Of a stretch of 39,518 bases of DNA, positions 1 through 39,518 are shown piece by piece; the stretch's first letter is position 1, and every line of letters starts with the position of its first letter. The stretch is from a virus: IMG/VR virus record IMGVR_UViG_3300009011_000028, positions 1-39,518 of that record; one strand, 5' to 3'. The translations under genes were made by a program, and so were the position numbers. Under the pieces are notes generated by a model. It was not told the DNA's origin. It ran no database searches and saw nothing but the letters and a program-made list of their open reading frames with translations.

Positions 1-374
1 ACGCTTAGGCCGGCCGGCACGTTCTCGACTTTGAAGGTGATCGCGAAGCCGTGCGTCTGCATGATCGGCTTGATGACGTCGTTGATGTCTTCGAAGGTGG
101 CGTAATCGCTACGCTTCTGGCCGTTCACCACAATGGCGCCGCGCTCGGCGATGCTGGGGATGTCGCTCTGCATGGCCGCCATTGCCGCGTTAAATTCAGC
201 CTCGGCATCACGGGCCTGCATGCGCTCGTGCATCGCCATCAGGCGCTCAAGCTTGTCGATGTCACAGGTTGGATCTGTGGCGGCCCGGCTGATAACCGCC
301 AGGATGCTGCTGTCGGCCTGGGCGGACGCGGCCACCTGGCGGCGCTGCTCCGGCACAATGATCGTGCTGCTCAT
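1..374 (-). CDS. ERF-family single-strand annealing recombinase (N-terminal part)
   Basis: The reverse strand encodes at least 124 residues starting at ATG 374-372, preceded by a TGAGG Shine-Dalgarno sequence; the gene runs off the left window edge. The translation holds the segment YATFEDINDVIKPIMQTHGF, typical of the Erf/ERF superfamily (P22 Erf-like annealing proteins), after an N-terminal helical stretch rich in Met/Ala. Such proteins anneal complementary single strands and mediate RecA-independent phage recombination and circularisation. It starts 10 bp after the stop of the coiled-coil gene and is the furthest downstream visible gene of the leftward early operon. The C-terminal part is not in view. 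Confidence 0.85.
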   Translation of the reverse strand, partial: MSSTIIVPEQRRQVAASAQADSSILAVISRAATDPTCDIDKLERLMAMHERMQARDAEAEFNAAMAAMQSDIPSIAERGAIVVNGQKRSDYATFEDINDVIKPIMQTHGFAITFKVENVPAGLS

Positions 375-384
375 GGTTTGTGCC

Positions 385-1509
385 TCAGTAGGAAATGGCG
401 ATGTTCGGGATCTTGCGCTGGGCGATCAGGGTGATTGCCTGCTTGGCGCATTCCTCGGTCATGCCGCCGGCGACGAAGGCCTCCAGAGCGGCGCGGTTGA
501 TGCTGGCGCGGTGCGCCTTGTCGCGCTCGCGGGCCTCTTGCTGGCGGAGGATCTCGGCGGCAGCGGCATCGGCGCGGCGGCGTTCTTCCTGGCGCGCCTG
601 CTCGGCTGCCTCCTCTTGCCGTCGAGCGGCGTCCTGGCGCTCCTGCTCCATCCGCTGCTCGGCCGCAACGCGGTTGGCCTCGGCCTGAATGCGGGCGCGC
701 TCGGCTTGTTCGGCCTGCAACTTGAGCTGCAGGCGCTGGTTCTCGGCTTCCCGCTCTTGCGCAGCGGCCTGGTCAAGCAGCTCCTGCTCGCGGCGGGCGG
801 CGGCTTCACGTGCTGCCTGCTGCTCCTGGGCCACACGCTGGCGCTCAGCTTCGACGGCAGCTTCCTGTGCCAGGCGGATGCGGTCCTGCTCGGCGCGCTC
901 TTCTGCTTCGCGCCGCAGGCGGGCCAGTTCGGCCTGTTCGGCGTCGTACTTCTGGCGGGCGGCGAGGGCGGCCTGCACTGCATTCAGCGCACCCTCTTTG
1001 GTACGCGCAGCCTCAGCCTCGAATTCCTCCCACGCTTCGCCCAACTGGAACTCGGAGAGCTCGCTGAGGCGCGCCTGCAGCTGCTCGGCATCCAAGGTGC
1101 CCAGCTCGGCGGCCAGGTCCTTCATACGGTTGATTGCGTCGTTGTGGCGGTCGATCCGAGCATCCTCGGCAGCCTCCCACTCGGTGAGCGGCCGGCGCGT
1201 CTCGTCCCGTAGCGCGTCCATTTTGGTCACGAACTCGCGCAGCTCTGCCTCAACGACCTTCGGCATTTCCTTGAGCCGGCGCAGGTAGTCGCGGCCCGGC
1301 TTCTCGACAGCGGTCTTCGACTTGCTGACCTTGGCGGCCAAGCTGGCGATTCGTTCGCGGCCCTTTCGGGTTTTCAGGTCGGGCACTTCGCCCAGTACTT
1401 CACCCTTCACCAGGTCGATGAATTGCTGCAGGCCGCCGGCCACGTAGATGGCCGGGGCGTTCGCCTCGCTGATCTCTTCGATCGCGATCAGTTTCTGTTC
1501 TGCGGACAT
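385..1509 (-). CDS. Phage coiled-coil protein next to the ERF recombinase
   Basis: This encodes 374 residues. I chose ATG 1509 because GAGG lies 7 bp upstream, although the frame is open further up. The N-terminal ~120 residues form a compact domain (reads LIAIEEISEANAPAIYVAGG near the start) resembling uncharacterised phage proteins found beside recombinases. Residues about 170-350 are a long highly charged coiled coil of Ala/Glu/Arg/Gln heptads. A short globular tail ends in IPNIAISY. The position directly upstream of the ERF gene suggests a role in recombination or host nuclease control, as in other Pseudomonas siphophages, but no catalytic motif is visible. Strong codon bias makes the opposite-strand frames look open; they are shadows. 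Confidence 0.8.
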   Translation of the reverse strand: MSAEQKLIAIEEISEANAPAIYVAGGLQQFIDLVKGEVLGEVPDLKTRKGRERIASLAAKVSKSKTAVEKPGRDYLRRLKEMPKVVEAELREFVTKMDALRDETRRPLTEWEAAEDARIDRHNDAINRMKDLAAELGTLDAEQLQARLSELSEFQLGEAWEEFEAEAARTKEGALNAVQAALAARQKYDAEQAELARLRREAEERAEQDRIRLAQEAAVEAERQRVAQEQQAAREAAARREQELLDQAAAQEREAENQRLQLKLQAEQAERARIQAEANRVAAEQRMEQERQDAARRQEEAAEQARQEERRRADAAAAEILRQQEARERDKAHRASINRAALEAFVAGGMTEECAKQAITLIAQRKIPNIAISY

Positions 1510-1683
1510 TAGAAAACCTCGCGCCAGGCCGGCGCCGTCAGTTGAGTAGGGGAAATGCCAGGTCACCCAGGCACGGAGGTACGCTCCAGGCCCTGGCTGC
1601 GGTGGATGGTTGCGCGCTCTCGCCGCTTACGCTCCCGAAGGGGTACGGTTATCCCGAAGGCCCGCCGTGCGCCGGGTGTGAAT

Positions 1684-1800
1684 TCAGGAAGTGATGCTGC
1701 CGGCCAGTGCGCTGGCGAGCATGAAGAAGGTGCAGGCGAAGAGCATGGAGAAGGAGCCTCGCCAAGCCGCGATGCGGCGGGCCCGCTGGTAGGAGGTCAC
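1684..1800 (-). CDS. Small single-span membrane protein (38 aa)
   Basis: A GTG start at 1800-1798 overlaps the stop of the preceding gene (GTGA) and has GAGG upstream. It reads a 38-residue peptide beginning MTSYQRARRIAAWRG, followed by one hydrophobic helix (FSMLFACTFFMLASALAG) and a short polar tail. The positive N-terminal region before the helix predicts N-in topology. The overlapping start and the believable transmembrane segment are the case for it being real. Function is unknown; small membrane peptides in early-left operons sometimes act in host takeover or exclusion. The ~170 bp between its stop and the next gene shows no gene. Confidence 0.5.
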   Translation of the reverse strand: MTSYQRARRIAAWRGSFSMLFACTFFMLASALAGSITS

Positions 1801-2018
1801 GCCCGAACCTCGTAGCCGACCGTCCACTCGCCGCAGATGCAGGCCCGGCACTTCCAAGCCTGCGGGTTCTCGATGCTGGCCAGCAACGCCTCATTCAGCG
1901 CGGCGGCGAATGTCGGCCCCTTGAACAGCATCAGCACCCGGTCGGCCGGCATGGCCTGAGCCTCGGGCAATTCGGCGATCTGCTCGTCGATGAGCGTTTC
2001 AACGATTGGCGTGGTCAT
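1797..2018 (-). CDS. Hypothetical early-left protein (73 aa)
   Basis: The ATG at 2018 has a strong AAGGAGG sequence upstream and overlaps the previous stop as ATGA, so translation is probably coupled. The product is acidic at the N-terminus (MTTPIVETLIDEQIAELPEA) and ends in a Cys-containing stretch, CRACICGEW, that could form part of a small metal site, although only three cysteines are visible. I do not recognise the family. It belongs to the chain of short overlapping genes in the leftward early operon, which in such phages usually encode host-modifying or recombination accessory proteins. Confidence 0.7.
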   Translation of the reverse strand: MTTPIVETLIDEQIAELPEAQAMPADRVLMLFKGPTFAAALNEALLASIENPQAWKCRACICGEWTVGYEVRA

Positions 2019-2209
2019 GCAACCTCCTTGCGCCCATCAACGATCTTGTTGAGGCGCCCGCAGTAGTGGTTGAACTCTTCGATGGTGATTCGCTGGTCGG
2101 CCAGCATTTCGGTGAGGAGCTTGAGGACCATGGCCTGCCAGGACAGTGGCGTCTCAGGGTGAGCCATGGCATCAAGCTCTTCGTCGATCAGGACGTGAGG
2201 GCTTTTCAT
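2015..2209 (-). CDS. Hypothetical early-left protein (64 aa)
   Basis: The ATG at 2209 is preceded by GAGGAGG and overlaps the upstream gene's stop by four bases; its own stop overlaps the next start in the same way. The protein is short, acidic and mostly helical (reads EELDAMAHPETPLSWQAM then LLTEMLADQRITIEEFNHYC). There are no transmembrane segments or recognised motifs. Both junctions being ATGA overlaps, each with a strong ribosome site, support a genuine cistron. Function is unknown. Confidence 0.7.
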   Translation of the reverse strand: MKSPHVLIDEELDAMAHPETPLSWQAMVLKLLTEMLADQRITIEEFNHYCGRLNKIVDGRKEVA

Positions 2210-2622
2210 TGAGCCTCCTCGGCCTGGGCCAGCACTCCTTCTTTGGCAAAGGGGGTGAGCAGCTGGCGGGCGATCTCTTCGAGCGCCGACTCAGGGTTGG
2301 CCACGCTCAGGATCTCGTCAGCTGCCGCTGCTGCGTCGCTGGTCACTTTGCAGCGCGCAGCCAGAACCAGGCGGCCCAGCACCGAGTTGCTGATGCCATT
2401 AAGGCCCAGCTGGCCCATCACGAACTCATCCACCGCCTGGGCGAAGCGCTCATAGGTGACGCCCTGCTTCGGGCGCATCCGGCGCTGGAACACCACATCG
2501 CGGCGCGCCATCAGCTCAGCGATGCCGTCGTCGATCCAAGTGGATTCCGCGTCGGCTACTTCGCTCACCGCCGGCGGCATCCGGTTGTCGTACTCAAACT
2601 GTGCTGCTCGAAGTGCGCCCAT
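2206..2622 (-). CDS. Hypothetical phage protein (138 aa)
   Basis: The ATG at 2622 has CTGGAG seven bases upstream. The product starts MGALRAAQFEYDNRMPP, an opening I associate with small uncharacterised Pseudomonas and enterobacterial phage proteins, and is helical and acidic throughout with no visible enzyme motif. It heads the run of ATGA-overlapping genes 138 aa - 64 aa - 73 aa - 38 aa. The same reading frame stays open for about 75 codons upstream of the ATG but offers no ATG, GTG or TTG there; see the separate entry for that stretch. Function is unknown. Confidence 0.7.
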   Translation of the reverse strand: MGALRAAQFEYDNRMPPAVSEVADAESTWIDDGIAELMARRDVVFQRRMRPKQGVTYERFAQAVDEFVMGQLGLNGISNSVLGRLVLAARCKVTSDAAAAADEILSVANPESALEEIARQLLTPFAKEGVLAQAEEAQ

Positions 2623-3054
2623 GGCGATCTCCAGGTGGGTTATGCGGCCGCATTGGTCAGGAGCCAGGCGCGGGTGACCAAACCCACCGTGAAAGGTGGC
2701 CTGGCGCCTGCCAATGCGGTCGATGTGAAGGGAAGGGGTGCAGGCGGTGAGCGCTACCTCACATGCATCTGGCCTGGCCGGGTAGGCCCCGGATTCGCCT
2801 GCGTGTACGTCGATTAAGGTTGATGATGGCGAGCCTTAACTTGCGTAAGGATCACGGTGATGAGCTTTAAATCGATGAAAACTGCATCAGGGTGTGATCT
2901 GCATGACGTTTTCCGCCCGTTGCTCTCGCGCTGGGTGACGGTACTCAGATCACACACCGATGCAGCCTGCGATGGGGAGCAGGGCATCGGGCAGTTAACG
3001 TCAGGCTGACGTGGCACAGGCTCATGCATTCCGTTTCAAGCGCTGTTTCAGCAG
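2623..3054 (-). other. Gene-poor stretch with a start-less open frame
   Basis: No convincing gene with a ribosome site lies here. Reverse-strand codons from about 2835 down to 2623 stay open in the frame of the 138-aa gene and read protein-like text (for example HGGFGHPRLAPDQCGRITHL), yet no standard start codon occurs in that frame before the upstream TAA near 2836-2838. It could be a conserved leader, a regulatory RNA region, or the 3' part of a gene that lost its start. A 71-codon frame starting at 3029 has only a weak ribosome site and poor composition, so I do not call it. Confidence 0.4.
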
Positions 3055-3270
3055 CTACGCGGTTTGCAGCGGGGCCTGCGCCTCTTCCAGCAGTAAGCGG
3101 TGTTCAGTGCAGAACTGCAGCTCTGCGTCATACCCGGCACGATTCAGGACCTGCTGGCCGTCCGGATCGTAAATAGCTCGATGGTGCCCAGCGCCACTCT
3201 TGCGCGGCGTCCGCACAACCGTGTAACCGTGACGCTGAAAGCAGCCGTTGGGGCTGTTTTGGTCAGGCAT
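3055..3270 (-). CDS. Hypothetical first gene of the early-left operon (71 aa)
   Basis: The start is set at ATG 3270 because GGAGG lies just upstream (GGAGGGCAAGACG then ATG). The frame remains open to 3459, but no equally good ribosome site occurs further up. The product begins MPDQNSPNGCFQRHGYTVVR and contains a short basic region followed by GAGHHRAIYDPDGQQVLNRA, suggesting a compact alpha/beta fold. I do not recognise a family. As the first gene after the leftward promoter and a ~340 bp leader, it is positionally like lambda N, but it does not have the arginine-rich N-terminus of known N proteins, so I do not call it an antiterminator. Confidence 0.6.
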   Translation of the reverse strand: MPDQNSPNGCFQRHGYTVVRTPRKSGAGHHRAIYDPDGQQVLNRAGYDAELQFCTEHRLLLEEAQAPLQTA

Positions 3271-3617
3271 CGTCTTGCCCTCCAGGGCGGTTGATTTCCC
3301 GTCTGGCCCTGTCGCCAAGGCCAGCCAGTGAAATCTGTGTTTCCTCGCTGCTCGCGCTGTGCCAGGCACCGACGCCCGTTCTGAGGGCATCCCGGCAGGG
3401 AGCGTTTGCAGCGCAACCCTTGGCCCGCTTGACGCTTTCAGTGAGGGAGCGCGCCGCATGGCTTCGAGCTGGCCAGTTCCAGATCTGGCATGGGGATCGA
3501 ATTTATTGCTCGCGCTGTACCGTTGCCGGGATCGATCCGCGAGGTTCCCATCAATGTGTAAAGAGCGGTGAGGCTTGAGGGCCTCCCGAGGGGCTGTGTA
3601 GCGCCTCGATGGATAAA
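3271..3617 (-). other. Leader of the leftward early transcript
   Basis: About 340 bases separate the leftward promoter from the first well-supported gene. The reverse-strand frame of the 71-aa gene is open back to 3459 and reads protein-like text (KHRFHWLALATGPDGKS) without a ribosome site at the distal start. One exact copy of the dyad GAGGGCCTC (rc GAGGCCCTC), which is also repeated near the antirepressor gene, lies at 3577-3585. The length leaves room for a nut-type antitermination site or RNA structure, but I could not identify boxA/boxB with confidence. Confidence 0.35.
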
Positions 3618-3646
3618 ATATTGCCTAGGGAATTATTCGCTGTCAA
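3618..3646 (-). promoter_or_regulatory. Early leftward promoter (PL-like)
   Basis: Read leftward, a perfect -35 TTGACA (3646-3641) is followed after 17 bases by CAATAT (3623-3618) as the -10. One repressor operator overlies the -10 and part of the spacer; a second overlies the -35. This is the arrangement expected for a repressed lambda PL. It would drive the recombination operon at 3270-1. Confidence 0.7.
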
Positions 3647-3659
3647 TGCCTCCGGAATT
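3620..3659. promoter_or_regulatory. Left operator cluster (OL)
   Basis: ATTGCCTAGGGAATT at 3620-3634 is the exact inverse of a site in the right operator (5620-5634). A related site, AATGCCTCCGGAATT, lies at 3645-3659 (12 of 15 matches), 25 bp away centre to centre. The core TTsCCTAGGsAA is nearly palindromic, as expected for a dimeric HTH repressor. Confidence 0.75.
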
Positions 3660-3677
3660 AAAAAATTCTTCGAGCAT

Positions 3678-3703
3678 GAAAAAGCCCGCCATTGCGGCGG
3701 GCT
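3678..3703 (-). terminator. Rho-independent terminator of the immunity operon
   Basis: Read leftward, an 8-bp stem AGCCCGCC/GGCGGGCT with a 5-base loop is followed by TTTTT. It lies 24 bp past the stop of the 311-residue gene, closing the leftward operon before OL. Confidence 0.85.
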
Positions 3704-3726
3704 CGAGATGCGATGGGAGGGCCTTA

Positions 3727-4662
3727 TTAGTCCTCTGTCACCAGCTTGTAAGTGACAATTTCACGGTCAGAAAGGGGTTCAAATCTAACGTGCTTGAGCA
3801 CCTTCAAGGACACAGGCATGCCAAGCGTATACTTCTGGATATGATGATACTGCTGTCGGTTGTAGCTAATTTTAAGCTTCGAATTGCCCGATCGAATGTA
3901 AAGGGCTCCGTTCTCCTTCAGATCGGTAACCTCCCCAAAGAGCGATACCGGCTCAGGCTCTCGTATCTCATGCTTAGAGAGCTTTTTATGGGCAAGCCTG
4001 ACCGCATCGAGACTTCCACCCCAGTGGTAGACCTTGGCATTTGGCGCAGGCCATAGGAGCTCTGCGCTCAACTCCTGGGCCTCCAATTCGCCAAGCATAT
4101 CGCTCAGCGCCTTCGTGGCAGAGATGCCTATAGTCTCAACAAGGTCCCGAATCCTGTCCTCGGATGGCTCTTTCAGGACCTCGAAAATCTGCTCTAGGGC
4201 TCCCTCTAGAATCGAGTCTCCAGCCATATCGGGAGCCACATTTCCAGCAAACACCAAACGAGTCGATCCCAGGGCAAGGCCAGACAGTCTCAAATCGAGC
4301 TCTTGGGCTAGCGTCTCGGGAATTCCTCTCCCTGGGTCCCTACCGTGCCTTAAGTGATAAGCAGCATACGAGAGGGCGCGATTGATCCCATAGGAAACCT
4401 TGGATAGGAGCTTAAGCGGGATGCTCCCGTCCATACGGCGGCCTGAAAGGCGCAGCTGGATAACCTCGTTTTGAAGTGCAGCTTTTGCCTGGCGAAGCTC
4501 TTGGCGAAGATCTTCTTGATGAGCTTGCCAAGAGCGAAGCGAGACTTGCAGCGAGAACCTGTTCGGCTCAGCAGCAAGGCGTTTCTCGTCTTCTGTGATG
4601 AGGCTCGCCACCTGAGCTAACTGGCGCTCAAGCCAATCAATGCGATTTGCCTGCTCCGTCAT
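3727..4662 (-). CDS. Coiled-coil protein of the immunity operon (311 aa), unknown function
   Basis: The start at ATG 4662 overlaps the nucleotidyltransferase stop as ATGA with GGAGTTAACAT upstream. Residues ~1-75 form a coiled coil (IDWLERQLAQVASLITEDEK onward). A helical middle region follows (about 80-215), then a beta-rich C-terminal domain (reads SLFGEVTDLKENGALYIRSG) that could be an OB-like or SH3-like barrel. No transmembrane segment or classical nuclease motif is evident; R..H pairs near residues 114-125 are too weak to call HEPN. It shares an operon with the repressor and a nucleotidyltransferase-like protein and would be made in the lysogen. I infer a defence, exclusion or toxin/antitoxin-like role; the biochemical activity is unknown. 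It is somewhat less GC-rich than the structural genes. Confidence 0.7.
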   Translation of the reverse strand: MTEQANRIDWLERQLAQVASLITEDEKRLAAEPNRFSLQVSLRSWQAHQEDLRQELRQAKAALQNEVIQLRLSGRRMDGSIPLKLLSKVSYGINRALSYAAYHLRHGRDPGRGIPETLAQELDLRLSGLALGSTRLVFAGNVAPDMAGDSILEGALEQIFEVLKEPSEDRIRDLVETIGISATKALSDMLGELEAQELSAELLWPAPNAKVYHWGGSLDAVRLAHKKLSKHEIREPEPVSLFGEVTDLKENGALYIRSGNSKLKISYNRQQYHHIQKYTLGMPVSLKVLKHVRFEPLSDREIVTYKLVTED

Positions 4663-5120
4663 ATGTTAACTCCGATGGATGCCAGACCTTTGGGGGTCAC
4701 CTCGTCGCGCTGCGTGCCAAATTGCTGTTGCCAGTAGGCGACGCCGCGGGAATTTTCCTCTGCTACTTGGAACACATGAAGCCTGAATCGGTTCATGACC
4801 ATGGTGCTATCAAAGAGGTTCATGAGCACAGGTCGTGCCGACTCTGAGATCTCATCAAGGACGGAAGACTGGAAGACCAGAACGATATCGATGTCGTCTG
4901 GTTCGTCCTTGGCGCACATGAAGGATCCGTCGATCCAGGCGGTGCCTTTGAAGCCTGTGGCACCCAGCATATCCAAGTATACGCCAAGCGCCGAGAACAG
5001 AGCCCTCCTCCTGGTGGATTCCGGGAAGGCGTCAACGGTCAGTTCTCTCAAGGATTCAAGAGTGTGGGGATGCAGACCGCCCGGAAGGAGCGGGGGGTAA
5101 TCAATCTTTTCCTGATTCAT
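4659..5120 (-). CDS. Nucleotidyltransferase-fold protein (DUF6932-like), immunity operon
   Basis: This 153-residue protein has the pol-beta/MNT signature: WIDGSF at residues 62-67 followed by PDDIDIVLVF at 74-83, giving GS, nine residues, then Asp76-x-Asp78. The N-terminal text (YPPLLPGGLHPHTLESL) matches my memory of DUF6932 proteins. Family members are predicted nucleotidyltransferases; activity of this protein is unproven. The ATG at 5120 overlaps the repressor gene by 20 bp and has only a weak ribosome site, so translation probably depends on the repressor. Its stop overlaps the 311-aa gene. Small nucleotidyltransferases often act as antitoxins (MNT/HEPN) or toxins (AbiEii, MenT); the partner here is not an obvious HEPN protein. 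Confidence 0.75.
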   Translation of the reverse strand: MNQEKIDYPPLLPGGLHPHTLESLRELTVDAFPESTRRRALFSALGVYLDMLGATGFKGTAWIDGSFMCAKDEPDDIDIVLVFQSSVLDEISESARPVLMNLFDSTMVMNRFRLHVFQVAEENSRGVAYWQQQFGTQRDEVTPKGLASIGVNI

Positions 5121-5559
5121 TCCGAGGCATCAAAAGATCCATTGCCTGCTTTAGCTTGATAGCTTGCTCTTCCGTCATGCCGAGCATCCTGTCCGCCATC
5201 TCGTCTACAGCCATTTTGTGGGTCGGGCTTACCTGCGCATAGCGACTATCTCGGTGGTAGTCGCCATCACCGTAAGCCTGCGCAACGTCAGCGATCTCAT
5301 CAGCGAGGCGCTTGCTGTACTTCTCCGCAGGTATGCCAAAAAGCTTAAAGATCCCAACAGCCACATCCTTGTTGAGCCTCAACCTTCCGTTCAGGTAGTT
5401 GCTGAACGATCCCTGGTTCATCCCGAGCGCCGCACCAGCAGCCTCCTGGGTAATCCGCTTTTCCTTAGGGCGAGAGGCGTTCTCCTCTTTGATCAAGGCC
5501 TTCAGGGCTGCGCATTCAGCCAATTCCCAGTCTTCGAGTGGTCGCTTGTCTTTGCTCAT
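5101..5559 (-). CDS. CI-type HTH repressor without peptidase domain
   Basis: The start is set at ATG 5559 (MSKDKRPLEDWEL); a TTG at 5592 is an in-frame alternative. Residues ~10-80 are an XRE/CI HTH domain (ITQEAAGAALGMNQGSFSNY, then LNGRLRLNKDVAVGIFKLFG), as in LexA-like phage repressors. The usual S24 Ala-Gly cleavage site and Ser/Lys dyad are absent: the remaining ~70 residues are an unrelated helical tail ending PRNESGKD. It should bind the 15-bp operators on both sides, holding PL and PR off. It has no clear Shine-Dalgarno before the ATG; an operator-like site at 5573-5587 sits just upstream, as OR3 does for cI. Lacking a peptidase, it is unlikely to self-cleave with RecA. Confidence 0.85.
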   Translation of the reverse strand: MSKDKRPLEDWELAECAALKALIKEENASRPKEKRITQEAAGAALGMNQGSFSNYLNGRLRLNKDVAVGIFKLFGIPAEKYSKRLADEIADVAQAYGDGDYHRDSRYAQVSPTHKMAVDEMADRMLGMTEEQAIKLKQAMDLLMPRNESGKD

Positions 5560-5572
5560 GGCGGGCGAGTGT

Positions 5573-5634
5573 ATTTCCGGAGGTAATGACAAACAAATGC
5601 CGGGGGAATTGATTTAAAAAATTCCCTAGGCAAT
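5573..5634. promoter_or_regulatory. Right operator cluster (OR), three sites
   Basis: Three related 15-mers lie at 5573-5587 (ATTTCCGGAGGTAAT), 5596-5610 (AATGCCGGGGGAATT, inverse orientation) and 5620-5634 (AATTCCCTAGGCAAT). Centres are 23 and 24 bp apart. The last is the exact inverse of the strongest OL site. The middle site overlaps the PR -35, the last overlaps its -10, and the first lies just before the repressor start, mirroring lambda OR2, OR1 and OR3. Confidence 0.75.
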
Positions 5635-5637
5635 AAT
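5609..5637 (+). promoter_or_regulatory. Early rightward promoter (PR-like)
   Basis: TTGATT (5609-5614), 17-base spacer, AATAAT (5632-5637). Two operators overlap it. It would start the cro-ant-replication operon; the transcript begins about 20 bases before the cro ribosome site GGAGGAG. Confidence 0.75.
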
Positions 5638-5665
5638 CACGACATGAATCACTGGAGGAGAGGCC

Positions 5666-5875
5666 ATGAGCCGTACTCACATCACCAAATTTGCTGCTGA
5701 TCACGGGCAGACCGAAGCGGCATCGCTCCTGGGCATGACGCAGGGCGCCCTGAGCAAAGCCATCCGGGTGGGTCGCGATGTTTATGTGACTAAGAACTCT
5801 GACGGCACCTATTCCGCGGAAGAGGTCAGGCCTTTCCCGTGCCAACAGCACCACCTTAAAAAGTCCGCCGCCTAA
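5666..5875 (+). CDS. cro: Cro-like repressor
   Basis: This 69-residue protein starts after GGAGGAG and reads ITKFAADHGQTEAASLLGMT, then QGALSKAIRVGRDVYVT, the pattern of the lambda Cro family: an HTH followed by a beta strand for dimerisation. It is transcribed from PR, divergently from the repressor. It is expected to bind the same operators and favour lytic growth by shutting off repressor synthesis. Size and position match lambda Cro (66 residues). Confidence 0.85.
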   Translation: MSRTHITKFAADHGQTEAASLLGMTQGALSKAIRVGRDVYVTKNSDGTYSAEEVRPFPCQQHHLKKSAA

Positions 5876-5905
5876 CCAATTTCAACCGCAAGGAGCAGTA
5901 CCCCT

Positions 5906-6112
5906 ATGGGATTCAAAGACCCCCTGACACAACGTCGAGACCTGGCGAGGAAGGTCCGGCTTTATCCACTGCTTGATCGGCAACTGCAGCGCGCTGCCCA
6001 CAAGGCTCGCCGCGAGTACGCGACCTACCTGTTCGAGATGCTCGAGTGGGCCGCTGTGAATGGCGGCATCGAAGCCCTCATGCCTGACGACCTTAAGGAT
6101 ATCGCGGGCTAG
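5906..6112 (+). CDS. Small ribbon-helix-helix-like regulator (68 aa)
   Basis: It starts after AAGGAG and reads ARKVRLYPLLDRQLQRAAHK, then a second helix REYATYLFEMLEWAAVNGG. A short beta-capable segment (KVRLYPL) followed by two helices is the ribbon-helix-helix (Arc/Mnt) layout. It lies between cro and the antirepressor, where P22-type immI regions carry Arc/Mnt repressors of ant. The DNA target may be the GAGGCCCTC elements at 6112 and 6314-6366. Assignment is by pattern only; an alternative is an uncharacterised early phage protein. Confidence 0.6.
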   Translation: MGFKDPLTQRRDLARKVRLYPLLDRQLQRAAHKARREYATYLFEMLEWAAVNGGIEALMPDDLKDIAG

Positions 6113-6131
6113 AGGCCCTCAGGAGGGCACG

Positions 6132-6332
6132 ATGGAATTTTGTGAAGAGAACGTGCCGCCAGAGACCAGAGCCAAGATTCATCGCCTGATGGAAGCCAGG
6201 GGCTGGACGTTTGAGGAGGCCGTTAACGAGGTCTTGCTCGAAGCAATCACGTCCGGCGCAACGGTATTCCTGGGAAGGCGAAAGGCACCGGTTCTGGAGC
6301 TGGTGGGACTGAAGAGGCCCTCTACCGGATAG
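6132..6332 (+). CDS. Second small regulator-like protein (66 aa)
   Basis: The start at ATG 6132 is chosen for the AGGAGGGCACG ribosome site; an open frame exists upstream but overlaps the previous gene. It reads VPPETRAKIHRLMEARGWTF then EEAVNEVLLEAITSGA, two helices separated by a turn as in ribbon-helix-helix antirepressor-control proteins, with a C-terminal tail of basic and hydrophobic residues. It is immediately upstream of the antirepressor and its 3' end contains the first of three spaced GAGGCCCTC dyads, which suggests autoregulation. Function is inferred from context. Confidence 0.55.
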   Translation: MEFCEENVPPETRAKIHRLMEARGWTFEEAVNEVLLEAITSGATVFLGRRKAPVLELVGLKRPSTG

Positions 6333-6366
6333 GTGAGGCCCTCACATAGAGACTGAAGAGACCCTC
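6314..6366. promoter_or_regulatory. Three phased GAGGCCCTC dyads before the antirepressor
   Basis: GAGGCCCTC occurs at 6314-6322 and 6335-6343, with GAGACCCTC at 6358-6366. Spacings are 21 and 23 bp, about two helical turns. Each is a 4+1+4 dyad (the third is imperfect). A further exact copy is at 6112-6120 between the two small regulators. They look like operators for one of those proteins. Confidence 0.55.
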
Positions 6367-6379
6367 AAATGGCAGGCAC

Positions 6380-6402
6380 AAAAAAACCACCGGGCAGGGT
6401 GG
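6380..6402 (-). terminator. Possible leftward terminator upstream of the antirepressor
   Basis: Read leftward, CCACC, a 6-base loop and GGTGG are followed by seven T. Read rightward the hairpin is followed only by CTTCTT, so it would be weak in that direction. It lies 44 bp before the antirepressor start, where a leftward antisense RNA to ant could end. Confidence 0.45.
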
Positions 6403-6445
6403 CTTCTTGTACTGCATTCGTAACGCTTGTGTGAGGTCATCATAT

Positions 6446-7198
6446 ATGCACCAGACCATCCAAAGCAATACCGTGGCCCTCGCGCCACAAAATGCGAACC
6501 ACGATTTCGTGGCGCGCAAGATGAGCAGCCTTGAGCTGCGAGATCTGATTAACGCCTCTAGGAAGTCTGCTGGCGAACCCCAGGTGCGCAATGACCAGTT
6601 CCTTTCTCGGGTTGAGGACGAGCTGGGAGACGAGCTTGAGGGGGTGCAAAAATACTACACCCCCGTGTACGGCAACCAGGTAGCCACTTACGACCTAACG
6701 CTGGACCAGTGCATGCTGGTCGGGATGCGCGAATCAAAGTCGGTTCGCCGCAGTGTTCTCGATAAGCTCAAGTCGCTCGAAGCGCCTCGCGTCATCGCGA
6801 CTCTGCCTGACTTCTCCAACCCTGTTGCCGCCGCACGCGCTTGGGCTGACGAGATGGAGCAGAAGCAGATCGCCCAGCAGGCCCTAGCCATCGCCGCGCC
6901 GAAAGTCGAGTTCGTCGACAAGTACGTCCAGTCGACCGGCCTCAAGGGCTTCCGCCAAACCGCAAAGCTGCTGAGGGCTAATGAGGCCCGCTTCCGTGAG
7001 TTCCTGCTCGACAAGAAGATCATGTATCGCATGGGCGGCGAGTGGCAGGCCTACCAACAGCACATCGACGCTGGCAGGTTCTCCGTGAAGACCGGAACCA
7101 GTGACAGCGGCCATGCCTTCAATCAAGCCAAATTCACCCCAAAGGGCGTCACCTGGGTGGCTGGCCTGTGGGCACAGTACAGCCTGGAGGCCCAATGA
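6446..7198 (+). CDS. ant: Rha/KilAC-type antirepressor
   Basis: This encodes 250 residues from ATG 6446 (GAGG ten bases upstream; the frame is open to 6407). The N-terminal half matches the phage regulatory Rha domain (ELRDLINASRKSAGEPQVRN, then TPVYGNQVATYDLTLDQCML). The C-terminal half is the KilAC/ANT domain (FVDKYVQSTGLKGFRQTAKL ... FTPKGVTWVAGLW). KilAC proteins in P22- and P1-type phages act as antirepressors. Because the repressor here lacks a cleavage domain, this protein is the best visible candidate for relieving repression. Its stop overlaps the next gene's start (ATGATGG). Confidence 0.8.
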   Translation: MHQTIQSNTVALAPQNANHDFVARKMSSLELRDLINASRKSAGEPQVRNDQFLSRVEDELGDELEGVQKYYTPVYGNQVATYDLTLDQCMLVGMRESKSVRRSVLDKLKSLEAPRVIATLPDFSNPVAAARAWADEMEQKQIAQQALAIAAPKVEFVDKYVQSTGLKGFRQTAKLLRANEARFREFLLDKKIMYRMGGEWQAYQQHIDAGRFSVKTGTSDSGHAFNQAKFTPKGVTWVAGLWAQYSLEAQ

Positions 7199-8004
7199 TG
7201 GCCCGTTCAAGAAACATAAAGCCGGGGTTCTTCTCGAACGAACACCTGGCAGAGCTGGACTTTGCCACTCGCCTCCTGTTCATCGGTCTTTGGACCGAGG
7301 CGGACCGTGAAGGGCGCCTTGAAGATCGCCCGCGCCGCCTGAAAATGGCCCTGTTCCCGGCTGACAATGTCGACATCGATCGCATGCTCGATGACCTGGA
7401 TCATTTGGGGTTCATCAAGCGTTACACCGTGGGCGACCTCAAGGCCATCCAGGTCATCAACTGGTCGAAGCACCAGAACCCACACGTCAAGGAAGCCAAG
7501 AGCACTATCCCCGAAATGCCTGTCGTAGAGGCATGCCAGGGAAAGCATGAGGAAAGCACCGTGCAAGCACCAGACTCGCACAGTTCTTTCCCTGCTGATT
7601 CCCTCTCTCTTGATTCCGGATTCCTGATTCCTGATTCCCTCAACCCGTCGCCCGCGCCGGTGGATTCGGTCGAGCTGTTTTCGCGGTTCTGGAAGCTGTA
7701 CCCGCGCAAGGTCGGGAAGGACAAAGCCGAGAAGGCCTGGGCGAAGCTCAAGCTGAATCAGGACCTGTTCGACACGATCGTATCGGCTCTGGCCAAGCAT
7801 CGCCTGCTGCCCAGCTGGACCAAGGACAACGGCCAGTTCATCCCGCATGCCTCGACCTGGCTCAACGGGAAGCGCTGGGAGGACGAAGTCGAGCTACCTG
7901 CTGACAACGTGCACCACCTGCCCACCAGCCGCCACCACGGCTTCGCTGACCGCGATTACACCACTGGCCTGAAGAAGCGGGAGGACGGCAGCTATGCGCT
8001 CTGA
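7195..8004 (+). CDS. O-like phage replication initiator
   Basis: This encodes 269 residues from ATG 7195 (or the adjacent ATG 7198), overlapping the ant stop. The N-terminal ~100 residues form a winged-helix domain (FFSNEHLAELDFATRLLFIG ... MLDDLDHLGFIKRYTVGD), typical of phage replisome organisers/DnaD-like proteins. A low-complexity Ser/Asp/Pro linker at ~130-160 is encoded by iterons. The C-terminal domain (FWKLYPRKVGKDKAEKAWAK) ends with FIPHASTWLNGKRWEDEV, a common ending of O/DnaT-like proteins. It should bind the origin inside its own gene and recruit the helicase through the following DnaC-like loader, whose start overlaps by 11 bp. Confidence 0.8.
   Translation: MMARSRNIKPGFFSNEHLAELDFATRLLFIGLWTEADREGRLEDRPRRLKMALFPADNVDIDRMLDDLDHLGFIKRYTVGDLKAIQVINWSKHQNPHVKEAKSTIPEMPVVEACQGKHEESTVQAPDSHSSFPADSLSLDSGFLIPDSLNPSPAPVDSVELFSRFWKLYPRKVGKDKAEKAWAKLKLNQDLFDTIVSALAKHRLLPSWTKDNGQFIPHASTWLNGKRWEDEVELPADNVHHLPTSRHHGFADRDYTTGLKKREDGSYAL
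7596..7638 (+). repeat. TGATTCC iterons, candidate replication origin
   Basis: TGATTCC occurs at 7596-7602, then four contiguous 7-bp units: 7611-7617, 7618-7624 (GGATTCC), 7625-7631 and 7632-7638. They lie in the linker of the O-like gene, as lambda ori iterons lie in O. Flanking sequence 7580-7640 is relatively AT-rich for the window. Confidence 0.6.
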
Positions 8005-8800
8005 AAAAGTCACCCCGATCAACCAGGCATCCCTCTGCGACCGGACCCAGCCTGCCGAGTGCGAGAAGCACGGCTCCTTCGAGCAGAAGGTAACCATGCT
8101 GCTGGGCAAGGCACTGCGCAGCCAGTGCCCTGAATGCTCCCGCATCGCAAAGGAGGAGCGCGAGGCCCGCGCCGAGGCTGAGCAGGCCCTGAACGTGCGC
8201 CTGGCGATATCCCGCAAGCTGGGCGACTCGCTGATCCCGAAACGTTTCGTTGATCGCTCGCTGACGAACTACAAGGCCGAACACAAGGGCCAGGCCGAGG
8301 CGCTGCGCTTCTGCCGTCACTACGTGAAGACCTTCGACCAGATCGCCGAGAACGGACGCTGCATGGTGCTGCTGGGCAAGCCAGGAACCGGTAAGACCCA
8401 CCTGGGCGCCGGCATGGCCAACGACTTGATGCGCAGCACCTCGCACTCGGCCGTGTACCGCACAGTCAGCTCGATCCTACAGGCGATCCGCGCTACCTAC
8501 GACCGTGCCAGCGAGGCGACCGAGGCCAGCATCCTGTCCAGCCTGATCGAGCCGTCTCTGTTGGTCCTGGACGAGGTTGGCGTGAGCAAGGAGCAACCCA
8601 GCGACTTCGAGCTGACGACCCTGTTCGCAATCATCAACGGCCGCTACGAGCAGGTGAAGCCAACCATCGTTATCTCCAACCTGGAGGGCAGCCAGTTGCC
8701 GATGGCCATGGGCGAGCGCTGCGTCGACCGACTGCGTGAGGGAGGAATGATCGTCGTTCCATTCGATTGGGAATCGCAACGCGGGAAGGAGGGTTTGTGA
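7994..8800 (+). CDS. DnaC-like helicase loader ATPase
   Basis: This 268-residue protein has an N-terminal CxxH...CPEC zinc-ribbon-like region (residues ~23-50). Walker A GKPGTGKTHLG lies at ~127-137 and Walker B LLVLDEVGV at ~190. The end (RCVDRLREGGMIVVPFDWES) is typical of DnaC/IstB AAA+ proteins. It loads the host replicative helicase DnaB at the phage origin, cooperating with the O-like protein encoded immediately upstream. The length matches the family (about 240-280). Confidence 0.9.
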   Translation: MRSEKVTPINQASLCDRTQPAECEKHGSFEQKVTMLLGKALRSQCPECSRIAKEEREARAEAEQALNVRLAISRKLGDSLIPKRFVDRSLTNYKAEHKGQAEALRFCRHYVKTFDQIAENGRCMVLLGKPGTGKTHLGAGMANDLMRSTSHSAVYRTVSSILQAIRATYDRASEATEASILSSLIEPSLLVLDEVGVSKEQPSDFELTTLFAIINGRYEQVKPTIVISNLEGSQLPMAMGERCVDRLREGGMIVVPFDWESQRGKEGL

Positions 8801-9087
8801 TGCGTGACCATACAGATCGAGCAGGTATTCGCTGCGTCATAACGGCCATAGCGTTGTTTATGTTCGTGCTCTTCGTCTGGGGACCGGTAAACACCCTGTG
8901 GGTCGCTCCCTGGGTTTACTCCGGTACCGAGTTTGGGTCGTTCGCCTGGAGGAAAGCTTGGGTGATCAATGGATGGATTTTGATTGCCCCATTCCTGCTC
9001 GCTTTTAGCTACTGCATCTTGACGATGACCCGAGCAATCCGCAAAGACGAAGTCGAACGCGAAGAGCGCCGCAAGGAGAAGCACTGA
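8800..9087 (+). CDS. Small two-span membrane protein (95 aa)
   Basis: The ATG at 8800 shares a base with the DnaC stop (TGATG). Two hydrophobic helices (CVITAIALFMFVLFVWG; GWILIAPFLLAFSYCILTM) are separated by a periplasmic loop. The protein ends in a highly charged tail, EREERRKEKH. The next gene encodes another small membrane protein with a near-identical end and stop/start junction. The family is unknown; position in a nin-like region suggests a nonessential accessory role. Confidence 0.65.
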   Translation: MRDHTDRAGIRCVITAIALFMFVLFVWGPVNTLWVAPWVYSGTEFGSFAWRKAWVINGWILIAPFLLAFSYCILTMTRAIRKDEVEREERRKEKH

Positions 9088-9290
9088 TGGAAAGGATACT
9101 TGTTCTTGTATGGCTAGCAGGATGCGGCGCATTCGTGATCGGGAAGTGGTGCATGTGGGTGACCGACCTGGTTGCTGACTGGCCAGTGAGTGGTTTTTGG
9201 TTCCTCGTTATCGGCCCCGGGCCCTTCATTTTGCTTATGGCAGTACTGCTGGTCCGGTTCATTTCGCGCATCGAGAAGGAGAAGCACTGA
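9087..9290 (+). CDS. Small two-span membrane protein (67 aa)
   Basis: It overlaps the previous stop (TGATGG) and has AAGGAG upstream. There are two hydrophobic segments, ILVLVWLAGCGAFVIG and FWFLVIGPGPFILLMAVLLV, and the charged end SRIEKEKH. The stretch AAGGAGAAGCACTGATGGA at its own end repeats the junction that precedes it, so the pair probably arose by local duplication or shared recombination endpoints. No function recognised. Confidence 0.65.
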   Translation: MERILVLVWLAGCGAFVIGKWCMWVTDLVADWPVSGFWFLVIGPGPFILLMAVLLVRFISRIEKEKH

Positions 9291-9625
9291 TGGACACCAA
9301 CAAGATGCGCGACATCAGCCGCGAGCAGTTCGAAGCCGTCTTCAGCGAGAAATACCCGCTGATCTTCGCTGCAGCCAAGGTCGGCGAGTCCGAAGCCCAT
9401 GGTGCTGTGTCGATTGCATGGTGGGGCTGGCAGTCCTCCCGCGAGGCCGTGGTGGTGGAACTGCCCAAGGTGGTTGGCTTCGAGGGCGCGTATGACTCGC
9501 ACCGCCATCATGAATTCGTCCCGAGCATGAGCGACATCGAGGATGCAGACGAGATATTCGGCCTGTGCCGCAGGGTTGAAGCCAAGGAAGCGATCGAGGC
9601 CCAGGGCCTGAAGGTGGCGCCATGA
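9290..9625 (+). CDS. Hypothetical early protein (111 aa)
   Basis: It begins MDTNKMRDISREQFEAVFSE behind AAGGAG. It is a soluble protein with mixed helix and strand, two Trp-rich positions (SIAWWGWQSSREAVVVELP) and an acidic C-terminal half (SMSDIEDADEIFGLCRRVEA). Proteins of this type (host-encoded analogues read 'WAWQASR') are common small ORFs in phage nin regions; the function is not known. The stop overlaps the next start. Confidence 0.65.
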   Translation: MDTNKMRDISREQFEAVFSEKYPLIFAAAKVGESEAHGAVSIAWWGWQSSREAVVVELPKVVGFEGAYDSHRHHEFVPSMSDIEDADEIFGLCRRVEAKEAIEAQGLKVAP

Positions 9626-10092
9626 CTGAGAAGATCAGCGTCAACAGCCAGGCCAAGCTCTCCGAGGCCATCACCATGCTGACCCGCCTGTTCCGCGACA
9701 AGAAGTTCGTCGTGGTCAGCATGCGCCCAGGCAAGGACCGCACCCTGGACCAGAACGCCCTGTGGTTCGCCATGTACGAGCGGATCGCCAAGAGCACCGA
9801 GATGGGCGACATCGAGGACGTGCGCCGCTACTGCAAGCTGCACCTTGGCGTGCCGATCATGCGCGCCGGCTGCGCCGAGTTCCGCACCGGCTGGGCAGAG
9901 TCGTTCATCCACCTGGATTACGACGTGAAGCTGCGCCTGATGGGGCCGTGCGCGATGTTTGGGCCAGATGGCTTCCCGGTGACTCGGTTGTTCGACCGGG
10001 CCCAGGGCTGCCAGTACACGGACCGCATCGTCGAGGAGTTCACGCCGCGGGGCGTGCACTTCGCTGACCTGCTCGGGGAGGCTGCGGCATGA
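9622..10092 (+). CDS. NinB-like recombination protein
   Basis: This 156-residue protein contains GKDRTLDQNALWFAMYERIA, the RTxxQN...W segment characteristic of NinB/lambda Orf. Lambda NinB binds single-stranded DNA and supports Red recombination in place of RecFOR. Position directly before NinG supports the call. The C-terminal part (YDVKLRLMGPCAMFGPDGFP) is less familiar, so a related but separate family is possible. Confidence 0.6.
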   Translation: MTEKISVNSQAKLSEAITMLTRLFRDKKFVVVSMRPGKDRTLDQNALWFAMYERIAKSTEMGDIEDVRRYCKLHLGVPIMRAGCAEFRTGWAESFIHLDYDVKLRLMGPCAMFGPDGFPVTRLFDRAQGCQYTDRIVEEFTPRGVHFADLLGEAAA

Positions 10093-10691
10093 GCGTGCTC
10101 GCCAAGGAGATCAAACCGAAGAAGTGCAAGGCGCCAGGCTGCGGCCAGCGCTTCAAGCCGTCCATGACCACGCAGAAGGTGTGCAGCATCGCCTGTGCGC
10201 TGGCTGTGTCGAAGGATTCGAAGGTGCAGAAGGTGGCGGCCAGGGCCATCACCACGCAGGCCCGCCAGGACCTCCAGGCGCGCCGCGAGAAGCTGAAGAC
10301 GAAGGGGGAGCACCTGCGAGAGGCTCAGCAGGCGTTCAACGCGTACATCCGCGAGAGGGACCGCCTGGCGGGGTATGCGTGCATCTCCAGCGGCCGACCG
10401 CTCGACTGGAACGGCAACGCCGTAGATGCCGGTCACTATCGCAGCACCGGCGCCGCCCCACACCTGCGCTTCGATGAGAACAACTGCCATGCCCAGTCCA
10501 AGCACGATAACCGCTATCTGTCCGGGAACGTGGCGGACTACCGCATCGGCCTCATCAACCGTATCGGCCTGGAAGCTGTAGAGGCCCTGGAAAGGGACCA
10601 ATCAGCCCGGCGCTACACCATCGAAGACCTGCAGGCCATCAAGTCCCTGTACAGGCAGAAGCTCAAAGATCTGAGGAGGGCTGCAGCATGA
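10089..10691 (+). CDS. ninG: NinG recombination protein
   Basis: This 200-residue protein starts by ATGA overlap. The N-terminal zinc-binding region (KKCKAPGCGQRFKP ... KVCSIACA) is followed by a helical coiled segment. The C-terminal HNH-like module has the NinG signature DAGHYRSTG...NCHAQSKHDNRYLSGN. NinG (Rap) is a structure-specific endonuclease cutting Holliday and recombination intermediates in lambda-type phages. The motifs and neighbour order (NinB, NinG, Q) are strong. Confidence 0.9.
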   Translation: MSVLAKEIKPKKCKAPGCGQRFKPSMTTQKVCSIACALAVSKDSKVQKVAARAITTQARQDLQARREKLKTKGEHLREAQQAFNAYIRERDRLAGYACISSGRPLDWNGNAVDAGHYRSTGAAPHLRFDENNCHAQSKHDNRYLSGNVADYRIGLINRIGLEAVEALERDQSARRYTIEDLQAIKSLYRQKLKDLRRAAA

Positions 10692-10834
10692 CACCAGCAT
10701 GGGGATTCCTGATTTTGGCCACCCTCATGGTGGTGGGTGGTGTGGCGTTGTCATGGGCGGGAGCGGTGCGCCGCAAGCGGTACTACGAAGAATTCATTTT
10801 GAGCAAGGCCAGGCGGGCAGGGGGTAAACCATGA
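10688..10834 (+). CDS. Single-span membrane peptide (48 aa)
   Basis: ATG 10688 overlaps the NinG stop (ATGA) with GAGGG upstream, and the stop overlaps the next gene's start. It reads MTPAWGFLILATLMVVGG, continuing as one transmembrane helix to about residue 24, then a basic cytoplasmic tail (RRKRYYEEFILSKARRAGGK). Overlaps at both ends and the clear helix support a real cistron despite its size. Function unknown. Confidence 0.6.
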   Translation: MTPAWGFLILATLMVVGGVALSWAGAVRRKRYYEEFILSKARRAGGKP

Positions 10835-11520
10835 AGTACCAGAGCGTTTTGGCAGCGGTGGTTCGCGCCCTTGCGGCAGAGACCATGAGTGGCGTGGGCG
10901 GCAGTGACTTCGAGCCAAAGGTCCAGGCATCGAAGCTGAAGGGCGAGATCACCGGGAAGGATGCGGCGATGCTGGTGGATTGCTGGGTGCACGCCCGCCT
11001 GCACAGCAAGCTGATCCCACGGCACTGGAATGCGCTGACGGCCAGGTTCTCGACCCACAAAGCCAAAAAGGTCGAGGCCATTGGCAAGTTGGTGCCGCTG
11101 ATCGCCACCCAGGCGCCTAACCTGTTCCGGTACAAGGCGGTCACCGCCTGGGCGATCCCTCCTGTGAAAGGAGTGCAAACGCATTCGGGGCATGAGGTGG
11201 CCAGCCGTGCGGCCCGTGAGCGTGCAGAGTTCGACTCGCTGCATGCAGGCGTGGTCAAGCACCTGGAGGGCGGCGAGATGCCCGAGGACGCCGGCCAGGC
11301 GCGCCGCGAGCAGTACGTGAAGCGCTCCACCGACATGATCGTGCTCCCGGCCGAGTTCTACGACATCAACACCTGGGATGGCCAGGGCCTGAACAGGACC
11401 ACGTATTGGCGCTGGAAGAAGACGATCGAGAAGGTGCTCGATGAGATGGTCGCCGAGGCTTTGGCTGCCTCCAGCAAGATTCTGGAGGACGAAGGCGTTT
11501 TGATGGCAACTGCCGCTTGA
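10831..11520 (+). CDS. Probable late-gene antiterminator (Q-like)
   Basis: This 229-residue soluble protein is the last gene of the early-right operon. The C-terminus (TYWRWKKTIEKVLDEMVAEA) resembles endings of phage Q/antitermination or late regulators, but I do not recognise a Pfam signature with certainty. Support is positional: it follows NinG, and its stop codon lies within the -35 of a strong promoter that runs directly into a terminator, just as Q precedes pR'-tR'. It contains no HTH motif that I can recognise. Confidence 0.5.
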   Translation: MKYQSVLAAVVRALAAETMSGVGGSDFEPKVQASKLKGEITGKDAAMLVDCWVHARLHSKLIPRHWNALTARFSTHKAKKVEAIGKLVPLIATQAPNLFRYKAVTAWAIPPVKGVQTHSGHEVASRAARERAEFDSLHAGVVKHLEGGEMPEDAGQARREQYVKRSTDMIVLPAEFYDINTWDGQGLNRTTYWRWKKTIEKVLDEMVAEALAASSKILEDEGVLMATAA

Positions 11521-11545
11521 CAACTCTGCAACGGTGCAACAAAAT
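11517..11545 (+). promoter_or_regulatory. Candidate late promoter (pR'-like)
   Basis: TTGACA at 11517-11522 overlaps the Q-like stop codon. A 17-base spacer follows, then CAAAAT at 11540-11545. The spacer holds the direct repeat GCAAC (CTGCAACGGTGCAAC), a possible Q binding element. Transcription would enter the terminator at 11592. Confidence 0.55.
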
Positions 11546-11591
11546 TCTTGCATCCTGTCATTCCTGCGCGTGTTGAGGAGTGATCAAAAAG

Positions 11592-11616
11592 AACCCGGCC
11601 AAGTGCCGGGTTTTTT
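11592..11616 (+). terminator. Rho-independent terminator after the late promoter (tR'-like)
   Basis: AACCCGGC, five-base loop, GCCGGGTT, then T run to 11616. It is 47 bp from the -10 and would stop unmodified polymerase before the hic module and late genes. It also ends the early-right operon. Confidence 0.85.
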
Positions 11617-11629
11617 ATTGGCCCCACGA

Positions 11630-11645
11630 GGGCCTCAAGAGGCCC
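11630..11645. repeat. Inverted repeat GGGCCTC/GAGGCCC
   Basis: GGGCCTC AA GAGGCCC lies just downstream of hicB's stop and contains an exact GAGGGCCTC at 11628-11636. The same arms recur at 12167-12184, so the hicB gene is flanked by two copies. Confidence 0.5.
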
Positions 11646-11661
11646 GGTCATAAGTCAGGAT

Positions 11662-12123
11662 TTAGGGTTCCATACCCGGATAAACGATCTTCGGAGTGCC
11701 CACGGCATACGACTCGACACCGGTGATCTGCAAGCGCAAGCCAAACAGGGCCAAGGCATTTTCGACGCTCTCAAGCTTCGACGAGTGCTCGAAGTCAACC
11801 AACCTGCCTGCGGCGACAGGAGAGATGCTCAGCATTTCCGCCAGGTCGGACCGGGTCTTGTTGGTCTTAACAAGCATGTTCCAAAGCAGTGCCTTGGCTA
11901 CGATAACGCCAGGGAGCCGTACATGGTGATCTCCTCGATCAGTCGAATACGGGATTGGCTGTCGCCGCTCAACGTAGATCGACATGGCCAAGGTGATGCC
12001 CTCAACTGCGTTTTCTAGCAGTTCGACAAGGGTATCCCCGACGCTGTGCGCCTCTGGAACATCCGGGCAGGATGACCAAAAGTGCCCGTTTTCCTCGTGT
12101 GCCACGATTTTGTAATCGAACAT
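11662..12123 (-). CDS. hicB: HicB antitoxin with HTH domain
   Basis: This 153-residue protein starts at ATG 12123 after AGAGGAACT. The N-terminal partial RNase H-like fold (KIVAHEENGHFWSSCPDVPE ... VGDTLVELLENAVEGI) is the HicB signature. The C-terminal part (KTNKTRSDLAEMLSISPVAA) is a helix-turn-helix DNA-binding domain. HicB neutralises HicA and represses the operon promoter. It is encoded second, 48 bp after hicA, with a 7-bp stem hairpin at the junction. The module is on the strand opposite to the late genes. Confidence 0.9.
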   Translation of the reverse strand: MFDYKIVAHEENGHFWSSCPDVPEAHSVGDTLVELLENAVEGITLAMSIYVERRQPIPYSTDRGDHHVRLPGVIVAKALLWNMLVKTNKTRSDLAEMLSISPVAAGRLVDFEHSSKLESVENALALFGLRLQITGVESYAVGTPKIVYPGMEP

Positions 12124-12166
12124 AGTTCCTCTCTTGGGGCTGACTGGAAGTGCGTTCAGGGAGGTG

Positions 12167-12184
12167 GGGCCTCATTTGAGGCCC
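12167..12184 (-). repeat. Hairpin at the hicA-hicB junction
   Basis: GGGCCTC, loop of four, GAGGCCC, overlapping the hicA stop codon. There is no T run, so it is more likely an mRNA stability, processing or translation element than a terminator. It may shift the toxin:antitoxin ratio. Confidence 0.5.
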
Positions 12185-12353
12185 AGTTGCTTGATGATTT
12201 CCTTCCTAAGCCCTTCACCAATCTCCTTGGATCCGTGGCTTGGGAAGATCGTCTGGCGGTCCTTGTAGCGAATCTTGAAGTGACTGCCGTTGGCTGACTT
12301 CGAGAACTCGACCCCTTGGGCCTCCAACCATCTCCTGAACTCGCTGTACTTCA
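12172..12353 (-). CDS. hicA: HicA mRNA interferase toxin
   Basis: This 60-residue protein starts at ATG 12353 with GGAGGG upstream. It reads MKYSEFRRWLEAQGVEFSKS then GSHFKIRYKDRQTIFPSHG, the dsRBD-like HicA fold with the catalytic His25 in GSH. It ends EGLRKEIIKQLGLK as usual. HicA cleaves mRNA when free of HicB. The toxin-first order is typical of hicAB loci. It is probably a lysogen-expressed moron. Confidence 0.92.
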
Positions 12354-12382
12354 TCAACCCTCCGTTGTGTGTTGATGGGTTC

Positions 12383-12421
12383 ATTGTATAAACATTTATG
12401 TTCAGTGTAAACACAAATGTT
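12383..12421 (-). promoter_or_regulatory. hicAB promoter and operator
   Basis: Read leftward: TTTACA (12411-12406), 17-base spacer, TACAAT (12388-12383), an excellent sigma-70 promoter. An inverted repeat AACATTT (12391-12397) / AAATGTT (12415-12421) spans the promoter and is a likely HicB operator. The stretch is sharply AT-rich. Confidence 0.75.
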
Positions 12422-12450
12422 AATTTTATTTGTTGCACTGGGGATCTGAT

Positions 12451-12774
12451 ATGGCCGAACCAACAAGCGCCGCCGCGAGCGTAGTGCTCGGCAAGTACGG
12501 GGTGGTGATGGCTGCATTCATCGGCTCGATCCTCTCCCTGGGTTTCCTGAAGGATCTGACCCGATTCCAGGCCGCGACTGCCGTTGCCACTGGATTCGGC
12601 TTCTCGGTCTACCTGACCCAGCCCGTCACCGCCTGGCTTGCCCCAAAGCTTGAGCTCGCGGTCACCGATGATCTGCTGTGTGGAGTAGCGTTCGTGCTTG
12701 GCCTCACCGCAATGAACATCATCCCCGCGCTCAAAGCTGCCATGGGGTCGTTCGTCACGGCGCGAGGTGCCTGA
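12451..12774 (+). CDS. Holin-like membrane protein (107 aa)
   Basis: The start is set at ATG 12451 (MAEPTSAAASVVLG). Three hydrophobic segments are visible: YGVVMAAFIGSILSLGF, ATAVATGFGFSVYLTQ and LLCGVAFVLGLTAMNIIPAL. Size and layout match class I holins of the phage lysis S type, and the N-terminal MAEP-TSAAA is common among them. It would form the inner-membrane lesion that releases the endolysin encoded 23 kb away at 35864. It is the first gene of the late operon. The holin function is inferred from topology and place. Confidence 0.65.
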   Translation: MAEPTSAAASVVLGKYGVVMAAFIGSILSLGFLKDLTRFQAATAVATGFGFSVYLTQPVTAWLAPKLELAVTDDLLCGVAFVLGLTAMNIIPALKAAMGSFVTARGA

Positions 12775-12775
12775 T

Positions 12776-13039
12776 ATGGACAACATCCTGGTTTCAGCGC
12801 TGACGGCCCTGGACGTGTTCCTGTGCGTCATGGTCGTGCTCGCTGCCTGCGATTACCTGCGCAAGGTCCGCCCGGTGGATCAGCCACTGCTGAGCATCGC
12901 CTTCTACCTGGTAGCCATCGGCGGATTCGGTGCGTTCGTCACGTCCCTGCAAGGACACTGGGTAAACCCATTTGGCGTGATGCTTCACGCCGGGGTGGTC
13001 GCCTATGCTTGGGCCCGTCGCGGTCACGTGTTCAGCTGA
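12776..13039 (+). CDS. Second late membrane protein, holin-like (87 aa)
   Basis: It starts two bases after the holin stop. Three predicted helices are visible (ILVSALTALDVFLCVMVVLAAC; LLSIAFYLVAIGGFGAFVTSL; PFGVMLHAGVVAYAWAR). Paired small membrane genes at this place occur in many Pseudomonas phages, where one is annotated holin and the other unknown; this could be an antiholin or a second holin. There is no cleavable signal. Confidence 0.6.
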   Translation: MDNILVSALTALDVFLCVMVVLAACDYLRKVRPVDQPLLSIAFYLVAIGGFGAFVTSLQGHWVNPFGVMLHAGVVAYAWARRGHVFS

Positions 13040-13134
13040 TCCGCGCCACAAAATCGAGGTGCGCCGTTTCGTGGCGCTTAGAACAGATCTGAGAAAACCT
13101 CTATATTGGCCTTTCCCAACTGGAGGCTTTCACC

Positions 13135-13353
13135 ATGACTAGACGTCAAGATGTGCTTATCGCTACTCACCAAGCAAGAAGCAGTGACGGGCTTGAGTTC
13201 GAGGTTCAGGAAATCCAAGAGTACTTGCTTTCGGGAGGCGACCGCATACCGTCGCTCAAGAGATACCAGCAGCCAAACGGCCGCGCCGTGAACCTTCTCA
13301 AAAATGGTGACTTTGAATTAGTCGCTATAGGTGTAATAGCTTCGCCCGTTTAA
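13135..13353 (+). CDS. Hypothetical small protein (72 aa)
   Basis: It starts after CTGGAGGCTTTCACC. It reads VLIATHQARSSDGLEFEVQE, then LLSGGDRIPSLKRYQQPNGR and GDFELVAIGVIASPV. I do not recognise a family; the pattern is of a small beta-rich protein. TTAGAA (13078) and TATATT (13102) could be a weak promoter just upstream, so the gene may be expressed separately from the late operon. Codon use is less GC-rich than its neighbours, suggesting a moron. Confidence 0.55.
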   Translation: MTRRQDVLIATHQARSSDGLEFEVQEIQEYLLSGGDRIPSLKRYQQPNGRAVNLLKNGDFELVAIGVIASPV

Positions 13354-13380
13354 CTCCAACAATAAGGTATCGGGGGTGCC

Positions 13381-14004
13381 ATGGACCGACCTACACCCCC
13401 AGCTTCACTGCTCTCAGTCTCCGACCTGTCCATGCTCGGCATACGGCTCACGCCTGCTCCTGATGTCTGGAAATGGATCATTGAACAGATCCTCTGTGAT
13501 ACCGGCAGTATCCATAACCCCCACCATGCCCACCTGATCGACGCCAACATCGGCGTGCTATGGGCATCGAGTGGATTCGCCAAGCAGGGCCGGATCGTCC
13601 TTGGTCAAGCCGAGCAGCTGATGTTCCGCGCTGGCGGGTGGCAGAAGGCCCGCCAAGAGCAGCAGATGCGGGAATGGTTCGGTGAGGAGCCGGACTACCT
13701 CATCACCTTCGCTGCCGACTACTGCGCTCAGTGCACTGATGCTGAGTTCTGCGCTCTGGTCGAGCACGAGCTCTACCACATCGCCCAGGCGACCGATGAG
13801 TTCGGCGCTCCCAAGTTCACCCAGGGCGGGATGCCGAAGCTCTACCTACGCGGCCATGACGTCGAAGAGTTCGTCGGAGTGGTGAGGCGCTACGGTGCGA
13901 GCAATGAAGTCCAGCAGCTGATCGATGCTGCAAGCCGGCCGCCTGAGGTGGCAAAGATCAACATTTCGAGGGCCTGCGGAACCTGCCTACTCAAGTCGGC
14001 CTGA
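13381..14004 (+). CDS. Putative phage metallopeptidase
   Basis: This 207-residue protein contains VEHELYHIAQ (about residues 127-136), an HExxH zinc site. A downstream region (LYLRGHDVEEFVGVVRRYG) supplies a third possible ligand and matches the 'putative phage metallopeptidase' family found next to terminase genes in Pseudomonas phages. A Cys pair occurs near CAQCTDAEFC. The substrate is unknown. It precedes the packaging genes. Confidence 0.8.
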   Translation: MDRPTPPASLLSVSDLSMLGIRLTPAPDVWKWIIEQILCDTGSIHNPHHAHLIDANIGVLWASSGFAKQGRIVLGQAEQLMFRAGGWQKARQEQQMREWFGEEPDYLITFAADYCAQCTDAEFCALVEHELYHIAQATDEFGAPKFTQGGMPKLYLRGHDVEEFVGVVRRYGASNEVQQLIDAASRPPEVAKINISRACGTCLLKSA

Positions 14005-14034
14005 TTTTTGACAGGTTTTGACGGATGACAACCC

Positions 14035-14496
14035 ATGGCAGCACTACGAAGCGAGGTCAAAGCCTTCATTGTTCAGGCTCTGGCCTGCTTCGATACACCG
14101 TCCCAGGTGGTGGAGGCTGTCAAAAAAGAATTCAGCGTCGATGTCAGTCGGCAGCAATGCGAATCGCACGATCCCACGAAGTTCGCCGGGCGCGGCCTGG
14201 CCAAGCGCTGGGTGGACATGTTCCACGCATGCCGGGAGCGCTTCACCACCGAGACTGCCGATATCCCAATCGCGCACCGAGCCTACCGCCTCCGCACACT
14301 GGGACGCATGGCCGAGAAGGCGGAGAGCATGAAGAACATTGCCCTGACCGCCCAATTGCTTGAGCAGGCGGCCAAGGAGGTCGGCGATGTGTACGTGAAC
14401 CGGCAGACGAAGGTGGATAGCCCGCTCGACAATGCGGTACCCACCTCGGTGCAGGTCACGGTGATGGATGCGAGGAAGCGCGATGCCGACGCTTAA
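14035..14496 (+). CDS. Terminase small subunit (DUF2280)
   Basis: This 153-residue protein starts MAALRSEVKAFIVQALACFD and continues with an HTH-like segment (PSQVVEAVKKEFSVDVSRQQ) that recognises packaging-site DNA. The LAKRWVDMFHACRERF segment matches DUF2280 proteins, which are small terminases in Pseudomonas siphophages. It overlaps the large subunit by 14 bp. Confidence 0.85.
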   Translation: MAALRSEVKAFIVQALACFDTPSQVVEAVKKEFSVDVSRQQCESHDPTKFAGRGLAKRWVDMFHACRERFTTETADIPIAHRAYRLRTLGRMAEKAESMKNIALTAQLLEQAAKEVGDVYVNRQTKVDSPLDNAVPTSVQVTVMDARKRDADA

Positions 14497-15769
14497 CGTC
14501 CCTCAGGCCACTTTCATCAACATGCCGCACAAGTTCCGCGGCTTCGTCGCTGGGTTCGGCTCGGGCAAGACCTGGGTTGGTTGTGCTGGCATCTGCAAGC
14601 ACGTGTGGGAATGGCCCCGGATCAACTCCGGCTACTTCGCCCCGACGTACCCGCAGATCCGCGATATCTTCTTCCCGACCATCGAGGAGGTCGCCTTCGA
14701 CTGGGGCCTGAAGGTCAAGACGAAGGAGAGCGACAAGGAGGTCGAGTTCTACAGCGGCGGCCAGTACCGCAGCACGACCATTTGCCGCTCGATGGAGAAG
14801 CCGCAGACCATCGTCGGCTTCAAGATCGGGCACGCCCTGGTCGATGAGCTCGACGTCCTGCCCAAGCTGAAGGCAGAGCACGCCTGGCGCAAGATCATCG
14901 CCCGTATGCGCTACAGCGTGGCCGGGCTCAAGAACGGTGTAGACGTCACCACGACACCCGAAGGGTTCAAGTTCGTCTATCAGCAGTTCGTCAAGCAGCT
15001 GCGCGAGAAGCCGCTGCTGAACGACATGTACGGCCTGGTACAGGCGAGCACGTTCGACAACCAGCTAAACCTGCCGCCGGACTACATCCCGTCGCTGATG
15101 GACTCCTACCCCGAACAGTTGATCATGGCCTACCTGAACGGCCAGTTCGTCAACCTGACGTCCGGGACGATCTACACCGCCTACGATCGCAAGCTCAACG
15201 GCAGCCAGGAGACTATCCAGCCAGGCGAGGCCCTATTCATCGGCATGGACTTCAACGTCGGCAAGATGTCGGCAGTGGTGCATGTAAAGCGCCTGGGCCT
15301 GCCGCACGCGGTGGACGAGATCATCAACGGCTACGACACGCCGGACATGATCAAGCAGATCAAGGAGCGCTACTGGCTCTACGACGGCAGCGATTACCGC
15401 AACACCCGACAGATCCGGGTCTATCCGGATGCCTCGGGCGACTCGCGCAAGTCCGTGCGGGCCAGCGAGACCGACATCTCCCTTCTCAAGCAGGCCGGCT
15501 TCATGGTCTCGGCGCCCGGTGCTAACCCGCCGGTCAAGGACCGCATCAACTCAATGAACGCCATGTTCTGCAACGCCGCCGGCCAGCGCCGGTACCGGAT
15601 CAACGCCGACAGGTGCCCGACCTACGCCGATGATCTCGAGCAGCAGATCTGGGGCGACAACGGCGAGCCGGACAAGAAGCAGGGCAACGACCACCGGCCA
15701 GACGCCGGCGGCTACTTCATCCACAAAGAGTACCCAATCAACAAGTACTCCCTCGCAGGTGTTTCCTAA
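14483..15769 (+). CDS. Terminase large subunit
   Basis: The start is set at ATG 14483 (428 residues). Walker A GFGSGKT is at residues 24-30. Walker B is LVDELDVL at ~119. The C-terminal RNase H-type nuclease starts at LFIGMDFNVGKMS (~252) with further acidic residues in YPDASGDSR and ADDLEQQIWG. It powers DNA translocation into the prohead and cuts concatemers together with the small subunit and portal. Length is typical of this family. Confidence 0.95.
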   Translation: MPTLNVPQATFINMPHKFRGFVAGFGSGKTWVGCAGICKHVWEWPRINSGYFAPTYPQIRDIFFPTIEEVAFDWGLKVKTKESDKEVEFYSGGQYRSTTICRSMEKPQTIVGFKIGHALVDELDVLPKLKAEHAWRKIIARMRYSVAGLKNGVDVTTTPEGFKFVYQQFVKQLREKPLLNDMYGLVQASTFDNQLNLPPDYIPSLMDSYPEQLIMAYLNGQFVNLTSGTIYTAYDRKLNGSQETIQPGEALFIGMDFNVGKMSAVVHVKRLGLPHAVDEIINGYDTPDMIKQIKERYWLYDGSDYRNTRQIRVYPDASGDSRKSVRASETDISLLKQAGFMVSAPGANPPVKDRINSMNAMFCNAAGQRRYRINADRCPTYADDLEQQIWGDNGEPDKKQGNDHRPDAGGYFIHKEYPINKYSLAGVS

Positions 15770-17088
15770 TGGGCGTAGTCCGATACCTCAGCGACAAGCT
15801 GGTGAACCTGGTGGCGAACCTGGGCACCGAGCGCGACAAGGCATCGGGCTCGACGTATGCGCCGGTGATCCTGACCGATGAGCAGCTGATCAACGCCTAC
15901 CGTGGTGCATGGTTGCCCCGCAAGATCGTGGACATCCCGGCATTGGACGGGACGCGCCGCTGGCGGGCCTGGCAGGCTGACAAGGGGCAGATCGAGAAGA
16001 TCGAGGCCGAGGAAGCCCGCCTGGACCTTCGCGCCAAGGTGAAGCAGGCCTTGACGAGGGCAAGGCTGTTCGGTGGGTCTGCCATCTTCATCGGCACCGG
16101 CGAGACCAACACATCTCTTCCGCTCAACCCCGATCGAATCCAGGCAGGCGGACTCAAGTACCTGGCGGTGATGAACCGCAGGCAGCTTTCGCCGACCGAG
16201 ATCGAGCAAGACCCGCAGTCGGAGCGCTTCGGCAAGCCCAAGGCCTACCGGCTTGCGGATAGCCAGCTGGAGATCCACCCGTCTCGACTGGTGATCTTCT
16301 CCGGCGCCGAGCACCCAGACCCTGATCTGGCCCCGGCCAACATCTTCGGCTGGGGCGATTCGGTTCTGCAGGCGCTGTTCGAGGCCATCAAGCAGTCGGA
16401 CGGCACCATGGCCAACGTGGCCAGCCTGGTGTTCGAGGCCAAGGTCGACGTTATCCGCATTCCTGACTTCATGCAGAGCCTGCAGGACGATGGATACCGG
16501 AAACAGGTGCTGGAGCGAATCACCTTGGCAGCCACCGCCAAGGGCATCAACGGGACGCTGCTGCTCGACAAGGAAGAGGACTACGAGACCAAGTCGGCAA
16601 GTTTCGGCACGCTGCCCGACATCATCGACCGCTTTCTACAGGCTGTATCCGGCGCCGCCGACATCCCAGCCACCCGCTTGCTGGGGCAGTCGCCGTCCGG
16701 CCTGAACTCGACCGGTGAAGCTGACCTGCGCAACTACTACGACCGCATTCAGGCGCTGCAGGAGCTGGACATCACGCCTGCTCTGAAGCTGCTGGATGAC
16801 TGCCTGATCCGCTCGGCGCTCGGCTCCAGGCCGTCCCAGATCCACTACGTGTGGAATCCCCTCTGGCAGCCGACGGCGAAGGAGCGGTCGGAGATCAGCA
16901 AGCAGACTGCCGAGACCATCAAGATCCTGGGCGAGACGAAGCTCTGGCCTGAAGACGCTCTGAGCAAGGCGGCCACCACGCTGCTGGTCGAGCAGAGCGT
17001 TCTGCCCGGCCTGGAGGCGGCGGTCGCTGAGTTCGGTGCTGAACTGCCCGACGAAGAAGAGCCAGACGACGTTACGGCCACGCCCTGA
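15769..17088 (+). CDS. Portal protein (DUF1073 type)
   Basis: This 439-residue protein has the DUF1073 / HI1409-like portal pattern: NAYRGAWLPRKIVDIPALDG near the N-terminus, LTRARLFGGSAIFIGTG, then GQSPSGLNSTGEADLRNYYD. It forms the dodecameric portal vertex through which DNA is packaged and to which the neck attaches. Its start overlaps the terminase stop by one base. Databases may label such proteins 'anti-CBASS Acb1 family' because of fusions in relatives; I see no phosphodiesterase domain here. Confidence 0.9.
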   Translation: MGVVRYLSDKLVNLVANLGTERDKASGSTYAPVILTDEQLINAYRGAWLPRKIVDIPALDGTRRWRAWQADKGQIEKIEAEEARLDLRAKVKQALTRARLFGGSAIFIGTGETNTSLPLNPDRIQAGGLKYLAVMNRRQLSPTEIEQDPQSERFGKPKAYRLADSQLEIHPSRLVIFSGAEHPDPDLAPANIFGWGDSVLQALFEAIKQSDGTMANVASLVFEAKVDVIRIPDFMQSLQDDGYRKQVLERITLAATAKGINGTLLLDKEEDYETKSASFGTLPDIIDRFLQAVSGAADIPATRLLGQSPSGLNSTGEADLRNYYDRIQALQELDITPALKLLDDCLIRSALGSRPSQIHYVWNPLWQPTAKERSEISKQTAETIKILGETKLWPEDALSKAATTLLVEQSVLPGLEAAVAEFGAELPDEEEPDDVTATP

Positions 17089-17096
17089 GGTAAACC

Positions 17097-18194
17097 ATGC
17101 ACATCACTGACAAAGTCAGCCTGGGTGACACCAAGCTGAGCGATTCCGGCTACCTGGAGGCTTTTGCCCTAACCGCCCGGACAGGCGTCCAGCAGTACCT
17201 GGGGCGCGAAGTGGGGCGGCCCGACCTGGAAGTGGTCAACGTGTACCGCGACCAGGCCGAGGTGTTCTCCAAGGCCTCGCTGCAGACGTTCTCCAAGATC
17301 CCCATCACCAACGACCACCCGGCCGAGGCGGTAACCGCCGCGAACTGGAAGAAGGTTGCTGTGGGCACCACCGGTGACGACGTCCTGCGTGACGGCGAGT
17401 ACCTGAAGATCGGCCTGAAGATCACCGACGCCGCTGCCGTGGGCGCGGTGCAGGCAGGCAAGCGCGAGCTGAGCGTCGGCTACAGCTGCGAACTGGTGTG
17501 GGCAGACGGCGTGGCCGAGGACGGCACCAGGTACCAGGCCAAGCAAACCAACATCATAGCCGACCACATCGCCATCGTTCAGCGCGGGCGGGCCGGCAGC
17601 CGGGCGAGCATTGGCGACTCCTGGCCACAACACACCCCAACCCCCGAGGAAAACCCCATGACCCTGAAGACGGTTACCGTCGACGGCATCCCGGTTGAAG
17701 TAACCGACCAGGGCGCCGCTGTCATCGCCACCCTGCAAGGCCGCCTGGCCGACGCTGCTACCAAGCTGAGCACTGCCGAGGCTTCGCACGTCGCCGCCAT
17801 CGCCACCAAGGACACCGAGCTGGCCAAGAAAGACGCCGAGATCGATGACCTGAAGGCCAAGCAGATCACCGACGCGCAGATCGATGCGCGCGTGAAGGCC
17901 CGCGCCGACCTGATCGCGAAGGCCAAGACCATCGCTGACGGTGATTACACCGGCAAGAGCGATGCCGAGATCCGCAAAGCGGTAGTGATCGCCAAGCTGG
18001 GCGATGCGGCGGTGGCGGGCAAGGCGGAAGCCTACGTCGACGCTCGCTTCGACATCCTGGCCGAAGTCGCCGCCAAAGACCCGGTTCGTCAGCACCTGAT
18101 CAATCAGGACGGCAAGCCGAAGAACACCCATGACAACGGCCAGCAGGCCTACGAGGAGCGTCTGAACGACGCTTGGAAAGGGGGTGCCAAGTAA
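17097..18194 (+). CDS. Prohead protease/scaffold-type protein (DUF2213)
   Basis: This encodes 365 residues. The N-terminal ~180 residues (SGYLEAFALTARTGVQQYLG; SKIPITNDHPAEAVTAANWK; RELSVGYSCELVW; DHIAIVQRGRAG) match DUF2213, a capsid maturation protease-like domain with His in NDHP and Ser in LSVGYS. A coiled coil at ~195-260 and a helical tail probably serve as scaffold. It lies between portal and capsid, as expected. Confidence 0.85.
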   Translation: MHITDKVSLGDTKLSDSGYLEAFALTARTGVQQYLGREVGRPDLEVVNVYRDQAEVFSKASLQTFSKIPITNDHPAEAVTAANWKKVAVGTTGDDVLRDGEYLKIGLKITDAAAVGAVQAGKRELSVGYSCELVWADGVAEDGTRYQAKQTNIIADHIAIVQRGRAGSRASIGDSWPQHTPTPEENPMTLKTVTVDGIPVEVTDQGAAVIATLQGRLADAATKLSTAEASHVAAIATKDTELAKKDAEIDDLKAKQITDAQIDARVKARADLIAKAKTIADGDYTGKSDAEIRKAVVIAKLGDAAVAGKAEAYVDARFDILAEVAAKDPVRQHLINQDGKPKNTHDNGQQAYEERLNDAWKGGAK

Positions 18195-18646
18195 TGGCCA
18201 TTCAAACCACCTACAGCTCGACCATCCGCGCCGGCCTGCCGGGCATGATCGTCGATATGATCCCGAAGACCCTGATCTCCCGCACCGTGCAGGCTGCTGC
18301 CGGCCTGGCCTTCGGTGTTCCGGTCATCCAAGGCACCGCCGATAAGGCCGGTCGCGCCTCGACCACCGGCGACACCGCCGCCAAGTTCGTTGGCATCAGC
18401 GTCCGCGATCGCTCGATCAAGGCTGAGGCCAACCAGTACAGCCAATACGAATCGGCCCGCGTGATGACCAAGGGCGCCATCTGGGTGACCGCATCCGTGC
18501 AGGTTGCCGCAGGCGACCCGGTCTACTTCGTGCCGGCAACCGGCGTGTGGACCAACGTGGCCACCGACAACGTCCTGGTGGCCAACGCCCGCTTCGACAC
18601 CAGCACCACCGGTGCCAACCAAATCGCTCAAGTCCGCCTGGGCTAA
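18194..18646 (+). CDS. Capsid cement/decoration protein
   Basis: This 150-residue protein starts at ATG 18194 (MAIQTTYSSTIRAGLPGMIV), overlapping the protease stop by one base. It is beta-rich (KFVGISVRDRSIKA; VTASVQVAAGDPVYFVPATG) and matches structural cement proteins (Gp24/DUF2190-like) that stabilise the head. It directly precedes the major capsid gene. Confidence 0.8.
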   Translation: MAIQTTYSSTIRAGLPGMIVDMIPKTLISRTVQAAAGLAFGVPVIQGTADKAGRASTTGDTAAKFVGISVRDRSIKAEANQYSQYESARVMTKGAIWVTASVQVAAGDPVYFVPATGVWTNVATDNVLVANARFDTSTTGANQIAQVRLG

Positions 18647-18655
18647 GGAGAAACC

Positions 18656-19585
18656 ATGCGTCATATTCAGCTCCTCGATGCTCAGGCCGCCCTGGGCTTC
18701 GTGGTCTCGCAGACCTCGTACATCGAGCGTCAGGTAAACGAGATCGTCTACCCGGACATTCAGTACCCGGGCCTGATTCCGGTCGACACCTCCGCGCCCG
18801 AGTGGATCAAGACCGTCACCTACTACTCCGCCGACAAGGTGGGCAAGGCCGACTGGATCAACGGCAACGCCGATGACATCCCGCTGGCCAGCACCGAGCG
18901 GACCAAGTTCGAAACCAACGTGCACATGGCAGGTATCGGCTATGGCTACGGCCTGGAGGAGATCAGCCAAGCGCAGATGCTCGGCATCAGCCTGACCGCC
19001 GACGATGCCATGGCTGCACGCCGTGCCTACGAAGAGATGGTCGACCGCGTTGCCCTGCTGGGTGATTCGTCGAAAGGCTTCTCGGGCCTGTTCAACTTCC
19101 CAGGCGTCACCGCCGGCACCGCGGTGACCGGTAACTGGGCCACCGCGACCGCCGACCAGATCCTGGCCGACGTGAACACCGCGCTGACCGTCCAGGCGCA
19201 GGGCACCCTGTACACCGCGTTCTCGGACACCCTGCTGCTGCCCTACAGCAAGTTCCTGCTGCTGGCCACCCGCAAGGTGAACGAGCAGGGCCTGGAGTCG
19301 ATCTTCACCTACCTGCAGAAGAACAACGTCTACACCGCCACCACCGGGCGCCCGCTGCTGATCAAGGGCCTGAATGGCCTGGACACCGCCGGCGCTGGCA
19401 ACACCGCGCGCATGATCAGCTACCGCCGCGACCCGTCGGTGCTGAAGATGCACATCCCGATGCCGCATCGCTTCCTGCCTGTCTACCAGGCCGGCCCGAT
19501 CCGCTGGGAAGTGCCGGGTATCTTCCGCCTGGGCGGCGTGGACGTTCGCCGTCCTGCCGAAGTCCGCTACACCGACGGCATCTAA
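18656..19585 (+). CDS. Major capsid protein (DUF2184)
   Basis: This 309-residue protein carries text typical of DUF2184 capsid proteins: DIQYPGLIPVDTSAPEWIKT, HMAGIGYGYGLEEISQAQML and ALLGDSSKGFSGLFNFPGV. It has an HK97-like fold by family. There is no N-terminal delta domain, so scaffold function probably sits in the DUF2213 protein. AAGGAG lies upstream. Confidence 0.92.
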   Translation: MRHIQLLDAQAALGFVVSQTSYIERQVNEIVYPDIQYPGLIPVDTSAPEWIKTVTYYSADKVGKADWINGNADDIPLASTERTKFETNVHMAGIGYGYGLEEISQAQMLGISLTADDAMAARRAYEEMVDRVALLGDSSKGFSGLFNFPGVTAGTAVTGNWATATADQILADVNTALTVQAQGTLYTAFSDTLLLPYSKFLLLATRKVNEQGLESIFTYLQKNNVYTATTGRPLLIKGLNGLDTAGAGNTARMISYRRDPSVLKMHIPMPHRFLPVYQAGPIRWEVPGIFRLGGVDVRRPAEVRYTDGI

Positions 19586-19594
19586 GGGGGTCGC

Positions 19595-19981
19595 ATGGCT
19601 AAGGTAACCAACACCCATAGCAAGACCCCCATCGGCCTTCCTGACGGCTCCGTGGTGCCTCCTGGCGGCACTATCGATGTGCCGCAGTGGGTCGACTACA
19701 GCAATCGCCAGAATCTGGCGTTCTACGTCGAGACCGGCGTGCTGGTGGTCGAAGGTGGCGAGGCTGTTGAGCTCAGCAAGGAAGAACTGTTCGCCAAGCT
19801 GAAGGCGCTGGGTGTCGAGGCTGGCAAGAACTCCAGCCTGAAAACCCTTCAGGAGCGACTGGCCGAGGCTGAGGCCAAGGCCAAGGAAGAGGCAATCGCG
19901 AAGCTCAAGGAAAAGGGCATCGAGGTCGGCGACGACGTCACCCTGGAAGAGCTGCAGGCCGAACTGGCCAAGCACCCGTAA
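19595..19981 (+). CDS. Head-associated protein with HeH-like tail (128 aa)
   Basis: The N-terminal half (TPIGLPDGSVVPPGGTIDVP ... AFYVETGVLVVEG) is a small beta domain. The C-terminal part has two copies of an LEM/HeH-like motif (SKEELFAKLKALGVEAGKNS and KLKEKGIEVGDDVTLEEL) separated by an Ala/Glu/Lys coiled coil. Such proteins sit after the capsid gene in several siphophages; the role may be head decoration or neck attachment. Confidence 0.65.
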   Translation: MAKVTNTHSKTPIGLPDGSVVPPGGTIDVPQWVDYSNRQNLAFYVETGVLVVEGGEAVELSKEELFAKLKALGVEAGKNSSLKTLQERLAEAEAKAKEEAIAKLKEKGIEVGDDVTLEELQAELAKHP

Positions 19982-20023
19982 CAACCACGGGCGGTTCGCC
20001 GCCCTCTTATTCGAGACATCCCG

Positions 20024-20548
20024 ATGCCAGAATTCTACGGATCCGTCGCAGGCGCCGACGCCTACCACTCTGCCCGGGCGAATGCTGCCTGGGCCGGCAG
20101 TGACGAAGCGAAGCAGGCGGCGCTGATCAGGGCATCGGCCTACATCGACGGCAAGTACCAGCAGCAGAACAGCTGCGGGCGCTGGGAGTCGATGTTCTCC
20201 GGCGTGAAGACCGGTGGCCGGGCGCAGGAACTACAGTGGCCGCGCACCGGCGCAACGGACAACGAAGGCGCGGCCATCCCGCCTGACGAGGTTCCAGCGG
20301 AGATTGAACGGGCCACCTACGAGGCGGCGCTGCGCGAACTAGTGAACCCTGGCAGCCTGAGCCCTGACTACGTAGCCGCCGAGGCCATAAAGCGGCAGAA
20401 GGTCGACGTGCTGGAGATCGAGTACCAGGCCACGGCCACGACTGACGGAGGCGTCCCGACACGCCCGGTGTTGACCGTAGTGGATGAGTTGGTGGCCCCG
20501 CTCCTGCGCAGTAACAGGCTGTGCGGTGTGGCGGTGTTTGTCGTATGA
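20024..20548 (+). CDS. Head-tail adaptor (DnaT-like family)
   Basis: This 174-residue protein reads MPEFYGSVAGADAYHSARAN, ASAYIDGKYQ, then LQWPRTGATDNEGAAIPPDE. These are hallmarks of the phage 'DnaT-like ssDNA-binding' family, which by synteny is a neck/head-completion protein rather than a replication factor. The stop overlaps the next start (ATGA). Confidence 0.75.
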   Translation: MPEFYGSVAGADAYHSARANAAWAGSDEAKQAALIRASAYIDGKYQQQNSCGRWESMFSGVKTGGRAQELQWPRTGATDNEGAAIPPDEVPAEIERATYEAALRELVNPGSLSPDYVAAEAIKRQKVDVLEIEYQATATTDGGVPTRPVLTVVDELVAPLLRSNRLCGVAVFVV

Positions 20549-21546
20549 AGGCCTCCGAGGTAGAGGCCGAGATCGAGCGCCTTGAGATCGAGGTGCAGCA
20601 GGCCTACCTGGATCAGGTCGCGCAGACCGTGCGCTATGTGAGCATCAGCGAGCTAGAGAAGGCGGTCGAGGACAACGACGAAGACCGGATAGCCGAAATC
20701 CTGTCCCTCGGGCTATTCGCGCTGCTGGTCGAGCGTCTCCGCGCAGTGTATGCCCGGGGCGCAAGCAAGGAGCTGTTGGCGGTGATCATCCCTGGCGTGC
20801 GCCGGGAGGTCGACATGGGCCATCCTGACGTCACCTCGTTCCTGGCCAGTCAGGCCGCCGCGCTGCGCGACCAGGTTGCCCGCGAGCAGGCCGAAGCTGT
20901 GCGGGTGGTGCTGTCCATGGGGCGTGACCGGGGCGATACGGCGCGAACCGCTGCGCTGAGCCTGGCAGGTCGAATGAGCAAGCAGACCGGGCGGCGCACC
21001 GGCGGTGTAGTGGGCCTGAACGGGCCGGCTGCCGAGGCATCCCAGCGAGCACGCGACCAGTTGGCCAGTGGCGACCCTGCCCGCATGCGCGAGTACCTGA
21101 CCCGGTTGCGTCGTGATCCAGCCTTTGACGCTGCGGTCCGCGAGGCGATCGAGCAGAAGCGGCCGGTGCCGAAGGCGATCATCGACCGGGCGGCCTCTGC
21201 CTACGCCCAGCGCCTGCTTGGCACCTATGCCGAGGCCCTGGCCCAGACCAACACCTCCGAGGCCTATAACAAGGGCCGGGAGGAGGGCTGGAAGCAGCTA
21301 ACCGCCCGCAGCAGTGGCATGTACACCTTCGCCAAGACCTGGCGCTCCATGCGAGACAACAAGGTCAGGCACACCCATGCAGCTATGAATGGGCAGGTGG
21401 TCATGGCCGATCAGCCTTTCACCTCGCCGAGCGGCGCGATGCTGATGTTCCCGTGCGACACCTCGCTTGGTGCTCCGCTCAATGAGCGCATCCGCTGCCG
21501 CTGCGTCGTCGAATACTCACTCAGGAAGACCAGCCAGGCGGTGTGA
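20545..21546 (+). CDS. Minor head protein (phage Mu gpF/SPP1 gp7-like)
   Basis: This 333-residue protein starts at ATG 20545 (MKASEVEAEIERLEIEVQQA). It is largely helical, with the C-terminal head-morphogenesis signature: YAEALAQTNTSEAYNKGREE, RDNKVRHTHAAMNGQVV, then FPCDTSLGAPLNERIRCRCV. Proteins of this type sit inside the head and help DNA ejection or assembly. Confidence 0.85.
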   Translation: MKASEVEAEIERLEIEVQQAYLDQVAQTVRYVSISELEKAVEDNDEDRIAEILSLGLFALLVERLRAVYARGASKELLAVIIPGVRREVDMGHPDVTSFLASQAAALRDQVAREQAEAVRVVLSMGRDRGDTARTAALSLAGRMSKQTGRRTGGVVGLNGPAAEASQRARDQLASGDPARMREYLTRLRRDPAFDAAVREAIEQKRPVPKAIIDRAASAYAQRLLGTYAEALAQTNTSEAYNKGREEGWKQLTARSSGMYTFAKTWRSMRDNKVRHTHAAMNGQVVMADQPFTSPSGAMLMFPCDTSLGAPLNERIRCRCVVEYSLRKTSQAV

Positions 21547-21547
21547 C

Positions 21548-21931
21548 ATGCCGATCAAGAGCACCATGCAGTCGTCGTTCGGGCGCCTGTTCGATACCGC
21601 GTTCGCTGAGGCGGTGCGCGACTTCACCGGAACCTACCCGGGCGAAGGCGTCTGGGATCCGGTAGAGGAGGTGACCACCGCCCAGCCGGTCATCTACACC
21701 GGCCGCGGCGTGCTGAGCCGCTACAAGAAGGACCAGGTCGACGGTGTAAACATCCTGGCCACCGATGTGAGGCTGATTGCCCTGGTGAACGAAGTCACCG
21801 ATCAGCCGGCGCCCGAGCACATCGTCACCGCGCCCGACCTCATCACCAGCCAGCCCAAGCAATACCGGGTTATGGAAGCCACCACCGACCCTGTTGGTGT
21901 GCACTACCAGATTCAGCTGAGGGCAATCTGA
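21548..21931 (+). CDS. Head-tail connector protein (127 aa)
   Basis: It starts at ATG 21548 (MPIKSTMQSSFGRLFDTAFA). It is beta-rich (VIYTGRGVLSRYKKDQVDG; YRVMEATTDPVGVHYQIQL), the form of neck stopper proteins, between the minor head gene and the gp10-like gene. Related sequences are sometimes misnamed 'glutamate 5-kinase'. The stop overlaps the next start by one base. Confidence 0.7.
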   Translation: MPIKSTMQSSFGRLFDTAFAEAVRDFTGTYPGEGVWDPVEEVTTAQPVIYTGRGVLSRYKKDQVDGVNILATDVRLIALVNEVTDQPAPEHIVTAPDLITSQPKQYRVMEATTDPVGVHYQIQLRAI

Positions 21932-22350
21932 TGGCAGGCTGGTCGCTGTCGCCCGTGCTGTTCGCCGACCAGATCGAAGAAGACCTGGTGGAGATGCAAC
22001 GCAGCATCGTCATCGAGCTGGTCGAGGAGATCACAGTCCGCGCGCCGATCGACAGCGGCAACTACATGGCCAACAACATCGTGTCGATAGGCGCAGAGGA
22101 CTACAGCGTCAACACCAAGCTGGACATTCTCGGCACCGAGACCCGAAGCGCGGCCCGTGCCGCCCTGACCGATTTGAAACCTTTCAGCACGGTCTTCGTG
22201 CAGAACAACAGCGTGTACGGCGAGATCATCGAGTTCGGCGGCTATCCGAGCGGCCCAAGCGTCAAGATCACGCCTGACGGATACAGCCGCATGGCACCCA
22301 AAGGCGTGTACGGGATTTCCTTCATCGCCGTCACCGAGAAGTTGATATGA
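21931..22350 (+). CDS. HK97 gp10-like tail completion protein
   Basis: This 139-residue protein has an N-terminal helix (IEEDLVEMQRSIVIELVEEI), then APIDSGNYMANN, and the C-terminal NNSVYGEIIEFGGYPSGPSV, the pattern of HK97 gp10/neck proteins that join head and tail. ATGA overlap with the next gene. Confidence 0.8.
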   Translation: MAGWSLSPVLFADQIEEDLVEMQRSIVIELVEEITVRAPIDSGNYMANNIVSIGAEDYSVNTKLDILGTETRSAARAALTDLKPFSTVFVQNNSVYGEIIEFGGYPSGPSVKITPDGYSRMAPKGVYGISFIAVTEKLI

Positions 22351-22760
22351 CCGTACCTTTCGAGACAGTCCGCAAGACGCTCACAGCTCGGATGGCTTCA
22401 TTCACGGGAATAGAGCAGGGCCGGATTGAGTACCCGAACGCCGAATATCCGAATGGTGGGGTGTTCAAGCCTCCCGCAACCGGTCTCTGGTGCGCCTTCG
22501 AGATCCAGTACGCGACGGCCGCGTTCGCCGGCATGGCAGAAAAGCCGCATTACCGCCGGCCTGGTCAGGTTGTGATCCAGTGCTTCTGCCGCCGATCAAC
22601 CGGGCTGTCAGCGATCAACAAGCTGGCCGACGCCCTGTCTGAGCACTTCCAGTCCTGGGAGAGCGGCAATATTGAGTGCCTTGAGGCGTCCCAGCAGGAT
22701 GTGGGCGACTTCGAGAGCTACCACCAGATCAACGTGAACGTCCGGTTCCGCGCCGGCTGA
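22347..22760 (+). CDS. Tail terminator (DUF4128-like)
   Basis: This 137-residue protein reads FETVRKTLTARMASFTGIEQ, YPNGGVFKPPATGLWCAFEI and GQVVIQCFCRRSTGLSAINK, similar to lambda gpU/DUF4128 tail terminators, which cap the tail tube and dock to the head. It is followed by a terminator. Confidence 0.75.
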   Translation: MTVPFETVRKTLTARMASFTGIEQGRIEYPNAEYPNGGVFKPPATGLWCAFEIQYATAAFAGMAEKPHYRRPGQVVIQCFCRRSTGLSAINKLADALSEHFQSWESGNIECLEASQQDVGDFESYHQINVNVRFRAG

Positions 22761-22779
22761 CCAGCAAGACCATGAACCT

Positions 22780-22801
22780 CCCGCCTTGAGCGGGTTTTTT
22801 T
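22780..22801 (+). terminator. Rho-independent terminator before the tail tube gene
   Basis: CCCGC, loop CTTGA, GCGGG, then seven T. The 5-bp stem is modest; it may reduce rather than stop late transcription. Confidence 0.7.
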
Positions 22802-22826
22802 ATGCCCGCAGAAAGGAGACATGCGC

Positions 22827-23990
22827 ATGTCCTCTGGCGCCCGCGTTACCAGTTACCTCATTCCCGAGGTCACCCCCGGCATCACCCCAACCACAGGCGA
22901 CTGGGATACCCTGCGCCTGACCAGCAACACCCTCTCGCCGACCGTCAACACCCAGGTCAGCGACGAAATCACCGAATCGCGCATCAGCCAGGGTTCGGTC
23001 GTCTCCAGCACCGATATCCAGGGTGACCTGGCAGGCGAACTGTCCTACAGCACCTTCGACAAGCTGCTGGAAGCGGCCTTCTACGGAACCTGGGACGATG
23101 ACGTCCTGACCGTAGGCAGCACCCGGCGGACCTTTACCGTCGCGAAGAACTTCAACGACGTGAACGTGTACGCTCTGTTCAAGGGTATGCACGTCTCGGT
23201 CTTCGCCCTGGACATCCCGTCTGACGGCAAGATCACCGCCACCTTCACCATGGCCGGCCTGGACTACGCCGATGGCGACACCAATACCGTAGCGTCCATC
23301 AACCCGCCGACCACCACGCCGTTCATGAGCAATCAGAACGTCGGCTCCATCACGGTGGATGGCCAGAGCCTGGAAGGCCAAGCGTGTGTGTCTGCTTTGA
23401 CCGTCAACCTCGACAACAGCCTGCAGGCGCAGCGCTGTATCGGTAACGGCAAGCTTGGGCCTGGCGCACAGATCGCCACCGAGGCGGCGATCACCGGCTC
23501 CATCACCTTGGCATGGTCACCGCTGGCTTGGCAGATCTGGAAGAACACCTTCACCCGGAAAACCGTAGCGGTTGAATTCCCGATCATCGACAGCCTGGGC
23601 AACCGCTATGACCTGTCGTTCCCAGCCCTTGAGGTCGATGGCGACCTGCCAAACGGCGGCAAGCGCGATCTGATCGAGGTCACGCTGAACTACACCGTGG
23701 CCAAGCAGGCGCCGACCATTACCCGGGTTCCGTTCGTGCCGGTGACCAGTGTGTCGGTAACCCCCACCACTGCCTCGATTGCGGTGGCAGCGACCCGCCA
23801 GTTGACCGCATCTGCACTTCCATCGGGCGCAGCCCAGAACGTCACCTGGAGCAGCTCGGCGCCGTCGATCGCCACGGTCAACTCGTCCGGCCTGGTCACC
23901 GGCGTTGCTGCTGGTTCGGCAGTCATCACCGCCACCAGCGTCTCGGATCCGGCCAAGACCGCCACCTCGGCGATCACTGTCACCGCGTAA
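22827..23990 (+). CDS. Tail tube protein with C-terminal Ig-like domain
   Basis: The start is set at ATG 22827, eight bases after AGGAG; ATG 22821 is in frame but too close to it. About 387 residues. The N-terminal ~300 residues (IPEVTPGITPTTGDWDTLRL; GDLAGELSYSTFDKLLEAAF) match phage tail tube proteins. The last ~85 residues form a BIG2 immunoglobulin-like domain (VTSVSVTPTTASIAVAATRQ ... WSSSAPSIATVNSSGLVTGV), as in lambda gpV, displayed on the tail surface and thought to aid weak cell binding. Confidence 0.9.
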   Translation: MSSGARVTSYLIPEVTPGITPTTGDWDTLRLTSNTLSPTVNTQVSDEITESRISQGSVVSSTDIQGDLAGELSYSTFDKLLEAAFYGTWDDDVLTVGSTRRTFTVAKNFNDVNVYALFKGMHVSVFALDIPSDGKITATFTMAGLDYADGDTNTVASINPPTTTPFMSNQNVGSITVDGQSLEGQACVSALTVNLDNSLQAQRCIGNGKLGPGAQIATEAAITGSITLAWSPLAWQIWKNTFTRKTVAVEFPIIDSLGNRYDLSFPALEVDGDLPNGGKRDLIEVTLNYTVAKQAPTITRVPFVPVTSVSVTPTTASIAVAATRQLTASALPSGAAQNVTWSSSAPSIATVNSSGLVTGVAAGSAVITATSVSDPAKTATSAITVTA

Positions 23991-24004
23991 CCCGCATCAC
24001 CTTT

Positions 24005-24043
24005 GGCCGCTCCGGGTAAACGCCGCCCGGAGCGGCCCTTTTT
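24005..24043 (+). terminator. Strong rho-independent terminator after the tail tube gene
   Basis: A 12-bp perfect stem GGCCGCTCCGGG / CCCGGAGCGGCC with a 9-base loop, then CTTTTT. It may set the abundance of tube versus downstream tail genes. Confidence 0.9.
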
Positions 24044-24066
24044 ATGGCGTGGCGTGAGGATGATTC

Positions 24067-24540
24067 ATGGCTCTCAAGCTGAAAAAGATCGACACCACCA
24101 AGAGCGCTGAGGCGCGCTGGGAAGAGTTCGATGCGGACACCAAGGTCCTGCTGATGCCGTTGGACAACCAGCAGTACCAGATCGCCCTGGAGCGCATGCG
24201 CCGCCGGCTGGCGCGCAACGACGCACAGTTCGGACAGGAAGCAGTAGGCGTGATCGAGGGCGAGAAGTCCGAGCACGACAACCACTGCCTGCTGCTGGCC
24301 TCGTTCATCGTCCAAGACTGGCAGGGCGCTCAGGACGAAAACGGCAAGGCCCTGGCCTACAGCGAGAACACCTGCACCGAGATGCTTCGGGGCGACGCGG
24401 ACTTCTTCTACTTCGTCCTGCGCCGTGCCGCGGCTATCGCCGCTGACAACCGGAAAGAGCAGGACGAGATCACGGGAAAGCCGTCGCCCGCTTCGAATGG
24501 GAGCGGGCCTGGGGCCAGCGAACCGCAAAGCGAAGCCTGA
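24067..24540 (+). CDS. Tail assembly chaperone G (unshifted product)
   Basis: This 157-residue protein follows the tail tube gene and precedes the tape measure, the place of lambda G. It reads ALKLKKIDTTKSAEARWEEF, then an Asp/Glu-rich helical body. GGGAAAG at codons ~136-138 is the frameshift site; without shifting, the protein ends in a Ser/Pro/Gly tail (GKPSPASNGSGPGASEPQSE) like lambda gpG. The chaperone coats the tape measure during tail assembly. Confidence 0.85.
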   Translation: MALKLKKIDTTKSAEARWEEFDADTKVLLMPLDNQQYQIALERMRRRLARNDAQFGQEAVGVIEGEKSEHDNHCLLLASFIVQDWQGAQDENGKALAYSENTCTEMLRGDADFFYFVLRRAAAIAADNRKEQDEITGKPSPASNGSGPGASEPQSEA

Positions 24541-24797
24541 TTTACCAGAAGCTGCGCATTGCGGTACCGGAAGAGCCTGAGCTGGATGTGATAACCGGCA
24601 GCCTGCTCAATGCATTCCGAAACGCGGCGCGCGGCCGGCGCTATCTGGTAGGCGCAGCAGCAGTGCAGCCGCTGAGACTGTCAGCCCGCGAGATCACTGA
24701 CTGGCTTGAAGTGCACCCACTGCCGCTGCCCAGGCGTCTTGTCGACGAGGTGATATTCGCTTTGGATGAGGCCGCGCTGGCAGAAGAAGAGTACTAA
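24067..24797 (+). CDS. Tail assembly chaperone GT, -1 frameshift product
   Basis: A -1 shift at 24474-24480 joins the first 138 residues of G to the frame starting at 24480 (reads AVARFEWERAWGQRTAKRSL ... VIFALDEAALAEEEY), giving about 243 residues. This second frame has no convincing start of its own (only a GTG at 24588 in the middle of the coding text) and resembles DUF1799/T proteins. In lambda, GT recruits the tape measure and tube protein during tail assembly. Coordinates span both frames. Confidence 0.8.
24474..24508 (+). promoter_or_regulatory. -1 ribosomal frameshift signal
   Basis: The heptamer G GGA AAG (24474-24480) is in the correct zero-frame register and identical to the lambda G-T slippery site. 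Five bases later a 7-bp stem GCCCGCT/AGCGGGC (24486-24492 with 24502-24508, 9-base loop) could act as stimulator. Confidence 0.85.
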
Positions 24798-24807
24798 CGG
24801 AGGATCC

Positions 24808-24958
24808 ATGGCAGAACAGCAGGGCCAGACTGGCGATCAAGCGGCGCTATCCCGCTTTCGCCCGAGGCAATGATCGAGGAAAAGCGCAGGCAGATGAGCT
24901 GATTGAGCGCAGGCTGTCCCGACTTGAAGAAGCTGCGGGGCTATCGAAGCTGACCTGA
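24808..24958 (+). pseudogene. Small disrupted gene between GT and the immunity moron
   Basis: ATG 24808 follows GGAGGATCC and reads MAEQQGQTGDQAA, but the frame stops after 21 codons. Protein-like text continues in a second frame (IPLSPEAMIEEKRRQ) and a third (ADELIERRLSRLEEAAGLSK, stop at 24958). The simplest reading is a gene of about 48 codons broken by two one-base changes; sequencing error is an alternative. Between its end and 25022 lies only a possible promoter. Confidence 0.45.
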
Positions 24959-25021
24959 TCTCTTCGCTGTGCGGCGAGTTGATGGTAAATTGCCGCATAG
25001 TCGAATACTTCGGAGTCAGGG

Positions 25022-25435
25022 ATGTTCTTTGTCAGATTCGTAATTCTGGCCTTCTTCGCCGCCTACAGCGTATCCATGGGCAGAGAGCCCGCCCTGAACT
25101 CTCTTGGCGTAGCGATTGCGTTCAGCGCTCTGTTCTTTGTGCCTGCCCTATACCTTTTGCCGACTTTTGAGGCGTGGATCAGGAAGAAGAGCAATCTCCA
25201 GTCGATCGCCGTTCTCAATCTGTTCCTGGGCTGGACCATCATCGGATGGGTTGCTGCGCTCATCTGGGCCTTCAAGAAGCCAGAAGAGGCAGTAGTGGTC
25301 GCTTCGACGCCGGCAGTGGAGCCGATTCCAGCGGCTGACATCCAAGAAAAGAAGACCTGCCCATTCTGCGCTGAGCAGGTGATGGCAGCAGCCATCAAGT
25401 GCAAACATTGCGGCAGCGAGCTTCCAGCGACCTGA
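25022..25435 (+). CDS. Superinfection-immunity-like membrane protein with zinc ribbon
   Basis: This encodes 137 residues. There are three hydrophobic segments: FVRFVILAFFAAYSVS, AIAFSALFFVPALYLLPTF and LNLFLGWTIIGWVAALIWAF. The last matches the core of the superinfection immunity family (T4 Imm-like, LGWTxIGWVxALIWA). A Pro/Ala/Val linker leads to a zinc ribbon, CPFCAEQVMAAAIKCKHCGSEL. It probably sits in the inner membrane and blocks DNA entry of related phages. It sits alone between tail chaperone and tape measure with its own terminator downstream and a possible weak promoter (TTGATG near 24979), the hallmarks of a moron. Confidence 0.8.
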   Translation: MFFVRFVILAFFAAYSVSMGREPALNSLGVAIAFSALFFVPALYLLPTFEAWIRKKSNLQSIAVLNLFLGWTIIGWVAALIWAFKKPEEAVVVASTPAVEPIPAADIQEKKTCPFCAEQVMAAAIKCKHCGSELPAT

Positions 25436-25454
25436 CCGAAGCAAAAACCACAGA

Positions 25455-25478
25455 AACCCGCCATGTGCGGGTTTTTTG
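25455..25478 (+). terminator. Rho-independent terminator after the immunity moron
   Basis: AACCCGC, loop CATGT, GCGGGTT, then T run. It isolates the moron's transcript from the tape measure gene. Confidence 0.85.
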
Positions 25479-25494
25479 TTGCCCGGAGAAAAGC

Positions 25495-28400
25495 ATGGCA
25501 CTCAAATCCCGCCTGGAGCTGGAGGTAGATGGGCGCAGCGCAGAGCAGCAAGTAACCGATATTCGAGCTGCTCTCGAAGCGCTTGAGCAGGCCGGCATCA
25601 GGGCAAGCTCAACCCTGCGGAAGTCAGGAGGGGATTACTCCAACCTTGCGATGTCCCTGGCAAAGGTACAGGCAGCCAACGACAAGGCATCCTCTTCGAC
25701 TGACGCTGCCGCAAAAAGCGCAGACACCGCGGCAAAGGCGGCCGCGAATCAGCGTAAAGAACTCGACAGCCTGCTGGGCAAGATTGACCCGCTCACCAAA
25801 AAACTAAATGACCTCGCGGCGCAAGAAACAGCTCTGGCCCAGGCGCGTGAATCAGGGCAGATCAATGGCGCAGCGTATGACGCCTACAACAGAAAGATCC
25901 AAGAGTCCCTGGCGTCACTGTCAGGCGTTTCCCGAGCGCAGGCTGAAGTAGGCGAGACCGCTGAACAGGCTAGGTCGCGGATCCTTGCGATTGCTGATGC
26001 TTCGGTTCGTGCGGCCCAGGAGCAGCGAAATCTAGCCAATGTGGCGACAGGCCTTTCGGAGGCTGAGCAGGGCCTGCTGTCAGGCAACATGGTTCTGTCG
26101 TCGAGCCAGGCTCGCCTGGCGGAGTCAACCCAGAAAGTTACGGCTGCCACCAAGCAGGCGGAATCGGCGACCTCCAGCCAGGTTGAAAGCCTGGATGACC
26201 TTCTTGCCAGCATTGATCCCACCACCCGGGCGTTGAACAAGCTGGATGAGCAGGAGCGAAAGCTGGCCCAGCAAAACAAGCTTGGCAACCTCGATGCCGA
26301 TACGTTCGCATCCTACAAAACCCGTATTGACCAGTCGCGGGCTGCGCTCACCGGTTTCGACGATAGCCTCAATCGCACGGGCAACACTGCAAAGCAGAAT
26401 GCAGCCGCTCTGCGGATGCTCCCAGCGCAGTTCTCTGACATTTTCATCAGCCTGCAGGGCGGTCAAGCACCGCTGACGGTCTTCCTTCAGCAGGGCTCGC
26501 AGATCAAGGACTCCTTCGGAGGCATCGGCGATGCAGCCAGGGCCATGGGCGGATACATCCTTGGACTTATCACGCCTCTTAGCGTAGCCGTGGCAAGCGC
26601 CGCAGCGCTTGGTTATGCCTTCTACAAGGGATCGGAGGAGGCCGACCGGTTCAATAACGCCCTCATCCTAACGGGGAGCGCATCAGGCGTCACTGCCGAC
26701 CGGCTTGGCAGCATGGCCAGGCAAATCAGCTCAACGGTGGGGTCCACTGGCGCGGCTGGGGCCGCACTCGCTGAAATAGCTGGTGGCGGGAAGATTGCCG
26801 GCGAAAGCTTCGAGCAGGTCGCCCAAGCGGCGGTGTCAATGGAGGTGGCCACAGGAAAGGCCGTATCTGACACGGTGGCAGAGTTCGCAAAACTCGCGGA
26901 TGAGCCGGTCAAGGCCTCGGCGGCGCTCAACAAGCAATATCACTACTTGACGGCATCTGTGTACGCCCAGATTACTGCTCTTGAGCAGCAGGGCAGGCAT
27001 GCGGACGCGGTCAAGCTGGCAACAGATGCATTTGCTGATGCGATTAATAATCGCACCCCCAAGATCATCGAAAACCTGAGTTTCTGGGAGCGTGGCTATA
27101 ACGCGGTAGCCAATGCCGCAGACAGACTGAAGGATATCGGCCGGCCAAACATTGAGGCAGATATCGCGCAGGCCCAAGCCAATCTGGAAAGCGCTCAGCG
27201 TGGCGACGTTGGTTTCTTCCAAGACAAAGACAAGATGGTGGAGTTCTACACTGACGAGCTCCAGTTCCTCAAGGACAAGAAGGCCGCCCAAGATGACATC
27301 GCCAAGCTCGACAAGGACGCAGCTGATGCGAACGAGCGAACTGTAAATGCGATGGCCAAGGTTGACGCCCTTGAGAAGTCAGCCTGGACGAACGCCAGGA
27401 AGCGTACAGAGGCCCTAAAGGAATACGAAAAATCGCTTGAGGTCATTCGGAAGAACAACCCGAATGACTCTCGCCTCGCGCCAGAAACTGTGGCCAGGGT
27501 GAAGGCGAACATCTCCGACCAGTTCAAGGACCCCAAGGCGCCGACGGTTCGTGACGACGCCGGCCAGCGCATGCTTGACGAGGCACGCCAGCGCTACGCT
27601 GTGCTGCAACAGCAGAGCCGCGTAATAGCGGGGGAGGTCGAGCAGACGCAAAGGCTCGGCACCGAAGCCAAGAAGCTGATCGAGCTCGAAACAGAGATCG
27701 CCAACCTCAAGGAGAAAAAGACCCTCACCACGTCGCAGAAGCAGGTTCTTGCGATGGCTGAGCTGAATCTGGCCCAGCAGAAGCAGAACGCTGAGCTGGA
27801 GAAGGCCAACCAGCTGACCCAGGCTCGGCTTGAAAACGAGGCGAAGCTGAAGGCTTTCAGGGAGAACCTGCAGTCGCAGCTTGAGCTTTCGCGCGAGGGT
27901 CAAGAGGTTGAACTGGCTGGGGCAGGACAAAGCGACCGGTTACGCCGGCGCCTCCAGGAAGATCTGAAGATCCGTCAGGACTATCAGAAGCAACTGGATA
28001 AGCTGACCCGCGACTATAACCAGATCAAGAACCCGACGTCCGAGGACACAGACCTCTACAAGGGCGAGACCGAGGCCCTGCGTGCGGCCCTGGCCACACG
28101 CATGGTTGATCAGCAGAACTACTACGCCGCGCAGGATGCAATGCGTGGCGAGTGGCTGATCGGTGTGTCGGAGTCTTGGCAGAACTATGTCGACATCGCC
28201 ACCAACTACAACGAGCAGGCCAGGGCGGCTACAGAGTCGATTCTTGGCGACACCACGTCGTCCATCTCCGGCAGCATCCAAGGGATCATCAAAGGCACGG
28301 AAAGCCTGGGCGATGCCTTCGGCAACCTGGCGGGCACCATTGCCAACTCGATGCTCAGTGCATTCGCTGACATCACGGCGCGGTTCCTGGTCATGCAGGC

Positions 28401-29076
28401 CCTGAAGCTTGCGGGAATCCAGACGGAAGCCACGCAGACGGTCGCGGCGGAGGGGGTCAAGACGACTGCCAAGCTGACGACGGACGCGGTGACCACGACC
28501 AGCAGCCTGGCGTCCATCGGCACCGTTTTGACCGCCAACCTGGCGGCCGCAGCAGAAACGTTGGCCTCCTGGGCTCCGGCAGCACTCGTTGCATCCATCG
28601 GTACGTTCGGCGCCGCGGCTGTTGTGGGCGGCACTGCACTGGTCGCGGCCTATGCGCTGCTCAAGGGCTTCTCCGAAGGCGGCTACACCGGCTCAGGCGG
28701 CAAGTACGAGCCGGCCGGCGTAGTGCACAAGGGGGAGGTGGTTTGGTCGCAGGCCGACATTCGCCGTTTCGGCGGCGTATCTGCGGTCGAGGCCCTGCGC
28801 ACTGGCAACGTCACACCGATCACTTCGGCGCGAATTGCCGGAGGCTCGCAGGGCAGGTCAGGTACGGGAACCGGAATCCAGCAAAGCATCAACGTCCACA
28901 ACTACTCCAGCGCACAGGTGGAGCAGCGCCGCATGCCTAACGGAGACATTGATTTCATTATCCGAGAGGCAACCGACCGGGCTGTTCAAGAGGTAGCTGG
29001 GCAGTTCTCCTCCGGCTACGGAGATGTTGTTGACTCCTATGAAGGCGCCTACGGGGCACGGCGTTCTGGCTCCTAA
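25495..29076 (+). CDS. Tail tape measure protein (lambda type)
   Basis: This 1193-residue protein starts at ATG 25495 (MALKSRLELEVDGRSAEQQV) behind GGAGAAAAGC. Long helical, Ala/Gln/Lys-rich coiled coils occupy most of the length. A lambda-family core segment (ALRMLPAQFSDIFISLQGGQ, APLTVFLQQGSQIKDSFGG) is followed by hydrophobic helices (YILGLITPLSVAVASAAALG) that may form the DNA channel. The C-terminal part has further hydrophobic stretches (ALVASIGTFGAAAVVGGTAL) and GFSEGGYTGSGGKYEPAGVV, common at tape measure ends. It sets tail length. It is the largest gene of the window. Confidence 0.95.
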   Translation: MALKSRLELEVDGRSAEQQVTDIRAALEALEQAGIRASSTLRKSGGDYSNLAMSLAKVQAANDKASSSTDAAAKSADTAAKAAANQRKELDSLLGKIDPLTKKLNDLAAQETALAQARESGQINGAAYDAYNRKIQESLASLSGVSRAQAEVGETAEQARSRILAIADASVRAAQEQRNLANVATGLSEAEQGLLSGNMVLSSSQARLAESTQKVTAATKQAESATSSQVESLDDLLASIDPTTRALNKLDEQERKLAQQNKLGNLDADTFASYKTRIDQSRAALTGFDDSLNRTGNTAKQNAAALRMLPAQFSDIFISLQGGQAPLTVFLQQGSQIKDSFGGIGDAARAMGGYILGLITPLSVAVASAAALGYAFYKGSEEADRFNNALILTGSASGVTADRLGSMARQISSTVGSTGAAGAALAEIAGGGKIAGESFEQVAQAAVSMEVATGKAVSDTVAEFAKLADEPVKASAALNKQYHYLTASVYAQITALEQQGRHADAVKLATDAFADAINNRTPKIIENLSFWERGYNAVANAADRLKDIGRPNIEADIAQAQANLESAQRGDVGFFQDKDKMVEFYTDELQFLKDKKAAQDDIAKLDKDAADANERTVNAMAKVDALEKSAWTNARKRTEALKEYEKSLEVIRKNNPNDSRLAPETVARVKANISDQFKDPKAPTVRDDAGQRMLDEARQRYAVLQQQSRVIAGEVEQTQRLGTEAKKLIELETEIANLKEKKTLTTSQKQVLAMAELNLAQQKQNAELEKANQLTQARLENEAKLKAFRENLQSQLELSREGQEVELAGAGQSDRLRRRLQEDLKIRQDYQKQLDKLTRDYNQIKNPTSEDTDLYKGETEALRAALATRMVDQQNYYAAQDAMRGEWLIGVSESWQNYVDIATNYNEQARAATESILGDTTSSISGSIQGIIKGTESLGDAFGNLAGTIANSMLSAFADITARFLVMQALKLAGIQTEATQTVAAEGVKTTAKLTTDAVTTTSSLASIGTVLTANLAAAAETLASWAPAALVASIGTFGAAAVVGGTALVAAYALLKGFSEGGYTGSGGKYEPAGVVHKGEVVWSQADIRRFGGVSAVEALRTGNVTPITSARIAGGSQGRSGTGTGIQQSINVHNYSSAQVEQRRMPNGDIDFIIREATDRAVQEVAGQFSSGYGDVVDSYEGAYGARRSGS

Positions 29077-29088
29077 TGAGGAATGGCA

Positions 29089-29559
29089 ATGATTCAATAC
29101 CCGGCAGAATTGCCACTTCCTCTGCAGGAGGGGTATGGCCTGAGCACGGTTGACCCGATGCGGGCAACCCAGATGACCACTGGGCGCACGCGGTACCGCA
29201 TCAGGCATCGGTATGTGCCGACCGAGGTGAAGGTCAACTTCAACTTCAGCGAGGAAGAGGCGGCGCAGTTCGAGGGCTGGTACGTCTGGGCCATCAACAA
29301 CGGCTTTGACTGGTTCGAGATGCCTCTGCAGACGCCAGTGGGCTTCAAAACCTACATCGCTCACTTCAAGGGCATCTACCAGGGCCCAGACCTGACGCAG
29401 ATCAGCCGCTGGCGCTACTCGGCGGTGATGCAGCTGAAAGAGCGCCCTGTTCTGACTGAAGACCAGTACATCGGCGTGTCGGTAGGCATGCCGCTCGACC
29501 AGTTCAACAGCCAGCTCTCCGGCAGCCTGGACAAATGGTACACGAGGTACTTCGGATGA
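29089..29559 (+). CDS. Minor tail protein (156 aa)
   Basis: The start at ATG 29089 fits the GAGG spacing; ATG 29083 is in frame. It reads YPAELPLPLQEGYGLSTVDP, RVRYRIRHRYVPTEVKVNFN-like text and WRYSAVMQLKERPVLTEDQY. This matches small tail-tip proteins following the tape measure in Pseudomonas siphophages, probably the equivalent of lambda M. It overlaps the DUF1833 gene. Confidence 0.75.
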   Translation: MIQYPAELPLPLQEGYGLSTVDPMRATQMTTGRTRYRIRHRYVPTEVKVNFNFSEEEAAQFEGWYVWAINNGFDWFEMPLQTPVGFKTYIAHFKGIYQGPDLTQISRWRYSAVMQLKERPVLTEDQYIGVSVGMPLDQFNSQLSGSLDKWYTRYFG

Positions 29560-30035
29560 GCCTGATCGAAGAGTGCTACGCCTCTGGCCGCGGCGAGCTG
29601 GTCGACACTATCGAGGCGCGGGAGGAGGGCGGCACCGTCTCCCACCTCTACTGCTCGGGCTGGGAAGACCGGGTGTGCACCACGGAGGATGGCCGCACGC
29701 TCACCTTCATAGCGATGGCCATGGACCTGGCCCTGCCGAAGAACGACAACAGCGCGTTCCAGAACCTGGTGCTCGGCCTGGACAACGTGACGGGCGAGGT
29801 GCAGGAGGTGGTGGAGGCCGCCAAGGCGGCTGACAAGCGCTTTATCATCACCTTCCGGCGCTACCTGGCCGAAGACCTGTCGTTCCCGAGCGAGCGGTAC
29901 CGCATGACGCTGCTCAGCCGGGAATATGAGGACGATGTGGCCAAGCTCACCGCCGGTTTCTTCGACCTCCTCAACACCAACGGTCTGCGCACCGTCCTGA
30001 CCACCTCTCTGGCACCTGGCCTGAAGTACATCTGA
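29556..30035 (+). CDS. Tail-tip protein (DUF1833)
   Basis: This 159-residue protein starts at ATG 29556 (MSLIEECYASGRGELVDTIE). The segment MAMDLALPKNDNSAFQNLVL, then GLDNVTGEVQEVVEAA, is typical of DUF1833, which holds the place of lambda L in many phages. It probably forms part of the tail hub. Confidence 0.8.
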   Translation: MSLIEECYASGRGELVDTIEAREEGGTVSHLYCSGWEDRVCTTEDGRTLTFIAMAMDLALPKNDNSAFQNLVLGLDNVTGEVQEVVEAAKAADKRFIITFRRYLAEDLSFPSERYRMTLLSREYEDDVAKLTAGFFDLLNTNGLRTVLTTSLAPGLKYI

Positions 30036-30037
30036 CC

Positions 30038-30442
30038 ATGATCGAGAAATTCATGCGCGCCCCGTATCGCGAGGGTGCACGGGGGCCTATTGCCTTCGAT
30101 TGCTGGGGGCTGTGCATCGCTGTCCGTCACCAGGTGTTCGGTCTGCCGCTGCTGCCCAGCCTCGGCGCAGTGGGCAAGGACAAGCTCAAGGCCAACACTG
30201 CCGCCTACCACGACCTTCGTCATGGCATGGAGGAGTGCACCCCGGAGCCTGGCGCTATCGCCGCCGTATTCCGCGGCGCGCTGTGCCTGCATGTCGGCGT
30301 CGTAGTCGAGAGCGAAGGGCGCCTGAAGGTGCTGGACACAAACCCCGGGGGCGCCTGCCTCCGGACAGCCGGCGAGTTCGAAGCCGCTCATCCCAAGGTG
30401 GTCTATTACCGTGATCGAGTTCTACCCGAACAAGCTGAGTGA
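30038..30442 (+). CDS. NlpC/P60-type tail assembly protein (K-like)
   Basis: This 134-residue protein has the NlpC/P60 core: FDCWGLCIAVRHQVFG with the catalytic Cys, and LCLHVGVVVESEGRLKVLDT with the His. It lies upstream of J as lambda K does. It likely cleaves peptidoglycan peptide bonds during tail-tip assembly or DNA entry. It overlaps J by 32 bp. Confidence 0.85.
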   Translation: MIEKFMRAPYREGARGPIAFDCWGLCIAVRHQVFGLPLLPSLGAVGKDKLKANTAAYHDLRHGMEECTPEPGAIAAVFRGALCLHVGVVVESEGRLKVLDTNPGGACLRTAGEFEAAHPKVVYYRDRVLPEQAE

Positions 30443-33400
30443 TACGGCTCCGCTCGGCACCTGGAAGACCGACCGCCGCATGTCGATCGAGGAATGGTTG
30501 AAGGCCATGGCTCCGTCGTATGAGCGCCGGGAAAGCCCGCCGATCAGCGTTGTCCTCAACGATGAGGTGATCGAGCAGCACCTGTGGCACAAGGTGAAAT
30601 TCAAGCCGTCTGACCTGCTCCAGATCTACCGCGAGCCGAAAGGCACCGACCCTTTCTCGATCACCTTCGCCCTATTCAAGGGCGCCAAGGCCGTGCTCAA
30701 GGCGATCATGCCAAAGATGCCTGGCATGCCATCCAGCGCCGGCACCCAGCAGGGCGACCCGCTGATGGATGCCAGCGCCAAGGGCAACAAGGTCAAACTG
30801 GGAGACCCTGTGCGGCAGATTGCCGGCCACCAGCGGGTGTACGGATCGTATCTGGCCCAGCCTCGCCGGGCGCACATTGCGGCGCGCGACCAGCGCGTGG
30901 AGATGCTGCTGTACATCGGCGAAGGCGAGTACAACATTCCGCTGGCCAAGGTGAAGGTGGGCGAAACCCCGCTGATCTCCCTGGGCGCCGATGCGACGTT
31001 CACGATCTACCCGCCAGGCGCTGATCTCTCTGCCGATCCTGCACACATCAACTGGTTCAACGTGCCCGAGGTAGGCGCCAGTTCCAGCGGCTCTGCTGGC
31101 CTGGAGCTTACCATGGCCACCGACCTGACAAGATCGGCGACCGCATCGGCCTACCAGTTCGTTGGCGATACCATCAGCGTGCCGGCCGGATCCGGCCAGT
31201 TCCCCGCTGACTGGTCGAACGGGATCATCGTTCGCGTGCTCGCCCCCTACACCTACACCGTAATTGACGGCGGTGCAGGGCGCGACATCGTGCGCGGGCC
31301 GCTGGAAATGCTGAACCCCACAGCTGGCATGCTGATCGAGGTGGCCGGAGCGAACGCGGGCCTGTACGTGGTGCACAGCTACACGCCATACACGCCAGCA
31401 GTGCCAGCCAACCCCGGAACCGCATCGACGCTCACCGGTTCAGCCGCTCCCAGCCGTTACGACTTCAACGTCACACCGCTGAGCTTCACCCTATTCCGTG
31501 GCGCAACCAGCTACCCGATAACACTGAACACCGCGACCACCAACCTGGCTGGGCTTGTGTCAGCGCTCAATACGCAGTTCAGCGGAAAGCCGTTCCAGGC
31601 ACAAGTGAGCGGCAGTGTCCTTCGTATCGTCGAGGTGACACCGTTTGCCGGCCAGGCTCTCACCGCAACTGGCGCGACCACCATCCTGGGCGCCTCACCT
31701 GTGGGAGCCACGGGCACGGCCACCACCAGCGCCATTCCTGAGCAGCCGGCGGAAATGACGCTGGACTATGATGGCGGTTCGCCAGTGGTTGGTCTCGCGC
31801 TGGGGCAGGGCCTTGCCACCATCGGCCCGCGCGGGCTGCGGTACCGGATCACGGCATTCAGCACGAGCCTGCTCGAGGTGGAACGATTGACCTCTACCGG
31901 GTCAACCGATGCAGGCTGGCCTGGCTTCAACGCCATGCAGACTGTCAACGGCCTGATCACGCTTGACGCGTCGAACCTGCAGGGCGGATACCGTGGGCCA
32001 TTCGCCTGCTGCCCGGAAAACGAAAAGGTCACAGAACTGGAGTGGACGGTCACCTACGCCAACGGCCTTGCCGGTATCGGTCGGGAAGGGCAGATCTACG
32101 AGATTCCGACCTACTACCTGTTCGAGTACCGCGACATGGACGTGGCCGGGGCGTGGACGCCGCTTCAGTACATGAACGCGGGTGGTTCGCTCGATGCCCA
32201 GGGCTTCACCGAGCGCGTGTCGCTGCCATACGCGATGCGAGCCGAGGCCCGTATCCGTAAGCAGTATGTGGACCGGCCTGGCCGGATCAACGACGAAGCA
32301 CGGGATGACGCCACCTGGACGGACCTGCGCGGGCGCATGCAGAACTCGCCCACCAGTTACCCCGGCCTGACGGTCATGACATGCAACATTCGTGGCGGTG
32401 ACCGGCTTTCTGCTCAGTCGGAGAGCCAGGTAAGCGTCGAGGCAACCCGCATCCTGCCGCTGATGGAAGGCGGTACCGGGCCAAGCCGAGACATCGTGCC
32501 GTACTGCATCTACCAGCTGAAGCAGCGCGGGTACACGGATGATGACCTGGACCTGCCCGAGTGGCAGGCCTTCCATGAGATCTGCGTGGCCCGTGGCGAT
32601 ACGTACGATGAGACGCTGGACTCGACGATCACGGTCAAGGACATGATCAACAACGCGCTGGCGTGCAGCTTCGGTGAGCTGGTGACCTTCCGGGGCCTGC
32701 TGCGCCCGGTTCGCGACAGTGCACGGGCCGCGTTCGACGTGACCTACGGCCCGAAGACGCAGACCTACTCGCCACAGAACATGACCAAGATGCTGAAGAT
32801 CAGCGGCGCCATGCCCTCGATCAACGACTTCGATGGCGTCGATGTTGAGTATTTCTCGCGCACCACCTGGGCCTGGGAGACGGTCGAGTGCCGCTGGCCG
32901 GGTGACCTGGGCACCAAGGTTGAGAAGATCAAGATGCCCGGCATCAGCGACAGGACCAGAGCCTGGCGTATCGGCATGCGCCGGCGCGGGCACCAGAAGT
33001 TCCGCACCGACATCTACACCTGGGAAACCGAGATGGATGGCAGTAACAGCGGCTACCTGAGCTTTGCAGCCGTTGCAGATGACGCGCCGAAGCGGTGCCA
33101 GAGCGCGATCCTGCTGGGCTTCGCTGTCACCGGATCCGGAACCCTCTTGCAGTCCTCTGAGCCGCTGGACTTCAGCGCGGGCGGCGAGCACCTGATAGGC
33201 GTGCGCAAGCTGGATGGCACGTTGTCCGGCCCTTGGACGGCCACTCAGGTCGACAAGTACACCGCTAGGGTCGACGCGCTCGATTTCACGCCAGAGGTCG
33301 AAGGCCCGCTTGAGCCGCCGCACATCCTGTTCGGCCCGGCAGCACGCTGGGCCTACCCGACCCTGATCACCAGCTCAGACCCAGCCAACGGCAACGTCGC

Positions 33401-33464
33401 CATGAAGGGCATGCCCTACGACGCCCGTGTTTATACCTACGACGACCAGTCGCCACCCGCTTGA
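30411..33464 (+). CDS. Host specificity / central tail-tip protein (gpJ-like)
   Basis: This 1017-residue protein starts at GTG 30411 (reads MIEFYPNKLSDTAPLGTWKT). The N-terminal region is beta-grasp-like, followed by a TipJ-family body (GDPVRQIAGHQRVYGSYLAQ; EMLLYIGEGEYNIPLAKVKV), then a Ser/Thr/Ala-rich insert around 320-440 and the conserved baseplate-hub region (PYCIYQLKQRGYTDDDLDLP; RGLLRPVRDSARAAFDVTYG). It forms the tail tip and part of the host-recognition apparatus. It lacks long C-terminal fibronectin repeats; receptor binding may lie with the next gene. Confidence 0.88.
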   Translation: MIEFYPNKLSDTAPLGTWKTDRRMSIEEWLKAMAPSYERRESPPISVVLNDEVIEQHLWHKVKFKPSDLLQIYREPKGTDPFSITFALFKGAKAVLKAIMPKMPGMPSSAGTQQGDPLMDASAKGNKVKLGDPVRQIAGHQRVYGSYLAQPRRAHIAARDQRVEMLLYIGEGEYNIPLAKVKVGETPLISLGADATFTIYPPGADLSADPAHINWFNVPEVGASSSGSAGLELTMATDLTRSATASAYQFVGDTISVPAGSGQFPADWSNGIIVRVLAPYTYTVIDGGAGRDIVRGPLEMLNPTAGMLIEVAGANAGLYVVHSYTPYTPAVPANPGTASTLTGSAAPSRYDFNVTPLSFTLFRGATSYPITLNTATTNLAGLVSALNTQFSGKPFQAQVSGSVLRIVEVTPFAGQALTATGATTILGASPVGATGTATTSAIPEQPAEMTLDYDGGSPVVGLALGQGLATIGPRGLRYRITAFSTSLLEVERLTSTGSTDAGWPGFNAMQTVNGLITLDASNLQGGYRGPFACCPENEKVTELEWTVTYANGLAGIGREGQIYEIPTYYLFEYRDMDVAGAWTPLQYMNAGGSLDAQGFTERVSLPYAMRAEARIRKQYVDRPGRINDEARDDATWTDLRGRMQNSPTSYPGLTVMTCNIRGGDRLSAQSESQVSVEATRILPLMEGGTGPSRDIVPYCIYQLKQRGYTDDDLDLPEWQAFHEICVARGDTYDETLDSTITVKDMINNALACSFGELVTFRGLLRPVRDSARAAFDVTYGPKTQTYSPQNMTKMLKISGAMPSINDFDGVDVEYFSRTTWAWETVECRWPGDLGTKVEKIKMPGISDRTRAWRIGMRRRGHQKFRTDIYTWETEMDGSNSGYLSFAAVADDAPKRCQSAILLGFAVTGSGTLLQSSEPLDFSAGGEHLIGVRKLDGTLSGPWTATQVDKYTARVDALDFTPEVEGPLEPPHILFGPAARWAYPTLITSSDPANGNVAMKGMPYDARVYTYDDQSPPA

Positions 33465-33503
33465 TTCAACACCACCCGGCTACCGGGATATGAGAGGAAA
33501 CAT

Positions 33504-35810
33504 ATGACCGGCGCAGAATCCCTGCAGCTGTTCCAGCAGCTTGTGGCAAATGCAAACGCGCTGTTCCTGTCGAACGATGACACTGTAGTCATCAACGGCA
33601 TAACCAAGCCGACGCTGAAAAAGATCTATGCCCAGTTCTTGGCGAGCATGGGAACCTACGCTACGGTCGCGGACGGCTTGGCTGCGACTAGCGGAACCGG
33701 GACCAACAACAGGTTTTTCACCGTGCCTGCGACCGGGGACCTGTTTGAGACTCGATACCGTAATGATGCCGGGGTGGCGGTTGAAATTTCGTCAGTTCTT
33801 TCTTCGCTGGCGGATAGCCTGACGATTAACCGTGGCAAGGTTTTCCCTTGCCGGGTCGCGACTCGCAACGGCGTCACCAGTACGCAGAACGCCGCCCTGA
33901 ACCAATTCGTGCTGGGCGCAACAGTTATCGGAGCCGAGGCGGACTACTTCTACCGCATCGGCTACTACGTCAACGGGTACACCGGTCTGGCCGGCGCCGA
34001 TCCAGACGGCTGGATCATCGAGCGCATCGCCAAGGCGAACTACGCGACCGCCGACAACCCGGTCACCCAGATCATTCGCTACACCGATGTTGCGCCGGTA
34101 ATCACTGTTGGGCTGCAGACGATCACGTTGAAATCTGCAAGCTATCCGGATCTGAAGTTCGTCCTCACGGTGGACGGTAGCAAGCGGCCAGCGCGCGGTA
34201 CGCCGATCGCGGTGAATGCGTCCTTCAACCAGGGGTATTCCTACTACATCGACCCCAGCGTCTACCTGGAGCTGGACACTCGCGATTCGCTGAACATCAA
34301 CGCTGGCAGGCTTGCGCCGTTCAGGCAGGTGTCTCGGGCGGGCTACCTGTCCCCAGCCAACACGACGATGCTGAACGCCATTCTTGATGCGCAAGTGCTG
34401 AACGCAAAACCTGGCATGTACTACGGCCTGAAGTACTTCCAGAATGGCAGTATTTCATCAGCGCCCGATGGTGATAACTGGATCATCGAAGAAGCACCGA
34501 TCTCCACCTACGGATCCAGCTCCGTGATCGAGAGCGTCAATCAGATCGCAACTCTTCAGGAGGTGAAGCAGCCGCTCCTGGACAGAACCATCGGCGCCCA
34601 GACGGTTACGCTTGCAACAAAAACCGAAGTACGAATTATCCTGACGATAGACACGACCAAGCTGCCAACCTACGGGACGCCGGTCGGCATGTCATCGCCA
34701 GGCCTATCCGGCTTCTCCCACGTCATTGACCCAGCGCTGTACGTATACAAGAGCGACAAGGGCGGTGCGTTGTCCTACACGATCAACATGGACGGACGAC
34801 TGCAGGTCACCTGGAGAGACCCGGAAGGCATCACCCGGGGGTACACCTTCGGCATCAACGGGGCCAACGATCTTCCCAATTTTTTCAACCTGCGAAGGGG
34901 CAACCGCATCATTCACCAGTTCGGCACCGACATGCTGCCGCCCATGGTGATGGATGCTGCACAGGATGGCGATGTCAGCCCGCCCCTGGATTTCACAGGC
35001 GGGAACCACACCATTAACGGCAAGAAGACCGCCGTGAACGTTGGGTTTGACATCCTGGCAGATGGGCGCCTGGTTTCATTTGGGGAGTCGGGCAGGGCAA
35101 CGAACCTAGTCTGCCGGATCTACAACCGCCTGATGGCGTGCAACACAGTCGAGTCGGAGCGGTATGTCGGGCTTCAGGCCTTTGTCGTGTCGTTCTTCCC
35201 GGGCGGTGCACAGGTAGAGCAGGAATTTACCGCTATGGAAGACCTGCAGCTGTACATCGACTACGGGCCACAGCTCGTCCATATCAACCTGGAGCAAACG
35301 GTCTTCTTCATCGGCGGCCAGTTCGCCGCCCGGGTCCCGTATGTGACCGGCCTTGGATCTGGAAAGCCGTCTGCGTATCCAGATGCCTGGGCCGTGCTGT
35401 GCACAGGAGCCGATGGCCAGCTCGGCGCCTGGATCGACCGCAACTACGGCATCGCCGGGGCGGAAAACACCAGCGAAGATTTTGACCTGATGACAGGGAG
35501 CGGCGCCGGGAGTACATCGCGCAAGCAGTACCCAACGGCCTATCACAGGCGACTCGTTCGGGACGCAGTGAACCCGAACTACCTGCCGCTGGCGGCCGGG
35601 CAGTCCTACAAGTGGCGCGGCGGCTATTCCTGGCAGCCTACGTCCCCGAAATCGCCATTCGTGGCCTCCATGGATTACATGCTTGATGGTCGGGCCCGCC
35701 GGGTCGACGCCATCACTGCGTCCCGAACGGTGTCGCCAGATGCCGAGACCGAGGGCAAGCGCCTCAAGGCCATCGAGGCGAGGCTTGCCCAGATCGAAGC
35801 AAGCGCGTAA
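33504..35810 (+). CDS. Tail fibre / receptor-binding protein with internal duplication
   Basis: This 768-residue protein follows J, behind GAGAGGAAAC. A short N-terminal attachment region (MTGAESLQLFQQLVANANAL) is followed by two related ~140-residue modules at about 115-254 and 272-416. Both contain a [VA]xRxG...N..LN motif, PDGDxWIIE, a QTxTL strand, GTP and a final IDPxxY. The C-terminal ~340 residues (DPEGITRGYTFGINGANDLP; NTSEDFDLMTGSGAG) look like a distinct beta-rich receptor-binding head, and the protein ends in a short coiled coil (RLKAIEARLAQIEA). Host-range role is inferred. The reverse-strand frames here are shadows. Confidence 0.8.
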   Translation: MTGAESLQLFQQLVANANALFLSNDDTVVINGITKPTLKKIYAQFLASMGTYATVADGLAATSGTGTNNRFFTVPATGDLFETRYRNDAGVAVEISSVLSSLADSLTINRGKVFPCRVATRNGVTSTQNAALNQFVLGATVIGAEADYFYRIGYYVNGYTGLAGADPDGWIIERIAKANYATADNPVTQIIRYTDVAPVITVGLQTITLKSASYPDLKFVLTVDGSKRPARGTPIAVNASFNQGYSYYIDPSVYLELDTRDSLNINAGRLAPFRQVSRAGYLSPANTTMLNAILDAQVLNAKPGMYYGLKYFQNGSISSAPDGDNWIIEEAPISTYGSSSVIESVNQIATLQEVKQPLLDRTIGAQTVTLATKTEVRIILTIDTTKLPTYGTPVGMSSPGLSGFSHVIDPALYVYKSDKGGALSYTINMDGRLQVTWRDPEGITRGYTFGINGANDLPNFFNLRRGNRIIHQFGTDMLPPMVMDAAQDGDVSPPLDFTGGNHTINGKKTAVNVGFDILADGRLVSFGESGRATNLVCRIYNRLMACNTVESERYVGLQAFVVSFFPGGAQVEQEFTAMEDLQLYIDYGPQLVHINLEQTVFFIGGQFAARVPYVTGLGSGKPSAYPDAWAVLCTGADGQLGAWIDRNYGIAGAENTSEDFDLMTGSGAGSTSRKQYPTAYHRRLVRDAVNPNYLPLAAGQSYKWRGGYSWQPTSPKSPFVASMDYMLDGRARRVDAITASRTVSPDAETEGKRLKAIEARLAQIEASA

Positions 35811-35822
35811 CGAAAACCCCAC

Positions 35823-35846
35823 AGCCCGCCCAGTGCGGGCTTTTTT
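35823..35846 (+). terminator. Rho-independent terminator after the fibre gene
   Basis: AGCCCGC, five-base loop, GCGGGCT, T run; between fibre and endolysin. Confidence 0.85.
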
Positions 35847-35863
35847 GTGCCTGGAGCAAACCT

Positions 35864-36310
35864 ATGACCACACCACGCGGCGTTCGCAACCGGAACCCCG
35901 GCAACATCGATTACAACCCGCGCAACGCTTGGCAGGGCCAGCTCGGCCTGGAAGAGGGTGTGTCCAAGCCGCGCTTTGCTCGCTTCGACCATCCCGAAAA
36001 CGGCATCCGCGCCCTGGGCAAGTTGCTGATCAACTACAGGGGCAAGGACGGCATGCCCGGAGTGGGCGGGAAGGGCATCGACACCGTGATCGAAACCATC
36101 AACCGCTGGGCGCCCAGCAACGAGAACGACACCCAGGCCTACGCCTCGGCTGTGGCCAAGCGCCTGGGCGTGCGCACCACCGACCCGATCAACATCAAGG
36201 ACCCGGCCACGCTGCGCGGGATGGTGCTCAGCATCATCATCCACGAAAACGGCGGGAATCCTTATCCAGACGCCATCATCAATGAAGGCGTACGGCGGGC
36301 GTTGGTATGA
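35864..36310 (+). CDS. Endolysin (P5-like muramidase/transglycosylase)
   Basis: This 148-residue protein reads GVRNRNPGNIDYNPRNAWQG, RFDHPENGIRALGKLLINY, DTVIETINRWAPSNENDT, the pattern of small phage lytic enzymes related to PRD1 P5/'structural protein P5' in Pseudomonas phages. It cleaves peptidoglycan glycan strands. It has no signal peptide, so it needs a holin, probably the membrane proteins at 12451-13039. The stop overlaps the Rz start (ATGA). Confidence 0.82.
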   Translation: MTTPRGVRNRNPGNIDYNPRNAWQGQLGLEEGVSKPRFARFDHPENGIRALGKLLINYRGKDGMPGVGGKGIDTVIETINRWAPSNENDTQAYASAVAKRLGVRTTDPINIKDPATLRGMVLSIIIHENGGNPYPDAIINEGVRRALV

Positions 36311-36834
36311 CCTGGATCGGCGCGGTGCCGGCCTGGTGCTGGTGGCTGATCGCTCTGGTGCTGGTGGCTGGAGGCCAGGAAATTCGCGTGGGAGCGGGGA
36401 AAACTGACGCCGCCACAGCCCGCGGCGAAACGGCCACGGCGCGAACCGAACTGTCCGACTATCGCCTGGAGGTCTCTGAACGCGACCGCCGCGCAGCGGC
36501 CCAGGCCAGAACCGAAGAGCAACGCCGCCAAGCCGTGGCGGACGAGGAGGGGGAGAGTGCACGACAAAAACTGGAACTGGCCCAAGGCCGCGCCACTGCT
36601 GCTGAGTCTGCTGCTGGCGGGCTGCGGGGTGAAATCGCCCGACTGCGCGCCGGCCGAGCAGCCACCTGCGACACCATCGCTACCCAGCAGCGCCAGGCAG
36701 GGACCTCTGCCGTCGTGGTGCTTGGGGGGCTGCTTGAAGAGGCTGACCGAATGGCGGGAAGCCTCGCAGAGGCGCTTGAGCGAAGTCGAATAGCAGGGAT
36801 GGCCTGCGAGGCTATATCCGAAGGTGTTAGATAA
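36307..36834 (+). CDS. Inner-membrane spanin Rz (DUF2514-like)
   Basis: This encodes 175 residues. An N-terminal membrane anchor (AWCWWLIALVLVAGG) is followed by a long periplasmic coiled coil (about residues 38-115, RTELSDYRLEVSERDRRAAA). The C-terminal region interacts with the outer-membrane spanin. It acts with Rz1 to fuse the inner and outer membranes at lysis. It overlaps the convergent reverse-strand gene by 8 bp at the stops. Confidence 0.85.
   Translation: MTWIGAVPAWCWWLIALVLVAGGQEIRVGAGKTDAATARGETATARTELSDYRLEVSERDRRAAAQARTEEQRRQAVADEEGESARQKLELAQGRATAAESAAGGLRGEIARLRAGRAATCDTIATQQRQAGTSAVVVLGGLLEEADRMAGSLAEALERSRIAGMACEAISEGVR
36557..36793 (+). CDS. Outer-membrane spanin Rz1 (nested in Rz)
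   Basis: GTG 36557 with GGAGG upstream opens a different frame wholly inside Rz. The 78-residue product has a lipoprotein signal (WPKAAPLLLSLLLAGCG, lipobox LAGC with the modified Cys at 23) and a Pro-rich region (APAEQPPATPSLPSSARQGP), typical of Rz1. The nested arrangement is the same as lambda Rz/Rz1. It supports the lysis cassette assignment. Confidence 0.85.
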   Translation: MHDKNWNWPKAAPLLLSLLLAGCGVKSPDCAPAEQPPATPSLPSSARQGPLPSWCLGGCLKRLTEWREASQRRLSEVE

Positions 36835-37627
36835 CGTACTCCATCAACCTGTCACTCGCTTTGATTATAACAGTGTCGACAAGTGGATCTATATTTCTAC
36901 CGTTGTGCACCAGGACAAAGTTTAGTCTGTATTCTCGTTCCTTCTTGAAGGTGGTCGGTTTGAAAAAAGCAGTGTGAGCCATGTGCTTAACAAGGCTTTC
37001 AAAATCGATTGTTTTGTGTTCTGTTATTGATATGTTTCTGTCGGCGTAAAAAACTGCCATGTCATCCACGTGAATCTGAATTTCTTTTGGGTCAATATCT
37101 TTGGGTATGACAAGTTCTTCGTTTTGGTCTAGAAGTCTTTCATATATGCAGTCAACAATCTCAGCTATAAAGCCTTTGATGTTTTCTCTTTTAATGCTCC
37201 AGTCGTCGTCGTAATCAGGGAAAATCTCTCTGCAGTCACCGGCCTCTGTTGACTCAGACATGCAGAAAACAAGGCTGCTAACTGCCTGTCGTTGGATGGA
37301 GATGTGGCCGTGCTCAATTGTGGCGTGGGAAGCGCTTTTTGAACTATATTTAAATTGGTTGTTTACCTTTGCTACGAAAACTCCCGGGAAATGGACCGGC
37401 TCGCATCCAGCATCCCCAAACCCAATTTGCCGTTGAAATAAAGTGTTAAACCATTTTTTGTGAACCGTAATTGGTGATTCGATATTGATATCGAAAAATA
37501 GTCTCCCTTCGTTGGTGTCCGCTATTTGTTCGATTTCAGTTTTCCTGTAATGCTCCAGTGTGGCGAGTTTTAATGTCTTCCTGCGCGAGATGTTATCTGT
37601 CGCGTGGCAACTTTTAGTCAATAGCAT
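36827..37627 (-). CDS. AT-rich reverse-strand moron (266 aa), unknown, defence candidate
   Basis: The ATG at 37627 is preferred; a TTG at 37645 would add six residues. The coding text is visibly AT-rich against the GC-rich phage genes, so it was probably acquired recently. It is convergent to the late operon. The N-terminus reads LKLATLEHYRKTEIEQIADT, then NEGRLFFDINIES; the C-terminus has FKKEREYRLNFVLVHNGR. The K-E-x-E-[YW]-R-L motif resembles the end of DUF2971-type proteins, some of which lie in defence loci, but the match is weak. It is a soluble protein with no transmembrane segment. A lysogenic conversion or anti-phage function is the likely guess; no activity can be assigned. Confidence 0.65.
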   Translation of the reverse strand: MLLTKSCHATDNISRRKTLKLATLEHYRKTEIEQIADTNEGRLFFDINIESPITVHKKWFNTLFQRQIGFGDAGCEPVHFPGVFVAKVNNQFKYSSKSASHATIEHGHISIQRQAVSSLVFCMSESTEAGDCREIFPDYDDDWSIKRENIKGFIAEIVDCIYERLLDQNEELVIPKDIDPKEIQIHVDDMAVFYADRNISITEHKTIDFESLVKHMAHTAFFKPTTFKKEREYRLNFVLVHNGRNIDPLVDTVIIKASDRLMEYVI

Positions 37628-37750
37628 TAGGGCATCCACTTGCAATGTTGTTGGATGTCATAATGGCATCACTTGCAACGATTGGACAGCCGACGGGAGG
37701 AAATTGGCTGGCTGATCTATGATGGACAGAACGAGTTGTCGGAACGGGCG

Positions 37751-37975
37751 ATGAACAAGCGCACTTTTATTGGAATGATTGAGGCCGGCGAACCGCTGAT
37801 TCAGCAGGCCATCGACGCCATGCGGGAGTATCACCAAGCTCAGGATAGCGGCGCGCCTGCAGAGGAGATCGAGCGCCTTCGCCTGCTAGCCGAGTCGTTG
37901 TTCCAGGCTGTCTCTGACTACCAGCTTCGCGCTGTGGCCAAGGCTCGGGGCAAGGAGTTGCCGCCTCTCCACTGA
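37751..37975 (+). CDS. Hypothetical small helical protein (74 aa)
   Basis: The start is set at ATG 37751 (MNKRTFIGMIEAGEPLIQQA), eight bases after GGAAC; the frame is open to 37673 but the upstream text is not protein-like. Mostly helical, charged and without cysteines (REYHQAQDSGAPAEEIERLR; FQAVSDYQLRAVAKARG). It is divergent from the AT-rich gene. Family unknown. Confidence 0.6.
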   Translation: MNKRTFIGMIEAGEPLIQQAIDAMREYHQAQDSGAPAEEIERLRLLAESLFQAVSDYQLRAVAKARGKELPPLH

Positions 37976-38016
37976 TCCGCTGATCGGCGATTGCCCGAGG
38001 CTAGGTCCGCCTATAC

Positions 38017-38040
38017 GATACTGTATCTTTATACAGTATC
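38017..38040. promoter_or_regulatory. LexA (SOS) box
   Basis: GATACTGTAT CTTT ATACAGTATC is a perfect 10-bp inverted repeat with a 4-base spacer. The core CTGTATCTTTATACAG fits the gammaproteobacterial LexA consensus CTGT-N8-ACAG exactly. It lies 9 bp before the start of the two-gene cassette. Confidence 0.85.
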
Positions 38041-38048
38041 GGTGCCTC

Positions 38049-38342
38049 ATGTATTTCCTCCTCGTTCGCCGCCGGATGAATGGCGTGGCCATCCCTGCCG
38101 ATCACCTCAGGAAGGTTCAGCCGCTCCGGGCCGACGTCCATATCGGCGACCACCACAGTGAACCGCTGGGGCGGGTATCGACCCAGGCATGGGTGTTCAA
38201 TCCAACGCCCGGGCCCGATATCATCCCGCGCCTGCACGACGCCAGGGTCAACGGGATGGCCCAGCTCGGCATCAACATCAACGGGCTTGAAGAAGTCGAC
38301 GGCGTTCTGTACGCCCAGTCCTGGTGGTGCAGGGCAGAATGA
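38049..38342 (+). CDS. SOS-regulated small protein, first of two (97 aa)
   Basis: It starts at ATG 38049, eight bases beyond the LexA box, with a poor ribosome site. It reads [20 protein letters not shown], then [20 protein letters not shown] and [20 protein letters not shown] recall this type of protein from the ends of Pseudomonas prophages and islands, uncharacterised and often preceded by LexA boxes. The stop overlaps the next start (ATGA). Induction with DNA damage is inferred. Confidence 0.75.
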
Positions 38343-38638
38343 TGGCTGGATTACCACAGGCCTGGGTGGCGGAACTGGATGACCAGACTGCCCTGGTAAC
38401 TGACCCTGATGGGCGAGCGGCTGTGCTCAGTGAAATGGCCTATGCTGCGCGCCGGCGCCGGGACATCGACGATGACACTCTGGTCGACATGCTCGAGCTT
38501 GCCGAGGCGGCCCGACTTTGGGCGCTGATGGAGCACGAGGAAGCCTGGGCGCTGGGTTTGTTTGGCGACTATCCGCAGGAGCATCCCGGCGGCGCACAGG
38601 TGATGAAGGGAAGCAGCAAGGCTTTCGCCTGTGAGTAG
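38339..38638 (+). CDS. SOS-regulated small protein, second of two (99 aa)
   Basis: ATG 38339 or 38342. It is an acidic, helical protein ([20 protein letters not shown], then [15 protein letters not shown]) following an N-terminal small beta segment ([20 protein letters not shown]). It is coupled to the upstream gene through an ATGA overlap. No known function. Co-occurrence suggests that the two act together. Confidence 0.7.
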
Positions 38639-38656
38639 GTATATAAAGGAAGGGAA

Positions 38657-38672
38657 GCGTTCGGCCGAACGC
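38657..38672. repeat. 16-bp perfect palindrome
   Basis: GCGTTCGGCCGAACGC, directly after the SOS cassette and before the att-flanking repeats. It is not followed by a T run, so it is not a standard terminator; it may be a protein-binding site or structured DNA. Confidence 0.5.
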
Positions 38673-38693
38673 CGCAGGGGAGATCTTGAAACG

Positions 38694-38723
38694 TGGGACA
38701 AATCTGGGACATCGAATGTCCCA
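38694..38723. repeat. TGGGACA repeats left of the att core
   Basis: TGGGACA lies at 38694-38700 and 38705-38711 (11 bp apart, one helical turn), with the inverse TGTCCCA at 38717-38723; the second and third form TGGGACAT CGA ATGTCCCA. Repeats beside an att core are candidate arm-type integrase or excisionase sites. Confidence 0.55.
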
Positions 38724-38815
38724 AACCATGATGAATCAAGATGCGGGAAAATTAAGCGAAACCCAATAAATACAGTAGGTTGGGCGGTTTCGTGAAGTAA
38801 AATAGCAGGTCTATA

Positions 38816-38864
38816 CCGGATTGCAAATCCGTCTACGCCGGTTCGATTCCGACCTCGGCCTCCA
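38816..38864 (+). other. tRNA-Cys(GCA) 3' half, attachment-site core
   Basis: The anticodon loop TTGCAAA (38821-38827) has stem CGGA/TCCG. The T arm (38837-38853) has one C:A mismatch, and the acceptor 3' strand CTCGGCC, discriminator T and CCA end at 38864. No matching 5' half (GGCCGAG and D arm) occurs upstream, so this is not a complete tRNA. A 3' half inside a phage is the usual attP/attR identity segment for tRNA-targeting integrases. The integrase gene lies 100 bp to the right. Confidence 0.8.
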
Positions 38865-38875
38865 CCATTCGAAAG

Positions 38876-38904
38876 CCCCGCAGATTAACCTCTGCGGGGT
38901 TTTT
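38876..38904 (+). terminator. Terminator after the tRNA-Cys half
   Basis: A 9-bp perfect stem CCCCGCAGA/TCTGCGGGG with a 6-base loop TTAACC and TTTTT. It could be the host tRNA's terminator carried on the att segment, or serve the phage transcript; it separates the accessory genes from the integrase. Confidence 0.85.
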
Positions 38905-38927
38905 CATTATGGGTCCAAAAAAGGCAT

Positions 38928-38963
38928 GAGTTCCGAAACTTTCGGGGTGGAGTTCCGAAACTT
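38928..38963. repeat. GAGTTCCGAAACTT direct repeats between integrase and att
   Basis: Exact 14-base copies at 38928-38941 and 38950-38963, 22 bp apart (two helical turns); the second touches the integrase stop codon. Their spacing and place suit integrase arm-type sites. Confidence 0.6.
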
Positions 38964-39518
38964 CAGCCTTTTGAGGGCTTTGCGATCGCGCCGACGCGCC
39001 GGTAAACACGCTCGGTAATTCCCTCTTTCGAGTGCCCCAGCAGCACGCTTGCCTCACTCAGGTCGTTGATCTCCGATGCGGCCTTCGGTCGGATATCACG
39101 GAACTGGAACTGGGCGATTCGATTAGCTAGGTCTGGCTTCTTCTCCAGTTCGGCTTTTACCCTGGCTGCCTCGCGGGCATCTGCCCACCGGTTCCGCAGC
39201 ATAGGCCAGCTCATGCGCTTGCAGTGCTCGTTGACGATGAAGAACGGCGAAAGGTGCTGGCTGGTGTATCGCATGATCCGATCGAGCAGCAGGCCCAGGC
39301 TGTTCCTCACGCCATTCGCTTCCAGGACGATCCTCAATCGCTTGCCGGTCTTACCTTGGCTGACCAGCAGGTAGATCCCTTCCATATCGTCCTTCCGCAT
39401 GGACAGCACGTCCGACGGCCGCTGGCCGGTCAGATACGCCAGGTCCATTGCATCCTTCAGCTCCGGTGGAGCCTCCTCATACACCGCCTGCCATACCGTT
39501 TCGTTGGCGTAGAAGTCG
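38963..39518 (-). CDS. int: Tyrosine recombinase integrase (C-terminal part)
   Basis: At least 184 C-terminal residues; the gene continues past the right edge in an open frame (DFYANETVWQAVYEEAPPEL). The catalytic pattern is visible: Arg in YLTGQRPSDVLS, Lys-type beta turn in SQGKTGKRLRI, the box II RDIRPKAASE (Arg in place of the usual His first), LGHSKEG with the third catalytic residue, and nucleophile Tyr in ITERVYRRVG. The stop at 38963 faces the att core. It integrates the element at tRNA-Cys. Transcription is leftward, as lambda int. Confidence 0.92.
   Translation of the reverse strand, partial: DFYANETVWQAVYEEAPPELKDAMDLAYLTGQRPSDVLSMRKDDMEGIYLLVSQGKTGKRLRIVLEANGVRNSLGLLLDRIMRYTSQHLSPFFIVNEHCKRMSWPMLRNRWADAREAARVKAELEKKPDLANRIAQFQFRDIRPKAASEINDLSEASVLLGHSKEGITERVYRRVGAIAKPSKG

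Follow-up and report, generated by a model that had tools for sequence, protein, structure and literature searches.

The stretch of DNA analysed here (the window) is a whole IMG/VR record of 39,518 bases, which is classed as linear and at both ends breaks off inside genes. An Erf-like gene on the minus strand, belonging to the early-left region of a prophage, is cut by the left edge, in agreement with the earlier note, in which an early-left operon was said to run off that end. At the right edge a partial tyrosine integrase reads back toward the 3' part of a tRNA-Cys gene, which is flanked by two different sets of short repeats (Table 1).

Table 1. Features of the window; types A, B and C are those of the integrases that adjoin the tRNA-Cys core.
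Feature	Position	Strand	Evidence or remark
Erf-like single-strand annealing protein	3..374	-	phrog_155, E 4.5e-29; C-terminus cut by contig start
Right end of left prophage	35864..38638	+	ORF labelled endolysin by PHROG (category head and packaging); Rz-like spanin
Small right-end ORFs	within 35864..38638	+	phrog_9523, 5560, 6137
Left arm	38631..38815	+	among 33 other arms, matches type-C elements and short C-arm remnants only
Left arm repeats, type C	38694..38723		TGGGACA, TGGGACA, inverted TGTCCCA
Core, 3' 49 nt of tRNA-Cys	38816..38864	+	alignment to complete tRNA-Cys/type-A locus L051 begins at 38816
Terminator-like hairpin, then T run	38872..38903	+	inverted repeat I2, 92% complementary; between core and right repeats
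Right arm repeats, type A1	38928..38963	+	two direct GAGTTCCGAAACTT copies, starts 22 bases apart
Type-A tyrosine integrase, C-terminal 184 residues	38963..39517	-	Pfam Phage_integrase (PF00589), PHROG integrase; N-terminus beyond contig

Parts of the right end of the left prophage are conserved at the right ends of other phages using the same site, and the Erf stretch at its other side is 99% identical in G032, a phage record with a type-C integrase. Among named phages, no record had a single place spanning 80% of one or the other part of the window used as query. A minus-strand ORF of 272 aa (36827-37645) separates the spanin gene from the right-end genes and lies in a stretch of about 41-46% GC, compared with about 54-68% around it. 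At a threshold of E 0.001 neither Pfam nor PHROG gave a family for it, and the one match was a weak PADLOC match to a restriction-enzyme model (E 0.0012); it has the look of a cargo gene.

The 3' half of tRNA-Cys is indeed the only part of this gene in the window, as had been claimed from the bare sequence: ARAGORN detected no complete tRNA there, and a 43-base tRNA-Cys stretch occurs once, at 38822-38864, where none is expected by chance. The repeats reported on either side of it were likewise recovered. To the left, all three TGGGACA sites of the window (38694-38700 and 38705-38711 on the plus strand, 38717-38723 on the minus strand) fall within 30 bases, and it is their clustering that is striking, their number being not above chance (mean 4.83). 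To the right, GAGTTCCGAAACTT is present in two perfect copies (38928-38941 and 38950-38963); at up to two mismatches the motif matches three times against 0.16 expected, a number reached in 0/100 shuffles. The same repeats adjoin a complete tRNA-Cys with a type-A integrase in isolates, e.g. at L051 and L052. The arm repeats are putative integrase-binding sites.

The integrase gene reads toward att, just as first described, and is open at the contig end. Its Pfam match scores 38 bits against a cut-off of 27.1, and the visible part is 95% identical to the 350-aa integrase at L051 in Pseudomonas sp. URMO17WK12:I11. It belongs to the tyrosine integrases of tRNA-Cys type A, the half tRNA adjoining it here and the complete one in L051.

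Relatives were collected by the exact core (49 loci in 41 viral records), by the integrase (23 genome loci, 23/23 of them from Pseudomonas, and 34 loci in viral contigs) and by the Erf protein (80 loci kept of 115). Three integrase types were found to adjoin the tRNA-Cys core, each with arm repeats of its own. The window's type A (350 aa) shares 58% identity with type B (354 aa), and both point toward the tRNA; type C (325 aa), with 24-26% to type A over part of its length, points away from it. On the integrase side the repeats are GAGTTCCGAAACTT-like or AGTCCCAAAAC-like in type A, CGTTTCCGCAT or TGTTCCGCAAC in type B and TGGGACA twice with an inverted copy in type C, all of these being consensus sequences drawn by eye. 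Related motifs, also recognised by eye, stand at the far ends, namely inverted GTTCCRAAAC-like pairs (A), TGCGGAA-like motifs (B) and a TGGGACA triplet (C), and type-C elements carry the TGGGACA motif on both sides of the core. A motif first labelled A3 was reassigned to type B, as it adjoins a type-B integrase in 5/5 loci. As a side observation, a second tyrosine recombinase (open frame of 446-580 aa) lies well inside viral records with a type-A or type-B integrase (G001, G011, G015, G030, G038, G041, G063, G064, G065, G067, G068).

The arm at the right end of an element matched the type of its own left-end integrase in 29/29 elements of at least 22 kb (11 C, 10 A and 8 B). The match was taken from the nearest neighbour on 140-base arms, with short elements, the window and near-identical copies barred as neighbours; single-linkage clustering of 200-base arms had put 32/34 arms in one cluster and was of no use. 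For 25 non-redundant elements the permutation chance is 6e-11 if they are independent, which finds from databases are not, and two of the 29 matches are weak (G074 with E 0.02, and G092e2 with E 4.6e-4, level with a B arm). Outside the 29 stand records in which the own integrase or the other end is missing (e.g. G005, G017, G021, G022, G023, G027, G028, G033, G034, G040) and those split over contigs (G072, G075, G471).

Without the size limit the rule fails. Short elements (up to 15.3 kb) had unlike ends in 4/4 cases, an A or B integrase being paired with a C arm (G327 with 4.1 kb, G190 with 4.9 kb, G073 with 6.8 kb and G077 with 15.3 kb); the integrase is broken in G073 and G077 and of full length in G327 and G190. 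A search for a C arm at the tRNA-Cys core in 398 Pseudomonas genomes matched seven, of which two show matched ends on one contig (G092, G230) and the majority of four unlike ends, while in the last one (G471) the tRNA with the C integrase is on another contig. On the simplest reading the four short unlike elements would have arisen by deletion between neighbours in an array. Two of them, L233 in G327 and L234 in G190, extend over 4.1 and 4.9 kb from tRNA-Cys to a half tRNA with C-type far arm; they hold a few ORFs besides their full-length A or B integrase and are regarded as remnants or small mobile islands.

Measured against this scheme, the two sides of the window are of different types. 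Its left arm has the nearest full-size arm in G002, a C arm (83% over 123 bases, E 2e-33), and of the 33 arms compared, none of type A or B matched it. Homology to L051 extends from 38816 to the contig end (90.6%), and homology to the C phage G032 covers 38631-38921 and then stops, so that the change-over lies in the core or just after it. The left arm is hence of type C, and the right arm and the integrase are of type A, which makes this single core copy the probable meeting point of two unlike elements. Strand exchange would have taken place within 38816-38864 or within the shared stretch up to about 38921.

The earlier note had offered either a circular phage map, with att as attP and the edges of the window joining in one genome, or tandem elements, the second of which starts after this att; the latter reading is supported and the former is not. 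Were the record a linear cut of one circular phage genome, with the visible integrase as its own, the lambda-like gene order would fit, and a relative of the window's Erf gene does follow an A or B integrase at a distance of roughly 8-9 kb in G035, G014 and L053. IMG/VR classes the record as linear and gives no end repeats for it, and a circle may be assembled without overlap. The short elements described above include some that pair an A integrase with a C far arm, and in G021 (45414 bases) the half tRNA of L022 has C arms on both sides and an adjoining C integrase, a layout which a possible permuted circular genome or a C-C tandem would produce. However, a circular attP should carry repeats of one type on both arms, and the window has TGGGACA to the left and GAGTTCCGAAACTT to the right; its left element, with at least 38.8 kb, belongs to the size class in which ends were always matched. 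Moreover, the integrase proper to a C arm reads away from the tRNA and is only distantly similar to type A, whereas the visible one reads toward the core. Unlike arm types together with consistently matched full-size ends thus favour a tandem over a circle, which we consider very improbable.

Seams of this kind are also present in isolates. The junction of C with A1 in G002 is 88% identical to the window over 38629-39181. At its other end that element has a complete tRNA-Cys and next to it a C integrase identical to the one in G032. Its gene order is the window's in the parts compared, where alignments cover about a quarter of the stretch left of the core; the A integrase of G002 is a C-terminal piece only within that record. 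In G092, a single contig of 4.78 Mb, a complete tRNA-Cys and a C integrase are followed by 45.9 kb, a C arm and a half tRNA, then by a full-length A integrase, 48.7 kb, an A arm and a further half tRNA, and finally by the last 23 residues of a B integrase. The complete chromosome CP077096 (P. wayambapalatensis) carries an A phage of about 54 kb, behind which come a half tRNA and a B integrase (residues 36-354 match), and the 112-kb record G020 shows C, B and an A arm in a row. Further tandems were found in G030, G011 and G003. A complete tRNA-Cys at the proximal end of the array was seen in G002, G010, CP077096 and, by reading of the sequence, G092.

These isolates bear on a second alternative, an assembly chimera in which a C phage and an unrelated tRNA-Cys locus with A integrase were fused at the tRNA-Cys stretch they share. 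Roughly 50-100 bases around the core are nearly identical on both sides and could have served for such a fusion, but the seam of C with A recurs in isolate genomes, in one of them with 88% identity across it, and assemblers usually stop at such a branch. An artefact of this sort is therefore quite unlikely.

Altogether 65 distinct junctions were obtained after duplicates over 60+60 bases had been dropped, and a complete tRNA was recognised at 25 of them. Among the remaining 40, typing succeeded on both sides in 29 and failed in 11; the latter include L034 and L047, both cut by a contig end (L047 looks like a complete tRNA). The typed half-tRNA junctions join unlike types in 25/29 cases, the window included, and like types in 4/29. 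An apparent deficit of like-with-like junctions (4/25 against 8.4 expected, p 0.03) was lost after removal of near-duplicates (4/21 against 6.7 expected, p 0.13).

The right element might be merely a decayed integrase in the host flank, which would be a sub-case of a tandem junction and not exclusive of it. Among the 23 loci which the integrase search gave in Pseudomonas genomes, a type-A integrase is full-length and in a single frame in seven, while the copies are broken or partial in 16 (one of these, L072, being cut by a contig end), and of the seven genomes with a C arm at the half tRNA just one has a full-length A integrase within 1.5 kb behind it. Against decay stand the 184 uninterrupted codons of the window's piece and its close identity to the L051 integrase, whereas the longest unbroken C-terminal piece among the broken or partial copies amounts to 131 residues (L056). 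This comparison of lengths favours an intact gene, and decay is considered the less probable, if still a realistic, state of the right element. In seven loci of Pseudomonas genomes (L061, L062, L063, L065, L068, L069, L073) a complete tRNA-Cys is followed by the last 38-89 codons of a type-A integrase; such pieces are viewed as decayed tails of former elements adjoining tRNA-Cys.

Since the left arm is of type C and full-size ends are matched, the left phage should carry a C integrase to the left of position 1. In G032 a further 12.5-13.5 kb separate the type-C integrase from the place corresponding to window position 1, and by this spacing the predicted gene would probably be found about 13 kb outside the record, so that the phage of the window would measure about 52 kb. 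The gene order of G032 is the window's along its length, though the alignment covers only 6,723/38,815 bases, or about 17%, of the stretch left of the core. Of twelve records with an Erf stretch of 94-99% identity in which the core was looked for, G032 alone holds it, whereby provirus records may have been trimmed short of the site. A Phage_integrase match is present in 9/12: one of type C (G032), one of type B (G052) and seven others with open frames of 392-420 aa. Because the integrases of the Erf relatives are so mixed, the missing left end was predicted from the arm and not from the Erf gene.

Taken together, att at 38816-38864 is most probably (about 0.87) the hybrid junction between two members of a tandem array that occupies a tRNA-Cys gene of Pseudomonas. 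Left of the core would be the end of a lambda-like prophage of the type-C integrase family; on its right a second element would start, one of the type-A family with an integrase directed back at the core. Each phage integrase would join its own attP to any copy of the tRNA-Cys 3' half, and every insertion would rebuild the tRNA gene proximally and leave a half-tRNA copy on the far side. With a restored tRNA and half copies at hand, elements with different integrases could stack in one array. The arm types with their link to integrase type, the recurrence of the seam in isolates and the shared gene order of a type-C phage are observed, whereas the activity of both elements and their state beyond the window are inferred.

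Tandem accretion at tRNA genes is already known, and the seam described here is a new, well-resolved case of it. Pavlovic and colleagues are said to have described such accretion of genomic islands in 2004. A literature search for tandem prophages at Pseudomonas tRNA-Cys with their integrase found no paper, and a related one listed two with titles on other subjects. The asn tDNA islands of Klebsiella (PMC4891358) are a case of tandem accretion in which, as here, a newcomer inserts beside an element already present at the target, their integrases not necessarily being close; unlike there, the left element here is a Pseudomonas phage and the seam is known by unlike arm repeats. For the Oenococcus oeni prophages with IntB and IntF at one tRNA-Leu (PMC8074189), distinct integrases with a common core, specific sets of attP arm repeats and tandems of a prophage with a remnant are given; host and tRNA differ, and at tRNA-Cys there are three types, with C at about 25% to A and in opposite orientation. 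Tandem prophages at one tRNA-Leu site are also discussed for Sulfitobacter (PMC7305329).

That tRNA-Cys serves as an attachment site in Pseudomonas is in print as well. Prophage 05 of Pseudomonas fluorescens Pf-5 (PMC2647930) is a single 2.6-kb remnant at tRNA-Cys with a truncated integrase and 84-bp direct repeats, one of which overlaps the anticodon and T loops; its likeness to the window is that of the tRNA. A Pseudomonas syringae prophage excises from tRNA-cys and circularises, PCR having marked it there as an active attachment site (PMC10107160); here too the likeness is one of site. The word 'tandem' is absent from the main text of either paper. As the tRNA-Cys site, separate arm repeats for distinct integrases at one tRNA (PMC8074189) and tandem accretion have all been published, the seam is counted among a known kind.

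For the annotation of phage records a rule of thumb can be drawn: at a tRNA core the arm repeats of both sides should be compared before a contig is called circular, as two elements are indicated where the arms beside a full-size phage differ. The record of a phage can break off within the integrase of its neighbour, by which the wrong integrase, and hence the wrong attachment specificity, would be assigned to that phage. A more far-reaching idea, doubtful at present, is that with three integrase types at one core tRNA-Cys acts as an exchange hub, where arrays of C, A and B elements recombine via half-tRNA copies. If this were true, deletions or cross-element excision would give rise to new elements whose ends are exchanged. 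The short A/C and B/C elements (4-15 kb) would be counted among these, and two phages could come together in a composite circle.
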